Shown: one piece after another, positions 1-64,000 of the stretch
Position numbering within the stretch: the first letter of the stretch is position 1
How the letters are laid out: every line of letters starts with the position of its first letter
The notes under the pieces: model-generated
What the model was told of the DNA's origin: nothing
Databases searched by the model: none
What the model saw: the letters and a program-made list of their open reading frames with translations, nothing else
Made by a program: the position numbers and the translations under genes
Source of the DNA: Komagataeibacter swingsii
GTDB lineage: Bacteria; Pseudomonadota; Alphaproteobacteria; Acetobacterales; Acetobacteraceae
NCBI RefSeq assembly: GCF_003207895.1
Contig: NZ_NKUB01000002.1
Span: 310,001 to 374,000 of the forward strand
Direction of reading: 5' to 3'
DNA: 64,000 bases

Positions 1-20
1 CTGGATGCATTCCAAATAAA

Positions 21-52
21 ACAAGGGGGCAGGTCCGTGCCCGCCCCCTTGT
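21..52 (-). terminator. Rho-independent terminator of TonB receptor gene
   Basis: A perfect 10-bp stem (ACAAGGGGGC at 21-30 pairs with GCCCCCTTGT at 43-52) lies just beyond the stop codon of the leftward receptor gene. Read on the minus strand it is followed by TTTTATTT, as expected for an intrinsic terminator. Confidence 0.85.
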
Positions 53-79
53 TCAGGATATGGAATAAATGCGTTTTAT

Positions 80-2479
80 TCAGTAGAAATGCGCACTGAT
101 CGTCCCGAAATACTGCCGCACCGCGCCGCGCTCCATGGAATAGGCGTCGCCTGAGGTGGGGTTCCCATTTTCACCCATCATGGAAATATACTTGGTGTTG
201 TTCAGGTTATAGACACTGAAATCGAATGTCAGCCCTTTCAGCGGACCATAATCCCCAAAGCGGTAACGTGCGCCCAGATTGACCAGCCAGTAAGGCGCAA
301 CCCATGTATCGTTTGTATAGCTGAAATAACGCTTTGAATAATAGTTGGCATCAAGGTGGACTTCGGCGCCCTTGTAGCCGTAGGTAATATTCGCCTTGTA
401 CATGATCTGCGGGAAGTTCACGAATTTCTTGCCGCGTGTATCCGCATACCCTCCGGAACCGTTGGGAAAATCACTGCCATAGGTCGAGTGGTTGTAGCTG
501 ATGCTGCTGAATGCGGACAGGCCCTTCATCACGCCGCGCTTGAACGGCTGAATGGTAAGCGCGGCATCCACCCCGTAAATCGAGACATGCCCCGTATCCA
601 CAACCGTGCCGACAATGTTCCCCAGCCCCTGGCTGCCGGGCACTTCGCCATATTGCAGGCGATGGTAGGCATCGGCATGATAGGCATCGATCGAGGCAAT
701 GACGGGCTGGGACGTATAGCGATACCCCACCAGGTAAACCCAGTCACGTTCCGGGCGCAGCGTTTTCTGCAATCCCTTGAATGTCGCCTGGTTCTGCACG
801 GACCATGGCGAGGCGCCGCCACCTTCATAAGCCTGAACCTGATAGCCACGCATATTTTCGGCCACATCGAAATAGACTTCGTGACCGGGCAGGAAGCGGT
901 AATTCACGGCGACATGCGGCAGGAACGCCGCGGCCGCGGTCAGTGACCCGTTGGCCAGCGGGTCCGTGCTGCCGGTAAAGGCGGGGTCCTGCCACTGCGC
1001 GCCACCGGATGTGGTCGTAATCATGGAGCGTAAGCCCGCATGGATATCAAGATTATGCACGGGGTGATAAACATCGGACAGGAAATACTGGAATGTATCT
1101 GTCGTCCACTTGAACCCGTAGGGCGACATGAAAGCCTTGCCATAGGTATTATATGGCCCGATTGTCAGCAGGGGCGGCGCACCGGACGCCAGGGTCGGTT
1201 CATTATAAAAATAGTTGGACTGTTCCTGATTGTTGTTTTCCAGCCAGATGCCGGATTCAATCGTATTATGCGCAATATTATACTGGACGGATGACGTCAT
1301 GCCATAGCGGACTTCATGGGACTGCCATACCTGTTCCGAGAACGGTGCGGCGGAAGTGCCCCCCATCGTATTGACCGATGGCTGGTAGGGGTTGCCATAA
1401 GTCGTATACAATACTTCGCTGTTCCCATAAAAAATGGTTTTCCAGCGCAGGTTGTTTGTCAGTGCGAAATCAAGTGTCAGCCCCCCGAGATAGGACACCT
1501 GATGCTGGCCACCATCATAGATGGTGTCATAATTCCCGGCGGCCGCCGCGGCATATGCCTTGCTGAAATCAGGGTAATAGTCATCCGTCCGCCAGCCATA
1601 TTTACGGATACTGGCCAGCGACATATCCGCATAACCCCACTGCGAATTGTTGGACCAGTTCATGAACGCGGAAATATGGCTGTCCTGTCCGACGGGCTGC
1701 ACCAGCTTGGCTTCCGCCTGCTGCTGCAACTGGTCACCGCCGCCTTTCCATTTATGCGTATCGGACCGCGCATATGAAATATAGAACTTGGTTCCCGTCG
1801 AATTCAGCTTGCCGCTGTCAAAACGCCCGTATGTGCGGAAGGAAGCATTACTTCCGAACATCTGCGAAACCTGCCCTTCCATCCTGTCGGATGGATCACT
1901 GCTATGGACCTGGATCGCGCCACCAAGATTGGTGTTGGACGCCACGTTTACGGCGCCACCGCCCTGGGAGACAGACATGAAGCCGATATTGTTGGTAATG
2001 ATCGCCTGGCTGAGACCAAGGCCACTGACAGTATTATACGACTGGTCATTCAGCGGGATCCCGTCCAGCGTCATGCCCAGCTCATTCCAGAAGAAGCCAC
2101 GCATATAAAGGCTGCTGGACCATGCATCCAGCCCCAGGGCGTCGCCTGAACTAAAGCTGAGACCCGGCGTACGGGCGGCAAGGACCTTTAGCGGGTTCGT
2201 GCCAGGCACGAACTGCTGCATGACCTTCTGCCCGACCGTCTGTTCCGATCCGTGAGAGATCGAATGTGACCTAGTGACCGAAATCTGTTCATTCCTTGGC
2301 TGCGGCATCTGTGCCGTGTGATGTACGGCGCTCCGGGTGACCTTGCCCTTACCCGGAATGGAATCAGATTGCGCATGCAGCACTTTATTCTGCTGCATAT
2401 CAGGACTGGCGGCATGCGCGTCCCATGTCAGGGCTGTTGCCCCAAGACATAACGTCCAGAATGAAAACGTTTTTTTCAT
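80..2479 (-). CDS. TonB-dependent outer-membrane receptor
   Basis: A 799-residue outer-membrane receptor that should import a bound ligand with energy from TonB-ExbB-ExbD. A signal peptide (about residues 1-23, ending AHA) is followed by a TonB-box-like segment EQISVTR (64-70). A plug domain (about 86-240, with LGMTLDGIPL and NLGGAIQV) comes next, then a long beta-barrel ending in an aromatic residue (ISAHFY). The ligand cannot be told from sequence. It is clearly paralogous to the divergent receptor at 3742-6114, sharing PGTxPLK, DGIPL and HKWKG/NKWKG-type motifs. A third relative survives only as a C-terminal relic at about 35.3 kb. The start has a modest GGGGCG ribosome-binding site and a large inverted repeat sits immediately upstream. 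Confidence 0.93.
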   Translation of the reverse strand: MKKTFSFWTLCLGATALTWDAHAASPDMQQNKVLHAQSDSIPGKGKVTRSAVHHTAQMPQPRNEQISVTRSHSISHGSEQTVGQKVMQQFVPGTNPLKVLAARTPGLSFSSGDALGLDAWSSSLYMRGFFWNELGMTLDGIPLNDQSYNTVSGLGLSQAIITNNIGFMSVSQGGGAVNVASNTNLGGAIQVHSSDPSDRMEGQVSQMFGSNASFRTYGRFDSGKLNSTGTKFYISYARSDTHKWKGGGDQLQQQAEAKLVQPVGQDSHISAFMNWSNNSQWGYADMSLASIRKYGWRTDDYYPDFSKAYAAAAAGNYDTIYDGGQHQVSYLGGLTLDFALTNNLRWKTIFYGNSEVLYTTYGNPYQPSVNTMGGTSAAPFSEQVWQSHEVRYGMTSSVQYNIAHNTIESGIWLENNNQEQSNYFYNEPTLASGAPPLLTIGPYNTYGKAFMSPYGFKWTTDTFQYFLSDVYHPVHNLDIHAGLRSMITTTSGGAQWQDPAFTGSTDPLANGSLTAAAAFLPHVAVNYRFLPGHEVYFDVAENMRGYQVQAYEGGGASPWSVQNQATFKGLQKTLRPERDWVYLVGYRYTSQPVIASIDAYHADAYHRLQYGEVPGSQGLGNIVGTVVDTGHVSIYGVDAALTIQPFKRGVMKGLSAFSSISYNHSTYGSDFPNGSGGYADTRGKKFVNFPQIMYKANITYGYKGAEVHLDANYYSKRYFSYTNDTWVAPYWLVNLGARYRFGDYGPLKGLTFDFSVYNLNNTKYISMMGENGNPTSGDAYSMERGAVRQYFGTISAHFY

Positions 2480-3741
2480 ATATGCGCCCCGATAGGAATT
2501 AATATTTTTTCGATATTAATTCGAAACGTTTTTGCGCTGTCTACATTTTTTATTACGGTCCTAAAGAATTATGGCAGATTTGCAACAGCATGTTACATTT
2601 TAATTATATGCCAGATTCAATTATTCCAAAACATTTCTTTATTCATGCTTTTGGGATTCAATGTTATAATATATTTAAACGTTTGATTGAAATAATGAAA
2701 TCATGTCAATCGCCTTTCTCCGGTCATGGACGATGACTGGAACCGACACGCCCATACCTGGCGGAATGCGGCCTGTCTGATTGCCTGACTGTCGGCATTC
2801 ATGCCAAATATAATCCATCATTTGCTTGACTATTACGATAAGGCATAAACCGCCTGATATTATACATTCCCGGGATTACGATACTGCCCCGCCTTTCCCT
2901 GTATCCCTGCAACTGGATTTTCCGCAATAAACCTCGTGATTTTATTTGATATTACAAAATAATGCACAATAAATGAGTTTAAATATAAATTTATCCATAA
3001 ATTAAACTATTCATATGCGTTAATTTGTCCAGGTTCCCTGAACCCGAGCCTTATGGATGGCCGGGAAAGGTTCCCATGCCCAGACATCAGATAACTGCAC
3101 AGGCGACTGGCCATACGCACATGGTATCGGCCATTGCGACATGATGGATATCGACGTCGTTTCATGGTCCGTATGGGCCACCCGTGCGATAACGTGCGTC
3201 CCTGTGACATAAAAGCAACCATGCAGTCCCGCATCATGCGCCAGCGCCTGCGATCGGGATGGCCTTCCTCAATTCATATCCATATCGTTCCAATATTTCC
3301 TATTTATATTAACAGAGTTATGGAAAACGACCCCAGTATCCGGACCATATGACATGCCGGATTCAGTATATATGAGCAATCCATAGGCTTCACGAGACGG
3401 CGGGTTCCAGTAAATAAATCTCCCGCATACCGAATGATTTATTAAATATAATCACAAGCATAATAACAAAAAATTTTATCATTTATTATATAACATAAAA
3501 ATATAATAAAATATTATCGATGATATTTTTATAAAAATTACATAAAAAATAAATAAAAATCATGCACATATAATAAAAAATTGTCGTATTTATTTACAGA
3601 AACATGAAACCTAAAGATTTAATAATACTGTAATTATAGTGTCATAAAATCATCACGAGACACCATGAAACCCGAAACATAGGGTGTGCCGCGTCATCCA
3701 CCCACCACCTATCGGGGCCTTGTCATGAGGGATCACGCTGC
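2480..3741. other. AT-rich intergenic region between divergent receptors
   Basis: About 1.26 kb without a convincing gene separates the two divergent receptor genes. The stretch around 3420-3660 is extremely AT-rich compared with the flanking genes. It must contain promoters for both receptors. CCTATCGGGGC occurs in both leaders, on the minus strand at 2486-2496 and on the plus strand at 3708-3718. Short reading frames here have no recognisable product. Confidence 0.6.
2496..2522. promoter_or_regulatory. Perfect inverted repeat in receptor leader
   Basis: GAATTAATAT (2496-2505) and ATATTAATTC (2513-2522) form a perfect 10-bp inverted repeat with a 7-base spacer, 17 bases upstream of the leftward receptor start. 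It could be a repressor operator or an mRNA hairpin near the ribosome-binding site. No regulator is identified. Confidence 0.5.
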
Positions 3742-6114
3742 ATGAAAAAGAACAAGATTCTTCTTCTCACAACATGCATGAGTTCTTTGTTTTTCCATAA
3801 TGCCCACGCCGCCGGCACGGCACAGAAACCGCCTGTAACCAAGCAGACGGACCAGCGTGGCAAAGCCCCCGCTGGCAAAGCCAGGGCAGCGGATTCCGTA
3901 ACCGCCACCAAGGCGGAATCAATCATCGTCATGGGCGCGGGCGCCGCGCGTGAAACACAGTCGCTGTCTCACCTCGCCCTGCAGGAAGTCGCCCCCGGCA
4001 CCAGCCCGCTCAAGACCCTGTCCAAACTGCCGGGCGTCATGTTCACCTCCTCCGATCCGCTGGGATCATATGAATGGTCGCAGCAGATCATCATCCGCGG
4101 GTTTGACCAGAGCCGCCTTGGCTTCACCATGGATGGCATCCCGCTGGGCAACCTTGCGTACGGCAATGATAACGGCCTTTCAATCGGCCGCGCGTTGCAG
4201 ACGGAAAATAACGGCCCGGCAACACTGGCCCAGGGCGCGGGCGCGGTCGGGGTCGCGGCATCAAACGACCTTGGTGGCGCGCTGGAATTCACGTCCATCG
4301 ATCCGAGCAAGAAATTCGGCGTCGATGTCGCAGGTACGGTCGGATCATACGGTACGTGGCGTACTTTCGGGCGCATCAACTCCGGCACCCTGCCCGGCGG
4401 CGGGCGGCTTTATGTCTCCTATGACTATCAGGACGCCAACAAGTGGAAAGGCGACGGCATCCAGCAGCAGCAGCAGGCCAACGCCAAGTTCATCCAGCCG
4501 CTGGGTGACAAGGTCAAGCTGACCCTGTTTGGTGATTACAGCCAGCGTGCTGAAAATGATTATCAGGATCTCTCGCTGCAGATGATCCAGACCAAGGGCT
4601 ATAACGTCGATAACATTACCAACAACTATGGCCTGGCCAAGCAGATCGCCACGGCTTACCAGACCGGCAAGCCCTTCCCGGCGGGCATCGCCAACCAGGA
4701 CCAGTCCTATTACAACTCGGCCGGCCTGCGTCAGGACGTGCTGGGCTATGGCAAGTTCGATTTCCACCTGACCGACCACCTGAAGGGTTTCGCCACCGTT
4801 TACGGTCATACCAATACGGGTGAAGGCATTTACGCCACCCCGTATACGGCAACCCCCGCCTCCCTCGGCGGATCCCCCATTTCCGTCCGCACCACGGAAT
4901 ATGACATTCACCGCGAAGGCTTTATCGGCAGCCTGTCCTATGAGGTCGCACACCATACGATCGAAGGCGGCTTCTGGTTTGAAAACAACGATTTTGAACA
5001 GGCGCGCCGTTTCTATCCACTCAGCGCGGACAAATATACCGGCAGTTCCGTCCACTGGTTCCGCAACAACCCGTTCGAAACCCAGTGGCAGAGCGCCTTC
5101 AACACCAAGACATACCAGTTCCATATCCAGGATACATGGCAGATCACCCCTGCGCTGAAACTGAACTACGGTTTCAAGTCGCTGGTCGTTGACAACCGGG
5201 GCCGCCAGCTGGAAGGCAACTACATGGGCACGCCGATGGCCAATACATATGCATCGGGTTCCATTACCTCGGCCAACGGCTTCCTGCCCCAGATTGGCGC
5301 CAACTACCGCATCAACCGCCATAACGAAATCTTTGCCGACTTCGCCCGCAACATGGCCGCCTTTGACAATTCGACCACGGGCGCCACCAGCCCGTTTGCC
5401 ATGACATCCGCCGCCTACGCCGCGTCCAAGCAAACGCTGCATCCGGAAATGTCCTATAGCGAGGAAATCGGCTACCGCTTCCATAACCGCCGCATCCAGG
5501 CATCCATCACCGGTTACTATATCGAGTTCGAGGACCGGCTGGCATCCATTTCACCTGTATCCAGCGGCACGAACGTTCAGGGCTACGCCAGTATCCTGAC
5601 CAATGTCGGTGGCGTGACCGCACGTGGCATTGATACCGCTTTCAACTACCGCTTTGCCGATAACTGGTCGCTGTATGTGTCCTACGCCTACAACCAGTCC
5701 GTCTATGACGATAACCTGACCACGGGCGGCATGACCTATGCCACCCGCGGCAAGAGCGTGGTCGGCATGCCGCGTAACCTGGCCAATGTCCAGATCAGTT
5801 ATGATGACGGCACGATCTGGGGCAATATCGGCATGCAGTACCAGGGCCGCCGGACCTATACCTACACCAACGACCAGTGGATCAAGCCGAACGACATCTT
5901 CAACCTGAACCTCGGCTACCGTTTCCACAGCCATAACTGGGCATTGCGTGGCCTGGATGCGCAGATCAACGTGACCAACCTGTTCGACAAGCGCTACGTC
6001 GCAACGGTCGGCAGCACGGGCTTTGCGGTCAGCGACCCCACGGGCAGCCTGCAGACACTACAGGCCGGTGCGCCACGCATGGTGTTCTTCACCCTGCGCA
6101 AGCACTTTTTCTGA
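3742..6114 (+). CDS. TonB-dependent outer-membrane receptor
   Basis: A 790-residue TonB-dependent receptor. The signal peptide ends at AHA (about residue 23). A good TonB box ESIIVMG lies at 59-65. The plug domain follows (about 72-230, with LGFTMDGIPLG and NDLGGALEF), then a barrel ending in KHFF. It is a paralogue of the receptor at 80-2479. A GAGGG ribosome-binding site precedes the ATG. The phospholipase C gene begins 50 bases after its stop on the same strand, so the receptor probably heads a three-gene transcript with two phosphoesterases. That suggests, but does not prove, a ligand linked to organic phosphate release. Confidence 0.93.
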   Translation: MKKNKILLLTTCMSSLFFHNAHAAGTAQKPPVTKQTDQRGKAPAGKARAADSVTATKAESIIVMGAGAARETQSLSHLALQEVAPGTSPLKTLSKLPGVMFTSSDPLGSYEWSQQIIIRGFDQSRLGFTMDGIPLGNLAYGNDNGLSIGRALQTENNGPATLAQGAGAVGVAASNDLGGALEFTSIDPSKKFGVDVAGTVGSYGTWRTFGRINSGTLPGGGRLYVSYDYQDANKWKGDGIQQQQQANAKFIQPLGDKVKLTLFGDYSQRAENDYQDLSLQMIQTKGYNVDNITNNYGLAKQIATAYQTGKPFPAGIANQDQSYYNSAGLRQDVLGYGKFDFHLTDHLKGFATVYGHTNTGEGIYATPYTATPASLGGSPISVRTTEYDIHREGFIGSLSYEVAHHTIEGGFWFENNDFEQARRFYPLSADKYTGSSVHWFRNNPFETQWQSAFNTKTYQFHIQDTWQITPALKLNYGFKSLVVDNRGRQLEGNYMGTPMANTYASGSITSANGFLPQIGANYRINRHNEIFADFARNMAAFDNSTTGATSPFAMTSAAYAASKQTLHPEMSYSEEIGYRFHNRRIQASITGYYIEFEDRLASISPVSSGTNVQGYASILTNVGGVTARGIDTAFNYRFADNWSLYVSYAYNQSVYDDNLTTGGMTYATRGKSVVGMPRNLANVQISYDDGTIWGNIGMQYQGRRTYTYTNDQWIKPNDIFNLNLGYRFHSHNWALRGLDAQINVTNLFDKRYVATVGSTGFAVSDPTGSLQTLQAGAPRMVFFTLRKHFF

Positions 6115-6164
6115 CATCGCCACGCCGGATTTCGCCCCTCCATCAGCCTATGGATGACCACACC

Positions 6165-8189
6165 ATGTCCGATATCCCCAACCGCCGCCAGTTCCTGAAA
6201 TTCAGCGCGGCCACCGCCTTCGGCGCGGCATTGCCTGAAAACCTGAAACGGGCACTGGCGGTCGCCCCCAACAGGGTAACCGGCACGATACGGGACGTGG
6301 CGCATGTGGTCATCCTGATGCAGGAAAACCGGTCATTCGATCATTACTTCGGCTGCCTGCAGGGCGTGCGGGGATATGGCGACCCCCGCGCCGAAAAACG
6401 GCCCGATGGCGGCAGTATCCTTGCCCAACCGGATGGGAAGGGCGGCCATGTCATGCCCTTCGTGTTCAATACCGCACATACTTCCAGCGCCTGCCTTGCC
6501 AGCCTTGACCATAGCTGGAAAGGCACGCAGACCGCATGGAATGACTGGGATACATGGGTGCCGCACAAGACGGCCATGACCATGGGCCATTTCACCCGCG
6601 CTGAAATTCCCTATTATTATGCGCTGGCCGATGCCTTTACGGTATGCGATGCCTATCATGCCTCCATCTTCGGGCCGACCAATCCCAATCGCCTGTTCCT
6701 GTTCACAGGTACGAACGGGCTGGCAGTCGGCAATGACGGATTGCAGGCCATACAGAATGTCGATGATGGCAACTGGTCCGCGGACATGGCACATGACCGG
6801 GCCGACTTCACGCCTTTCCACTGGACCACATACCCTGAAAAACTGCAGGCAGCCGGCGTATCGTGGCGCGTTTATCAGGAATATGACAATTTTGGCGATA
6901 ACCCGCTGGCATCCTTTGCGCAGTTTCGCAACCTCGATCCCCGTTCATGGCAATACCAGCGCGCCCGCATGGTCGTGCCGGGATCAACCGCCACCGACAT
7001 GCATGACACCGAAGGCCGCTACCTTGTCGCCGCCCTTGAGGACGACGTGGCACATGGCAGGCTGCCACAGGTTTCATGGATCGTGCCGCCCGCCGCGCTG
7101 TCGGAACATCCCAATGCCCCGCCCGGTTACGGCGAACACCTGATTTCCCGGTTGATGGATGTCTTTGTGCGCCATCCCGATGTCTGGGCCAAGACGGTCT
7201 TTATCCTGAACTACGACGAAAATGATGGCTTCTTTGACCACGTTGCCCCGCCGGTCCCCGCACTTGACCCCGACCATGGCGGCAGCACGGTCGCAACCGA
7301 CGGGGAAGCCTATCATACCATCCCGGTGGGACTGGGGCCGCGCGTGCCCGCAATCGTGATCTCGCCATGGACCAAGGGCGGATGGGTCAATTCACAGGTA
7401 TTCGACCATACATCCGTCCTGCGTTTCCTTGAGGCGCGCTTTGGTGTGGAAGCCCCCAACATCACCCCATGGCGGCGCGCTGTATGCGGGGACATGACCT
7501 CCATTTTCGATTTCGCGCAAACCGACCGCCGGTGGGAAGCGCACCTGCCCCGGACGGATGCCTATCTGGCGGAAACACGCCATTCATGCATGCTGCCCAA
7601 GCCCGCCATTCCCGCCCGGCAGGTCCTGCCGCGGCAGGAAACCGGCCAGCGCCCGGCCCGCGCCCTGCCCTACAGGCTGCATGCGGACCTGATTGCGCCA
7701 GGTCATCTCCATATCGCGAATGAAGGCAGCCAGGGCGCGGTACTGCGTATCCGTGACGGCAAGGTAACACGCCATTATACGCTGGGCACCGGAACCGACA
7801 TGGCCATACCGGTCACAGCCCGTGGCAGCCAGCCCGTGACGATCCACGGACCCAACGGTTTTTTCCGCCAGTTTCAGGGCGAGGGCCTGCCGGGCGCGAC
7901 CCTGCGTTACGACCCGGCCCGCGACGCGGTCGTGCTGTCGCTGCATAACCATGGCCATGCATCCCGCACGGTCCGGATCGAAGATGCCTATACCCGTACC
8001 GTCCACGAAGCCGAACTGCCCCCCAATGCGACGACCGACACCACATGGCCAATCGCCGCATCCGACCACTGGTATGACCTGAGCATCTCCGACCCCCGCC
8101 ACGCGCACCACCTGATCCAGATGGCCGGGCATATCGAAAATGGCAGGCCAAGCCGTACGGACCCCCATATGGGTCAGGCCGACGCATGA
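6165..8189 (+). CDS. Tat-exported phospholipase C (phosphocholine-type family)
   Basis: About 674 residues, close to the usual size of bacterial non-haemolytic or haemolytic phospholipase C, which hydrolyses phosphatidylcholine-type lipids outside the cytoplasm. The chosen ATG follows GGATG and begins a twin-arginine signal peptide (NRRQFLKF). An ATG 15 bases upstream lacks a ribosome-binding site. Catalytic-type motifs are ENRSFDHYFG (about 54-63) and NYDENDGFFDHV (about 349-360), both typical of the AcpA/PLC phosphoesterase family. The C-terminal third resembles the repeated beta-domain found in these enzymes. The stop overlaps the start of the next phosphatase gene by 4 bases (ATGA). Which headgroup it prefers cannot be read from sequence. 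Confidence 0.9.
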   Translation: MSDIPNRRQFLKFSAATAFGAALPENLKRALAVAPNRVTGTIRDVAHVVILMQENRSFDHYFGCLQGVRGYGDPRAEKRPDGGSILAQPDGKGGHVMPFVFNTAHTSSACLASLDHSWKGTQTAWNDWDTWVPHKTAMTMGHFTRAEIPYYYALADAFTVCDAYHASIFGPTNPNRLFLFTGTNGLAVGNDGLQAIQNVDDGNWSADMAHDRADFTPFHWTTYPEKLQAAGVSWRVYQEYDNFGDNPLASFAQFRNLDPRSWQYQRARMVVPGSTATDMHDTEGRYLVAALEDDVAHGRLPQVSWIVPPAALSEHPNAPPGYGEHLISRLMDVFVRHPDVWAKTVFILNYDENDGFFDHVAPPVPALDPDHGGSTVATDGEAYHTIPVGLGPRVPAIVISPWTKGGWVNSQVFDHTSVLRFLEARFGVEAPNITPWRRAVCGDMTSIFDFAQTDRRWEAHLPRTDAYLAETRHSCMLPKPAIPARQVLPRQETGQRPARALPYRLHADLIAPGHLHIANEGSQGAVLRIRDGKVTRHYTLGTGTDMAIPVTARGSQPVTIHGPNGFFRQFQGEGLPGATLRYDPARDAVVLSLHNHGHASRTVRIEDAYTRTVHEAELPPNATTDTTWPIAASDHWYDLSISDPRHAHHLIQMAGHIENGRPSRTDPHMGQADA

Positions 8190-9433
8190 CAGTCCTGAGC
8201 CGCCGCATCATGCTGGCTGCCGGTATCGCGGCTGGCATCAGCCCGTCCCTGCCCGCACGGGCTGATGGATGCGCCCCGGTGCTGGCGCCACTGAAATGGG
8301 CGCCGCGCACCCGCCGCGTGATCGAACGCCTGATCGCCACCCATGGCGACACGGCTCCCGGCTATGATCCGGCCCGGCGCCCTTATGCCGTATTCGACTG
8401 GGACAACACCTGTATCGCGGGCGATTGCGAGGAAAGCCTGCTGCATTACACGGCCAACCATTTTGCATTCGCGATGCCAGCCGAAACCTTTGCCCGGGCA
8501 ACGGCGCGCGACGTGCCTGCGCACACGTTTTCCGGCCCCTTTCGCACGGTAGATGGGCAAAATATCCGCTTCAGGGACCTTCATGCCGATCTGTGCGCGG
8601 ATTATGCCCTTCTGTCCGCCCGGTCCATGCCCCCGGCGCCAACCGACCCGGTCCTGCTGAGCCTGCGCTCCAAGCTTGTTTTTGCCTATGATGCCATCAA
8701 TGCCACATGCCATGGGGATATTGCCTGCCGCTGGATCATCCGCCTGCTGGCCGGCCACGACGCAGGCGGGCTGGCGGCGCTGGCCAGGGCGTCCAACACG
8801 TGGCATCTGGCGCGGGGCATGGGGCAGGAAACATGGATCACCCCGGCCACCCGGGCCGGTCGGGCGGGCATCGTCGCACGCCCCGTCCAGACCGGGCTGC
8901 GCCTGACCCCGGAAATCGCGGACCTGCAATCGGCCCTGCGCCAGGCGGGTATTGACGTTTATGTCTGTTCCGCATCACTGGAAGATGTCGTGGCCGTATT
9001 CGCCACCGATCCTGATTATGGCTATGGCCTGCCACGCCAGAATATCATGGGCGTGCGCATGGACTGGCCCGGTGGCAGGCTGGGACTGGATGCCGCGCCG
9101 CACTGGCCTGTAACCTATCGCGCGGGCAAGGTACGCGCCATACGCCAGACGCTGTCAGGACCACGCGGCTATGGGCCGTTACTGGTGTGTGGGGATAGTG
9201 ACGGGGATTACGCCATGCTGAGCGAATTTCCCGACACCCGTCTTGGGCTGTTAGTCAACCGGCTGTCTTCCGGCCCGATTGGTGCCATAGCAAGCCGGGC
9301 CGCAGCACAGCTATCTGTCCCACAGCCCCGCTTTGTCCTGCAGGGACGCGATGAAAACACCGGCGAATGGCGGCCATCGGAACAGAGTATTCCCATGGGT
9401 TCCCGACTGCCCGCACTGGTTGCCCATTCCTGA
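8186..9433 (+). CDS. Exported HAD-superfamily phosphatase
   Basis: A 415-residue protein with an N-terminal export signal (SRRIMLAAG, ending near ARA). HAD motif I appears as FDWDNTCIAGDCEES (about 70-84) and motif IV as CGDSDGDYAML (about 333-343), with the nucleophile and metal-binding aspartates present. It resembles phosphoserine- or phosphorylcholine-type HAD phosphatases. Translational coupling to the phospholipase C gene (ATGA overlap) suggests that it dephosphorylates the released phospho-headgroup, such as phosphocholine. That substrate is inferred from context. The long insertion between motifs I and IV is probably the cap domain. Confidence 0.85.
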   Translation: MTVLSRRIMLAAGIAAGISPSLPARADGCAPVLAPLKWAPRTRRVIERLIATHGDTAPGYDPARRPYAVFDWDNTCIAGDCEESLLHYTANHFAFAMPAETFARATARDVPAHTFSGPFRTVDGQNIRFRDLHADLCADYALLSARSMPPAPTDPVLLSLRSKLVFAYDAINATCHGDIACRWIIRLLAGHDAGGLAALARASNTWHLARGMGQETWITPATRAGRAGIVARPVQTGLRLTPEIADLQSALRQAGIDVYVCSASLEDVVAVFATDPDYGYGLPRQNIMGVRMDWPGGRLGLDAAPHWPVTYRAGKVRAIRQTLSGPRGYGPLLVCGDSDGDYAMLSEFPDTRLGLLVNRLSSGPIGAIASRAAAQLSVPQPRFVLQGRDENTGEWRPSEQSIPMGSRLPALVAHS

Positions 9434-9504
9434 CAACATACCCATGACACGGGATGGACAGGCCAGCCATGACGCGGAGAATCTGCCTGGCAGGCATCGG
9501 GCAA

Positions 9505-10770
9505 TCAAGTGTTCCCTGCACGCGCCAGACCAAGAACACCCACAATGGATATCACCGCAAGGATGGAGAAAAAAACAGCCAGTGGCAGCCATTGCCCGGC
9601 ATAGTGGGCGGCGATGAGCGTGCCAATCAACGGCGTGAAGCCGGAAATCAGCGACGAACTGGTCTGATAGGCAATGGAAATGGCGGTATAACGGATCGCA
9701 GGCCGAAAGGCTGCCGCCATATATCCGGCCACCACGGCATAAAAGGCGGACAGGGTCACAATGGTGACCGAAATACCCGCAGAAATCAGCCAGATATCAT
9801 GGGTGTGCAACAGCAGGAACATGGGATAGGGCAGAAAAACACAGGCCGTTGCCGTGGCCAGCAGGAAGCGTGTCTCCCCTACCCGTTCGCCAGTCCATGC
9901 CGCCAGCGGCTGGGTGACGAGTTGCAGGAAAGTGGCAATGAACAGGGCATTCAGGATGGTGTCGCGGTCTATATGTTCATACCGCGTCGCGTAGCTGAGC
10001 AGGAACGTATTCATGAAGAAAAATCCAGCCGTCCCGATAACGGCCGCGGCACCAGCATAAACGATCCTTGTCCATTCCCCCGACAGGGCGCGCAGGGATG
10101 AAGGCGGCGTCTGTACATTGGCGGCCTGGGCCAGGAATTCAGGGGTTTCATGCAGTTGCCGCCGCAACAGGTAGCAGCCCAGTGCAATACCACCGCCTAG
10201 CAGGAACGGGATACGCCATGTCCAGGCCAGAAACGTGTCCAGCCCGAAGGCATTGGCCATGCGAAAGGTCAGCAATGCCAGCAGCATGCCGGCCGGACTG
10301 CCAAGCTGGGCAAAGGAGGCGGCGAATGTCTTGCTGCCCGCCGTCGCATGTTCACTGGCCATCAGCACGGCACCGCCCCATTCTCCCCCCACTGATATGC
10401 CCTGCACGATACGCAGCGCCACCAGCAGGATGGGCGCCCATACCCCGATGGAGGCATAACCCGGCAGCAGCCCCACCCCCATGGTGGCCAGCCCCATTGC
10501 CGCCACCGTCAGGGTCAGTATCCGCTTGCGCCCCCAGCGGTCCCCCAGAATGCCGAATACGGTGCCGGCAAGGGGACGGGCGATGAACCCCGCCGCCAGC
10601 GTGCCGAAAGACGCGATGTCGGAAACAGTGGTTTTTTCCCCGGGAAAGAATACATGACCCAGAACCAGCGCGGATGCCAGCGCATAGACATAATAATCAT
10701 AAAATTCGAGCGAAGTGCCGACAAAAGCCGAAAGTGCCGCGCGGCGCGCATGACCTGGACCGTTGTTCAC
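9505..10770 (-). CDS. MFS transporter, metabolite:H+ symporter type
   Basis: A 421-residue inner-membrane permease with about 12 hydrophobic segments. The start LSAFVGTSLEFYDYYVY and the loop GDRWGRKRIL place it in the MHS branch of the major facilitator superfamily (ShiA/ProP/KgtP-like). A second signature is RIVQGISVGGEWGGAVL. It starts with GTG after a strong AGGAGGG ribosome-binding site. The substrate is likely a carboxylate or related organic acid, but this is not visible in the sequence. It is convergent with the HAD phosphatase and stands alone. Confidence 0.88.
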   Translation of the reverse strand: MNNGPGHARRAALSAFVGTSLEFYDYYVYALASALVLGHVFFPGEKTTVSDIASFGTLAAGFIARPLAGTVFGILGDRWGRKRILTLTVAAMGLATMGVGLLPGYASIGVWAPILLVALRIVQGISVGGEWGGAVLMASEHATAGSKTFAASFAQLGSPAGMLLALLTFRMANAFGLDTFLAWTWRIPFLLGGGIALGCYLLRRQLHETPEFLAQAANVQTPPSSLRALSGEWTRIVYAGAAAVIGTAGFFFMNTFLLSYATRYEHIDRDTILNALFIATFLQLVTQPLAAWTGERVGETRFLLATATACVFLPYPMFLLLHTHDIWLISAGISVTIVTLSAFYAVVAGYMAAAFRPAIRYTAISIAYQTSSSLISGFTPLIGTLIAAHYAGQWLPLAVFFSILAVISIVGVLGLARAGNT

Positions 10771-11394
10771 AAACCCTCCTGTTGACCTGCAACCTTATCC
10801 ACAGCACTCCATTCATAACGAAATCAATTCATTCCGGCGAATATATTTTCCGTATTTATCGGCATATCCTCTTTCCAGAGGCTGACTGAAACAGGCAGAT
10901 CGTGGTATTTCATTGAAATAAAACAAATATTCTGGCGAAAATTTTCAAAATGCGCCATGAAACGCCGCCTTCACAGGATAATGAGGCATCAGAAAAATTT
11001 CATTTCTTCTAATAAATAAATTATTTTCGAAATAAAATTATATAAAAACGAATAAATTAATCTGTTTTTACCATATTTCCATAAAATGCGAACAATAATT
11101 CATCATGTCCGCACCCAGATGCTTCATGTCATCATTCCCGGCATAATGACCTGGGCATGCCCGGTGATATTCCGATCGCATTATACAAATATCATGCATA
11201 TACATACCTTTACATCATGCCACGACCGGAAGCGCATGATATGCATCGCACAAGGCGGTTCAATGAATGGACATTACATAAAACAGGAAAATGATACCTT
11301 TTTTTACTTCAATTCAGGGGCTGGGCGGTTGGTCATCATGACCACGCCATGATAGAATTGCACTCCGTCATAGGCATGCAGGAAAACAAGCAGC
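10771..11394. other. Intergenic region, AT-rich
   Basis: About 620 bases between the divergent MFS and PepSY genes. It contains a degenerate repeat copy near 10925-10973 and a very AT-rich stretch at about 10980-11090. I see no gene. The promoters of both neighbours should lie here. Confidence 0.5.
10925..10973 (-). repeat. Dispersed GGCGGCGTTTC hairpin repeat, degenerate copy
   Basis: Read on the minus strand this shares AAGGCGGCGTTTCATG and TTTTGAAAA with the copy at 17083-17135. The 3' part has diverged. It is one of four related non-coding copies in the window. Confidence 0.45.
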
Positions 11395-12501
11395 GTGTTT
11401 CGTAAAATCCATCGCTGGATGGGACTGGCCCTTATGCTTCCCCTGGTCCTGCAGGGGTTGACCGGAACGTTGCTGATCGTCATTCCGCTGCTGCTGCCAC
11501 AACGTCCCCCTGTCGCGGCTACCGGCGAGCAGGCCGGGGCCGAAGCCATCATCGCCGCATCGCGCCCGCATGCCCCGGCCGGCATGATCCCGCTACGCCT
11601 CAATCCCGCACGCTGGACCGGCGATAGCGCCATGGTCACATACGGGCCGGCAGGGGAACGGCATCCGACCTTTGAGGTCTTCGTCAATCCTTACCACCCA
11701 TCGGTGATCAGCACATACGTTGTGCCGTCCTATATCCGTTTCCTGCACAATCTTCATGCGGACCTGTTCCTGCTACCCTACGGCCAGACGGCCACAGGCA
11801 TAATGGGGATCATACTGGGCGCCATGGTCCTTACTGGCCTGGCCATATGGTGGCCCCATCCCGCATTGTGGAAAACGGGAAAATGGCGCAGGACCGTCAT
11901 GATCGCACCCCGCGCGCGTGGCCTGCGCCTGTGGCGGGAGGTACATGTCAGTTCCGGATTCTGGTTTTCGTTCCTGCTGCTTTTCCTGGCCCTTAGCGGG
12001 TCCGTGCTGGCGTTTCCCTTCACGCGGCCCCTGTTTGGCATCAGTCGCCCCGCCCCCCACGAACACAGCCATCATGACCATGCCCCCCCAGCCCCCGCCG
12101 CAGGCGAGCTGGGACTGGACAAGGCACTGGCCGCGCTGAAAAGCCAGATGCCGGAAGCAACCCTGCTGTCTGTCCAGTTGGGGGAACGCCCGGCGCAACA
12201 GTCGCTTGAAGTGATCCTGCCTGCCTATGGCCCCAACCACCCGGCTACCGTTCAATTTGACGCGCCTGCGGGCCGCATGCGCGTAAGCCACGACCCGGGA
12301 CAGCAACGCCGGGGGGAATGGAGCTTCCAGTGGCTGCATACGCTTCATGAAGTAAGGCTGGCCGCTCCGGCCCCCGTCGCATTCATATGGAAGACAGCCG
12401 TGGCGGCCAGCGGGCTGGTGCTCATCGTGCTGGCGTTTTCGGGCCTGGGCATGTGGACCATACGCCGACGCAACACGGCACGGCGCGAAAGCGGGTCGTA
12501 A
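11395..12501 (+). CDS. PepSY domain membrane protein (PiuB/FpvG-like)
   Basis: A 368-residue inner-membrane protein starting with GTG after AGGAAAA. Four hydrophobic segments are visible: near residues 7-32, 120-145, 185-212 and 325-350. They frame PepSY-type periplasmic domains, and HRWMGLALMLPL at the N-terminus is typical of the PepSY-associated TM family. A His-rich stretch (HEHSHHDHAPP, about 222-232) lies after the third helix and could bind metal. Relatives are often iron-regulated and linked to ferric siderophore reduction. No siderophore gene adjoins this one, so a role in iron handling is only a family-based guess. Confidence 0.85.
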   Translation: MFRKIHRWMGLALMLPLVLQGLTGTLLIVIPLLLPQRPPVAATGEQAGAEAIIAASRPHAPAGMIPLRLNPARWTGDSAMVTYGPAGERHPTFEVFVNPYHPSVISTYVVPSYIRFLHNLHADLFLLPYGQTATGIMGIILGAMVLTGLAIWWPHPALWKTGKWRRTVMIAPRARGLRLWREVHVSSGFWFSFLLLFLALSGSVLAFPFTRPLFGISRPAPHEHSHHDHAPPAPAAGELGLDKALAALKSQMPEATLLSVQLGERPAQQSLEVILPAYGPNHPATVQFDAPAGRMRVSHDPGQQRRGEWSFQWLHTLHEVRLAAPAPVAFIWKTAVAASGLVLIVLAFSGLGMWTIRRRNTARRESGS

Positions 12502-12972
12502 CGGTGGTGCCCCACGCATGACCGATCATGCCGCCTGCCAACGGTCGCATTTACCTGCCATGCCACAGGCACCCACACAGACCGCAAGAGACTGCTTGAA
12601 ACAACCCCAGGGCGCCACCGCCACAAGAGGGACATGGTGCGGCATTTCCCGCAATCGCCCCGGCGTACGGCCTGACCGGAAGGGATAAGGACGGCATCAA
12701 CCGGATGACGGGGCCGAGAAACGATCGACATGGATCGCCCGCACCCGGTACGTCCGCTGTCATGCCGCGCCACCATACGGCCTTTTGCCGGAAGGCCGAC
12801 CGCTTCCAACAGGCCAGGATATGCTGCCATTCCCACGGCTACGACCGGATGAATGCCCTGTCAATCATGTTACGTGCCATAATACCATACCTGACAGCGC
12901 CGGAGGGCCGGCATGCAAGCCAGTCCTTGCGCCTGCAGGCAACGGGGCAGCAGACAGGGCGCATCGAAGGGT
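12502..12972. other. Intergenic region, no supported gene
   Basis: About 470 bases between the convergent PepSY and SDR genes. The only frame of note is a 70-codon minus-strand ORF at 12551-12763 with CPSCGG and CGLCGC, weakly like a zinc ribbon. It has no clear ribosome-binding site and no recognisable family, so it is not called. Confidence 0.4.
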
Positions 12973-13752
12973 TCAGCGAAAGAGCATTCCCCCGTCGATC
13001 AACACTGACTGTCCCGTCATGTAATCTGAATCCGCACTGGCAAGCCATGCGACAAAGGCTGCGACATCATCTGGCGTTTCCGCCCGGCCAAGGGCGATGC
13101 CACTGACATATTTCCGATAGGTTGCCCCTATTTCCGCGCCGGTTGCTTCGGCCATGTGCCTGTCTATCTCCACCCACATATCGGTCCCGACCACACCCGG
13201 GCAATAGGCATTCACGGTAATGCCAAAGGGGGCAAGTTCCTTTGCCGCTGCCTGCGTCAGGCCCCTGACCGCGAATTTTGTGGCGGAATAGACCCCGAGA
13301 TAGGCATACCCCTCATGCCCGGCGATGGAACAGGCATTGATGACCTTTCCCTTGCGGGCCAGCTTCCTGAATGCCTGCGCCGCGGCCTGGATGCCCCATA
13401 ACGTACCATTGACGTTGATCTGGAAGATACGCCCCATATCCTCCACGCTTACGTCCAGTAATGGCCTGACCTGCGCCACACCGGCATTATTGACCATGAT
13501 GTCAATGCCGCCCAACTGGTCCACCGTCTGGCCAATCATGGAAAAGACCTGCTCGCGCACGCTGATATCGGCTGCCAGCGTAATGACCCTGCGGTCAAGC
13601 GCCAGTATTTCCGCACGCACGGCAGCCAGCCGGTCCTGATTGATATCCACCAGCGCCAGATCCGCCCCGTCACGCGCCAGACGCAGTGCAATACCGCGCC
13701 CGATGCCCTGTGCGGCGCCCGTGACAACAGCCACCTTGCCAACAAGAGACAT
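12973..13752 (-). CDS. SDR dehydrogenase, acetoin/diacetyl reductase-like
   Basis: A 259-residue classical short-chain dehydrogenase. The start is set at MSLVGKVAVVTG because the Rossmann motif TGAAQGIG (about 11-18) follows directly; the open frame upstream adds 25 residues of no family similarity. The NNAG segment (about 88-91) and the YSATK catalytic Tyr/Lys (about 153-157) are present. The sequence ends in the usual TGQSVLIDGGMLF. It is most like meso-2,3-butanediol dehydrogenase or diacetyl/acetoin reductase, using NAD(P)H. It lies 127 bases downstream of the OprB-type porin on the same strand. The precise substrate is uncertain. Confidence 0.88.
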   Translation of the reverse strand: MSLVGKVAVVTGAAQGIGRGIALRLARDGADLALVDINQDRLAAVRAEILALDRRVITLAADISVREQVFSMIGQTVDQLGGIDIMVNNAGVAQVRPLLDVSVEDMGRIFQINVNGTLWGIQAAAQAFRKLARKGKVINACSIAGHEGYAYLGVYSATKFAVRGLTQAAAKELAPFGITVNAYCPGVVGTDMWVEIDRHMAEATGAEIGATYRKYVSGIALGRAETPDDVAAFVAWLASADSDYMTGQSVLIDGGMLFR

Positions 13753-13879
13753 GAATAGTGATCTTTCTTTTTCATTTCCACGCCATGGAATACGGCGGGA
13801 TACCAAAAAAAACGTCAGGTCCGGCAAAAAGATTTAGGCAAACATATTCTTTACCGGAACCAGACGGAACACACCCGTT

Positions 13880-15682
13880 TCAGAACGCGACATTCATGGC
13901 GGTGCTGAATACTACGGCATCCCTGAATACCGTGGTGCCACCCACATGGTTGACGTACTGGAAATCCGGTTTGATCGACAGTCCGTCGACTATATGGAAA
14001 CCGTAATACGCCTCATAAATCGTCTCGTGTCCCTGAATGCCATACGGTACGCCAAAATTCGCTCCCGGCAGGGCAAGGCCATGGGTTGCGGCCGCTTCCT
14101 GCGACAGGATGGCGGAACGGCTGAAACTGGCCCACAGGAAGGCAATGCCCACGCTGTCAAGCGGCCGATGCCACAATGCGCCCGTATCCATGAGGACAGC
14201 CATGAAGCTATGCTTGATCTGCGAAGTCTGGCCGGATGCATAGGCGTAATATCCACCAAGTATCAGCCCGTTCATTTCACCCGGACCACGGCGGACCAGC
14301 ATCTGGTCGGCTATGACCCATACGGATGTCTGCCCGCTCTGCCTGCGTGCGGGCAGGCCGGTCACCACCCATGGATTGCCATGGATATCTTCATACAGGT
14401 CATCATAACGCGAATTGTCGTACATCGCGCCCAGCTTGTAATGCCCGGCCAGATGGTTGCGCCCGAAAGCGGGAAGCCAGCCAATTTCCGCCTGTGTCGA
14501 CAGCCTGCCCAGTCCATCCTGCGCCCATGACCAGCCGGAAATCCCCCCATTGTAATTATGGGGCGAGACAGCAAACAGCCCCCCCATGACATAGAGTTCC
14601 TTCATCGGCATGACACGCAGGATGCCGCCGATATTACCCGAAGGCCAGCCACGGCCACCACGCAGGAATTTGGTTGGCGCCTCGCCCCCGCACAGCCACA
14701 CGTTCATGAAGTTGCAAACCCATGGCGAGTTCTGGAAAAACACACCGGTCGGTATCCAGCCCACGGACAGGTCCACCTTGCGCGCGAACCATGCCTTTTC
14801 AAAATACGCCCAGACAAGATGGGCCAGCACATTGCCACGGCTGCCGTAAATCTGCTGTACTTGGTTGCTGTTATCACCAAACAGGCGGCTCAGGTTACGG
14901 CCATGCCCGTTGACCACGAGCATATGCAGCCACAGATCCTTCGTCCATGCGCGTGAATGCAGCAGCCTGTCCCAGTCAACATCCAGCGTCATTCCCACCT
15001 GCCCTGCGACAGTATAATCGCGCTTTTTCCCGCCCATGACATTGCCGGCGAGATCTTCATATACATCCAGCGCGACATACAGCCCGCGTTTCTGCAGCCA
15101 GGGCTGGACGCCGCCCCAGTCGCCCAGCATATGCGTGGTGCCATAGGGCGGACCGAATGAAGGCGGCCCATAGGGAGCCTGCAGGAAGCCGGGAATCGTT
15201 TCATAAAAGGGCGTTGTCGGCTGCGTTTCGCCATAAGGCGTGGGGTTGGACACCTCCGGCAGCTTTTTTGTTACCGACCTGGCGCCAAGGATCCTGCGCA
15301 ACCATGCAGGCTGTCCAGCCTGCTGCGTATCGTCTGCCGTGGATGCCGTGCCTGCATCCTGATCCGCGGCACAGGCTGGCGATGGGCGCGACAGGCCCGG
15401 AACCAGACATATGACCATCAGGGCCAGATACACCGGCCCGACCTGGCGACAGGCCGCCGTGATCCTGAATACTATCTGAAACCGGATTGCTGATAAAAAA
15501 CAATGGAAGTTCTGGAATACCTTATTTTTCCGGGAAAGTGGTACATCCTGAATCTTTTCAAAAAAAGCGTCGCCGGAAACGTCCTGATGATCGCCTGATT
15601 GCCCAGGATCTGACTTTCCCGACAGTCTCTTATCAAAACAACGACAGAGGACCGATAATAAAAATTCATGAGGAACGCGCAT
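13880..15682 (-). CDS. oprB: OprB-family carbohydrate-selective porin
   Basis: An outer-membrane beta-barrel porin of the OprB family, which lets sugars cross the outer membrane. Family features include THMLGDWGGVQPWLQKRG, LSVGWIPTGVFFQNSPWVCN, WVIADQMLVRR and a C-terminal YVNHVGGT...AMNVAF ending in Phe. The open frame has 600 codons, but the hydrophobic export signal (VYLALMVICLVPGLS) appears only after about 83 residues. Part of the first 60 codons coincides with a dispersed repeat. The real start may therefore be a GTG at 15431-15433 after AGGTCGG, although that gives a signal peptide without basic residues. The first ATG has a plausible GAGG site. The gene body is secure and the start is unresolved. 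Confidence 0.85.
   Translation of the reverse strand: MRVPHEFLLSVLCRCFDKRLSGKSDPGQSGDHQDVSGDAFFEKIQDVPLSRKNKVFQNFHCFLSAIRFQIVFRITAACRQVGPVYLALMVICLVPGLSRPSPACAADQDAGTASTADDTQQAGQPAWLRRILGARSVTKKLPEVSNPTPYGETQPTTPFYETIPGFLQAPYGPPSFGPPYGTTHMLGDWGGVQPWLQKRGLYVALDVYEDLAGNVMGGKKRDYTVAGQVGMTLDVDWDRLLHSRAWTKDLWLHMLVVNGHGRNLSRLFGDNSNQVQQIYGSRGNVLAHLVWAYFEKAWFARKVDLSVGWIPTGVFFQNSPWVCNFMNVWLCGGEAPTKFLRGGRGWPSGNIGGILRVMPMKELYVMGGLFAVSPHNYNGGISGWSWAQDGLGRLSTQAEIGWLPAFGRNHLAGHYKLGAMYDNSRYDDLYEDIHGNPWVVTGLPARRQSGQTSVWVIADQMLVRRGPGEMNGLILGGYYAYASGQTSQIKHSFMAVLMDTGALWHRPLDSVGIAFLWASFSRSAILSQEAAATHGLALPGANFGVPYGIQGHETIYEAYYGFHIVDGLSIKPDFQYVNHVGGTTVFRDAVVFSTAMNVAF
15538..15590 (+). repeat. Dispersed hairpin repeat, degenerate copy
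   Basis: Resembles the copy at 36062-36120: the segment CCTGAATCTTTTC is followed by AAAAAAAGCGTCGCC and GGAAACGTC. It overlaps the doubtful 5' part of the porin frame, which argues against that part being real coding sequence. Confidence 0.35.
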
Positions 15683-16186
15683 GCCCTAGACCTCACGGAA
15701 ATGCATGTCATGCCGCCCGGAAACACAACCGTTCCGGAAAACAGCACAAAAGCAGGTCATACCCGCAAACAGTCAGGACAGATGGTTGCGGCATGCCGCC
15801 GGGTCCATTACCCGGCAATCCGGGCAACAGCCACCAGCAATCCTGTTTTGTCGGGGTTTGGATTTATTATTTCTGTTTATAAATGATTTTTATTTTTTAT
15901 TCATTTTTGTTGCCTTTATTTATTATTTATTTTCAGGCATGTCGTATCATATGTTACAAATTGGGCAGCAAGGATTACAAAATTCATTCCAGCCTGCCCA
16001 AAAGCCTATATTTGCCCCCGATCAACACATGGATCGTTCACAACCGCATGGCATGGACCATTTTCTGTTACCCTAACATCCGGTGTAGCGCATTTCCCTT
16101 TCCTGCAAGGCGCGACGTGGCCCGTGCCCGCTAACGGATATCTCCCGCTTCAGGTTGCCTGTCTGCGCAGGGATATTTGCGGGTGT
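15683..16186. other. Intergenic region, no supported gene
   Basis: About 500 bases upstream of the porin and downstream of the glutathione S-transferase, partly AT-rich (15880-15960). No gene or RNA is recognised. The porin promoter should be within it. Confidence 0.45.
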
Positions 16187-16813
16187 CTAATACAGTAAAA
16201 CCGGCGCATCGCCTTCCTGCCACGGGGCAAGGCGACACATGGCGCGGCCAAATAGCGGCAATGTCAGGAAAGCCCGCAACCATTCCTGCAATCGCGGCAG
16301 GGGAACGCTGGCAAACCAGTCCGGATCGGTTGCGGCGAACTGGCGTACAAACGGCGCGATGGCGGCATCGGTCAGGCCGGGCTGCTCCCCATGCAGGAAA
16401 CATCCTGCCTTAAGCGCCGCCTCAATGCCTGCCAGAATCCCCAGCGCCTCAGCCCTGTGGCAATCGGGATCGGACTGGTAGCGGCTGGCGTATTTGTAAC
16501 GGTCCAGATGGTATTTGAAGGGACCATCATTGCGCGCGATCAGGTCATGGCGGGTGTTGGCCAGCCAGTGCCGCGGGTCATGCCGCCCCAGCGCCCAACG
16601 CATGATATCCAGACTTTCATCAATAACCGTATGATCTGGCTGGATCAGGACAGGCACCGTCGCCTTGGTCGAGGCACGCAGCATGCTGGCGGGCTTGGCT
16701 GCAAGCCTGACCTCCCGGATTTCACATTCCACACCGCTGGCAAGCAGGGCCAGACGCGCCCGCATGGCGTAGGGACAGCGGCGAAAACTGTACAGCACGG
16801 GTCTTTCGATCAT
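16187..16813 (-). CDS. Glutathione S-transferase family protein
   Basis: A 208-residue cytosolic GST-fold protein. The thioredoxin-like N-terminal domain has the RRCPYAMRARLALL motif (about 9-22), where Cys or a nearby Ser would engage glutathione, and the KATVPVLIQPDHTVIDES segment (about 49-66) that forms the glutathione site. The C-terminal half is the all-helical domain. The start is chosen at MIERPVLYSF because an AGGAACGAG ribosome-binding site precedes it; the open frame extends 38 codons further upstream without similarity. The substrate is unknown. It stands alone upstream of the divergent nuo operon. Confidence 0.85.
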   Translation of the reverse strand: MIERPVLYSFRRCPYAMRARLALLASGVECEIREVRLAAKPASMLRASTKATVPVLIQPDHTVIDESLDIMRWALGRHDPRHWLANTRHDLIARNDGPFKYHLDRYKYASRYQSDPDCHRAEALGILAGIEAALKAGCFLHGEQPGLTDAAIAPFVRQFAATDPDWFASVPLPRLQEWLRAFLTLPLFGRAMCRLAPWQEGDAPVLLY

Positions 16814-17247
16814 CTCGTTCCTGTTGGCAACCTTCTGTCCATGCCGGCATGATACGGAAACACGCCATAACCAGGCAAGAATACATCCATCCCGTAACGG
16901 ATAGCGCCCCATGGGAAAAACCTGCATGATCAGGCCGCAACTTCCCCTTCCCTGCCGCGTATAGGCAACTGGCGGTATCGCGCGTCATTCGATGCATTCA
17001 TGCCGGAATACGTAAACGGTTGCCTGATAACAACCTGCTGATGAAAAACAAAAGTTTCCGAATAGTGCCTTTTGCGAAAAAAGGCGGCGTTTCATGAAGC
17101 CTTTTGAAAAAACATCACCAGAAACTTCCTTACGGTTGCATGCGGCCCTTCATGAAGCATTGATCGGTTATTGCCTGTCAATGCGGGCTGTAATGACACA
17201 GATCGCCTCCGTGCAAAATAAAACGAACAGGAACGGGAATACCAGTC
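16814..17247. other. Intergenic region upstream of nuo operon
   Basis: About 430 bases between the divergent GST and nuoA genes. It holds a small hairpin (GCCTTTT-GCG-AAAAAAGGC, 17067-17085) and a dispersed repeat copy. The nuo promoter must lie here, but I cannot point to a convincing -35/-10 pair. Confidence 0.45.
17083..17135 (+). repeat. Dispersed GGCGGCGTTTC hairpin repeat
   Basis: Reads GGCGGCGTTTC, GAAGCCTTTTGAAAAAA, then CACCAGAAACTTCCTT. The same succession of blocks is found at 36062-36120. The copy sits in the presumed leader of the nuo operon, about 115 bases upstream of nuoA. Confidence 0.6.
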
Positions 17248-17673
17248 ATGGAAAATATTTCCAATATATGGTCATTACCCCTCTATGCTGTCGCCATAGG
17301 GCTGCTTCTGGCCTGCATGCTGGGGCTGTCCGCCATAACCGGCACCCGGCGGGATGGCAGGGCCATGGGCCGTTCCCTGTCCATGCCTTTTGAATCCGGC
17401 ATTGTCCCCACGGGTTCGGCGCGCCTGCGATTGCCTGTACAATATTACCTGGTGGCCATGTTCTTTGTCATTTTTGATGTTGAAACAGCCATCCTCGTGA
17501 CATGGGCGACAGTCGTGACCGAAACGGGATGGATCGGTTATGGCGCGGCCCTTGTCTTTACTGTCTTTCTGGCCATGTCCCTTGCCTATCTGTGGCGTGC
17601 CGGGGCGCTGGACTGGGGGCCACGGGTCCGCCCACGCCAGGGGCCGGATGCACGAAAGGACCGGGCGGCATGA
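17248..17673 (+). CDS. nuoA: NADH-quinone oxidoreductase subunit A
   Basis: A 141-residue membrane subunit of complex I with three hydrophobic segments (about 11-33, 68-90 and 97-118). The family-typical [19 protein letters not shown] (about 47-65) and FVIFDVETA (about 73-81, with the conserved acidic residues near the quinone channel) are present. It follows an AGGAACGGG ribosome-binding site and begins the operon. Its stop overlaps the nuoB start (ATGA). Confidence 0.95.
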
Positions 17674-18305
17674 ACTGGTCGCTGTCTTCCCCCGATGCCG
17701 CCCGGCATATGCCGCCTTCACCCGGCTTCAGCGAAACCCTGCGCCGTAACCTGGTCATGGGCCGGTTGCAGGATTTCGTGGCATGGGGGCAGAAAAACGC
17801 CATCTGGCCGCTGAATTTCGGCCTGTCATGCTGTTATGTGGAAATGGCGACAGCGTTCACCAGCCGCTTCGACATTGCCCGCTTCGGCTCCGAAGTGCTG
17901 CGCGCAACACCACGCGAAGCCGACCTGATCGTCATTTCCGGCACCGTGTTCGTCAAGATGGCCCCGGTCATCCAGCATCTGTACAACCAGATGCTGGAGC
18001 CGCGATGGGTCATCTCCATGGGGTCATGCGCCAATTCCGGTGGCATGTACGACATCTACAGCGTCGTGCAGGGGGTGGACAGTTTCCTGCCGGTGGATGT
18101 GTATGTACCTGGCTGCCCGCCACGTCCCGAGGCGCTGCTGGAGGGGCTGCTGCTGCTGCAGAAATCCATCGGCACGCAGCGCAGGCCCCTTAGTTGGCTG
18201 GTGGGGCCGCAGGGCGCCCAGCCCGTGACACCGCCCAGCCTGCGCGATGAAAAGCGCGCCCACCGCCAGGGCATGCGCGACCTGCGCACGCCCGATGGAA
18301 TCTGA
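17670..18305 (+). CDS. nuoB: NADH-quinone oxidoreductase subunit B
   Basis: A 211-residue peripheral-arm subunit that carries iron-sulfur cluster N2, the last electron carrier before quinone. The tandem cysteines in [11 protein letters not shown] (about 49-59), the cysteine in [10 protein letters not shown] (about 112-121) and the one in [12 protein letters not shown] (about 147-158) supply the four ligands. The start is the ATG overlapping the nuoA stop; the frame is open further upstream inside nuoA but without similarity. The C-terminal tail is rich in charged residues. Confidence 0.95.
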
Positions 18306-18309
18306 CGCC

Positions 18310-19845
18310 ATGCCCTCCACCCTGGCCGCCACCCGCGAACCGGGCCTTGCGGAGAGAATTTCAGGCCATCTTCCCAACGGGGCGCTGGCCACCCAGCCTG
18401 CGCGCGACGGGGTATGCGCCATCTGGATTGCGGCGGATCACCTGCGCCCCACCCTTGCTGCACTGAAAATCTGGGCTGCCACATCCCTCATGCTGCTGGA
18501 TCTTACGGCCATAGACGAACGCGAACGCACCCACCGCGACGGACAGCCACAGGCCGCGTTCACGCTGGTCTATCACCTGATCTCGCTGACCACCCGCGCG
18601 GATGAGGTGCGCATCAAGGTCCCCCTTGGCGCCACCGCCCCCACCCTTCCCAGCATCTGTGACCTGTGGCCGAACGCCAACTGGTATGAACGTGAGGTGT
18701 GGGACCTGTTTGGCATTTACTTCGACAACCATCCCGACCTGCGCCGCATCCTGACCCCGCCCACATGGACCGGGCACCCGCTGCGCAAGGACCACCATGC
18801 CCGCGCCACCGAAATGCCGCCCTACAGCCTGACCGAGGCAGATGAAGCACGCGAACAGGACGCCATGCGCCTTGACCCGTCCGCATGGGGCATGCGGCGG
18901 CATAGTGAACACAGCGACTTCATGTTCCTCAACCTCGGCCCCAACCATCCCAGCGTGCATGGGATGTTCCGCATCATGCTGCAACTCGAAGGCGAGCGGA
19001 TTGTCGAAGCCGTGCCCGATATCGGCTTTCACCATCGCGGCGCGGAAAAGATGGGCGAACGCCAGTCCTGGCATGGCTACATCCCCTATACCGACCGGGT
19101 GGACTATCTTGGCGGGGTCATGAACAATTTCCCCTATGTGATGGCGGTCGAGACACTGGCGGGGATTACCGTGCCGCCACGCGCGCAGATGATCCGCGTC
19201 ATGCTGGCGGAACTGTTCCGCATCGCCAGCCACCTCGTGTTCTACGGCACCATGGCGCAGGATGTGGGGCAGCTTTCGCCAGTCTTTTACATGTTTACCG
19301 ACCGCGAACGCGTGTTCGGGATCATCGAGGCGATATGCGGCTTTCGCATGCACCCGGCATGGTTCCGCATTGGCGGCGTGGCCATGGACCTGCCCGCAGG
19401 GTGGGAAGGACTGGTCCGCGCCTTTCTTGATGACATGCCGGGGCGGCTGGACGAATACGATTCCATGGTCATGCGCAACCCGATCTTCCGCGCGCGGACG
19501 AAGGGAGTCGGCGCCTATACCACGGCGGAAGCCGTTGAATGGGGTATCACCGGGCCGGGGCTGCGCGCCACGGGTCTGGCGTGGGATTACCGCAGGCATG
19601 CGCCCTATGCCTGTTATGGCCAGCTTGAATTCGACATTCCCACCGGCACCAATGGCGACTGTTACGACCGGGTTGCCGTGCATGTGGCGGAAATACGCCA
19701 GAGCCTGCGCATCATCCGCCAGTGCGTGGACAACATGCCCGCAGGCCCGGTCAAGGCCGACCACCCGCTGACCACCCCGCCGCCAAAGGCGCGGACGATG
19801 CATGACATCGAAACCCTGATCCACCATTTCCTGGGCGTAAGCTGA
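18310..19845 (+). CDS. nuoCD: NADH-quinone oxidoreductase fused subunit C/D, interrupted
   Basis: Fused 30-kDa (NuoC, about residues 1-170) and 49-kDa (NuoD) subunits as in E. coli complex I. Motifs include [39 protein letters not shown] and [10 protein letters not shown], all lining the quinone and N2 region. The frame stops at TGA (19843-19845) right after HFLGVS. In E. coli the next codon encodes Trp (VSWGPVMP). The same frame continues from GPVIPPGE to the normal C-terminus VDR at 20076. The stop is therefore a TGG-to-TGA change, a read-through codon or a sequencing error. Without the last 76 residues NuoD should be non-functional. The start could also be the in-frame ATG at 18295. Confidence 0.9.
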
Positions 19846-20076
19846 GGGCCGGTCATTCCACCGGGGGAGGCACGAGCCAGCATCGAAGCCACGAAAGGCG
19901 TCAATACCTATACCCTTATCAGCGATGGCGGGACCACATCCTACCGCACCCGCATCCGCACCCCGTCCTTTGCCCACCTGCAGATGATCCCGCTGCTCAG
20001 CCGCGGCATCATGATCGCGGACCTGATCGCGATTCTGGGCAGCATCGACTTCGTCATGGCCGATGTTGACCGCTGA
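19846..20076 (+). pseudogene. nuoCD: C-terminal part of NuoCD after in-frame TGA
   Basis: Continuing in the frame of nuoCD past the TGA, these 76 codons plus a TGA stop encode the conserved NuoD end: [27 protein letters not shown] and [13 protein letters not shown]. No further stop or frameshift is present, so the segment shows no decay. NuoE starts at 20063 inside it, the normal arrangement when nuoCD is full length. Without read-through there is no obvious ribosome-binding site to start it independently. Confidence 0.88.
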
Positions 20077-20554
20077 AGCCCCCCTGCCCGCGCCCGTGCG
20101 GGCGGAAATCCTTGCCCTTGCGGCGCAGGAGCCGCACCCGCGTGGCGCGGGTGTCGCGGCCCTGCGGCTGGTGCAGGCCCATTTTGGCTGGGTCAGCACC
20201 GCGCATCTGCGCGAAGTGGCCGCCCTGCTGGGCATGTCGGCCGATGATCTGGATGGCATCGCCACCTGTTTCAACCTGCTGTTCCGCCGGCCGGTCGGGC
20301 GGCATGTCATCATGCTGTGCGACAGCGTTACGTGCTGGATCATGGGGCGCGAGCCACTATGCGCCCATCTGTGGCTGACACTGGGCATAAGGCCGGGAGA
20401 GACCACGGCCGACAACGCCATCACGCTGCTGCCCACGGTCTGTATCGGCCACTGTGACCACGCCCCGGCCATGCTGGTGGACAACGCCCTGCATGGGAAT
20501 GTGACGACCGCAACGCTCGACCACCTGATCGACACGCTGGGGCACACGCCATGA
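20063..20554 (+). CDS. nuoE: NADH-quinone oxidoreductase subunit E
   Basis: A 163-residue thioredoxin-fold subunit that binds the [2Fe-2S] cluster N1a in the NADH-dehydrogenase module. The four ligands appear as CDSVTC (C-x4-C) and CIGHC (C-x3-C). [17 protein letters not shown] is typical of the family. Its ATG overlaps the last codons of the full nuoCD reading frame by 14 bases, so its translation may depend on ribosomes reaching the true end of nuoCD. The stop overlaps the nuoF start by 4 bases. Confidence 0.94.
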
Positions 20555-21849
20555 CGCCCGCTTCCGAACGGCCCCTGACCGCCATGATCGACCCTGCCGC
20601 AGGCCCACCGGACTGTGCGGCATATGAACGTCATGGCGGCTGGCAGGCCACGCGCAGGGCACTGGGCCGCCTGGCCCCGGCCGAGATCATTGACATGGTG
20701 ACACGCTCGAAACTGCGCGGACGTGGGGGCGCGGGTTTCGGGACCGGGCAGAAATGGAGCTTCGTGCCGAAGGAGTCCGCAACCGAGCGCCAAAAATACC
20801 TGATCGCCAATGCCGATGAAATGGAGCCGGGCACCTTCAAGGACCGCTGGCTGCTTGAGGGCAATCCCCTCCAGTTGATTGAGGGAATGATCCTTGCGGC
20901 CTATGCGGTGCAGGCGGGACATGGCATCATTTTCCTGCGTGGGGAATACCACCTTGCCTGCACCCGCCTGCACCGCGCGATCGGGGAGGCCCGGCAACTG
21001 GGCTGGCTGGGCGAAAACATCCTTGGCTCCGGCTTCGGTCTTGACATCCATGTGCATTCCAGCGCCGGGCGCTACATATGCGGCGAGGAAACCGCCCTGC
21101 TGACCGCGCTGGAAGGCCGCCGGCCGACACCGCGCAGCAAGCCGCCCTTTCCCCAGACCGGCGGCCTGTGGGGCGCGCCCAGCGTGGTGAACAATGTCGA
21201 GACCCTGTGCAACCTGCCCCACATCATCACCAACGGGCCGGAATGGTTCGCGGGCCTTGGGCTGGGGGAGGATGGGGGCACCAAGATCTATGGGGTCAGT
21301 GGCCGGGTGGCAAGACCGGGCGCATGGGAACTGCCCATCGGCACGCCGCTGCGCCAGATCATCGAGGAGCGTGCAGGCGGCATGCGTCCGGGCTACCAGT
21401 TGCGCGCCCTGCTGCCCGGCGGGGCGTCCACCGCCTTTCTCGACGCCGCAGCGCTCGATGTCGCCATGGACTACGGATCGGTGGAAAAGGCGGGCAGCAG
21501 GCTTGGGACCGGCATGGCCATCATTCTGGATGACCGGACCTGCCCCATCGGCATGATCCGCAACCTCGAACATTTCTTTGCCCAGGAATCCTGCGGGTGG
21601 TGCACCCCATGTCGTGACGGGCTGCCATGGGTGGAACGCCTGCTGGACGCGATCGAGGATGGAACGGGGCAGGATGAGGACATGGACCAGCTTGCCCGCC
21701 ATGCCCGCATGCTGGGGGCGCCCGGCCGCACCTTCTGCGCCCATGCGCCGGGGGCGATGGCGCCGCTTGCCAGCGGTCTGAAACTGTTCGCCGCCGATTT
21801 TGCCGCCCACATCCGGCAGCGCCGCTGCCCGCAGCAATCGGGGGCGTGA
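20551..21849 (+). CDS. nuoF: NADH-quinone oxidoreductase subunit F (NADH/FMN)
   Basis: A 432-residue catalytic subunit that oxidises NADH. The FMN/NADH-binding motif RGRGGAGFGTG (about 56-66) and YICGEETALL (about 175-184) are intact. Cluster N3 ligands are ESCGWCTPCR (about 348-357) and TFC (about 395-397). Size matches the family. The ATG overlaps nuoE by 4 bases, and the stop lies at the nuoG start, consistent with tight coupling in the NADH module. Confidence 0.95.
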   Translation: MTPASERPLTAMIDPAAGPPDCAAYERHGGWQATRRALGRLAPAEIIDMVTRSKLRGRGGAGFGTGQKWSFVPKESATERQKYLIANADEMEPGTFKDRWLLEGNPLQLIEGMILAAYAVQAGHGIIFLRGEYHLACTRLHRAIGEARQLGWLGENILGSGFGLDIHVHSSAGRYICGEETALLTALEGRRPTPRSKPPFPQTGGLWGAPSVVNNVETLCNLPHIITNGPEWFAGLGLGEDGGTKIYGVSGRVARPGAWELPIGTPLRQIIEERAGGMRPGYQLRALLPGGASTAFLDAAALDVAMDYGSVEKAGSRLGTGMAIILDDRTCPIGMIRNLEHFFAQESCGWCTPCRDGLPWVERLLDAIEDGTGQDEDMDQLARHARMLGAPGRTFCAHAPGAMAPLASGLKLFAADFAAHIRQRRCPQQSGA

Positions 21850-21851
21850 CC

Positions 21852-24578
21852 ATGACCAGCATCCGCATCGATGGCCGGGACTGCCCGACCCGCGCCGGCA
21901 TCAACCTGCTGCAGGCCTGTCTGGAAGCGGGAGCCAGCCTGCCTTATTTCTGCTGGCATCCCGAACTCGGTTCCGTGGGCGCGTGCCGCCAGTGCGCCAT
22001 CAAACAGTTCAGCGGGCCGGATGACACAAAGGGCCGCATCGTGATGGCCTGCATGACGCCGGTCAGTGAAAATACCATCATATCCATTGACGACCCGGAA
22101 GCGCGGGATTTCCGCGCCAGTATCATTGAATGGATGATGGTCAACCACCCCCATGACTGCCCCGTGTGCGAGGAAGGCGGCGAATGCCACCTGCGGGACA
22201 TGACAGTCATGACCGGGCACAATACCCGCCGCTACCGCTTCACCAAACGGACGCACCGCAATCAGGATCTCGGGCCGTTCGTGAAGCATGAGATGAACCG
22301 TTGCATCGCCTGCTACCGCTGCGTGCGCTTCTATCGTGATTACGCGGGCGGGGACGATCTGGCGGTCTTTGCATCACATGACAACGTATATTTCGGCCGC
22401 GCCGAAGATGGCACGCTGCAGAATGCCTTCAGCGGCAACCTGGCGGAAATCTGCCCCACCGGCGTGTTTACCGACAAACCCTTTTCCGCCATCTATACCC
22501 GTAAATGGGACCTGCGTGGCGCGCCATCGGTATGCGTACACTGCGCGGTGGGCTGCAACACCATAGCCAATGCGCGTGAGGAGACCCTCCGCCGTGTCCT
22601 CAACCGCTACAATGCCGATGTCAACCGCTACCTGTTGTGCGACCGGGGCCGGTTCGGGCATGGTTTTGTCAACGCACCAACGCGTATCCGCACGCCGCTG
22701 CGCGGCATTGGCGGGCAGCAGGTGCCCATTTCCATGGCCGACGCCCTGACAACCTTCGCCCGCATGGCAGCACAGGGCCGGATCGTGGGCATAGCCTCCA
22801 CCCGCGCGGCGCTGGAAACCTGCTTTAGCCTGCATGCGCTGGTGGGGCCGCAGAATTTCTGTACCGGCCAGACGCGGCACGAACAGGAATGCACGGAACT
22901 GGCCCATGCCCTGCTTGCCCGCCATCCCGGCGCCCTGCCCACCCTGCATGAAATGGAAAGCGCGGATGCCGTGCTGGTTCTGGGCGAGGACGTATGCGCA
23001 ACCGCCCCCCGGCTTGGCCTGTCGCTGCGGCAGTCGGTGCGTCAGGCATCCTTCCATACGGCGGATGACGCCAAAGTGCCACGCTGGATGGATGCGGCGG
23101 TACGCACGCTGGGGGCACAATGCCCATCCGGCCTGTATGTGCTGACACCCGCGCCGACCGATCTGGACGGCGTGGCGGCACAAACCCGGCGCGCCGCCCC
23201 TGATGACATCGCCCGGCTGGGCTTTGCCATCGCCCACGAAATTGACCCCGCCGCCCCGCCTGTCATTGACCTGATGCCAGACGACATGCAGCTTGCCGCA
23301 CGTATTGCACATACGCTTGTGGCAGCCAGAAAGCCGCTGGTCGTATCGGGCATGCAGTACGGCGCGCCCGCACTTATACAGGCAGCCAGCAGTATTGCCG
23401 CGGCCCTTGCGCGCGCCACGCCTGAAGCCGGCCTGTCGCTGGTGCTGCCGGAGTGCAACAGCATGGGGCTGGCCATGATGGGGGGGCTGTCGCTGGAAAC
23501 GGTGATGGAACAGGCACGGGCGGGCGAAATTTCCACTCTGGTCATCGTGGAAAATGACCTGACCCGCCACCTGTCCCAGGCGGATGTGGCCGAACTGGTG
23601 GCGGCGGTTCCCGATATCGTCGTGATCGACCATACGGCGACACCGCTTTGCCAGCAGGCCGGCCTTGTCCTGCCCGTTGCGGCCTTCAGCGAATGCAGCG
23701 GCACGCTGGTCAGCCAGGAAGGCCGGGCGCAACGTTTTTTCCAGGTGGTCTTTCCCCCCGCCCCCATACAGGCCGGCTGGCGCTGGATTCAGGCGCTGGC
23801 CCGCAGCCTTGACCCACCCGCGCCGCATATGACGGGCCTGACCGGCTGGCAGGACCTGGATGACGTACTAGCCGCGCTGGCGCCAGTGTTTCCCCATCTT
23901 GCCCCGGCGACACAGGCGGCGCCGGGGGCGGATTACCGCATGAATGGCCAGAAACTGCGCAGCCAGACCTACCGCGCCAGCGGGCGGACCGTCATCCGTT
24001 CGTATATAAGCGTGCGCGACCAGCCGCCACCAAGCAGCCCGGATACCCCGTTCAGCAGTTCCATGGAAGGCGCCTATGGGCCGGACATGCCCGCAGCACT
24101 GGTTTCGGGTTATCAGGCATCGCCATGGAATTCGGTTCAGGCGCTCAACCGTTTTCAGCACGAAATCGGTGGCCCCCTGCGTGGCGGGGACTGCGGCATC
24201 CGGCTGTTATCCCGCGCCGGGCATCCTGATGCGAAAGCGGCTTATGCCACGGATATTCCCCGCCCCCATGCTGTGCAGGCTGATACCGTTCTGGTACTGC
24301 CCGATACGCGCCTGTTCGGCAGTGATGAACTGAGCACGCTCTCCCCACCCGTCATGGCGCGCGCAACCGCGCCAACGCTGGGCCTGCCTGCCAGCATGGT
24401 GACATCGGGCCGCATGGTGCTGCATCTGGACGACGGGCCGCATGTGCTGCCCGTGGAACCTGTGCCTGGGCTGCCTGTGGGCATTGCCCTGTGCCCGGCG
24501 CACATGGTCGCGCGCGCGTTCCGTTTTCCCCAAATGGCCCGGCTGGAAACCGTACCAGATGAAGAGGAAAGGTCATGA
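21852..24578 (+). CDS. nuoG: NADH-quinone oxidoreductase subunit G
   Basis: About 908 residues, the same length as E. coli NuoG. The N-terminal [2Fe-2S] domain has YFCWHPELGSVGACRQC. A His-Cys cluster (HPHDCPVCEEGGEC) and the CIACYRC 4Fe-4S site follow. An additional motif, CVHCAVGC with a later Cys in LLCDRGRF, corresponds to the extra cluster N7 found in E. coli-type NuoG. The C-terminal molybdopterin-oxidoreductase-like domain is complete but catalytically unused in complex I. The ATG after GGGGGCG was preferred to the GTG at 21846. Confidence 0.94.
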   Translation: MTSIRIDGRDCPTRAGINLLQACLEAGASLPYFCWHPELGSVGACRQCAIKQFSGPDDTKGRIVMACMTPVSENTIISIDDPEARDFRASIIEWMMVNHPHDCPVCEEGGECHLRDMTVMTGHNTRRYRFTKRTHRNQDLGPFVKHEMNRCIACYRCVRFYRDYAGGDDLAVFASHDNVYFGRAEDGTLQNAFSGNLAEICPTGVFTDKPFSAIYTRKWDLRGAPSVCVHCAVGCNTIANAREETLRRVLNRYNADVNRYLLCDRGRFGHGFVNAPTRIRTPLRGIGGQQVPISMADALTTFARMAAQGRIVGIASTRAALETCFSLHALVGPQNFCTGQTRHEQECTELAHALLARHPGALPTLHEMESADAVLVLGEDVCATAPRLGLSLRQSVRQASFHTADDAKVPRWMDAAVRTLGAQCPSGLYVLTPAPTDLDGVAAQTRRAAPDDIARLGFAIAHEIDPAAPPVIDLMPDDMQLAARIAHTLVAARKPLVVSGMQYGAPALIQAASSIAAALARATPEAGLSLVLPECNSMGLAMMGGLSLETVMEQARAGEISTLVIVENDLTRHLSQADVAELVAAVPDIVVIDHTATPLCQQAGLVLPVAAFSECSGTLVSQEGRAQRFFQVVFPPAPIQAGWRWIQALARSLDPPAPHMTGLTGWQDLDDVLAALAPVFPHLAPATQAAPGADYRMNGQKLRSQTYRASGRTVIRSYISVRDQPPPSSPDTPFSSSMEGAYGPDMPAALVSGYQASPWNSVQALNRFQHEIGGPLRGGDCGIRLLSRAGHPDAKAAYATDIPRPHAVQADTVLVLPDTRLFGSDELSTLSPPVMARATAPTLGLPASMVTSGRMVLHLDDGPHVLPVEPVPGLPVGIALCPAHMVARAFRFPQMARLETVPDEEERS

Positions 24579-25528
24579 CATATTCAGCGTTCTTCACCAT
24601 CATTCTCACGCCACTGGTCATCCTTGGCCTTGCCACCATGCTGACATGGGTTGAACGGCGGCTGCTGGGGTTGTGGCAGGACCGGCATGGCCCCAACCGC
24701 GTGGGGCCGGGCGGCATGTTCCAGGCCGTGGCGGATGGAACCAAGATCCTGTTCAAGCAGGACTGGATCCCGCCCTTTGCCGACCGGGGCGTATTCATCC
24801 TTGCGCCTGTCATCGGCATGATGACAGGGCTGCTGCCCTTTGCCGTCATTCCCGTCACGATGGGCATGGGCATTGCGGGTGACATGAATGTCGGGCTGCT
24901 GTTCATCCTCGGCATGATGGGGCTTGGGGTCTATGCGGTGGTGCTGGCCGGGTGGGCGTCGAACAGCAAATACGCGCTGCTGGGCGGCATGCGGGCGGCG
25001 GCACAGATGATCAGCTACGAAGTCTTCATGGGGCTTTCCCTGCTGGGCGTGGTCATGATGGCGGGGTCATTCAGCCTGCACGATATCGTGGCGGCGCAGG
25101 CGGGGCTGTGGTTCATCATCCCGCAATGCCTCGGCTTTGGCGTGTTCATGCTGGCCGGCATTGCACAGACGCACCGTCTGCCCTTCGACCTGCCCGAAGG
25201 CGAGAACGAACTGGGGGCGGGGTTCCATACCGAATATTCGGGCATGAAACTCGGTATGTTCTTCATTGCCGAATATGCCGGGATCGTTCTGGTCTCAAGC
25301 CTTGTGACCACGCTCTACCTTGGTGGCTGGCGCGGGCCGTTCCTGCCCCCCGCCCTGTGGTTCGCGCTCAAGGCCGGGGCCATGGTGGTATTTTTCATCC
25401 TGCTGCGCGCCAGCCTGCCCCGCCCGCGTTATGACCAGTTGATGGCGCTGGGCTGGAAGATCCTGCTGCCGCTTTCGCTGTTCAATGTCATGGCGACCGG
25501 AACCATCCTCATGCTGCGCGCGTCCTGA
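24575..25528 (+). CDS. nuoH: NADH-quinone oxidoreductase subunit H
   Basis: A 317-residue membrane subunit forming the quinone chamber at the junction with the peripheral arm. Eight or so hydrophobic segments and signature loops are present: [21 protein letters not shown] (near 28-48) and the acidic [16 protein letters not shown] (about 205-220) followed by EYSGMKLG. It overlaps nuoG by 4 bases and abuts nuoI. Confidence 0.95.
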
Positions 25529-26070
25529 TGACACGCCTGTTGCAAAGGCATTCCCCCATGCTTGGTACCCTGCGCACCCTGTTCCTGACGGCGCTGCATG
25601 CCTTCCACCGGCGCGCGACCGTGCAGTATCCCGAACAGAAACCATACCTGCCGCCACGCTATCGCGGGCGGATCATCCTGTCGCGCGATCCCGACGGGGC
25701 GGAGCGGTGCGTTGCGTGCAACCTGTGCGCCGTCGCCTGCCCGGTGGACTGCATAAGCCTGCAGAAAACCGAAGCCGACGGGCGGTGGTACCCGGAATAT
25801 TTCCGCATCAACTTCTCGCGCTGCATTTTCTGCGGTTTCTGCGAGGAAGCCTGCCCCACCTACGCCATACAGCTTACCCCTGATTTTGAAATGGGCGAAT
25901 ACACGCGGCCCAACCTTGTTTATGAAAAGGAGGACCTGCTGATAAGCGGGACCGGGAAATATCCCGATTACAGTTTCTACCATGTCGCGGGCATTCCCGT
26001 TCCCGGCAAGGCGCGTGGCGCGTCCGAGCGCGAACGCCCGCCGGTCGACCTTCATTCCCTGCTGCCGTAG
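25528..26070 (+). CDS. nuoI: NADH-quinone oxidoreductase subunit I
   Basis: A 180-residue ferredoxin-like subunit carrying clusters N6a and N6b. Two canonical motifs are seen: [12 protein letters not shown] (about 62-73) and [12 protein letters not shown] (about 101-112). An N-terminal amphipathic segment should anchor it at the membrane. The start overlaps the last base of nuoH, and nuoJ follows after 5 bases. Confidence 0.95.
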
Positions 26071-26075
26071 CCATC

Positions 26076-26570
26076 ATGCATGCCCTGGCCCTCCTTGCTG
26101 CCAGTGTGACCGTTATGGGGGCCGTCATGGCCATGACCCGGCGGGTTGCGGTGCATGCGGTGCTTTACCTGGTGGTGACGCTGCTGGCGCTGGCGACAGT
26201 CCTTGTCATGCTGGGCGCGTCATTTGCCGCGATGCTGGAAATCATCATCTATGCCGGTGCGATCATGGTGCTGTTCGTCTTTGTCATCATGATGATCAAT
26301 CTGGGCCAGCCGGACAGCGCGCGTGAAAAGGAATGGCTGCGCCCGCGCGCATGGTGCGGGCCGGGCGTTCTGGCCACCATTATGTGTGCCGAACTGCTCT
26401 ATTGCCTCAACCCGCCATCCGGGCCTGCACCGGCCCCCATTACGGCGCATGACGTGGGGCTAAGCCTGTTCGGCCGCTACGTGCTTATGGTCGAACTGGT
26501 GTCGTTCCTGCTGCTGGCCGGCCTGGTCTCGGCCTTTCATATCGGGCGCAACCGGGTGGGAGGACGCTGA
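26076..26570 (+). CDS. nuoJ: NADH-quinone oxidoreductase subunit J
   Basis: A 164-residue membrane subunit with about five hydrophobic helices. The family-typical IIYAGAIMVLFVFVIMMINLG (broken here as IIYAGAIMVLF and VFVIMMINLG, about 60-80) includes the flexible third helix that links quinone reduction to proton movement. It lies between nuoI and nuoK with almost no spacing. Confidence 0.94.
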   Translation: MHALALLAASVTVMGAVMAMTRRVAVHAVLYLVVTLLALATVLVMLGASFAAMLEIIIYAGAIMVLFVFVIMMINLGQPDSAREKEWLRPRAWCGPGVLATIMCAELLYCLNPPSGPAPAPITAHDVGLSLFGRYVLMVELVSFLLLAGLVSAFHIGRNRVGGR

Positions 26571-26571
26571 C

Positions 26572-26895
26572 ATGCCGGCCTTTTCCTTCAACGATACCCT
26601 GCTGCTGGCCACAATCGTGTTTTCGGTCGGGCTGGCGGGCATTCTGGTCCGGCGCAACATGGTGTTCATGCTGATGGCGCTGGACATCATGCTCAACGCC
26701 ACGGCCCTTGTGTTCGTGGCGGCGGGCGCGCGCTGGCATGATGCGACGGGGCAGGTGATGTTCGTACTGGTCCTGGCCCTCGCCGCCGTGGAAACGGCCG
26801 TGGGGCTTGGCATCATCATGTGCCTGCATGCCCACGGACGCCCCACGCTGGACGCCGACACCGGCAACCTTCTGGGGGGACAGGGCCGTGGGTGA
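26572..26895 (+). CDS. nuoK: NADH-quinone oxidoreductase subunit K
   Basis: A 107-residue, three-helix membrane subunit. The conserved helix MVFMLMALDIMLNA and the later AAVETAVGLGI with its membrane glutamate are present; these acidic sites belong to the central proton channel. The stop overlaps the nuoL GTG start by 8 bases. Confidence 0.94.
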   Translation: MPAFSFNDTLLLATIVFSVGLAGILVRRNMVFMLMALDIMLNATALVFVAAGARWHDATGQVMFVLVLALAAVETAVGLGIIMCLHAHGRPTLDADTGNLLGGQGRG

Positions 26896-28855
26896 GATCC
26901 TGCTTCCCCTTCTTATCCTCTGCCCGCTTGTGGCGTCCATGATCATATCTGTTTCCGCAGGCCGCGTGGGGACATGTGCCATCGGGGCGATCGCCTGCGT
27001 CGGGGTAGGGCTTTCCGCCATTCTGGGCATCATCCTGTCTGTCATGCTCCTGTCCGGGCCTGCGGCGGGCGTATTGCCGGTGGTGTTGTGGCGCTGGATT
27101 CATGTCGCGGGATTTTCGGCGGATATCGCCCTTACGCTGGACCGGGTTTCCATGGTCATGGTCCTCGTCGTCACGGTGGTGGGGCTGCTGATCCATGTCT
27201 ATGCCGTGGGCTACATGCGCGAGGATCCGGGGATCGCGCGCTTTTTCAGCTGCATGACGCTGTTCGTGGCGGCCATGCTGGTGCTGGTGCTGGCGTCCGA
27301 CCTGCTGTGCCTGTTCATCGGGTGGGAAGGCGTGGGCCTGTGCTCCTACCTGCTGATCGGGTTCTGGTATGACGACCCGGCCAATACCGCTGCGGCCCGC
27401 AAGGCCTTCTACATGACCCGCATGGGGGATGCGGCATTGCTGTGCGGGCTGCTGCTGCTGGCGACGGCCGCCGGTTCCCTGCATATCGGGGCCGTGCTGG
27501 CCGCGGTGGCGGATGGGCAGGTCGCCCCGTCCGGCGTCAATGTGGCGGCACTTTTCATACTGGTGGGCGCACTGGCCAAATCGGCGCAGGTCCCGTTCCA
27601 GACATGGTTGCCGGACGCCATGGCCGGGCCGACGCCGACTTCCGCCCTTATCCACGCGGCCACCATGGTGACCGCGGGCGTCTACCTGATCGCACGGCTG
27701 CATGACCTGTTCGCCATGGCCGCCCCCGTCATGGCGCTTACGGCCGTGCTTGGAACGCTGACGCTGCTTATGGCGGCCTGCACGGCGATGGTGCAGTCCG
27801 ACCTCAAGCGCATCCTTGCATGGTCCACGATCAGCCAGCTTGGTTACATGTTCCTCGCCCTTGGGTGCGGGGTGTGGCAGGCGGCGCTGTTTCACCTGAT
27901 GACCCATGCCTTTTTCAAGGCGCTGCTTTTCCTTACGGCTGGCGCCGTCATCATGCGCGCGGGACACGAACAGGATATTTTCCGCCTTGGTGGCCTGCGC
28001 CACGCCATGCCGGGACTGACCGCCGCCTTTGTTGTGGGCGCATCCGCGCTGGCCGGCCTGCCGCTGGTGACGGCGGGGTTCTACAGCAAGGAAATGATCC
28101 TGTCGGGTGTATGGCATGTCCATTTCGGCCTGACGCGGGAATGGACCCTGAGCGGGCATCCGTTATGGGGGATGGCGCTGCTGGGGGCCTTCCTCACCGC
28201 ACTGTATATTTTCCGCTGTGTTTTCATTGTCTTTTGCGGAAAACCGGGAACCGTGGCCACGGGCCGGACGTCACGCCTGATGGGCATTCCGCTGGGTTGC
28301 CTGTGCTTCCTCTCCCTGTGTGGCGGAGTGATTGAAATGCCCGATACGCTTCCCCCCCTTCACCTGTTCACTGCCCTCCTTGACCCGAAAACGCCGTTAT
28401 CACATGCGGATGAACCGGTCTGGCTTGTGCTGGCGGGGGCGCTCGCCCCCCTTGCCGGGCTTGGGGTCGCCCGGGTGCTGTGGGGGCGTGCAGCGCCTGT
28501 CATGCGTGAAATACCCGGACAGGCGGCCATCACCCGCCTTGCCCGCGCCGGCTGGGGCATGGATGCGCTGTATGACCTTGTGTTCGTCCAGCCCTTCCGC
28601 CTGCTGACGTGGCTTGCGCACCATGACATCCTAGACCAGGCCATAACCGGGACGGGGCGGATGACGCGGGCCATCAGTGGCCGGGTTTTCCGGGCTAGGG
28701 CCGGTTTTCTGGACAAGCTGGCCGTATGGGGAACGCGGGCGCGCGGATGGGCGGGACACCTGCTGGGCCGGTTGGATAATGGCCGTGTGCGGTGGTACGC
28801 GGCATGGATTGCAGGCGGGCTGTGCGCGGGGCTGGCCATGGCGGTGCTGTCATGA
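26888..28855 (+). CDS. nuoL: NADH-quinone oxidoreductase subunit L
   Basis: About 655 residues, an antiporter-like proton-pumping subunit with a long C-terminal lateral helix. WEGVGLCSYLLIGFWYDD contains the key glutamate, and KSAQVPFQTWLPDAM and TPTSALIHAATMVTAG are standard family motifs. The start is taken as GTG at 26888 because GEILLPLLILCPL is where the first helix begins; the frame upstream lies inside nuoK. The stop overlaps nuoM (ATGA). Confidence 0.93.
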   Translation: MGEILLPLLILCPLVASMIISVSAGRVGTCAIGAIACVGVGLSAILGIILSVMLLSGPAAGVLPVVLWRWIHVAGFSADIALTLDRVSMVMVLVVTVVGLLIHVYAVGYMREDPGIARFFSCMTLFVAAMLVLVLASDLLCLFIGWEGVGLCSYLLIGFWYDDPANTAAARKAFYMTRMGDAALLCGLLLLATAAGSLHIGAVLAAVADGQVAPSGVNVAALFILVGALAKSAQVPFQTWLPDAMAGPTPTSALIHAATMVTAGVYLIARLHDLFAMAAPVMALTAVLGTLTLLMAACTAMVQSDLKRILAWSTISQLGYMFLALGCGVWQAALFHLMTHAFFKALLFLTAGAVIMRAGHEQDIFRLGGLRHAMPGLTAAFVVGASALAGLPLVTAGFYSKEMILSGVWHVHFGLTREWTLSGHPLWGMALLGAFLTALYIFRCVFIVFCGKPGTVATGRTSRLMGIPLGCLCFLSLCGGVIEMPDTLPPLHLFTALLDPKTPLSHADEPVWLVLAGALAPLAGLGVARVLWGRAAPVMREIPGQAAITRLARAGWGMDALYDLVFVQPFRLLTWLAHHDILDQAITGTGRMTRAISGRVFRARAGFLDKLAVWGTRARGWAGHLLGRLDNGRVRWYAAWIAGGLCAGLAMAVLS

Positions 28856-30360
28856 CCCCCCTGCCCGCCCTTGTGCTGCTGCCCATCGTGGGTGGTGGGC
28901 TGGCATGGCTGGCCGAGCGCATCCAGCCCCATACCGCCAGCCCCGCGCGCGATGCATCATGGTGGGTGGCGCTTGGCATCCTGATTGTCGAAACACTGCT
29001 GCTTGTGCTGGTCACGGTCCGCCATCCCGACCATGCGGGACCGTGGCTGGGGCATTTTTCCACGCCATGGATCCCGGCCATGGGCATCGCGGTCAGGCTG
29101 GACATGGATGGCCTTTCGCTGTCGCTGATCTGGCTTTCGCTCATCCTGTGCTTCCTGTGCCTGTTTCTGGCCACCCGTCAGGTCACGGTCAATGCCGGCG
29201 CGTTCCATTTCCTTTTCCTTGCGACCCTTACGGGCATTATCGGTACGTTCCTGGCTACTGACCTGTTCCTGTTCTTCTTTTTCTGGGAACTGATGCTGGT
29301 GCCGATGTTCGTGCTGATTGCCGCATGGGGGCATGAGGACAGGCAGCGCGCCGCCATGAAGTTTTTCATGTTCACGCAGGGCAGCGGCCTGCTCATGCTG
29401 CTGTCCATCCTTGGCCTGGTCATTGCGCATTATCGCGAAAGCGGCGTGCTGACGTTTGATTACTTTACGCTGGCCCGCACGCCATTGTCCCCTGCCCTGT
29501 CCATGCTGCTCATGCTGGGGTTCTTCACCGCCTTTGCCGTCAAGCTGCCTGTCGTGCCGGTCCATGTCTGGCTGCCCGATGCCCATACACAGGCGCCGAC
29601 GGCGGCCAGCGTGCTGCTGGCGGGCATCCTGCTCAAGACCGGGGGGTATGGCATGATCCGGTTCAATGTCATGCTGTTTCCCGATGCGGCCAGCCGTTTT
29701 GCCCCCATCGCCATGGGGCTTGGCGTTGCGGGGATCCTGTACGGGGCGTGGCTGTCGTGCGCGCAGGATGATGTCAAGCGCCTGATTGCCTATAGCAGCA
29801 TAAGCCACATGGGTTTCGTACTGCTTGGCATCTTTACTGGCTCGCGCATCGGGATGCAGGGGGCGATCATACAGATGCTGGCCCATGGGCTGGGCACGGC
29901 GGCGCTGTTCCTGGTCGCGGGCGCCATTCAGGAGCGGCTGCATACACGCGACATGCACCGCATTGGCGGGCTGTGGGCGGCCATGCCACGCCTGTCCAGC
30001 ACGGGGCTGTTCTTTGCCGTGGCCGCGCTGGGCATGCCGGGACTGGGTAATTTCACGGGCGAATTCCTTGTCCTGCTGGCGACATGGCATGTCAGCCCCA
30101 CCATCGCGACATTGACGACGGCGGGGCTGGTCCTGTCCGCGATCTACGCGCTGCGGATGGTCAACCGCATATTCCTGGCGGCCGCCCGGGCTGACCTGCG
30201 ACCCGTACGGGACATCCCGGCCCGGCAGATGGCGGTTTTCGCCTGCGTCATGGCCTTCCTGGTCGTGCTGGGCCTGTACCCGCAGCCTTTCATGACGTTT
30301 TCGACGCCATCCCCCCTGCCGGTTACGGATGTAACCGGCCAGACGGCAGCCACACCATGA
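28852..30360 (+). CDS. nuoM: NADH-quinone oxidoreductase subunit M
   Basis: A 502-residue antiporter-like proton-pumping subunit. FFFWELMLVPMFVLI, KLPVVPVHVWLPDAHTQAPT and AYSSISHMGFVLLG are present with their conserved charged residues. The ATG overlapping the nuoL stop is the start; about 20 more codons upstream are open but belong to the nuoL 3' end. The stop overlaps nuoN by 4 bases. Confidence 0.95.
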   Translation: MTPLPALVLLPIVGGGLAWLAERIQPHTASPARDASWWVALGILIVETLLLVLVTVRHPDHAGPWLGHFSTPWIPAMGIAVRLDMDGLSLSLIWLSLILCFLCLFLATRQVTVNAGAFHFLFLATLTGIIGTFLATDLFLFFFFWELMLVPMFVLIAAWGHEDRQRAAMKFFMFTQGSGLLMLLSILGLVIAHYRESGVLTFDYFTLARTPLSPALSMLLMLGFFTAFAVKLPVVPVHVWLPDAHTQAPTAASVLLAGILLKTGGYGMIRFNVMLFPDAASRFAPIAMGLGVAGILYGAWLSCAQDDVKRLIAYSSISHMGFVLLGIFTGSRIGMQGAIIQMLAHGLGTAALFLVAGAIQERLHTRDMHRIGGLWAAMPRLSSTGLFFAVAALGMPGLGNFTGEFLVLLATWHVSPTIATLTTAGLVLSAIYALRMVNRIFLAAARADLRPVRDIPARQMAVFACVMAFLVVLGLYPQPFMTFSTPSPLPVTDVTGQTAATP

Positions 30361-31811
30361 TCGGGCATGATGTCTTCCTGCCAGCCCCGCTGCTGGCCGT
30401 CCCTTCGGGGATCATGGTCATGCTGGCCGCCACGGTGTGGCGCCGGTCGGCGGGACGCAGCCTTGCATGCGCGATGGTGACGCTGCTGCTGGCCCTTGCC
30501 GTCGTGGGGCGCCATACGGGCGGACGGCCCGATAATGGCGACAGCCTGTTCATCCAGGATCGCTGGACGAGCTATACCGCCGCCCTGATCATATTTTCCA
30601 CCCTGTGCATCCTGCTCATGTCATGGCGGGACAGGGGGCATGACGGGACCACGCGGGTCGATGAATATTCCCTGCTGTTCATGCTGGGCACGCTTGGTGC
30701 GCTGGCCATGGTATTCAGCGCCAATTACATGCCGTTTTTCCTGGGACTGGAAATACTTGGCGTCTCCATCACCGGGCTTGCGACCTTTCGCTACCGTCCT
30801 GTCATGGCAGGGTGTGAGGCCGCGATGAAGTACCTGATCCTGTCAGGGGTATCGTCCGCCATTTTTCTGTTCGGCACTGGCCTGGCCTATGGCGTTACGG
30901 GGTCCCTGCGGTTCACGCCACCCGTCGCGGCAGGCGGGATGCCCGCCGCATTGCCGGTTGCCGCCACGGTCATGGTTCTTGCCGGCATGTTCTTCAAGCT
31001 GTCCGCTGCCCCCTTCCATATGTGGCTGCCGGACGTGATGGAAGGCGCACCCGTTCCGGTGGCGGCATTTGTGGCCGTGGTTTCGAAAATCGCGATATTT
31101 TCAGCACTTGTCCGCTATTTCGGAACAGGGGCGCAGCCTCCGTTCCTCAATGATATCGTATCTGTTGTCATTATCCTGACCATTATGGCGGGCAACCTGC
31201 TCGCCCTGCGCCAGACCAGCCTCACGCGCCTTATGGCCTGTTCATCCATTGCGCATGTAGGATACCTCCTGATCGCGTTCCTTTGTCCCGGCCATGTGCA
31301 ATCGGGGGCCATAACCGTCTATCTTGCGGCCTATGCCGCCAGTACGCTGGGTGTATTCGCGACCATGACCGCCTTTGCCAGCCCGGACGGACCGGATGGC
31401 ACACGCATCGCACAGTGGCGGGGACTGTTTTTCAGCCGCCCGTTCCTGGCGTCAGCCATGGCGCTCATGCTGTTTTCGCTTGCGGGCATCCCACCGGGCA
31501 TCGGTTTTCTTGCGAAATTCGAGGTCGCTGCAACCGGCGTCGAACACCAGCGTGACGTGCTGCTGTGCACCCTCATAATCGGCAGCATTATCGGGCTGTA
31601 TTATTACCTGAACATTATCCGTATCATGATGACGGCGCCATTGTTACCTGCCCATCCCCTGAAGCGGCATGCCCGCCCGGAACTGGCGGCGCTTGTCATC
31701 GTTCTGACCATAATCGTGGTGATCGGGGGGCTTTTTCCCGCCCGCGCCATCCACCCGCTGCTTCCCGCGCCCCCTGCCCCGCCTGGACTGCCGGACGGGA
31801 TGACGCATTGA
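30357..31811 (+). CDS. nuoN: NADH-quinone oxidoreductase subunit N
   Basis: A 484-residue third antiporter-like subunit, last of the 13-gene complex I operon. Recognisable segments include FFLGLEILGVSITGLATF, AAMKYLILSGVSSAIFLFG, KLSAAPFHMWLPDVMEGAP and ACSSIAHVGYLL. It overlaps nuoM by 4 bases. A CBS-domain gene follows after 44 bases with no terminator between them. Confidence 0.94.
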   Translation: MIGHDVFLPAPLLAVPSGIMVMLAATVWRRSAGRSLACAMVTLLLALAVVGRHTGGRPDNGDSLFIQDRWTSYTAALIIFSTLCILLMSWRDRGHDGTTRVDEYSLLFMLGTLGALAMVFSANYMPFFLGLEILGVSITGLATFRYRPVMAGCEAAMKYLILSGVSSAIFLFGTGLAYGVTGSLRFTPPVAAGGMPAALPVAATVMVLAGMFFKLSAAPFHMWLPDVMEGAPVPVAAFVAVVSKIAIFSALVRYFGTGAQPPFLNDIVSVVIILTIMAGNLLALRQTSLTRLMACSSIAHVGYLLIAFLCPGHVQSGAITVYLAAYAASTLGVFATMTAFASPDGPDGTRIAQWRGLFFSRPFLASAMALMLFSLAGIPPGIGFLAKFEVAATGVEHQRDVLLCTLIIGSIIGLYYYLNIIRIMMTAPLLPAHPLKRHARPELAALVIVLTIIVVIGGLFPARAIHPLLPAPPAPPGLPDGMTH

Positions 31812-31855
31812 CGGGACCGGTTTTTGGTTATCCAAAACATGGAAAGGATTGTCCC

Positions 31856-32356
31856 ATGTCCTCTCGTGTCTTTCATATTCTGGCGCAGAAAGGCCGTACG
31901 GTCATTACCGTCAGGGCGGACGATCCCATCCTGAGCGTCGCCGCCACGCTGGCGCGGCATAATATTGGCGGCGCACCCGTTCTTGGCCCGGATGGGCAAC
32001 TGGTTGGCCTTGTATCGGAAAAAATGATTGTCCATGCCCTGTCCCGGCATGGCGCGGACATAACGACCCTGACCGCAGGGGACATCATGGCAAGGGACAT
32101 ACCGACCGCAACACCCGATGACAGTATTTATGATATTGCCTGCCGCATGACGTATTCCCGCAACCGGCATGTACCCGTTCTGGAAAACGGGAAACTGGCG
32201 GGGCTGGTCAGTATCGGGGATATCGTCAAGCTCCGTGCCGAAAATGCGGAACAGGAGGCACAGGAACTGCAGGACTACGTGACAGGCAGCGACCATGCCG
32301 CAGTCCAGCCCCCCAATGACGTGCCGCCCATGCAATGCGGAAGAAAGCAGGACTGA
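31856..32356 (+). CDS. CBS-domain pair protein
   Basis: A 166-residue soluble protein made of two CBS motifs (about 15-70 and 80-140). Examples are ADDPILSVAATLARHNIGGAPVL and RHVPVLENGKLAGLVSIGDI. Paired CBS domains commonly sense adenine nucleotides or NAD(H). The ATG follows AAAGGATT. It lies 44 bases after nuoN and may be cotranscribed, which would fit a role in energy or redox sensing, but no partner is known. The open frame extends far upstream inside nuoN without similarity, so the internal ATG is preferred. Confidence 0.85.
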   Translation: MSSRVFHILAQKGRTVITVRADDPILSVAATLARHNIGGAPVLGPDGQLVGLVSEKMIVHALSRHGADITTLTAGDIMARDIPTATPDDSIYDIACRMTYSRNRHVPVLENGKLAGLVSIGDIVKLRAENAEQEAQELQDYVTGSDHAAVQPPNDVPPMQCGRKQD

Positions 32357-32473
32357 TCCCCCCGCTCGGGTGGCTGGGGGAACGTGGTGACAGCGGTATC
32401 AGGGGCATGCGTGTCCCCCTACCGTCATCCGGCCATGGCCGCCGTCAATTGCCACCAACGCCGTGCCAACACA

Positions 32474-33769
32474 TCACTTCGCCAGGGCGTCCATGATCCT
32501 GCCCCGCAGTACCGCCCCCGCAACACCCAGGCGCCAGCCAAAATGCGCAGGGATAGGACGCAGGGGTGAAACCGGCAGCAGGATTTCCCCAGTGGGAACC
32601 CCGCTGATCCGGCGTGCGATCTCCCGTCCCATCAAGGTCCCCATCGCCACCCCGCGGCCATTATACCCTACGCAGGCCATGATCCCCTCGATCGGTTCAT
32701 GCCAGTGGGGATAATGGTCAAGGGTCATGGCAAGCTGGCCATTCCATCCATACCGCCATGCCGTCCCCCCCAGAAATGGCCACAGCTTGCAGGCATATTC
32801 CTGCAGGAACGGAAATGCCGCGGGGCCTGACAGGTCGCGGGAAGCGGACCGCCCGCCGATAAGCAGGCGCCCTGCGCCATCAATCCGGTAATATGTCACC
32901 AGTTCGCCCATCTCATACACGACTTCACGATCGGCCAGGATGCGCTTTACAAAGGGGGCAGGCAGCGGATCCGTCGCGATAATGGCGCTGTAGGCCGGGA
33001 CGAGGGTGCGACGCAGCCGGTTCCACAACCGCCCTGAATACCCATTGGTGGCGAAGACGACATGCGTGGCGTTTACGCTGCCCTGTGGTGTCCTGACCTG
33101 CCATTTTCCGTTTGCCCGGCGCAGGGACATGACGGGCGACCTGGTGTGGATAACCGCACCGTTATCGATCGCGGCCTGCGCAAGCCCGCGCGTATAGGCC
33201 AGTGGATTGACCTGGCCCCCGCGCGCGTCGATAAAGCCGCCACGGTAACGGCTGCTGCCCGTGCGGGTGGCGATGTCCGCGCGATCCAGCCAGGTGACCG
33301 GGCCGCCCCGGTCACGGCATTCACTGAACAGTTCCCGTTCATGCGCAAGATGCCCCTCCGCCGTGGACGCACGGATCGTACCACCACGCGCCGCATCGCA
33401 TTTGATGCCGTATTTCGCGATCAGGTCAAACACAAGGTCAGGAGCGTTCCACGCCGCATCGGCCAGTGCCGCCCCATGGGACCCAAAGTCACGCTCGACC
33501 TCGGACGGCATGGTCTTGAGGCCGGGATTGACCTGCCCGCCATTACGGCCCGATGCGCCCCAGCCGATCTCGTTGGCTTCCAGCACCATGACCCCCGACC
33601 CTGCCCGGGCCAGATGCAGCGCCGCCGACAGGCCGGTAAATCCCGCACCGATCAGCGCGGTTTCACATATGTGTTCCCCCTGCAATGCGGTCGTGACCGG
33701 CCCGGGCGGGCTGACGGCGGCATACAGGCTGGGGGGAAGGGATTTATAGGAAATGGAAGCCATGACCAT
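32474..33769 (-). CDS. FAD-dependent oxidoreductase, PuuB/OrdL-like
   Basis: A 431-residue DAO-family flavoenzyme. The dinucleotide-binding motif IGAGFTGLSAALHLA (about 38-52) is followed by GWGASGRNGGQVNPG (about 68-82), typical of gamma-glutamylputrescine oxidase and related amine oxidases. The C-terminal GYNGRGVAMG closes the FAD site. A GGAG ribosome-binding site lies 5 bases before the first of two close ATGs. An amino-acid permease gene ends 42 bases upstream on the same strand, so the pair probably imports and oxidises an amine or amino acid. The exact substrate is not determined. Confidence 0.87.
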   Translation of the reverse strand: MVMASISYKSLPPSLYAAVSPPGPVTTALQGEHICETALIGAGFTGLSAALHLARAGSGVMVLEANEIGWGASGRNGGQVNPGLKTMPSEVERDFGSHGAALADAAWNAPDLVFDLIAKYGIKCDAARGGTIRASTAEGHLAHERELFSECRDRGGPVTWLDRADIATRTGSSRYRGGFIDARGGQVNPLAYTRGLAQAAIDNGAVIHTRSPVMSLRRANGKWQVRTPQGSVNATHVVFATNGYSGRLWNRLRRTLVPAYSAIIATDPLPAPFVKRILADREVVYEMGELVTYYRIDGAGRLLIGGRSASRDLSGPAAFPFLQEYACKLWPFLGGTAWRYGWNGQLAMTLDHYPHWHEPIEGIMACVGYNGRGVAMGTLMGREIARRISGVPTGEILLPVSPLRPIPAHFGWRLGVAGAVLRGRIMDALAK

Positions 33770-33811
33770 GTGTACTCCACCACAATCGCTGAAAGGATCA
33801 GGTTCAGACCG

Positions 33812-35263
33812 TCACGAAAAACGCGATGTATCGGACGCCCCCACCGGAACGGCTGCCTGGCGCCCTGCCCGGGCCGCCTGCGCGTATCCGTTACGACGCC
33901 AGCGCCCGAACGAGATGTTTTCGATCACGATAATGACGCCAAGGCTGATCGTGCTCAGCACGATTTCCTGACGCGTATGCTCGGTCGCGAAGAACATGGT
34001 GACCAGCGTGGCCAGCAGCGCACCCAACGTTGCATATGACAGGAACGGAAACCCCCACATGGGAAGCGCGGGCGTCTCCCCCCTGGCCATGCAGGCGCGA
34101 CGCAGGCGGATATGCGCCACGACAATCAGCACATAGTCGAACAGGATGAAGGTGCCGCTCGCGCTGACCAGAAAACCGAATACCCGCCCCGGCGCCACCA
34201 TGCCCACCAGCGCCACGACAACCGCGACCCCACAGCCGCACAGGATGGCTCGCACGGGGGTGCCTTTTGCGTTGCGCTGAAGGAAGGTTACGGGCGCATC
34301 GCCATTTTCCGCCAGTTCGCACAGGATACGTGATGTTATGTATATGCCCGAATTAAGGGCCGACAATGTCGCGATCAGCATGACGGCCGTCATCATGGCC
34401 GAGGCAAACGGCACGCCGATATATTCCAGCGTCGACAGAAAAGGCGAATATCCCGGCACGACGCGCGACAGTGGCAGCAGGAAGATAATAAGCCCGATGG
34501 AGATAAGATAGAAGATCATGATCCGCAGCACCACCGTCCGGGTGGACCGGGCCACGTTACCGGCGGGGTCGGAGCTGTCGCATGCGGCGATGGTCGTTAT
34601 TTCCGACCCCGCCATGGAAAGCATGATACCGGGAATGACCGCCAGCAGGGTAAACAGGCCATGCGGTATCAGCCCGGCGGCGGAAAACAGCGCCCCACCC
34701 GGGCTGGCGGCCCCTTTCATGCCGAACAGGACGGAGAGGCCAATCAGGATGAAAACCACGATCGTGGTGATCTTGAGGACCGAGAACCAGTACTCGAACT
34801 CCCCATATCCCCTTACGGAAAACAGGTTGACCCCCGTCATGATCCCGATCACCAGCAATTCGATGACCAGATAGGGAAGCGGCAGATAGGGACTGAGGAA
34901 GCTGGCGGCGGCGATTGCCTCCAGCCCCAGCAGGGTGGCCCACATGATCCAGTAGATCCATCCCGCGATGAAACCGACCCGCAGCCCCAGCCCACGGCGG
35001 ATCTGCCCGACAAACGAACCCTTGCCGGGGGACGCGACGGTCATTTCCCCCAGCATCCGCGTCACGCACATGACCAGCAGGCCGCACAGAAAATATGAAA
35101 ACAGCGCCCCGGCCCCGGCCGTGGAGAGGGCCGTGGCCGACCCCACGAACAGGCTGGCCCCGATCACCCCCCCGATCGAAATCATGGAAACATGCCGGTC
35201 CTTGAGCACCGCATTCTCCGGAACCGTCTTTACCCTGGGCGCAGGCGGTGAAAGGCTGTTCAT
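33812..35263 (-). CDS. Amino acid/polyamine permease (APC family, GabP-like)
   Basis: A 483-residue inner-membrane permease with about 12 hydrophobic segments. SIGGVIGASLFVGSATAL (about 29-46) is the conserved first helix of the APC amino-acid transporter group, and AGSEITTIAACDSSDP matches the GABA and aromatic amino-acid permease branch. It is the first gene of a two-gene unit with the downstream FAD oxidase. A relic of a TonB receptor lies immediately upstream. The substrate (GABA, putrescine derivative or amino acid) is inferred only from family and neighbour. Confidence 0.88.
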   Translation of the reverse strand: MNSLSPPAPRVKTVPENAVLKDRHVSMISIGGVIGASLFVGSATALSTAGAGALFSYFLCGLLVMCVTRMLGEMTVASPGKGSFVGQIRRGLGLRVGFIAGWIYWIMWATLLGLEAIAAASFLSPYLPLPYLVIELLVIGIMTGVNLFSVRGYGEFEYWFSVLKITTIVVFILIGLSVLFGMKGAASPGGALFSAAGLIPHGLFTLLAVIPGIMLSMAGSEITTIAACDSSDPAGNVARSTRTVVLRIMIFYLISIGLIIFLLPLSRVVPGYSPFLSTLEYIGVPFASAMMTAVMLIATLSALNSGIYITSRILCELAENGDAPVTFLQRNAKGTPVRAILCGCGVAVVVALVGMVAPGRVFGFLVSASGTFILFDYVLIVVAHIRLRRACMARGETPALPMWGFPFLSYATLGALLATLVTMFFATEHTRQEIVLSTISLGVIIVIENISFGRWRRNGYAQAARAGRQAAVPVGASDTSRFS

Positions 35264-35269
35264 ACGTTC

Positions 35270-35485
35270 TTACCTCATTCTCAGCAGGTGATCCCGGTCC
35301 GGCACCTGGAAACATGCGCTGATCGTTCCGAAATACCGTCGTGGGGCGCCGCGTGCGACGGGATAGGGATCGCCAGACATCGGGTTGCCGTTTGCACCCA
35401 TCATAGAGATATATTTCGAATTCGTAAGGTTATGCGCGTTGGAATCAGGTGGCGGGTCTTTCAGGCGGCCGGGAGCAGGCCACAC
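35270..35485 (-). pseudogene. Relic of a TonB-dependent receptor C-terminus
   Basis: On the minus strand this frame reads HNLTNSKYISMMGANGNP, then SGDPYPVARGAPRRYFGTIS. It matches the last ~55 residues of the receptor at 80-2479 (YNLNNTKYISMMGENGNP ... RGAVRQYFGTISAHFY) almost position by position. The plug and most of the barrel are missing, and the end has drifted to ISACFQV with about 10 extra residues. No trace of the rest of the receptor is seen in the next 300 bases. It is a decayed fragment, not a functional gene. Confidence 0.85.
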
Positions 35486-35780
35486 GGATATTGCGAATCC
35501 AGATCATTCCGAACTGGCACCATATCGTATATAGACAGTTTAGCCCCACATGCCCGATCGTGTACATATGCCGACAGGACGACAGGACGAACATATGATG
35601 TATCCGCCACCTGCCGACCCGCATGGGTCGCAGGATAAAAATGGCGGTCTATGGGCGGTTTCCGGCCGTAACAGGCCTGACCTGACGTGTAGAGGCAGCC
35701 CGGCGGGTTGTATCGCGACCGGGATGTATCCATCTTGTAGCACATAGACAGACTGACTGACCCGTTACGGATACCCTTCC

Positions 35781-35981
35781 ATGTCCCGCATTCTGATTGC
35801 CATCGGCCTGCTCCTTCTCCTGGCAGGCCTGTGCTGGCCACTGCTTTCGCGCCTGCCGCTTGGTCGGCTACCGGGGGACATCCTGATACAGAGGCAGAAT
35901 TTTACCGTTTATCTTCCCGTGACAACCTGCGTGCTTGCAAGTGTCATATTATCATTCGTCATGTGGCTCATCAGGCGATAA
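35781..35981 (+). CDS. DUF2905 family small membrane protein
   Basis: A 66-residue protein with two hydrophobic helices (about 3-24 and 43-63). They flank the conserved LPLGRLPGDILIQRQNFTVYLP (around residues 25-46), which identifies the DUF2905 family. Its function is unknown. The ribosome-binding site is weak. It is monocistronic, between a receptor relic and a repeat element. Confidence 0.85.
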   Translation: MSRILIAIGLLLLLAGLCWPLLSRLPLGRLPGDILIQRQNFTVYLPVTTCVLASVILSFVMWLIRR

Positions 35982-36061
35982 TGTTACTTGCAGCCCCTTT
36001 TCCCAAAAACAGGAAAAATGCCCGGTTTGCCGAAGGGTACCATGCATCCCGGGCAAGCATG

Positions 36062-36120
36062 GCGGCGTTTTCCGAAGCTTTCTGGAAAAAAGCTTCACCA
36101 AAAACTTCTTTTAATTTTAA
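36062..36120 (+). repeat. Dispersed hairpin repeat, best copy
   Basis: GGCGGCGTTTTCC leads into a stem GAAGCTTT (36075-36082) / AAAGCTTC (36090-36097), followed by ACCAAAAACTTCTTTT. Related blocks occur at 10925-10973, 15538-15590 and 17083-17135. This copy lies between DUF2905 and nhaA and could also act as a transcription terminator. Confidence 0.65.
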
Positions 36121-36367
36121 AGCGCTATCATGAGATGGCGTCTCAAACAGTCTACAAGGCATGTTCAGAAATCAATTTTACTAATACTTTATTGTAATTT
36201 TAAAATTTATATAAATATATGTTAATTTTTTACATGATTTTTATGATATTTAAAAAACAATAATCCAAGGCCGCCAAATACACGCCATGTGACGTGTGGG
36301 AAACAGGGGATGCCAGTGGCTGGCAACCGTCGCTGTCCTTGTCCTTGGGTTCCAATTCCTTCAATAC

Positions 36368-37597
36368 ATGGGAATGCGCAGTTTCCCCGATCATATCCGC
36401 CGCTTTTTCACGTCCCCTGCCGGTGGCGCAGGCATTCTGCTGCTGGCATCGATTCTGGGGTTTGTCCTGGCGAACTCGTCATGGGCTGCGGATTACGAGA
36501 CATTGACAACATGGCCCATGGCGGTTTCCCTGCTGGGGCCACAGGGGCCGGACACCAGTGCCGGATGGGTCTCGGACGGCCTGATGACCCTGTTTTTCCT
36601 GACGGTGATCCTTGAAATCAAGACGGAAATCATCTCAGGGCACCTGTCCTCTTCCCGCCAGATCGCACTCCCCCTGATCGGGGCGGTCGGCGGGATGATG
36701 GCGCCTGCACTGACGTATAGTCTGGTCACCCATGGCCATGCCGATATTTCAGACGGCTGGGCCATTCCCGTGGCGACGGATGCCGCCTTTACCCTGCCGA
36801 TCATCCTGGCGCTTGGCCCGCGTGTTTCGACCGCCGCCAGGATATGGCTGATGGCCCTGGCCATTTTTGATGATGTCCTGGGGATTATCGTCATAGCCCT
36901 GTTTTACGGAACATCCCTGTACTGGGGCGCCCTGATCGCGGTTTTCATCATTGCCGCAGTACTGGCCTGCATGAACAGATCAGGTATCGCGACAGTCTGG
37001 CCCTATGCTGCCGGTGGCGTATTCCTGTGGGTCGCATTGCTGCATTCTGGCCTGCACCCGACACTGGCCGGGGTCATTACCGGGCTTTTCCTGCCCGCAA
37101 AACCCTCTGGCGGGCCAATCCGGCAATCCACGCCCCTGGACATAACAGCCAGAATTCTCGGCCCTGTCGTGACATGGGGTGTTCTACCACTGTTCGGTTT
37201 CATGAATGCGGGGTTTTCCCTTGCGGGGATGCATGCGGCCATGCTGCTTGCCCCCCTGCCGCTTGGCATCATGCTCGGGCTGCTCATCGGCAAGCCTGTC
37301 GGGGTTTTCGGGACAACAATGCTGGCGGTACGATTGAAAATCGCGACGCTCCCCTCCGGGACATCCACGAAAACGCTATTCGGGCTTTCATTGCTCTGTG
37401 GCATTGGATTTACGATAAGTATATTTATTTCGGGCCTTGCCTTTCCCGCATCGCAATTTGTTATCCTGGCCAAGATGGGAATATTCGCAGGATCGGTCAT
37501 CGCTGCCATCAGCGGCTGGCTGTGGTTGCGTTTCATGCCGGTTCCAGACCATCGCGTCCGCCCGTCTGGCCTTGCGCCTGCGCGGGACGGACAGTGA
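36368..37597 (+). CDS. nhaA: Na+/H+ antiporter NhaA
   Basis: About 409 residues from the start chosen, near the usual NhaA size. It exchanges sodium for protons across the inner membrane. RRFFTSPAGGAGILLLASIL begins the first helix, PVATDAAFTLPI carries the first essential aspartate and ALAIFDDVLGIIVIALFYG the adjacent Asp pair. None of the possible starts has a strong ribosome-binding site. The frame is open from a GTG at 36296, which would add 24 residues with an extra hydrophobic stretch. The gene is monocistronic. Confidence 0.9.
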   Translation: MGMRSFPDHIRRFFTSPAGGAGILLLASILGFVLANSSWAADYETLTTWPMAVSLLGPQGPDTSAGWVSDGLMTLFFLTVILEIKTEIISGHLSSSRQIALPLIGAVGGMMAPALTYSLVTHGHADISDGWAIPVATDAAFTLPIILALGPRVSTAARIWLMALAIFDDVLGIIVIALFYGTSLYWGALIAVFIIAAVLACMNRSGIATVWPYAAGGVFLWVALLHSGLHPTLAGVITGLFLPAKPSGGPIRQSTPLDITARILGPVVTWGVLPLFGFMNAGFSLAGMHAAMLLAPLPLGIMLGLLIGKPVGVFGTTMLAVRLKIATLPSGTSTKTLFGLSLLCGIGFTISIFISGLAFPASQFVILAKMGIFAGSVIAAISGWLWLRFMPVPDHRVRPSGLAPARDGQ

Positions 37598-37620
37598 TGA
37601 CTGGCGACCTTGCCATATCA

Positions 37621-38319
37621 TCAATGCCGCGACGTGTTTCCGGGGTCATCCAGGTGACTGTCACCCGCTATGGTCGTATCGCCACCCGCCTGCATGCCCG
37701 CGCCGCCAGCATTACCCCCTGTACCGTCCTTCCTGCCCTCTTCCTTTCCCCGGTTTCCTGATGCCTGCGCACGGGCCGGCCCCTGCATCGGGAGGGCAAG
37801 GTCGGCAGGAATGGGTTCAAGGTCAAGCGCCCTGCGGATGAAATCGCGCAGGGAGACAACCAGGTCATGCGTATGCACGCGTTGCCCTGTCACAAGTTCG
37901 CGGGCGGCATGGTCCGCCAGGCGGACGTGCTCCTCCGTTCCCAGCAAAATGATATCCGACAAGGCGGCTTCCACGGCGTCACGGATACGCCGGGCACGGT
38001 CGGACCCGGCCGCATTGACCGTATCCGTTCCTTCATCCGCGCGGGCGGGGGTCAGCGCGTCCGCATCCCCCATAACCCGCAGTTCCCGCCGATGCCGCGG
38101 GTCCACGGCCAGATCGCCGGTAAAGGACCCGCCCAGCGTGCGATAGGCCGCGATCAGGGTGCGCAGGCGTTCGTTGATCTGGCGGTTCATACGCTCGCGC
38201 CGCTGCTGGACCGCAACCATGACAAGCAGCCGGATACCCACGCCCATCAACGTAATCAGGGACAGCCCGATCGCCGTGGCCAGAAGGCTGTGCCATGAAC
38301 TGAAATCAAGATTATGCAC
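37621..38319 (-). CDS. Membrane-anchored protein of unknown function
   Basis: A 232-residue protein not assigned to a known family. The start is set at GTG 38319 because a strong AAGGAG lies 6 bases upstream; the frame is open further but without a site. One N-terminal hydrophobic helix (about 10-34) is followed by a basic QQRRERMNRQINERLR. A soluble, largely helical domain (about 50-180) contains AVEAALSDIILLGTEEHVRLADHAARELV. The C-terminus is low-complexity, rich in Gly, Ala and charged residues. It is convergent with nhaA and lies downstream of the cyd terminator. Confidence 0.7.
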   Translation of the reverse strand: MHNLDFSSWHSLLATAIGLSLITLMGVGIRLLVMVAVQQRRERMNRQINERLRTLIAAYRTLGGSFTGDLAVDPRHRRELRVMGDADALTPARADEGTDTVNAAGSDRARRIRDAVEAALSDIILLGTEEHVRLADHAARELVTGQRVHTHDLVVSLRDFIRRALDLEPIPADLALPMQGPARAQASGNRGKEEGRKDGTGGNAGGAGMQAGGDTTIAGDSHLDDPGNTSRH

Positions 38320-38438
38320 GGCTGGCTCCTTATGCATGTGCTGCATGGGCATAGCATGGCCGGTCATCATAACGGATAATGCCGGCGATCTGGCATGATG
38401 TATCCACCGCCAGCGGGCACAACCCGTACAAAACAAAA

Positions 38439-38468
38439 CACGCCACCCGTGGATGCCCGGGTGGCGTG
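38439..38468 (-). terminator. Terminator of the cyd operon
   Basis: A perfect 10-bp stem, CACGCCACCC (38439-38448) with GGGTGGCGTG (38459-38468), has a 10-base loop. On the minus strand it is followed by TTTTGTTTTG. It lies about 75 bases after the last small cyd-linked ORF. Confidence 0.85.
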
Positions 38469-38543
38469 CTTCGCATCATCGGCAGGGTGATGCCGTGACA
38501 TAGCGGCGGGCGTGAGATGAAGCAAGACCCACCGCCATTCCTG

Positions 38544-38642
38544 TCATGGGAACCAGCGCCGTCCGCAGCGGTAGGCAATCAGGTAAAGCCCCATGTAAAT
38601 CATCGGGATGAAGAAAATGATCCGTTCAAGATCTCCCATCAT
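38544..38642 (-). CDS. Small cyd-linked membrane peptide, 32 codons
   Basis: This very short frame starts MMGDLERIIFFIPMIYM and ends CGRRWFP. It has one hydrophobic helix (about 8-24) and a basic C-terminus. A good GGGGAG ribosome-binding site lies 8 bases upstream, inside the end of cydX, and the start is only 2 bases after the cydX stop. It lies between cydX and the operon terminator, so it is transcribed with the oxidase. It does not resemble CydX, and I do not recognise its family. It could be an additional small subunit or assembly factor. Confidence 0.6.
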   Translation of the reverse strand: MMGDLERIIFFIPMIYMGLYLIAYRCGRRWFP

Positions 38643-38644
38643 GG

Positions 38645-38839
38645 TCAGATCTCCCCATCGGGTGAAAGGCTGGACTGGGCATCAAGCATGATCGCGCCAG
38701 CCCCGGAAATCAGGATGATCATGACCGTGCCGATCACCCATGCGAAATACCACGGCCCCTGATCCCCCACGAATACGGCGAACAGCAGGGACACGACCAG
38801 GACAACGGCCAGACCGGCCAGGCGCAGAATCTTTGTCAT
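38645..38839 (-). CDS. cydX: Cytochrome bd small subunit CydX, long form
   Basis: A 64-residue peptide immediately after cydB. PWYFAWVIGTVMIILIS matches the hallmark WYFAW-GT start of E. coli CydX, which stabilises the haem b595/d pocket of cytochrome bd. Here the motif begins near residue 30, preceded by an additional hydrophobic helix (LRLAGLAVVLVVSLLFAVFV). This N-terminal helix is absent from the ~37-residue E. coli protein. The ATG is chosen after GAGG; a GTG one codon upstream is possible. It lies 13 bases downstream of cydB. Confidence 0.82.
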   Translation of the reverse strand: MTKILRLAGLAVVLVVSLLFAVFVGDQGPWYFAWVIGTVMIILISGAGAIMLDAQSSLSPDGEI

Positions 38840-38852
38840 CACGACCTCGCAA

Positions 38853-39992
38853 TCAGTAACTATGGGTGTCGTTCACGACATCGGCGGTATGGACCTTGCC
38901 GCGCATGACGTAATAACACCACGACGTATAGGACAGGATGATCGGCACGAAGATCCCCGCCACCACCAGCATGCAGCCAAGGCCATATTCACTGGCGGTG
39001 CTGTTCCATACCGTCAGGCTCTGGTCCGGCGCGGTGGAGGACGGCATCAGGAACGGGAACATGGCGCAGCCAACCGTGGTGATGGTGCCAGCCCATGCCC
39101 CCAGCCCCAGCCACCATCCCGCAACCGCGCGGCCAGCCGCCAGCATGGCCACACCCGCCAGCATGCAGCCCACCCCCGCAAGCGGCAGCAGCCACAGGGC
39201 GGGATGGGCGTGGAAGTTATGCATCCAGCCCCCGGCGACCATCGCCACCGACTGCCCATGCAGCGGGTTGGCGGGCATGGCGGGATTGACGGGCGCGGTC
39301 ATGACAAAACCGGGCATGAACCGCACCCATATGCCGCCGATTACGAACAGGGTGGCCGCAACCAGGCCGCCGCCCATGGCATAACGCCGGGCGCGCGACC
39401 AGATCGGGTCATCCGCCCGCAGCATGAGCATCGCCCCGCCCTGATAGACACTCAGCCCCACGGACATCAATCCACACAGGATGGCAAACGGGTTGAGCAG
39501 GTAGGACAGGAAGGATTCATCCTGATAATACTGCCCCGTCCAGCCAAAGTGGTAGCCCACCCCTTCCAGCACGTTGCCGAACGCGGCCCCGTAGATGAAC
39601 ATCGGCACGAAGCCCGACACCAGGAACACCCAGTCCCAGCCAGCCCGCCACAGCGTGCTGTCCGCCTTGGAGCGGTATTCAAACGCCACCGGCCGCAGGA
39701 TCATGCTGAACAGCAGCGTGATCATGACCACATAGAAGGCCGAGAACGACGTGCCGTACAGCGTGGGGAAGGCCGCAAAGATCGCGCCGCCCCCAAGGAT
39801 GAACCAGACCTGGTTGCCATCCCAGTGGGGGCCGATGATGTTCAGCGCGGTGCGCCGTTCCCCATCATTGCGCCCGACAAAGCGCAGCAGCGTGCCCACC
39901 CCCATATCCATGCCGACCATGGTGCCCAGGCCGATGAACAGCACACCCAGTACGGCGGCCCAGACTATTTTCAGTATCGCGTAAAGTTCCAT
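38853..39992 (-). CDS. cydB: Cytochrome bd quinol oxidase subunit II
   Basis: A 379-residue membrane subunit, the same length as E. coli CydB. DMGVGTLLRFVGRNDGERR (about 29-47), IGPHWDGNQVWFILGGGA (about 53-70) and MFPFLMPSS near the C-terminus are family signatures. With CydA it reduces O2 to water using quinol. AGGAAAC precedes the ATG. It lies 14 bases after cydA and is followed by cydX. Confidence 0.95.
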   Translation of the reverse strand: MELYAILKIVWAAVLGVLFIGLGTMVGMDMGVGTLLRFVGRNDGERRTALNIIGPHWDGNQVWFILGGGAIFAAFPTLYGTSFSAFYVVMITLLFSMILRPVAFEYRSKADSTLWRAGWDWVFLVSGFVPMFIYGAAFGNVLEGVGYHFGWTGQYYQDESFLSYLLNPFAILCGLMSVGLSVYQGGAMLMLRADDPIWSRARRYAMGGGLVAATLFVIGGIWVRFMPGFVMTAPVNPAMPANPLHGQSVAMVAGGWMHNFHAHPALWLLPLAGVGCMLAGVAMLAAGRAVAGWWLGLGAWAGTITTVGCAMFPFLMPSSTAPDQSLTVWNSTASEYGLGCMLVVAGIFVPIILSYTSWCYYVMRGKVHTADVVNDTHSY

Positions 39993-40006
39993 TTCACCGT
40001 TTCCTG

Positions 40007-41617
40007 TCAGGACGCCATGGGACGCATGTCAAAGGCGGAGGCCCTGGGCGTAGCAGGCGCGTGCGGTTCCATGCTGTCATGGTCGGGACCAAGGCGGGCG
40101 AACTTGAACATGAGATACAGTTCAGCCGCGATGAACACGCTGTAGAGCAGCACGAAGCCAACCAGCGAAAACACCATGTAGGACACCCCGTGGCTGGAGG
40201 CCGAAAGGAAGGTGGGCAGCCAGCCAAACACCGTCCAGGGCTGGCGGCCTGCCTCCGCCGTGATCCAGCCGAACTCGGTCGCCAGGATCGGCAGCGGGAT
40301 CGACCACATGCACAGCTTCAGCAGCAGGCGGCTGCGCTCAAGCCGGCGCTTCAGGCTGAGATAGGCCGAAATGGCAAACAGCGCGAAGAACCACAGCGAC
40401 AGGAACACCATAAGCCGGAACGACCAGAACGTGACGAACACGTTGGGCAGGATATCGGGCTGGGTCGCTTTGACCACATCATCAATCCGGTCAGCTGGGA
40501 TGGCCGTGACATCCTGACCGGGGGCATGGCGGGTGGCCAGCAGGCCGTAGCCCATGTCCTGCTCATGCGCGGTGAACTGCGCAAGGTCCGTGCTGCTGTG
40601 GGTCACGCCATAGCGGCGCAGCGCCGCAACCGCGTCGATACCGGAACGGATGCGGGGGCCTGCTTCGTCCTCCAGTTCGTGCATGCCGGTAATGGGCTGG
40701 TCAAACGTGTGGGTGATCAGCGGGGTCAGGACCAGCGGCACGCCGATCTCGTAGTGGTTTTCCTGCCTGGCGTCATCGGGCAGGGCGGCGACGATCCACG
40801 GTTCGAACGGCGGGTTGCTGGTATGCCACAGCCCTTCGATCGCGGCGATCTTGGTCGGCTGCTTTTCATAATCCAGCCGCCCCAGCACATCGCCCAGCGT
40901 GATGACCGCCACGGTGGATATGATGCCGAACAGCGCGGCCATGCGGAACGACCGCGCGGCAAACTGCCGGTGCTGGCCACGCAGCAGGTAAAAGGCGCTG
41001 ATGCCCATGACAAACATGGCGGCCGACACATAGCCCGCCACCGACGTATGCACGAATTTCGCCTGCGCGTCGGGGTTGAAGACCAGGTCGACAAAGCTTT
41101 CGAACTGCATGCGCATGGTCTCGGGATCAAAATGCGCGCCTTCGGGCATGTTCATGCCGGCATTGGCGATCAGGATCCACAGCGCCGACAGGTTGGAGCC
41201 AAGGGCCACCAGATAGGTAATGGCCAAGTGCGCCTGCCGGCTCAACCGGTCCCAGCCAAAGAACATGAGGCCAACGAAGGTGGACTCCATGAAGAAGGCC
41301 ATCAGCCCTTCAATCGCCAGCGGCGTGCCGAACATGTCCCCGAAGAAATGGGAATACATGGACCAGTTGGTGCCGAACTCGAACTCCATGGTAATGCCGG
41401 TCGCCACGCCAATGGCGAAGTTGATGCCGAACAGCTTGCCCCAGAACTGGGCCATGTCCTTGTAGATCTGCCGGCCGGTGACGACGTACACCGTCTCCAT
41501 GGCCGCCAGCATGAATGTCAGGCCGAGTGTCAATGGCACAAACATGAAATGGTACAATGCCGTCAGCGCGAACTGGAAGCGCGACAGGTCGACGACATCG
41601 GGGTTAATGAATTCCAC
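40007..41617 (-). CDS. cydA: Cytochrome bd quinol oxidase subunit I
   Basis: A 536-residue subunit holding haems b558, b595 and d. Axial ligands are visible: the early histidine in LYHFMFVPLTLGLT (His about 23), the histidine in KFVHTSVAGY (about 190) and the methionine in SFRLMVFLSLW (about 403). The quinol-loop residues and GWITAEAGRQPW are present. The long Q-loop and length fit the E. coli bd-I branch, not the short-loop CIO type. It starts with GTG after AGGAGA. The cydDC genes lie immediately upstream. Confidence 0.95.
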   Translation of the reverse strand: MEFINPDVVDLSRFQFALTALYHFMFVPLTLGLTFMLAAMETVYVVTGRQIYKDMAQFWGKLFGINFAIGVATGITMEFEFGTNWSMYSHFFGDMFGTPLAIEGLMAFFMESTFVGLMFFGWDRLSRQAHLAITYLVALGSNLSALWILIANAGMNMPEGAHFDPETMRMQFESFVDLVFNPDAQAKFVHTSVAGYVSAAMFVMGISAFYLLRGQHRQFAARSFRMAALFGIISTVAVITLGDVLGRLDYEKQPTKIAAIEGLWHTSNPPFEPWIVAALPDDARQENHYEIGVPLVLTPLITHTFDQPITGMHELEDEAGPRIRSGIDAVAALRRYGVTHSSTDLAQFTAHEQDMGYGLLATRHAPGQDVTAIPADRIDDVVKATQPDILPNVFVTFWSFRLMVFLSLWFFALFAISAYLSLKRRLERSRLLLKLCMWSIPLPILATEFGWITAEAGRQPWTVFGWLPTFLSASSHGVSYMVFSLVGFVLLYSVFIAAELYLMFKFARLGPDHDSMEPHAPATPRASAFDMRPMAS

Positions 41618-41681
41618 CGTCAGGTCTCCTGATTTCGGTATGGGCGCGAAGGGATTTTCCGGGTTTCAGGTCATCGTCGGG

Positions 41682-43373
41682 TCATGGCGCCCTCCCGGCC
41701 GCATGAAACCGGCCCCCCTCGACACGCACCACCCGGTCCATCCGCGCCGCCACGGCAGGATTATGGGTAATGCACAGGATGGTTGTCCGTGATGGCAGGG
41801 CCTGCAGCAGCGCGGCCATCAGGTCGCGCTCGGTCGCGGCGTCCAGCCCCTCGGTCGGCTCGTCAAGGATGACCCATGACGGCGCACGCAGCACAACCCG
41901 GGCCACGGCCAGCCGCCGCGCCTGCCCGCCGGACAGGCGTACGCCCCCTTCCCCGATCAGGGTGTCCAGACCGGCGGGTTCTTCCTGCACGAAGGCATCA
42001 AGCCGGGCGACCCGCAGGGCCTGCCACATCGCCGCCTCCGTGGCGGTGGGACAGGCGATGGCGAGATTACGGCGGATGCTGCCCTGAAACAGGTGGAAGT
42101 CCTGCGCCACCACGCCGATATGGCGCGCCATGACATCCGCATCGACATCCTTCAGGTCCACGCCGCCAAAACGGGCCGTACCTTCCTGATAGTCGTAGAA
42201 ACGGAACAGCAGGTTGACCAGCGTGCTCTTGCCCGCGCCGGACGGCCCGACCAGCGCCACGCGCTCCCCCTGTCCCACCAGCAGGTCCGCATGCCGCAGC
42301 GCCCAGCGTTCAGCCCCGGGATAACGCAGGCCGATACCCGACAGCGACAGGCCGGACGGATCATTCGGGCACCGGGTTACGGCAGGGGACACCACGCAGG
42401 GCGGGGTATCGCACATGGCGAATACCCGCGCCGCCGCAAGCCGCACCTGTCCCATCAACTGCCATGCGGCGGGCAGCGGACTGACCACGTCAAACGCGGC
42501 CAGCCCCCCCAGCGCCAGCATGGGCAGGCAGGCAGGCGGCAGCGAACCGGCGCGACAGGCATAACCTGCCACCGCCAGGATACCCACTGCACCCAGCATG
42601 GCGATGATCGTCGTGGCGCAGCGCGCGCCCCCTTCAATCAGGGCTACATGCCGACGCGCATGACGGATATCGGCCTGCCGGTCGGCAATACGTTCCTGCA
42701 CGGTTTCAGCCGCGCCGAGGAACAGGAATTCCCCCATGCCCTGCAGCACTTCGGTCAGGTCCGCATGCATGGCGTCCTGCTGGTGGCTGACCCGGTGCGT
42801 GGCACGGCGGGACAGCCCCTCCGCCACGACCGGCAGCACACCCCCGCACACCAGCAGCCCCGCCGCCAGCACCATGCCGGCGGGCCGGGAAAACACCCCC
42901 GTCACCACCACGAACACCACGCAGCAGATTGCCGCGCTGGCGAAGGGAAGCAGCACCTCCAGATAGAACTGCCCCAGCCGGTCCGTATCGGCCACGAAGC
43001 GGAACAGCATGTCCCCGCTGCGCTGTCGCGCCAGCACGGCGGGAGCCTGCGGGACAAGGCGGCTGATGCTCCATGCCCGCACGCGCCCGATCAGGCGCAG
43101 GGTCGCATCATGGGTGACCAGCCGTTCCAGGTAACGGGCCAGGATACGCACGGTGGCGAAAAACCGGACCCCGACGGCGGGCAGGAACAGGTTGAACGCA
43201 TTGCGCGCGGCAATGCCCCCCAGTCCTGCCACGGCGGTCGCGGCCAGCAACCAGCCCGACAGGAACAGCAGGCCGAAACCGGCCAGCGACGCCATGACGG
43301 ACAGCGCAAGCCCCAGCGCCATTTCCCGCCACATGGGCCGCATGAGGACGGCGATGCGACAAAGCGTGTTCAT
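41682..43373 (-). CDS. cydC: Thiol reductant ABC exporter subunit CydC
   Basis: A 563-residue ABC half-transporter with an N-terminal six-helix domain and a C-terminal ATPase. Walker A is GPSGAGKSTL, the signature is LSGGQARRLAVAR and Walker B is WVILDEPTEGLD. In the CydDC heterodimer it exports cysteine or glutathione to the periplasm, which is needed to assemble cytochrome bd and c-type cytochromes. Its ATG overlaps the cydD stop by 4 bases (ATGA), and cydA starts 64 bases downstream. Confidence 0.92.
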   Translation of the reverse strand: MNTLCRIAVLMRPMWREMALGLALSVMASLAGFGLLFLSGWLLAATAVAGLGGIAARNAFNLFLPAVGVRFFATVRILARYLERLVTHDATLRLIGRVRAWSISRLVPQAPAVLARQRSGDMLFRFVADTDRLGQFYLEVLLPFASAAICCVVFVVVTGVFSRPAGMVLAAGLLVCGGVLPVVAEGLSRRATHRVSHQQDAMHADLTEVLQGMGEFLFLGAAETVQERIADRQADIRHARRHVALIEGGARCATTIIAMLGAVGILAVAGYACRAGSLPPACLPMLALGGLAAFDVVSPLPAAWQLMGQVRLAAARVFAMCDTPPCVVSPAVTRCPNDPSGLSLSGIGLRYPGAERWALRHADLLVGQGERVALVGPSGAGKSTLVNLLFRFYDYQEGTARFGGVDLKDVDADVMARHIGVVAQDFHLFQGSIRRNLAIACPTATEAAMWQALRVARLDAFVQEEPAGLDTLIGEGGVRLSGGQARRLAVARVVLRAPSWVILDEPTEGLDAATERDLMAALLQALPSRTTILCITHNPAVAARMDRVVRVEGGRFHAAGRAP

Positions 43374-45049
43374 GCCGCGCACTCCAGCCCGTGCGGGACA
43401 GCGCGTACCTGTCCGTCGCGTATGCGCAGCACCTGTCCGGCCTGCGCGATCATGGCGGGGCGATGGGCAATCACGATGGCGATCCGGCCGGCAGCCGCGC
43501 GCGCAATAGCCGCCGCCACGCGCCGCGCGCCCTGCGGGTCGAGATTGGCTGTCGGTTCATCCAGAACCAGCACCTGCGGGTTGCGCAGCAGCACGCGCGC
43601 CAGCGCTAGACGCTGCACCTGCCCGCCGGACAGGCGCGCGCCACGCTCCCCGATCGGCGTATCAAATCCCTGTGGCAGGGCCTCGATAAAGGACAGGGCA
43701 TCCGCCTGCGCCGTGACACGGCGCAGGGTGTCCATATCGGCTGTTGGCGCCGCCAGGCGCAGGTTTTCGGCCACCGTGCCATGGATCAGGCGCGGCTGCT
43801 GGGGCAGCCAGCCAATCCGATCGCGCCAGTGGGCGGGCATGACGTCCTGCTCATCCGTGGCGATGATGCGCCCGTGTGCCGGTGCCAGCAGCCCCAGCAG
43901 CAGGCGGATCAACGTGGTTTTCCCTGCCCCGCTCGCACCCGTCACGACGGTCAGGACATCGCGCGTGAACGTGCAGCTTGCATCGGACAGGACCGGAATG
44001 CCGTTTCCGTATCCGGCCGTCACGTTTTCACACGTTACGGATACCAGCGACGCCGTGCTGGCATCATGCGTGTCAGGCCGCGCGGACGCGGCTGGCAGGG
44101 CAAACAGCCTGCTGATACCCGTCATGGCCGCACGCGCATTCTGCCGGGCATGATAGCTGGCGGAAAACGCGCGCAGCGGCATGAAATATTCCGGCGCCAG
44201 CAGCAGGACCAGAAAGGCCGACTGGAAATCCGCCTTCCCTTCCAGCAGGCGGGAGCCGAACACGACCGCCACAAGGGCGATGGACAGGCTGGAAAAGAAT
44301 TCCAGCACGGCGGAGGTCAGGAACGCCACCTTCATGACGGACATGGTGGTGCGGCGGTATTCATCCGCCATTCCGGCCATGGCCGTCACGGCGTCACGCG
44401 CACGGCCAAACAGCCGCAACGTGGTCATGCCCTGCAATATATCCAGAAACGCCGATCCCAGCAGCAGGAGCTGCGTCCATTGCCGGTCCATGATCGCCTG
44501 CGCGCGATAGCCCACCAGCGCCATGAAAACGGGAACAAGCGGCCCCGTGCAGGCCAGGATGAGAAAGCTCCAGCCATCAAGATGCAGCACCATGGCCAGC
44601 ACCAGCAGCGGCACCACCACCATCATGGCGGCACGCGGCACATATTGCGCGAAATAGGGTTCCAGCGCCGCGATCCCGTCGCCCAGTGCCGTGACCATCT
44701 GCCCGGTCGCCTGCCCGGCAATGCCGACCGGGCCAACAGCGAACAGGTGCCGCAGCAGTTCAGCACGCAGGGCGGACGTCAGCCGCAGGCTGCCCTCCGT
44801 CGCCACCATGTCCGCAGCCCATTGCAACACGGCGCGTCCGGCCAGCAACGCCAGCAGCAGCCCCACCGCATGCCATTCATCACCAAAGGCATGGCCACGG
44901 AAGGCAAGGTCGGCAACAATGCGCGCCAGCACGGCCAGTTGCAGCACCAGCAGCACCGCTGCACCGCCACCAAGCAGCACGGCCACACCGAGCCACAGAC
45001 CCATGCGCCGCGTAAGCCCCGCAAGGCTCCTGTCGCCGGAATATTCCAT
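43370..45049 (-). CDS. cydD: Thiol reductant ABC exporter subunit CydD
   Basis: About 559 residues, the first gene of the cyd operon. The N-terminal membrane domain (about 20-310) is followed by an ATPase with Walker A GASGAGKTTL, signature LSGGQVQRLALAR and Walker B VLVLDEPTANLD. It pairs with CydC. The ATG at 45049 is preferred, but a GTG at 45061 in the same frame has a GGGG site and is possible. The order cydDCAB differs from E. coli, where cydDC and cydAB are separate loci. Confidence 0.92.
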   Translation of the reverse strand: MEYSGDRSLAGLTRRMGLWLGVAVLLGGGAAVLLVLQLAVLARIVADLAFRGHAFGDEWHAVGLLLALLAGRAVLQWAADMVATEGSLRLTSALRAELLRHLFAVGPVGIAGQATGQMVTALGDGIAALEPYFAQYVPRAAMMVVVPLLVLAMVLHLDGWSFLILACTGPLVPVFMALVGYRAQAIMDRQWTQLLLLGSAFLDILQGMTTLRLFGRARDAVTAMAGMADEYRRTTMSVMKVAFLTSAVLEFFSSLSIALVAVVFGSRLLEGKADFQSAFLVLLLAPEYFMPLRAFSASYHARQNARAAMTGISRLFALPAASARPDTHDASTASLVSVTCENVTAGYGNGIPVLSDASCTFTRDVLTVVTGASGAGKTTLIRLLLGLLAPAHGRIIATDEQDVMPAHWRDRIGWLPQQPRLIHGTVAENLRLAAPTADMDTLRRVTAQADALSFIEALPQGFDTPIGERGARLSGGQVQRLALARVLLRNPQVLVLDEPTANLDPQGARRVAAAIARAAAGRIAIVIAHRPAMIAQAGQVLRIRDGQVRAVPHGLECAA

Positions 45050-45113
45050 GTCCACTTCCACACCATTGCCCCATGCGCGCAGGTAGCGATCGCAGCAGGC
45101 AGCATAAATAGTT

Positions 45114-45154
45114 ACATACTTTATGTATGTATGATTAAATTAATTATGTAATTA
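45114..45154. promoter_or_regulatory. Paired palindromes upstream of cydDCAB
   Basis: ACATAC-TTTAT-GTATGT (45114-45130) and TAATTA-TG-TAATTA (45141-45154) are two perfect inverted repeats. They sit 65-105 bases upstream of the cydD start in a short AT-rich stretch. They are candidate operators for oxygen or redox control. They do not match the FNR consensus TTGAT-N4-ATCAA. Confidence 0.45.
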
Positions 45155-45216
45155 TACGGTGTCAAGAGGTACCTGGCGGGTCCTGTTAGAAACATTCCCA
45201 GCCATTCAAACGAAAA

Positions 45217-45247
45217 AAAACGCACCATGCAGATAATGGCGCGTTTT
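45217..45247 (-). terminator. Rho-independent terminator upstream of cydD
   Basis: AAAACGC pairs with GCGTTTT, extended by CCAT/ATGG around a 7-base loop. Read on the minus strand the hairpin is followed by a run of eight T. It should stop leftward transcription before the cyd promoter. Confidence 0.75.
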
Positions 45248-45420
45248 ATTGGTTTCATATTTTAATTAAGTATAAAGCATGCCAGCCGCCCGATCCGGAC
45301 AGATTGGTCCTATCCAGCGACCACCGGCGTACAATCGGCATGCAGCTCCATCCCCTGCTCCGTGCATGACATGCCGGCGCCGGTGTGGTGATCGTGCATG
45401 AACTGGCGGCCCATAATAAA

Positions 45421-45446
45421 AAAGGCCCGGCAACATGCCGGGCCTT
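45421..45446 (-). terminator. Terminator of His/Gly-rich protein gene
   Basis: An 11-bp stem, AAGGCCCGGCA (45422-45432) with TGCCGGGCCTT (45436-45446), has a 3-base loop and a T-rich tract on the minus strand. It lies about 28 bases after the stop codon of the gene at 45474-45851. Confidence 0.88.
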
Positions 45447-45473
45447 CCATTGTAAATGGGGGGAATGACAGGA

Positions 45474-45851
45474 TCAGTTGGAGCTGTTGTTCTGGTTCCC
45501 GCCGTTACCATTATGGTCACCGCCCCGACCGCCGCCGTGGTCACCCCAGTTTCCATTCTGGTGGTCGCCACCACGGCCGCCACGGTCACCCGGGCCACCG
45601 TTCTGGTCGCCGCCACGGCCTTCACCGCCGTGATCCCCATGTTCGCCACCCGGGCCGCCATTCTGGTCGCCACCCTGCTGATCACCACGTTGGCTGCCAT
45701 GGCCACCATGCCCGCCACCGTGATGGCCATGACCGCCATGACCCCGGTGCTCGCCCTGCTCACCGCCCTGATTCTGGTCAGGGGACTGGGCATGGGCCGC
45801 CAGCGGAAGGGCAGCACCAAGTGCCAGTGCAAAAAGAATGGAACGCTTCAT
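45474..45851 (-). CDS. Secreted Gly/His/Asp/Asn-rich low-complexity protein
   Basis: A 125-residue protein with a clear signal peptide (MKRSILFALALGAALPLAAH, cleavage after AHA at about 21). The mature part is almost entirely Gly, His, Asp, Asn, Gln, Glu and Arg. Repeating units such as GGHGHHGGGHGGHG and GGDQNGGPG are visible. It has no Cys and no recognisable fold. Such sequences often chelate transition metals. Its place directly downstream of a His-rich PadR regulator on the same strand supports a metal-related role, but this is inferred. It has its own terminator. Confidence 0.75.
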   Translation of the reverse strand: MKRSILFALALGAALPLAAHAQSPDQNQGGEQGEHRGHGGHGHHGGGHGGHGSQRGDQQGGDQNGGPGGEHGDHGGEGRGGDQNGGPGDRGGRGGDHQNGNWGDHGGGRGGDHNGNGGNQNNSSN

Positions 45852-45980
45852 AATCTTTTATCCTTTAATTCAACCCTTAATACATTATGCCGCATGGCCA
45901 CGAATGTAAGGGAAAATGATGTAATAAACGGTATCAGAACCACCAGTGTTGGAAATAATGGCTATTCCATGACCGGAATG

Positions 45981-45990
45981 TTACCGGTAA
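45981..45990. promoter_or_regulatory. Palindrome TTACCGGTAA upstream of His/Gly-rich gene
   Basis: A perfect 10-bp palindrome flanked by GGAAT and ATTCC at nearly symmetric distances. It lies about 130 bases upstream of the His/Gly-rich gene, inside a 300-base spacer. It may be an operator; the factor is unknown. Confidence 0.3.
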
Positions 45991-46151
45991 ATATTCCAGA
46001 TATCTTTATGGATATTCCCGGAAATGCCTGACCTGCGCCCAGCCGTTCACAAAGCATACCATTATTTCCTGCAAACGGCAGGGCGGCATTATGGCAGGAT
46101 TATGGAGACCTGCCCCGCCCCGCCGGCATGCCGGTCAGGGAACCGCCTGTT

Positions 46152-46748
46152 TCAGACCTGCCCGATCGCCCGGGCGGCGTCATCCAGCAGGGTGGCGATC
46201 CTTTCCTCGGCGTCGGCATCAAGGCCGCCGTTGCGCAACCGCAGGCGCAGCGCCGAGCGCAGGTTTTCCATGCCGCGCATGACCGGCATCGGGACATTCC
46301 TGCCGCCCCGCCCGTCCGCGCCGCTGCCTGCCACGCGGGCCAGGATTTCATCAAGGGCCGCACGGCTGGCGGCCAGGAACGCCTCGCCTTCCGGCGTGAT
46401 GTGGTAGTTCTTGCGGCCATCGGCCTCGACAATCCGGGCATAGCCCGCTTCATCCAGCCAGGTCAGCGTGGGGTAGATCACGCCGGGGCTGGGGGCGTAG
46501 CTGCCGCCGAACTTTTCCTCGATCATGCGGATCAGTTCGTAGCCGTAGGTCGGCTTTTGCGCGATCAGCGAGAGGACAAGGAGCCGCATCTCACCATAAT
46601 CGAACAGCCGGTGACGCCCGCCCCGGCGGCCACCGCCGTGATGTCCACCGCGACCGTGATGGCGGCGGGGTTCCCCGGAACCTGCCATGCCTTCGGGGGA
46701 GAAAGTCTGGCGGTTACGACCGCCTGCGTGTCTGTTTCTGTGTTTCAT
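46152..46748 (-). CDS. PadR-family regulator with His/Gly-rich N-terminus (YqjI-like)
   Basis: A 198-residue repressor-type protein. Residues 1-50 are rich in His, Gly and Arg (RRHHGRGGHHGGGRRGG). A PadR winged helix follows (about 52-125), with GEMRLLVLSLIAQKPTYGYE and PSPGVIYPTLTWLDEAGY. This domain order resembles E. coli YqjI, a nickel-responsive PadR repressor with a metal-binding N-terminal tail. Unlike that protein, no Cys is seen in the tail here. A perfect inverted repeat sits 19 bases upstream of the start, consistent with autoregulation. The His/Gly-rich exported protein follows on the same strand. Confidence 0.85.
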   Translation of the reverse strand: MKHRNRHAGGRNRQTFSPEGMAGSGEPRRHHGRGGHHGGGRRGGRHRLFDYGEMRLLVLSLIAQKPTYGYELIRMIEEKFGGSYAPSPGVIYPTLTWLDEAGYARIVEADGRKNYHITPEGEAFLAASRAALDEILARVAGSGADGRGGRNVPMPVMRGMENLRSALRLRLRNGGLDADAEERIATLLDDAARAIGQV

Positions 46749-46766
46749 GCTGACTGATATACGTCC

Positions 46767-46793
46767 CGATATATCTTACGTCAAGATATATCG
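46767..46793. promoter_or_regulatory. Perfect inverted repeat, probable PadR operator
   Basis: CGATATATCTT (46767-46777) and AAGATATATCG (46783-46793) form a perfect 11-bp inverted repeat with a 5-base spacer, just upstream of the PadR start. PadR proteins commonly bind such sites in their own promoters. Confidence 0.7.
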
Positions 46794-47384
46794 GAATATA
46801 TTTTGTTGTTATCTGCCGCATATGGCCAGCCCCGGCCGGACGCAGGCGAAAAAGCCATTCCGGAACCAGATCGTCACACAGGCCCCTGCAGGCTGTTTTT
46901 CAATGCATGATGCCTGACATAATATCTGTCGGCCTGCATATATACGCGGCACGTCATGCCACAAAACCGTGGCCTGGCATGCAACGCGGCGTGTTCACAG
47001 GCGGCCCATGGCAAAATGACAGCCGCCCATCGGCATGTTTCCTGTCGATCCTGACATAAATGCCTGTCGCCCGTTCTCTTTGCTATGCGATGCGGCGGGA
47101 ATGGATATACTTCCTGCAATAAAATAGGTCCGTATGGATTGGCACGGATTGCAGGATTGGTAGCGGGGCAAATGGGATATCATTCCGTAACGTCATCAGG
47201 GCGCGCTGACCTTTCACCACAACCAGCCATCCGGCCTGCGCGCGCATCGCCCTGCCCTCGACCCGCATGGGGCACAACACAGGCACCCTGAACGCCCATG
47301 CCATCCATTAAATGCCCCCCAGCCAGGATGGATGCCCGAAGAATGTACCGGATCCTTGATATCCCAAAGACAGGGGAAACGTTC
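46794..47384. other. Intergenic region, no supported gene
   Basis: About 590 bases between the PadR operator and the exported beta-propeller gene on the other strand. Several short frames exist, but none has a recognisable product. Confidence 0.45.
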
Positions 47385-49229
47385 ATGAACCGTCGGAATG
47401 TATTGAAGATGCTGGGGGCGGCGCTCATCCTGCCCGCTGGGGCTGCTGCGGCTCCCCGCACGAAGGGCGTGATGCTGATGAACCGCATCGGGCCGTCAGC
47501 GTCACAGCTTTACCTTGCCAACACGGACGGGAGTGATGAACGCCCATTCCTGCCGGGAAATGGACTTGATTACCATGCGTCTTTTGCCCCGGACGGACAG
47601 TCCATCCTTTTCACATCCGAACGTAACGGGCTGGGACAGGCAGACATATTCCGCGCCCGTCTGGACGGAACCGACGTTACGCCCCTGATCCGCCATCCGT
47701 CAGTGGACGATGCCGCCGCCCTGTCACCCGATGGCACGCGCCTGGCATTTGTTTCCACGCGCGATGGATACCGTGCGAATATCTGGGTCATGGACCTTCG
47801 CACGGGCAGGCTCCACAACCTGACCGGAGCGGCCCGCGTGCAGGGCGACCCGCAGGGGCCAGACTGTTTCTTCCGCCCCGCATGGTCGCCCGATGGCAGG
47901 TGGCTGGCATTTTCCTCCGACCGCAACACCAAATGGCGCGGCCATGACAATGGCCGGGGCTGGGAACATACGCAGGAACTCAGCATCTACATAATCGGTG
48001 CGGATGGCCGGGGGTTCCGCCGTATCGCCACCCGCCCCGACTACTGCCTTGGCTCCCCCAGATGGTCACCGGATGGCCGACGGGTGGTGTTTTATGAAAT
48101 GCCGACTGAAAGCACATGGGGCGCAAGGAGGCCCGAAGGGGTCGCATCCGTGGTCTCCCAGATCGTGTCCGTCGATATCGCCGGCGGGGAACGGATCCAG
48201 CATACGTCAGGCCCGGGGCTGAAGGTCTTTCCCCAGTTCGTGACGGCGGAAATCATCGGGTATCACCGCAAGGGCGGCCCGGATGAGGGGCTGGCCTATA
48301 CCACCGGCATTGCCAGCGTGTCCCGGACGCTGCGTTCCCCCGCATGGTCTCCTGATGGCCGGACAGTCATCTATGAAAAGGTCAGTTTCCGCCCCTTTGC
48401 CCAGAACCGGCAGCTCTATAGCTGGGACCCGCAGTGGGATTACCGGCACACGGATGTCTTTCCCGGCCTGTCACGTGATGGCAGGCTGGTGCTGACGGAA
48501 AAGGCGCTCAATTCCTCCATCGCCACCATGAACCCGGATGGATCTGACCGGAAACGGATATTCGATGTCTCCCGTACGGCCCTCAACCCGACACAGGTGG
48601 GCCATGGCATGGCCGGGGCGTTTGCCCCTGCATGGTCGCCCGACGGCCAGTGGATCGCCTTCGGGCTAGGCCAGTGGTTCCAGGCGCGCCGCACGGGCAA
48701 GGCAACGGTCATGCGCATGCGCCGCGACGGCAGCGCGGTCGAACCGCTGACCGATGGCACCATACATTCCGGTTTCCCCAGCTATTCCGCCGATGGCACG
48801 CAGCTCGTGTATCGGGTATGGGGCGAAAACAACATGGGCCTACGCATACTGGACCTGCACACCCGGCAGACACGCGTACTGACCACCACATACGACAACC
48901 TGCCCGGCTGGTCGCCCGATGGCAGCCGGATCGTATTCACACGCCGGGTGGATGACGAAAATTATGATATTTTCACTATCTGCCCCGATGGAAGCGGACT
49001 GAAACGACTGACCACCAATGGCGCCAATGACGGCCATGCCGTATGGACGGGCGACGGACGGATCATGTGGTCAAGTGGCCTGTATGGCTTCCGTGATGAA
49101 GCCGCCCTGTATGACAATACGTTCCAGCCTTACGGGCAGATCTTCATCATGAATGCGGATGGCGGCCACAAGAGGATCCTGACGGACAGCCTGTGGGAAG
49201 ATTCCATGCCTCTTTATGTCCCGGCATGA
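47385..49229 (+). CDS. Exported TolB-like beta-propeller protein
   Basis: A 614-residue protein with a twin-arginine-type signal (MNRRNVLKMLGAALILPAG). The mature part is a series of PD40/WD40-like blades with the repeated core (F/W)SPDG. Examples are SFAPDGQSILFTSERNG, ALSPDGTRLAFVSTRDG, AWSPDGRWLAFSSDRN and GWSPDGSRIVFTRR. No peptidase domain is attached, unlike dipeptidyl peptidases with similar blades. The start follows AGGGGAAA; 29 further upstream codons are open. The acid phosphatase gene is 127 bases downstream. Its function is unknown, possibly periplasmic protein-protein binding. Confidence 0.82.
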   Translation: MNRRNVLKMLGAALILPAGAAAAPRTKGVMLMNRIGPSASQLYLANTDGSDERPFLPGNGLDYHASFAPDGQSILFTSERNGLGQADIFRARLDGTDVTPLIRHPSVDDAAALSPDGTRLAFVSTRDGYRANIWVMDLRTGRLHNLTGAARVQGDPQGPDCFFRPAWSPDGRWLAFSSDRNTKWRGHDNGRGWEHTQELSIYIIGADGRGFRRIATRPDYCLGSPRWSPDGRRVVFYEMPTESTWGARRPEGVASVVSQIVSVDIAGGERIQHTSGPGLKVFPQFVTAEIIGYHRKGGPDEGLAYTTGIASVSRTLRSPAWSPDGRTVIYEKVSFRPFAQNRQLYSWDPQWDYRHTDVFPGLSRDGRLVLTEKALNSSIATMNPDGSDRKRIFDVSRTALNPTQVGHGMAGAFAPAWSPDGQWIAFGLGQWFQARRTGKATVMRMRRDGSAVEPLTDGTIHSGFPSYSADGTQLVYRVWGENNMGLRILDLHTRQTRVLTTTYDNLPGWSPDGSRIVFTRRVDDENYDIFTICPDGSGLKRLTTNGANDGHAVWTGDGRIMWSSGLYGFRDEAALYDNTFQPYGQIFIMNADGGHKRILTDSLWEDSMPLYVPA

Positions 49230-49356
49230 CCTGACATGCCTCCGAACGCCATCCAGCGCCGCCATGTCTTTCCTGCCCGGTTTTCCAATCGCCTGAAATC
49301 GCGGATAACGGGACATCCGGCTTGACCATCGGTGAATTCAGGATAATGAAAAAAGC

Positions 49357-50940
49357 ATGGTGGACCCGACGCATATCAATGGCCGACAGACCGTGGCCCG
49401 GTTCACGACCGGGCTGCTTTTCCTGGCCATCGCGATGGCCTGCGGTCTCACCGGCAGCCATGCAAGGTCCGCGCGCCCTTCGCTGGACCCGATCCAGACA
49501 GTTGTTGTGATCTTTGCCGAAAACCGTTCCCTTGATAACCTATACAATGGTTTTCCGGGTGCCGACACGTTTGCGGGCAAGGCCCTGACCCGGTTTGCCC
49601 AGCGCGACCGGGATGGATCGATCCTGCGTGAACTTCCCCCCGTATGGGGCGGCCTGACGGGTCGGGGCGTGCCGGACCCGATCACGCAGGCAATGAGCGC
49701 CCACCTGCCCAACCAGCCATTCCGCGTGGATGACCCGCAGGGGTTCAACCGGCCCCTCAGCACACGTACACATGACCTGTGGCACCGGTATTACCAGAAC
49801 CAGATGCAGATCAATGGCGGTCGTAACGACATGTTTGTGGCATGGGGCAATTCCGGGGCCATGCCCATGAGTTACTGGGACGGCACGCAGATGGAGATGT
49901 GGCAGGTCGCGCGTCGATACACCCTTGCCGACCACTTCTTCATGGGGGCGTTTGGCGGCTCGTTCCTCAATCACCAGTGGCTGGCCTGCGCCTGCGCCCC
50001 GTTCTATCCCGGTGCGGATGCAAGCCCCGCCCATCCGGTCATTTCCGTAACCGATCCTTCCGGCACGTCACTGCCCGTCGCCCCCAATTCCCCCCGTTCC
50101 GCACTGGATGGCATTCCGAAATTCGTGCGCGATGGCAACCTGACGCCCGATTTTTACGCCGTCAACACGATGCAGCCCCCTTACCAGCCCAGTGAAAACG
50201 CCCCGGCGGCGGGACAGGACGCACGTTTTGCCGACCCCATGCAGCCCACCACCCTGCCGCCCCAGACAATCCCCACCATTGGCGACCGCCTGAGCGAAAA
50301 AGGGATAACATGGGCATGGTACGCTGGCGCATGGCAGGATGTGCTGGACCATGGCAACCACTATCCCACGCCCGATTTCCAGTATCACCACCAGCCATAC
50401 AACTATTTCCGCAATTACGCCCCCGGCACGTCGGCACGGCAGGCGCACCTGCGTGACGGGGGGCTGGCGGGCATACGGTTCATTGCCGACATCGACCACG
50501 GGATACTGCCGCAGGTCAGTTTCTACAAACCGCAGGGCAACCTGAACGAACATTCCGGCTATGCCGATATCCAGTCCGGCGATCATCACATCGCCGACCT
50601 GGTCGCCCATCTGGAAAAAAGCCCCCAGTGGCCGCATATGCTGGTCGTCGTGACATATGATGAAAATGGCGGGCTGTGGGACCATGTCGCGCCGCCCAGG
50701 GGTGACCGCTGGGGGCCGGGATCACGCATTCCCGCCATTATCATCTCGCCTTACGCGCGACGCGGCCATGTGGACCACACGGTGCAGGACACGACGTCCA
50801 TCCTGAAATTCCTGACCGAACGCTTCCGCCTGCGCGCACTCGACGGCCTTGCCGCCCGCGACCGGGCCATGCAGGCCAGCACGGGCCGGCCACTGGGTGA
50901 CCTGACCAGCGCCCTGAATCTGACACGGGGGCCGCGATAG
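49357..50940 (+). CDS. AcpA-family exported acid phosphatase/phosphoesterase
   Basis: A 527-residue phosphoesterase of the same superfamily as phospholipase C. A hydrophobic export signal is at about 15-37. Motifs are VVIFAENRSLDNLYNGFPG (about 49-67) and VTYDENGGLWDHVAPP (about 431-446), which hold the metal and nucleophile region in AcpA-like enzymes. These usually dephosphorylate a broad range of phosphomonoesters, including nucleotides. The nearby nucleoside transporter and hydrolase fit nucleotide scavenging. The ribosome-binding site is weak (AGGATAATG at a long distance). Confidence 0.87.
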   Translation: MVDPTHINGRQTVARFTTGLLFLAIAMACGLTGSHARSARPSLDPIQTVVVIFAENRSLDNLYNGFPGADTFAGKALTRFAQRDRDGSILRELPPVWGGLTGRGVPDPITQAMSAHLPNQPFRVDDPQGFNRPLSTRTHDLWHRYYQNQMQINGGRNDMFVAWGNSGAMPMSYWDGTQMEMWQVARRYTLADHFFMGAFGGSFLNHQWLACACAPFYPGADASPAHPVISVTDPSGTSLPVAPNSPRSALDGIPKFVRDGNLTPDFYAVNTMQPPYQPSENAPAAGQDARFADPMQPTTLPPQTIPTIGDRLSEKGITWAWYAGAWQDVLDHGNHYPTPDFQYHHQPYNYFRNYAPGTSARQAHLRDGGLAGIRFIADIDHGILPQVSFYKPQGNLNEHSGYADIQSGDHHIADLVAHLEKSPQWPHMLVVVTYDENGGLWDHVAPPRGDRWGPGSRIPAIIISPYARRGHVDHTVQDTTSILKFLTERFRLRALDGLAARDRAMQASTGRPLGDLTSALNLTRGPR

Positions 50941-50985
50941 GCTACCTGCCGGTCGTCCCCCCTTTTTCAACCAGCCTCCCCATAA

Positions 50986-52242
50986 TCATCGCGCCTTGCC
51001 CATGGGCTGGAAATAACCATCCGTCAGCGTCCCGAGAAAGGCGACAACGGCATTGATCTCGTCATCGGACAGGGCAGGCCGGTTACCGGGCCGGGGGCCA
51101 AAGGGTGGATCCATGTTGATGTTGGCATGAAAACGCACGGGCAGGTCGTCATAGACCAGTACCCTGCCATCCGGCCCGGTCGGGTACCACATCCATGGCC
51201 GCACATCGCGCAGCACATAAAAGGCGACGGCCTGCCGCAGGGAACGGATCACGCCGTTATGGAAAAAGACATGCCGCGTCGCCACGTTGCGCAATGATGG
51301 CGTGCGGAACAGTCCGCAATATTCCGGGTGGTCGGACAGGTCGGTCCGGTCCGGCCCACATAGCCCCAGGTCGAAATAGGCCGGATTGGTGTTCAGCCCG
51401 ATTGCATGATTACGCGGCACCCCAAGGGCGATCAGCCCGTAATCCGTAAACCGGGGCGGCGTGCCGTCATGCCCGGGCTGGCTGACATGGCATGACGCGC
51501 AGTTGCCCTTGTCCACCCGTTCAAACAGGTCCCGCCCCAGCGCTTCCTGCGGGGAAAGCCGCGCCCGGCCCGCCAGCACGGCGTCATATTTGCTGGTATA
51601 GGGATAAAAAAGCCCCGGCTCCTGCTGGTAGGTGGCAAGGGCCTCCACAATCAGGCCGAACCGGTCATCCGCAGGCGTCAGGGCCAGCCCATCCAGACGC
51701 GGGCCATACCCCGCGGCCAGCACCCGCCGCAGCACGTCCCCCCGGCTGGCATTCGCCATTTCATAAGGCGAAAGCAGCGGGATTTCCCCCTGCCCCCGCG
51801 CCGTATCCACCCTGCCATCCCATGTCAGGCCGCCGGTGGGGCCATTATCGGGGCTTTCATTGGCTTCATCTTCCGAATCAAAGAAATGTTCGGCAAACTG
51901 GGGCACGTCCTGCAGGTACATAAGCGACGGCACGGCCCGGTGCCCCTGCCGGTGCATGTCCGGGCCACCGTACTGCACCGGCAGGTTGTTGGCCGGGGCG
52001 AAGGCATGGGCATCATCATGGCAGGAAGAACAGGCCATATGTCCCGATGCCGATAACCGGGCGTCATGGAACAGGTCTCGGCCAAGCATGCTCAATGCCT
52101 GCGCATGGCTGCGGGCCTGGGCACGTGACAGCGGCTCCCCCCGCGGCGCATGAGCCAGAGCCGGAGCCACCATCATCAGGGCGAAAATGACATACATGCC
52201 ACGCAGGGCAGTCCCGGGCGACAGGGAAACCATGCTATCCAT
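50986..52242 (-). CDS. Di-haem cytochrome c peroxidase/MauG-like protein
   Basis: A 418-residue periplasmic protein with an N-terminal export signal (residues 1-30, ending ALAHA) and two haem c motifs, CSSCH (71-75) and CASCH (about 246-250). This is the layout of bacterial cytochrome c peroxidases and MauG-type enzymes. TWDGRVDTARGQ and TPSLRNVATRHVFFHNG are also family-typical. It may reduce peroxide or oxidise an organic partner; the donor is unknown. CydDC-dependent cytochrome c maturation would be relevant. It is convergent with the acid phosphatase and divergent from the nucleoside transporter. Confidence 0.88.
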   Translation of the reverse strand: MDSMVSLSPGTALRGMYVIFALMMVAPALAHAPRGEPLSRAQARSHAQALSMLGRDLFHDARLSASGHMACSSCHDDAHAFAPANNLPVQYGGPDMHRQGHRAVPSLMYLQDVPQFAEHFFDSEDEANESPDNGPTGGLTWDGRVDTARGQGEIPLLSPYEMANASRGDVLRRVLAAGYGPRLDGLALTPADDRFGLIVEALATYQQEPGLFYPYTSKYDAVLAGRARLSPQEALGRDLFERVDKGNCASCHVSQPGHDGTPPRFTDYGLIALGVPRNHAIGLNTNPAYFDLGLCGPDRTDLSDHPEYCGLFRTPSLRNVATRHVFFHNGVIRSLRQAVAFYVLRDVRPWMWYPTGPDGRVLVYDDLPVRFHANINMDPPFGPRPGNRPALSDDEINAVVAFLGTLTDGYFQPMGKAR

Positions 52243-52371
52243 TTTTCATGCAAGTCGATGTGAAACGAGCGTACGGCTTGACGCGACCCCATACAATGTT
52301 ACGTTAAATTAACAACATAGCCCGGAAAACCATTACCAAAACCTGTCTCCCTGCTTCCTGAAGGCGGCTTC

Positions 52372-53607
52372 ATGCATATCCGTGGGTGTATCGGTATCAT
52401 ACTTCTGGTGTGCACGGGCATCCTCTTCTCGGCTGACCGCAGGCGGATCAGGCCACGTATCATCCTGGCATGCCTCGGGCTTCAGGCCGCCATCGGCTTT
52501 ACCGTCCTGCGCATACCCGCCGGGCAGGCGCTGCTGCGCGCGGTATCGGACATGGTGACGCGCCTGCTGGCATACGGGGACGAAGGCGGGCGGTTCCTGT
52601 TTGGCGCGCTGGTGGGGCAGCGGATGAATACGGTCTTTCCCGGTGAAGGCTATGTCTTTGCCCTTCAGGTGCTGCCATCACTGGTCTATGTCAGCGCCCT
52701 GATCGCCATCCTGTACCATTGCGGCGTCATGCAGCGCTTCGCCCGCATATCCGGGCGCGGGGTGCAATGGCTCGCCGGGACATCCCCCGTGGAATCGTTT
52801 GGCGCCATCATCACCATCTTTGTCGGGCAAAGCGAACTGCCGGTCGCCCTTGGCCCCTACCTTGCCACCATGGGCGGGACGGAACTGTTCAGCGTGCTGT
52901 GCAGCGGCACGGCATCCGTATCAGGCGCCACGCTGGTCGGCTATGTCGGACTGGGCATTCCGGCGCATTACCTTGTCGCGGCATCCTTCATGGCCATACC
53001 CGGCGGCCTGCTTTTCGCCAAGCTGCTTGAACCGCGCCCTTCCTGCGCGGCCGCCACACCACTTTCCACCGGCAGTACCGCCTATCACCGCGCTTTTTTT
53101 GAAGCCGTCATGGAAGGGGCGCTGAACGGCACGCGTACCGCCATATCGGTCGCCGCCATGCTGGTCGCCTGTATCGGGCTTATTGCGCTGGTCAACGGGA
53201 TATTGCACGGAATCGGCGGGACGCTGGGGTGGCCGGCCCTGTCACTGGAATACCTCATGGGGCTGCTGTTCGCCCCGGTCGCATGGCTGCTTGGCGTGCC
53301 GCTGGCGGAATGTGGCGCCGTGGGGTCGGTGCTGGGGCTGAAGATGGTGGTCAACGAATTCGTGGCCTACCTGCATCTCGGTCCCGCCATACGCGGCGGC
53401 GCGCTGTCGCCACGCGCAGCCGCGATTGCGTCATTCGCGCTGTGTGGCTTTGCCAACCTGAGTTCCATCGGCCTGCTGGTGGCGGCATTCGGCAGCCAGT
53501 GCCCCGACCGGCGCGAGGAAGTCGCCCGCAGGAGCGCCCGCGCCGTACTGGCAGGCATGCTATCCAACCTGCTGAGTGCCGCGATCGCAGGCATCATCAT
53601 ACAGTAA
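52372..53607 (+). CDS. Concentrative nucleoside transporter (NupC/CNT family)
   Basis: A 411-residue inner-membrane symporter with about 10 hydrophobic segments. FVGQSELPVALGPYLATM, CSGTASVSGATLVGYVGLG and NEFVAYLHLG are conserved CNT family motifs near the nucleoside and cation sites. The start follows AAGGCGG. A nucleoside hydrolase begins 30 bases downstream, so the two form a likely uptake and cleavage operon for nucleosides. Confidence 0.92.
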   Translation: MHIRGCIGIILLVCTGILFSADRRRIRPRIILACLGLQAAIGFTVLRIPAGQALLRAVSDMVTRLLAYGDEGGRFLFGALVGQRMNTVFPGEGYVFALQVLPSLVYVSALIAILYHCGVMQRFARISGRGVQWLAGTSPVESFGAIITIFVGQSELPVALGPYLATMGGTELFSVLCSGTASVSGATLVGYVGLGIPAHYLVAASFMAIPGGLLFAKLLEPRPSCAAATPLSTGSTAYHRAFFEAVMEGALNGTRTAISVAAMLVACIGLIALVNGILHGIGGTLGWPALSLEYLMGLLFAPVAWLLGVPLAECGAVGSVLGLKMVVNEFVAYLHLGPAIRGGALSPRAAAIASFALCGFANLSSIGLLVAAFGSQCPDRREEVARRSARAVLAGMLSNLLSAAIAGIIIQ

Positions 53608-53637
53608 CGCCCAACCGCAGATAAGGAATGGTCCCAG

Positions 53638-54579
53638 GTGGATGCGCAAAAGATCATAATCGATACCGACCCCGGCCAGGACGACGCCATTGCCATCATG
53701 ATGGCGCTGGCATCCCCGGAACTGGAAATCCTTGGGCTGTCCACCGTGGCGGGCAACGTGCCGGTCAGCCAGACCGCCACGAATGCCTGCAAGATCCTGG
53801 AACTGGCGGGGCGACCCGAGATCCCGGTCCATGCCGGATGCGCCGCCCCGCTACGCCGCACGCCCATCACGGCCGAACACGTGCATGGCCGGACCGGCAT
53901 GGATGGCCCGGACCTGCCACAACCCGCGCTGCGCCCGCAGGCCGGGCACGCGGTGGATTTCCTGATTGATACGATCCGGGCCAATCCCCCGGGCAGCATA
54001 ACCGTGGTGACCCTTGGCCCCATGACCAACCTTGCCCTGGCCCTGGTCAAGGCGCCCGACATCGCGCCACGCATCGGGCAGGTTGTGTCCATGGGCGGGG
54101 CCTGTTCCGAATGCGGCAACATAACCCCCAATGCCGAGTTCAATATATTCGCCGATCCCGATGCGGCGGACATTGTACTGCGCAGGCCGTTGCCACTGAC
54201 GCTGGTGCCGCTGGATATCACGCATCAGTTCCTGGTCAGCGCGTCGCGTCTGGCCCGCCTGCGCGCCCTGCCCGGGCGCTGCGCGCAGGCGGCGGCCAGC
54301 ATGCTGGGGTTTTCCGAACGGTTCGACCTTGAAAAATACAGATGGGATGGCGCCCCACTGCATGATCCCTGCACGATCGGCTGGCTGCTGGCGCCGGACC
54401 TGTTTGCAGGCCGCATGGTCAATGTTTCGGTCGAGGTGGACAGCCCCTTCATGCAGGGGGCCACCGCCGTGGACTGGTGGCGGGTGACTGACCGCCCGCC
54501 CAATGCCCTTTTCCTGCGCGAAGTGGACAGCGCGGCATTATGGGAGGTGGTGCTGGCACGGTTAGGCCGCCTGCCCTGA
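53638..54579 (+). CDS. Nucleoside hydrolase (inosine-uridine preferring type)
   Basis: A 313-residue cytosolic enzyme that cleaves the N-glycosidic bond of nucleosides to free base and ribose. The N-terminal calcium-binding DTDPGQDD (about 9-16) is diagnostic. GNVPVSQTATNACKILEL and GNITPNAEFNIFADPDAA contain further active-site residues. It starts with GTG after AAGGAATG. It is coupled to the CNT transporter, from which it would receive its substrate. Whether it prefers purine or pyrimidine nucleosides is not clear. Confidence 0.92.
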   Translation: MDAQKIIIDTDPGQDDAIAIMMALASPELEILGLSTVAGNVPVSQTATNACKILELAGRPEIPVHAGCAAPLRRTPITAEHVHGRTGMDGPDLPQPALRPQAGHAVDFLIDTIRANPPGSITVVTLGPMTNLALALVKAPDIAPRIGQVVSMGGACSECGNITPNAEFNIFADPDAADIVLRRPLPLTLVPLDITHQFLVSASRLARLRALPGRCAQAAASMLGFSERFDLEKYRWDGAPLHDPCTIGWLLAPDLFAGRMVNVSVEVDSPFMQGATAVDWWRVTDRPPNALFLREVDSAALWEVVLARLGRLP

Positions 54580-54623
54580 CACGGCAACAAACGCAGGACC
54601 ATGCAAACCCGCATGCAGGATAT

Positions 54624-55805
54624 TTACTGCGGGGTCGGATCACACTGCGGCGCTACAGGCTGGCCCGCCATGACCGCCGCCGTGAAGGCGGCTGAATCCG
54701 GCAGGGAAGCATTGACGGTCTGGTCATGATTCAAACCCCTGTAGACATGGGCCTGCACAACCGTCCCCGCAGCGCAGGCCGCCTTGACAAGACCCAGTTG
54801 CAGCGGCGGCGGCACGTCGCGGTCCAGTTCGCCCGTTGCCATGAACAGCGGCTGGGGCAGCTTCATGGTCGGGTATTTCATTGCAACCAGTGCCGGGGCC
54901 AGCGTCCTTAAAAAATCCGGCTTCAGGGAATTGCTGAAATTCAGCCCGTCCTGCCGCACCTTTTCCGTCAGTTCATGCACGCACAGCCCCGCAGCGGCCT
55001 GATAGGCGGGCATCGCTTTCGGGGTAAAGGTGTCTTCGGGCCGGAAGGCGGAATCATGGCCTGCAAGGCCCTGCGCAAGATACAGGGCATAGACCATGAC
55101 AGGATTGTAGCCACCCTTCGCCTGGTCGCGTGCGGTCATCTGCTGCAGCAGCTCCGGCGTAATATAAGGCGCGCCCGTGGCCACCGTGCCCCGGATGTTC
55201 AGTTCAGGCGCGTACCCGAGCGCGAAGGCGGCCGCGGCAAAGGCTGCGCCGCCACCTTGCGACTGCCCGACGATCATGACCCGGTTCCGCAGTTCCGGAA
55301 AGCCGGCAAGCGCCGCGCGCACGCCATCCAGAAGGCTGTAAGCCTCCACACGGGTATCGAGATAGGCATGCGCGCCAGGCGTGCCCAGCCCCTGGTAGTC
55401 GGTACCGACCACGGCAAAGCCGCGTTTCATCCATTCAGACAGGTAGCGACGGTTGCGTTCGGTCCACGGATTGCCGGACGGCGCGCAATGGTCGGCCACG
55501 CCCGCCGTGCCATGCGCCCAGGCGACGATCGGCCAGCCCCCTGCCGGTGGCCTGCCCGCGGGCAGGATGACTTCCGCCGTTACGGGGACAAGGCCGCTAT
55601 CCGTCACGCCATTGGTGGACAGATAGGTGATCCGCGCGGACTGCCCGGCATCAGGCAGGCTGAAGGCCGGCGGCAGTGGTGCGGAGGCACTCAGCGTGCC
55701 AGGTCTGGCCTTGGCGGCGGCGGCATGGGCGCCGGTCGTCAGGGCGGCGCAACACAGACCCGCAAGCAGGCCCGCAACCGCAAGGCCGGAACGATGGAAA
55801 AGCAT
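54624..55805 (-). CDS. Secretory lipase-type alpha/beta hydrolase
   Basis: A 393-residue exported hydrolase with a signal peptide (residues 1-29, ending TTGAHA). The nucleophile elbow is GQSQGGG (about 179-185). WAHGTAGVADHCAPS is the oxyanion region and TGELDRDVPP and GLNHDQTV carry the likely acid and histidine. The LIP-type secretory lipase family, related to fungal Candida lipases, is the best match. AAGGATACATC precedes the ATG. It is convergent with the nucleoside hydrolase. The natural ester substrate is unknown. Confidence 0.87.
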   Translation of the reverse strand: MLFHRSGLAVAGLLAGLCCAALTTGAHAAAAKARPGTLSASAPLPPAFSLPDAGQSARITYLSTNGVTDSGLVPVTAEVILPAGRPPAGGWPIVAWAHGTAGVADHCAPSGNPWTERNRRYLSEWMKRGFAVVGTDYQGLGTPGAHAYLDTRVEAYSLLDGVRAALAGFPELRNRVMIVGQSQGGGAAFAAAAFALGYAPELNIRGTVATGAPYITPELLQQMTARDQAKGGYNPVMVYALYLAQGLAGHDSAFRPEDTFTPKAMPAYQAAAGLCVHELTEKVRQDGLNFSNSLKPDFLRTLAPALVAMKYPTMKLPQPLFMATGELDRDVPPPLQLGLVKAACAAGTVVQAHVYRGLNHDQTVNASLPDSAAFTAAVMAGQPVAPQCDPTPQ

Positions 55806-56001
55806 GATGTATCCTTATATGGCGCAGTCTTTGCCTGACCGGGCAGAGCTGGTGCTTGAAACCCTCCCTGAGGATGCCCTGCGATAAAGGGCGGGACTGG
55901 CACGCATCCGGCGATTCTGGCCATGGCGGGTTACGGCGCGGGTCGTCCCCGCGCCGCGTTCCGGCCCGCATGGCAGGCAGGGGCAATGGGGGTAAGGACG
56001 G

Positions 56002-56505
56002 TCAGCCGCCGTAGAAGACTTTCTCGCCCAGATCCTTCATATGCAGGACTGCCTCATCGGGACGCCCCGCGATTTCGTGGTTCATGTGCGCGTTCGTGAC
56101 TTCGGCGACGAAGGTATGATGGTCGCCCAGTTCCACGACATGGCGCACCTTCAGTTCGACTGCCGCCGGAACGCCGGTCAGGATGGGGGCGCCATTCGCG
56201 GCCCAGCGGATATCCTGCCCACCCAGCTTGCCATCGGCGTATTCGGCAGGCTTGAAGAACGCAAAGGCCAGGCCACCCTGCCCCTTGCCCAGAATGTTGA
56301 GCACCAGGTCACGGCTTTCCCGCGCGGCGGCATAAACGGCGGAATCCGTCTTGATGCCAAGGGCCAGGAGCGGCGGGACAAAGCTGGTCTGGGTGACCCA
56401 GTTGATCGTGGCCGACGCGATGCCGGTCTCTTTCGTCCCAGCCGTCAGCACATAGAGACCGTAAGGGATCATCCGCAGCGCGGTTTTCCTGGCCTGTTCG
56501 TCCAT
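56002..56505 (-). CDS. Flavin reductase-domain protein
   Basis: A 167-residue FMN-binding split-barrel protein of the flavin reductase family. YGLYVLTAGTKETGIASATINWVTQTSF, seen in two parts around residues 15-42, and LVLNILGKGQGGLAFAF (about 66-82) are typical. Such proteins reduce FMN or act as a reductase partner for monooxygenases. The start at 56505 follows AAGGAACAG; the open frame upstream (86 codons) has no similarity. No monooxygenase gene adjoins it, so the partner is unknown. Confidence 0.83.
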   Translation of the reverse strand: MDEQARKTALRMIPYGLYVLTAGTKETGIASATINWVTQTSFVPPLLALGIKTDSAVYAAARESRDLVLNILGKGQGGLAFAFFKPAEYADGKLGGQDIRWAANGAPILTGVPAAVELKVRHVVELGDHHTFVAEVTNAHMNHEIAGRPDEAVLHMKDLGEKVFYGG

Positions 56506-56820
56506 GATGTCTGTTCCTTCGCAGTATTGGCGTCCCACAATGGCGTGGCGGGACGGGGCATGTCCAGCAGGCGGTCGGGAATGGCTGCCCCCCGTTGTGG
56601 TGCGCCGCCACCGCTGCAGGCCATGCCCGCCGTGACCCTGTCTGTGGTTGACGCACGAGACAACGCACCCCCATGGCCGCACGCACGGCACGGATCTGGA
56701 ATTGGCCCCCTTTCCCCGCGTTGACGCGGTGGGGCATCGCCCGTAAAACTCCGCGTTCCACAATCCGCGAAGCCCAAACCGGCGTAGCCTTTGACCGAGC
56801 GCCGGAGGCGCCGCCTGACC
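56506..56820. other. Intergenic region between divergent genes
   Basis: About 315 bases that should carry the promoters of the flavin reductase and the helicase. No gene is supported and the base composition resembles coding DNA. Confidence 0.4.
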
Positions 56821-58113
56821 ATGTCCATGACGTTCGCCGACCTTTCCCTGACACCGCCCCTGCTCAGCGCATTGGCCGAGGAAGGGTATGCCACCCCGAC
56901 CCCCATCCAGGCCCGGTCAATCCCGTTGCTGCTGGAAGGTCGCGACCTGCTGGGCATGGCCCAGACCGGCACGGGCAAGACCGCCGCTTTCGCGCTGCCC
57001 CTGCTGCATCGCCTTGCCGCGACACCACGCCCGGCGCCCGAAGGGGGCGCCCGCGTGCTGGTGCTGGCCCCCACGCGCGAACTGGTCTCCCAGATCGCCG
57101 ATGGCTTCGAAAGCTTCGGTCGCCACCTGCGGCCAAGCGTGACAACGATTTTTGGCGGCGTCAGCCAGTTCCACCAGATTAATGCGCTCAGGGCCGGCGT
57201 GGACATCATCGTGGCCACGCCGGGACGGTTGCTGGACCTGATCGGCCAGGGCCTGTGCGACCTGTCACGGCTTGAGGCACTGGTGCTGGATGAAGCCGAC
57301 CAGATGCTCGACATGGGTTTTGCCAAGCCGATCGAACGTATTGTCGCGGCACTGCCGCAAGACCGGCACACGGTGCTGTTTTCGGCGACAATGCCGAAAT
57401 CCGTCACCACGCTTGCCGAGCGCCTGCTGCGCGACCCGGCAAAGGTCGAGATTACCCCGCCCTCGACCACTGCTGAACGGATCGAACAGTCGGTCATGTT
57501 TGTCGATGCCGCCGACAAGAAGGCTGCCCTGCTGGCGCTGCTCCGGACGCCGGGGATGGGCCAGGCCGTGGTCTTTACCCTGCAGAAGAATATTGCCAAC
57601 GAAGTCTGCGCTTTCATCACCGAAGCGGGCATTACGGCGGAAGCCCTGCACGGCAACAGGTCACAGGGCCAGCGCGAACGGGCGCTGGACGCCTTCCGCT
57701 CTGGCGCGGCACAGGTTCTGGTGGCGACGGATATCGCGGCGCGGGGCATTGACGTCGATACGGTGACGCATGTTTTCAACCACGACCTGCCCAGCCTGCC
57801 CGAAAGCTACGTCCACCGCATAGGCCGCACCGGCCGTGCCGGCCGCAACGGTTTCGCCATAACCCTGTGCGATGCCGAACAGCGTGCCTGGCTGCATGAC
57901 GTGGAGCGCGAAATCGGTCGTACCCTGACCGTGCGGGCCGATCACCCATGGCATTCGGAAGCGGCACGGAATTCGACCATGCGCGCCCCCGTGCTGGGCG
58001 GCGGCCCGGCCAAGCAGGTCAAACCGCAGAAAAAGCGCGAGCGGAAAATCTGGACCGAGGAAGAAAAGAACGCGGCCCGGGCGGCCGCCAGGGCCGCTGC
58101 GCAGACCGCCTGA
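56821..58113 (+). CDS. rhlE: DEAD-box ATP-dependent RNA helicase (RhlE-like)
   Basis: A 430-residue RNA helicase with all core motifs: Q motif near TPIQARSIP, motif I AQTGTGKT, Ia PTREL, TPGR, motif II DEAD, motif III SAT and motif VI HRIGRTGRAGR. The C-terminal extension is basic (KPQKKRERKIW) and likely binds RNA. It acts in RNA remodelling or ribosome assembly and decay. The ATG at 56821 is preferred because the frame upstream begins with TTG and shows no similarity. Confidence 0.92.
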   Translation: MSMTFADLSLTPPLLSALAEEGYATPTPIQARSIPLLLEGRDLLGMAQTGTGKTAAFALPLLHRLAATPRPAPEGGARVLVLAPTRELVSQIADGFESFGRHLRPSVTTIFGGVSQFHQINALRAGVDIIVATPGRLLDLIGQGLCDLSRLEALVLDEADQMLDMGFAKPIERIVAALPQDRHTVLFSATMPKSVTTLAERLLRDPAKVEITPPSTTAERIEQSVMFVDAADKKAALLALLRTPGMGQAVVFTLQKNIANEVCAFITEAGITAEALHGNRSQGQRERALDAFRSGAAQVLVATDIAARGIDVDTVTHVFNHDLPSLPESYVHRIGRTGRAGRNGFAITLCDAEQRAWLHDVEREIGRTLTVRADHPWHSEAARNSTMRAPVLGGGPAKQVKPQKKRERKIWTEEEKNAARAAARAAAQTA

Positions 58114-58163
58114 TCCCACCAGCGGATGGGTCATGCAGGGTGGACCGCCCCCTGCCTGCCCCG

Positions 58164-59657
58164 TCAGGAATCCCGACGGGTACCGGCCTGATGGCCGATA
58201 TTGGTGTAGAACGTCCCGGCTCGCAGCGCGCCTTCAATCTGTTCCAGTGTGGTCCCTGCCGTTTCAGGCACATATTTCCACACGAACACAAAGGCCGCGA
58301 CGTTTATGAAACCGAACAGCCAGAAGGTGCCCGTCGTGCCCAGCGCCGCGACCAGCGACAACGTGACGAGGGAGACGATCGTGTCGGACACCCATACCGT
58401 CGCACTGGCCATTCCCATGGCCTTGCTCCGGACGAACAGGGGAAAGACTTCGGCGGCGATCAGCCATACGGCCACGGACAGCGAGCCGAAATTAAAGAAG
58501 ATATAACCCAGAAGCGCTGCGACCATAAGGACCAGCCGCATCCCGGCCAGCGGCGCGGAACTGAGGAATACCGCCCCCAGAACAAACAGCGACAGGGCCG
58601 CCACCGGCAGCATGTACAGCATCATGCGCCGGCGGCCGATGCGGTCTATCAGCGCGATACCCATTGCCGTCGTGATTGTGGACGTAACGCCAACCGAAAC
58701 CGATGTCAGCAATGCTGCCGAATGGCCAAGCCCGGCCTGCGACAGGATGATGGGCGCATAATAGACAATGACATTGGGGCCGGATAGCTGCGAGAAAGCC
58801 GCAACCCCCAGCGCCGCCACAAGGGCAGGCCGGATCCAGCGCTGTTTCAGGCTGGACCGGCCGACACCTGCGGCCGCCCCCGTATCGACCGTCAGGACAT
58901 CATCCAGTTCCTGCCGCACGATATCCTTGTGTCCCCGCAGTCTGTACAGGATCGAGACGGCGCGGTGTTCATGTTCGTGATGCAGCAGCCAGCGCGGGCT
59001 TTCGGGCAGGAAGAACATGCCAAGGGCAAGCAGAATAGCCGGGATGGCGCCCAGCATGAACATCGCGCGCCATGCCCCGGCCCCACCGGACAGTTCATAC
59101 CCCACGAAAAACGCCACAAGCAGGCCCAGTGAAAAGACAAGCTGGAACAGCGACACCAGCCCCCCGCGCCGGGAGGCAGGGGCCAGTTCGGCCACATAGA
59201 CCGGCACGATCTGCGTGGTGGCGCCGATCGCCACCCCCAGCCACAGGCGCGCGAAAATCAGGGTGCCGACATCGGGGGCAAGCCCGCACCCCAGCGATGC
59301 CACGATGAATATGCCAGCCGCCACCATGATGGCAGGCCGGCGCCCCCATCGATCCGAGACCGGGCCACTCAGCAGGGCGCCAAAAATCGCCCCGATATTC
59401 AGGGCCGCCGCCACCCATTCCTGCCCCGCCGTGGACAGTGAAAATGTCTGTGTCACAAAGATCAGGGCGGAGGCGATGATCCCGGTATCATACCCGAACA
59501 GCAGCCCGCCCACGGCGGCGACAGCCGCGGCAATGGACACATACCGGCGTGCGGAAAGGGTCTGGTCCCCCCGATGCACCATGGCCGCCAGGGCGGACAG
59601 GGCGCGTGCATGGGTATGGTAGCGGGCTGTGTCCTGAATGTTCGGGGTGGTGGGCAT
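58164..59657 (-). CDS. Sugar:H+ symporter, MFS sugar porter family
   Basis: A 497-residue inner-membrane transporter with 12 hydrophobic segments. GLLFGYDTGIIASAL, DRWGRRPAIM, PESPRWLLHHE, DRIGRRRMM and VPETAGTTLEQIE are the standard marks of the sugar porter family (XylE/GalP-like). AAGGATATG precedes the ATG. It lies 41 bases downstream of the AroE-like gene and further downstream of a LacI regulator on the same strand. This suggests a sugar or polyol, possibly a shikimate- or quinate-like compound, as substrate. Confidence 0.9.
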   Translation of the reverse strand: MPTTPNIQDTARYHTHARALSALAAMVHRGDQTLSARRYVSIAAAVAAVGGLLFGYDTGIIASALIFVTQTFSLSTAGQEWVAAALNIGAIFGALLSGPVSDRWGRRPAIMVAAGIFIVASLGCGLAPDVGTLIFARLWLGVAIGATTQIVPVYVAELAPASRRGGLVSLFQLVFSLGLLVAFFVGYELSGGAGAWRAMFMLGAIPAILLALGMFFLPESPRWLLHHEHEHRAVSILYRLRGHKDIVRQELDDVLTVDTGAAAGVGRSSLKQRWIRPALVAALGVAAFSQLSGPNVIVYYAPIILSQAGLGHSAALLTSVSVGVTSTITTAMGIALIDRIGRRRMMLYMLPVAALSLFVLGAVFLSSAPLAGMRLVLMVAALLGYIFFNFGSLSVAVWLIAAEVFPLFVRSKAMGMASATVWVSDTIVSLVTLSLVAALGTTGTFWLFGFINVAAFVFVWKYVPETAGTTLEQIEGALRAGTFYTNIGHQAGTRRDS

Positions 59658-59698
59658 CCCGGCATATCCTTTCCCTTGTGGCCAAGAAGAACCGCTGG

Positions 59699-60562
59699 TC
59701 AGCCCGCGTCGGACGCGCCAAAAATATCGCGCAGGGCCTGCGTCATCACGCCTGCGTCAAGCGTTTTTCCAAGCCACAGCGCCACGCCGATCACGCCCTG
59801 GTTGACCAGCATGCCCAGGCCATCAAGCGGCGTGCAGCCACGTGCGCGGGCTTCGCGCAGGAGGCATGTCATGGGGGGATTGGGAATGACATCCGCCACG
59901 ACCTGGCCCTTCGCCAGCGTGTCGAGGTCGATTTCAGGCATGGCCTGCGCGTCACCAAGGCCGACCGACGTGGCGTTGATGACAATATCGGTCCCTTCGG
60001 GCACGCGGGCCTTTCCCGACCATGGACAGCCGGTTGCGTCACTGCCGGTATTGTCGCGCACCAGGGCCGCGATGGTTTCGGCCTTTGCCGCGTCACGGTT
60101 GACCACCGTTATGTGGGCGGCCCCCGCCAGGCCCAGTTCCACCGCGATGGCCCGCGCCGCGCCACCAGCCCCAAGCATGAAGACCGTCCTGCCCGCCGGA
60201 TCAACCACATCCCTGAGGGAGGCGAGAAAGCCCTTGCCATCGGTATTGTCGCCGACCAGCCTGCCATCACGGATGGTGACACAGTTCACGGCACCAATAA
60301 TCCGCGCGGCTTCAGCCAGTTCATCCAGATATTCGATAACCGCCACCTTATGCGGCAGGGAGCAGTTGAAGCCTGCCCATTCCATGGCGACGGCGCCCTT
60401 TACCGCGGCGGCCAGATGCGCGACCTTGACGTCGCAATTGATATAGCGCGCATCGATGCCGGCATGGCGGTACGCCGCCTCGATCATGGCGACGGTCGGA
60501 TTATCGGCGCAGGGCGTGGAAAACGAACCGGTAAGGATGCTGCGGAAATTCTGGTTGCTCAT
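59699..60562 (-). CDS. Shikimate dehydrogenase-like oxidoreductase
   Basis: A 287-residue NAD(P)-dependent enzyme of the AroE family. The catalytic Lys (SLPHKVAV, about 77-84), Asp (DNTDGKGF) and cofactor loop GAGGAARAI are present. The substrate-recognition segment near residue 11, which in AroE carries two Ser in an SxS motif, reads GSFSTPCADNPT and has lost both serines by eye alignment. It may therefore act on quinate or another cyclitol and not serve the core shikimate pathway. It sits between a LacI regulator and a sugar porter, as in a catabolic operon. The start follows AGGAACG. Confidence 0.85.
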   Translation of the reverse strand: MSNQNFRSILTGSFSTPCADNPTVAMIEAAYRHAGIDARYINCDVKVAHLAAAVKGAVAMEWAGFNCSLPHKVAVIEYLDELAEAARIIGAVNCVTIRDGRLVGDNTDGKGFLASLRDVVDPAGRTVFMLGAGGAARAIAVELGLAGAAHITVVNRDAAKAETIAALVRDNTGSDATGCPWSGKARVPEGTDIVINATSVGLGDAQAMPEIDLDTLAKGQVVADVIPNPPMTCLLREARARGCTPLDGLGMLVNQGVIGVALWLGKTLDAGVMTQALRDIFGASDAG

Positions 60563-60646
60563 ACGGCGTTCCTGTTGGGTGAAGGATCGGATTGCATAGC
60601 TATGCAAAACAAGACGCTTTTCCCCCCGGGCGCAAGCCCTAATCCA

Positions 60647-61687
60647 TCAGTCGGTGATGGCCGTGCTACCGCGTTCGATCAACTGCGCGTCAACAACATG
60701 GGTGCGTGAAAGGGGCGTGCCTTTCGCCAAAAGGGCTTCATCCAGCAGTTCCATGGCGCGCGTGACCATCAGGTCCGTGTGCTGATCGAAGGATGTCAGG
60801 TCATAGCTGCGCCACGCGGCCTGCGGGATGTTATCATATCCCATGATGATGACATCATGCGGGCAGCGCAGGCCCATGCGTTCGCGCAAGGCGTCAATCG
60901 CGCCGCAGGCCATCATGTCGTTACTGGAAAAAATGCCATGCGGCCGGATGCCCTGCCTGTGCAGGGTGGTGATGGCCTCGTACCCGCTATCGTATGTATC
61001 ATCACCCTGCAGGCGGGTCAGGGCAGTCGCGGGAAGGCCCGCTTCACGCAGCCCCTGGCGGAACCCTTCGCCCCGCGCGCGGGAGGCTGCGTTCTTGGCG
61101 GGACCGGCCAGCCAGACCGGACGCGCCACGCCATGCGCCGCCATGCGGCGCGCGGCCACGGCCCCCGCCCCGTGATTATTGGAATTGACCGTTGAGATCC
61201 ACGGCCCCACCAGCGACGAATTGAAGCAGACAACCGGGATATGAAGCTGGGACAATGCCCGCGCCACCGTTTTTGACCCGATTGCAAGCGAGGTGACGAC
61301 GGCGTCGATCCGGTAGCTCAGCAACTGGTCAAGCGCGCTGTCAAGGGTCAGTGCGTCATGCACATGCATGAGCAGCACCTGCAGGCCGTTTTCACGCAGG
61401 GCGGTCGCCAGGCGTTCAAGCGCCGTGGCATAGAACGGGTTCTCCAGCCCGCCAATGACCACGCCCACCATATATGACCGGCCCGACAGCATGATGGCCG
61501 GGATGCGGTTGGGCCGGTAGCCAAGGCTGGCGGCCGCGGCCAGCACCTTCTGCCTGGTACGCGATGAAATGCTGGCATCGGGGGAAAATGCACGCGATAC
61601 GGCCGATTGGGACACGCCAGCCAGCCGGGCGACATCAATGGACGTAACGGCACGAATGGTAGCTTGCTCCCGCATATCATGGTTCAT
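60647..61687 (-). CDS. LacI-family transcriptional regulator
   Basis: About 346 residues. The N-terminal helix-turn-helix is SIDVARLAGVSQSAVSRAFS, followed by the hinge GYRPNRIPAIML and a periplasmic-binding-protein-like sensor domain (about 70-340, with GVVIGGLENPFYATALERLA). The start at 61687 is chosen to precede the HTH; the longer frame from 61909 adds a non-homologous leader. It probably represses the AroE-like and sugar porter genes immediately downstream on the same strand and responds to their substrate. Confidence 0.9.
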   Translation of the reverse strand: MNHDMREQATIRAVTSIDVARLAGVSQSAVSRAFSPDASISSRTRQKVLAAAASLGYRPNRIPAIMLSGRSYMVGVVIGGLENPFYATALERLATALRENGLQVLLMHVHDALTLDSALDQLLSYRIDAVVTSLAIGSKTVARALSQLHIPVVCFNSSLVGPWISTVNSNNHGAGAVAARRMAAHGVARPVWLAGPAKNAASRARGEGFRQGLREAGLPATALTRLQGDDTYDSGYEAITTLHRQGIRPHGIFSSNDMMACGAIDALRERMGLRCPHDVIIMGYDNIPQAAWRSYDLTSFDQHTDLMVTRAMELLDEALLAKGTPLSRTHVVDAQLIERGSTAITD

Positions 61688-61962
61688 GACAGGTCTATCC
61701 CATACGGCCCCCTGACACCATGCCGGCGGCAGGTCCATGCCCGCCAGCGCCCTGTACCGTATGATGTCCGTCGTGCGATGGGCCAGGGCGCGCATCGCAA
61801 TCGCGCCGCATGGGCGCCGCGCCCGCCGGGTCCGGTCATACATGCCGGACCGCAAGCCGGCCAGCCGGTCATCAGCAGGCCATGCCTTGCCCGTACCCCC
61901 GCCGACCATCCGTGCGGGTACGGAACCCCATGGTCAATCATGCCTCACGACGCAGGTGGCGT

Positions 61963-63174
61963 CTATCCGATCATACGGTTGCGACCGGCCAATGTGGCAA
62001 AAACCGCAGCCAGCATGCCCGATCCCATCAGCAGCCAGAACGGCGCGCCCCAGCCACCTGTTGCATCATGAAGCAGGCCGACCAGCAATGGCCCGGCCGC
62101 GGCACCCGCATACCCGATGAACTGCGCCATTCCCGACAGGGCGGCCGCCTGATGATGGTCACGCGTGCGAAGGCCAAACAGGGAGAGGCTCGTAACCATG
62201 GCAATGCCCGCCCCGAACCCGGCGCAGATCAGCCATAACAGCGAAAGGCCGGGCATGAACGCCAGCCCGCCCGTACCGACCAGCAGCAGAATCCCGCAAC
62301 TGAACCCCAGTAATTTCTGGTCGCCCAAGCGCCGGATGACAGGGGCGCTACCCAGGTTTGTCGCGACAGCCACCACCTGGAAGACAAGCAGCATGAAACC
62401 GGCGGAAGAGAGGGATATGCCCCGGCTGGCCGCATAGGATGCAAACCAGTCCACCAGCGAATAGAACACGAGTGAATGAAACGCGAAGAAAAGCGATACC
62501 TGCCAGCCAACCGGATGACGCCATGGCGAGACAAAGGCGCTGCCACCAGACGTGGCTGAAGACATGTAGTGCTGCCGGGCGCGGAACTGCGGCATCCATA
62601 CAAGAAGCGCAGCAAGCGCAGGCAGCGCCCATAGCCCGATCGCCCCCTGCCAGCCCAGGCCGGACATATGCGCGACAGGTTCGGCCAGCCCGGTCGAAAG
62701 GCCGGCCATGGCCGCCATGGCAGCGGCATAAAGACCGATCAGGCCGGCAGCGCGCGTTGGGAAATCACGCTTCACCAGTCCGGGCAGCAGGACATTGCCA
62801 AAGGCGATGCCGGAGCTGAGCAGTATGGTCCCGAACCACAGCGCCCCGGGCATGGCCATGGACCGGGCGACCGTGCCGAGCACAATGGCCAGCAGGGAAA
62901 TGCCAAGGATCCGTTCAAGGCCATGCCGCCGCCCCACGATCGGGGCTACGAGTGAAAGCAGGGCAAAGATCAGCAACGGCAGGGAATTCAGCAGTCCCGC
63001 CGTTGTATCACTGAAACCAAGATCATGCTGTATGGCGGGTAATACTGGCCCCAGCCCCGTAATCGGCGCACGAAGATTGGCGCCGATAAGGACAATGCCG
63101 AAATAAAGTCCCGAACGGCCCGTGGCGGGCACACTGGTCGATGAAGCCGGGTTCTGCACGTTAACATCCTGCAT
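61963..63174 (-). CDS. MFS transporter, CynX/NimT type
   Basis: A 403-residue inner-membrane transporter with about 12 hydrophobic segments. IGANLRAPITGLGPVLPAIQ and LLNSLPLLIFALLSLVAP are characteristic of the CynX/NimT group (cyanate, 2-nitroimidazole and related exporters or importers). The start MQDVNVQNPASS is chosen over a longer frame with a basic, non-homologous leader. It stands between the LacI gene and the CHAD-domain gene; its substrate is unknown. Confidence 0.87.
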   Translation of the reverse strand: MQDVNVQNPASSTSVPATGRSGLYFGIVLIGANLRAPITGLGPVLPAIQHDLGFSDTTAGLLNSLPLLIFALLSLVAPIVGRRHGLERILGISLLAIVLGTVARSMAMPGALWFGTILLSSGIAFGNVLLPGLVKRDFPTRAAGLIGLYAAAMAAMAGLSTGLAEPVAHMSGLGWQGAIGLWALPALAALLVWMPQFRARQHYMSSATSGGSAFVSPWRHPVGWQVSLFFAFHSLVFYSLVDWFASYAASRGISLSSAGFMLLVFQVVAVATNLGSAPVIRRLGDQKLLGFSCGILLLVGTGGLAFMPGLSLLWLICAGFGAGIAMVTSLSLFGLRTRDHHQAAALSGMAQFIGYAGAAAGPLLVGLLHDATGGWGAPFWLLMGSGMLAAVFATLAGRNRMIG

Positions 63175-63407
63175 GTGCCGTACCCGCCGGTTGTGGCAGG
63201 TCACGACAGGAATGCGTTGGTTGACGTTAACGCTTACGCGGGAAACACGGCAGATGGCTTCCCGTCTGGAATTGCCCATACGCGCCCTTCCGCGTGGCGT
63301 CAACCTGCCCGTCATTGACGCAGTGCCGTGGAAACCGGCTGGCGTTACCGCTGCCCTGTTGCGGCTTGGGGCCTGCAGACGGACCGGATGGACTGCGGCC
63401 CCGTCTT

Positions 63408-64000
63408 TCAGCGCCAGAAAGGCCTGGTATCGCGAAAGACTTTCCACGCTGATACAAGGGCGTGGAGCGCATGACGCTGACGTTTATCATTCCAGCGTGC
63501 GAATATGCCCGCAACCGGGGCCAGTTTCAGATGCGCCGCGCCAAGTGTATGAATCAATGTCGCGGCAACAGTCGCGTCATTGTTCTCCCCCAGATGCCGC
63601 AACAGCGCCCTGCATCGCCGCACGTAGGTTTCCACGACACGGGAAGGATAAAGGGCGGAAAAATAAGTGACACCATATCGCAGTTTCTTGAGCGCCTTGC
63701 GCAGGTCATGCCGTTCATCGGGGGACAGTTCGCCAATATGCCTTCCTTTCCTCCCTGCCTTGCGCGCCAGGCGATCAAGCAATTCTGGCGCGGCATGGGA
63801 AAGGGAAACCGCCTGCCCCGCCCCTTGGGGAAAAGCGGCCTCCTCAATCCAGATGGCAAGGGAAAGTACAAGCGTTGTCAGGGCCGGGGTTTCCAGTTCC
63901 TGGAAAAGCTGCTGGTGGGCGACCCTTCTTTGTGCCTGCGCCGCGTCCACCAGCATGCGGATCAGATCATTGTCACCATGCGTCGAGAAGGCTGCGGGCA
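63408..64000 (-). CDS. CHAD-domain protein, 5' end beyond window
   Basis: The visible part is the C-terminal ~196 residues. HDLRKALKKLRYGVTYFSALY and LLRHLGENNDATVA are conserved helices of the CHAD domain, an all-helical His/Arg/Lys-rich fold that binds polyphosphate. The frame remains open to position 64000 (reading PAAFSTHGDNDLIR before the first Met), so the gene is truncated by the window edge and may include an N-terminal CYTH domain. The stop is at 63408. Confidence 0.85.
   Translation of the reverse strand, partial: PAAFSTHGDNDLIRMLVDAAQAQRRVAHQQLFQELETPALTTLVLSLAIWIEEAAFPQGAGQAVSLSHAAPELLDRLARKAGRKGRHIGELSPDERHDLRKALKKLRYGVTYFSALYPSRVVETYVRRCRALLRHLGENNDATVAATLIHTLGAAHLKLAPVAGIFARWNDKRQRHALHALVSAWKVFRDTRPFWR

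Follow-up and report, generated by a model that had tools for sequence, protein, structure and literature searches.

A probable recent nonsense mutation in nuoCD of a second, horizontally moving complex I operon in an acetic acid bacterium

Background

The locus described here raises the question of why the fused nuoCD gene of a complex I operon ends at a TGA, in the middle of a frame that continues behind it. A preliminary description had left three readings side by side, namely a recent loss of complex I, a sequencing error, or UGA read-through as Trp. The window, i.e., the whole stretch of DNA analysed, comprises 64,000 nucleotides (G000:C36:310001-374000) and belongs to the draft genome of an acetic acid bacterium of Komagataeibacter type (G000; 3.73 Mb, 113 contigs). 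Its relevant features are the following:

17248..31811, + strand: accessory E. coli-type complex I operon nuoA-B-CD-E-F-G-H-I-J-K-L-M-N (from ORFs and gene order in relatives)
18247..19845, + strand: truncated nuoCD, 532 aa (ORF ending at the premature TGA)
19843..19845, + strand: TGA where the Trp codon TGG is expected, residue 533 (from relatives' codons and the 7awt_D alignment)
19846..20076, + strand: 76 more nuoD-domain codons and the natural TGA, conserved (from in-frame reading and tail conservation)
20063..20554, + strand: nuoE, overlapping the natural nuoCD end (ORF)
20551..21849, + strand: nuoF, open here; interrupted by an insertion in G001, the sister species (from ORF and relatives)
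21846..31811, + strand: nuoG to nuoN, all open (from comparison with relatives)

Results

The interrupted frame

The nuoCD gene opens at 18247 and its TGA (19843-19845, exactly where it had been placed in the preliminary description) follows directly after HFLGVS. If this TGA is read as W, the frame remains open for 76 conserved codons (GPVIPPGE...FVMADVDR) up to the TGA at 20074-20076, and the ATG of nuoE (20063) lies within this extension, before the natural stop, both as described earlier. In the alignment with the best solved match, chain 7awt_D (E 3.4e-238), the motif VSWGPVMP is found at the stop site, confirming the wording given for E. coli NuoCD, and residue 533 corresponds to residue 520 of that chain as counted on the printed alignment. 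The chains of 7awt and of the entries in its group (7z7s, for example) we take to be E. coli NuoCD. The Complex1_49kDa domain match extends to 20073, such that the stop falls within the domain; the truncated protein scores 837.7 bits, just below the cut-off of 840 for NCBIfam NF008728 (NuoCD), and its match ends at profile position 521 of 598.

The remaining 12 nuo genes of the operon are all open. The same order of all 13 genes is found in ten of the 11 genus genomes fetched; in the eleventh, G001, nuoF is split over two contigs. A small CBS-domain gene is situated downstream of nuoN in the window.

Comparison with relatives

Two sources supplied the relatives compared, namely the 11 further genus genomes in which NuoCD was matched and the best 80 out of at least 589 confirmed database loci; at least one record occurs twice (L034 is G002). 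Homologues in which NuoD is a separate protein, those belonging to the primary complex I (L001, L016-L033), have Glu aligned at the site and were left out. All 91 read TGG (Trp) at the site of the stop, including the 11 other copies of the genus, and TGA is found in the window alone. A conserved Trp codon replaced by an in-frame TGA, through a single base change in a gene otherwise under selection, had been claimed beforehand; the relatives' TGG, the conserved tail and the open operon genes bear this out. Among the best 80 of at least 589 loci, the closest named relatives are Komagataeibacter europaeus (90% identity; identical to G002) and Novacetimonas cocois (88%).

Mean identity to the window across the 91 relatives amounts to 0.81 in the 76-residue tail vs. 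0.77 in the rest of NuoD, and 20 of the 76 tail residues are identical in every relative aligning there (at least 85 of 91). Since conservation of the tail equals that of the remaining NuoD sequence, the stop cuts off conserved protein, and the natural end has not moved; judged by this conservation, a chance open frame behind the stop is excluded.

None of the 11 other genus genomes possessing nuoCD has an internal stop in it. A stop flagged at nuoCD residue 19 of G005 precedes the start of the NuoCD match in that genome, and those flagged in four relatives' genomes concern positions past nuoK residue 103. At sites invariant in the 11 others, NuoCD of G000 exhibits six further private changes; ten of the others have between 0 and 5, and the distant genome G010, with the longest branch, has 22.

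Beyond the genus, 299 genomes of the family were examined, and nuoCD is broken in two (G000 and G298) of the 38 with a match. In G298 (L248, G298:C34:154000-158500) the match goes no further than residue 357, and the gene reads as frameshifted around residue 350, through either decay or an indel error. G043, considered as a second case of an internal TGA in the family, was discarded, as its TGA lies at the N-terminal edge, ahead of the probable start, and the gene retains the Trp.

Selection on the operon and age of the stop

Values of w were obtained from pairwise Nei-Gojobori distances and the three-point formula for 12 genes (nuoF excluded; 4244 gap-free codons, 12 genomes); the bootstrap comprised 20 resamplings, with two outgroups for this set. 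On the terminal branch of G000, w is 0.201 (bootstrap sd 0.018) vs. 0.140-0.196 (mean 0.173) on seven other tips. The G000 value is the highest of the eight branches, for the 12 genes as well as for nuoCD alone. These figures suggest no clear relaxation of selection on the G000 branch; a slight one is possible, given this rank and the six private changes in NuoCD. As terminal w lies near that of the other tips, the loss is placed close to the tip of the branch: assuming that an inactivated operon drifts at w = 1, this one has been inactive over about 3% of the G000 tip and hardly over more than 8%, and on these sequences decay could, within error, be slightly older than the tip. With the other 12 genes open and relaxation unclear, the stop appears to be recent, perhaps private to one strain (this species being sampled by one genome), or, less likely, a base error.

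Decoding of UGA

G000 possesses one tRNA-Trp, with anticodon CCA. Of the 18 further genus genomes, 16 have a tRNA-Trp identical to it over 77 bases and two have one that is 99% identical, such that it matches relatives without this TGA. No UCA anticodon was found among all 46 typed tRNA matches of G000. RF2 is full-length, with the SPF and GGQ motifs, and has no residue private to G000 among the 19 genomes.

Concerning stops elsewhere, no other in-frame stop was found in those window genes for which G001 or G011 allowed a comparison (parts of 83-49226). The scan was confined to ORFs that span at least 100 aa, reach 60% identity and differ mostly at synonymous sites; it detects in-frame stops and not frameshifts, and a badly decayed gene would drop out. 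The other stops it listed lie upstream of gene starts or belong to antisense frames, as judged by eye from their coordinates. Neither the tRNAs nor RF2 nor the further window genes compared thus lend support to a change of the genetic code.

The primary complex I of the same genome

G000 also encodes another complex I, complete in its 14 subunits, with nuoM detached: nuoA to nuoL and nuoN are situated at C25, and a lone NuoM at C113. All its subunits exceed a curated family cut-off, except NuoA, which matches NuoA models at E 4e-30 but stays below the NCBIfam cut-offs (104.6 vs. 155 bits). In the primary cluster (L236, G000:C25:323500-343400) nuoM is missing between nuoL and nuoN, an arrangement that also appears in the clusters of G004, G012 and G017, judged from ORFs. 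The full NuoM (L240, 1084-2625; 513 aa) is encoded alone, flanked by a MutL_C gene and one of gyrase-B type. Since the gene set for another complex I is present, complex I has not been lost from the genome. The suggested recent loss of complex I thus holds for the accessory operon and fails for the genome, in which this second cluster and the detached nuoM encode all 14 subunits.

A different break in the sister species

In the marker tree, based on prfB and the primary nuoD loci (G017 placed by prfB alone), G001 is the sister of G000 with 100% support. It reads TGG at the site of the nuoCD stop, and its nuoF is divided over two contigs, one with codons 1-133 and the other with codons 127-432; a 14-bp core is common to both junctions. 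Phage-type genes lie on both sides of the split: a Phage_integrase (PF00589) gene adjoins one junction and a KilAC antirepressor gene is found on the other side, and YqaJ and ERF recombination genes are present as well. To judge from these genes and the junctions, nuoF of G001 is broken by an integrated phage-like element. At least L165 1-8484 and L221 59-1036 belong to this element, which is situated inside nuoF of the accessory operon with the 14-bp repeat at its two ends. The nuoCD stop in G000 and the nuoF insertion in G001 mean that in two sister species the operon is broken in two different ways. A lesion ancestral to both is ruled out, as G001 has TGG and the other break.

Distribution of the accessory operon

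Accessory-type nuoCD is found in 12 of the 19 genus genomes and is absent from seven; nuoG occurs in the same 12. In the nuo tree, G012 groups with G017 and G018 at 100%, which is not the case in the marker tree. Over the compared stretches, the window resembles G012 and G017 at the DNA level only in the operon (around 17137-32178), and G018 in the operon and a separate 5-kb piece. Both window flanks are found in G001 next to its nuo pieces; in G003 and G008 the upstream flank adjoins theirs. This patchy and tree-discordant distribution suggests transfer of the operon between species. Window positions 17137-32178, including the CBS-domain gene, look like one movable block, with flanks varying among several species and conflicting trees.

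Discussion

The locus is most probably explained by a real and very recent TGG>TGA nonsense mutation affecting the nuoCD gene of a second complex I that is dispensable and moves horizontally. As in a nonsense pseudogene, the stop stands where homologues have a sense codon, and the homologous frame runs on beyond it. If the base in the assembly is real, translation would be terminated by RF2 at residue 532; without its last 76 residues, the NuoD half would form no working module, and NuoCD would be unstable or fail to assemble. Translational coupling to nuoE would probably be lost and translation of NuoE reduced, the accessory complex I would not be assembled, and NADH would be oxidized by the primary complex I.

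The most serious competitor, although an improbable one, is a base error in the draft assembly, with TGG as the true codon and an intact operon. It fits a draft in 113 contigs and an operon that otherwise looks functional; however, the scan yielded no further in-frame stop, which gives no indication of a generally error-prone assembly and led us to set aside general assembly noise, and the dispensability of the operon makes a real mutation plausible. Decoding of UGA as Trp, by a suppressor tRNA or programmed read-through, such that full-length NuoCD is made, would account for the intact frame past the stop and for selection without clear relaxation, but we regard it as very unlikely: the tRNA-Trp with CCA is nearly invariant in the genus, no UCA anticodon is present among the 46 tRNA matches, RF2 has no private residue, the natural nuoCD stop 231 bases downstream is TGA too, and the relatives have no stop at this codon, which gives no hint of an evolved read-through signal. 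Neither the tRNA set nor RF2, proposed at the outset as places to look for changes, nor the other window genes compared lend read-through support. That UGA is read as Trp often enough for a working second complex I, with the stop as a dial on its amount, seems a shade less likely still. Least credible is a 532-aa NuoCD still functional in a modified complex; part of the quinone site presumably lies upstream of the stop and is retained, which would count for such a protein, yet it lacks 20 residues invariant across relatives.

The nonsense mutation thus looks like ordinary early gene decay and not like a new genetic code, and this plain case replaces the tempting, unsupported claims of recoding and of complex I loss. 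A mobile, redundant respiratory operon is apparently at the first step of decay here, the copy of the sister species being broken by a different event. Counts of nuo operons in acetic acid bacteria are not counts of working complexes.

A literature search found no paper joining nuoCD, a premature stop codon and complex I, and the only one found to name Komagataeibacter together with nuoCD is PMC12361115. Among known systems, E. coli NuoCD (7awt, 7z7s and 7p61; NF008728) is the same fused subunit as that encoded in the window, whereas the window copy lacks the Trp and the last 76 residues; 7P61 is given as an E. coli structure in the excerpt of PMC12361115. For Ga. diazotrophicus, an excerpt of PMC4596401 describes two nuo operons, one possibly acquired by horizontal transfer. 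The copy of strain PA1 5 (L041) is 79% identical to the window NuoCD, in likeness to the second nuo operon of acetic acid bacteria; compared with that operon, as far as the excerpt describes it, the window copy is broken in nuoCD. In Komagataeibacter saccharivorans, the nuo set is plasmid-borne according to the excerpt of PMC12361115, and it represents the same operon type, since in two plasmid records the match covers 60% of the nuoA-CD query, with 84% identity at the DNA level. Unlike this plasmid set, the window copy has the TGA and is situated on a contig of at least 374 kb that carries no plasmid assignment.
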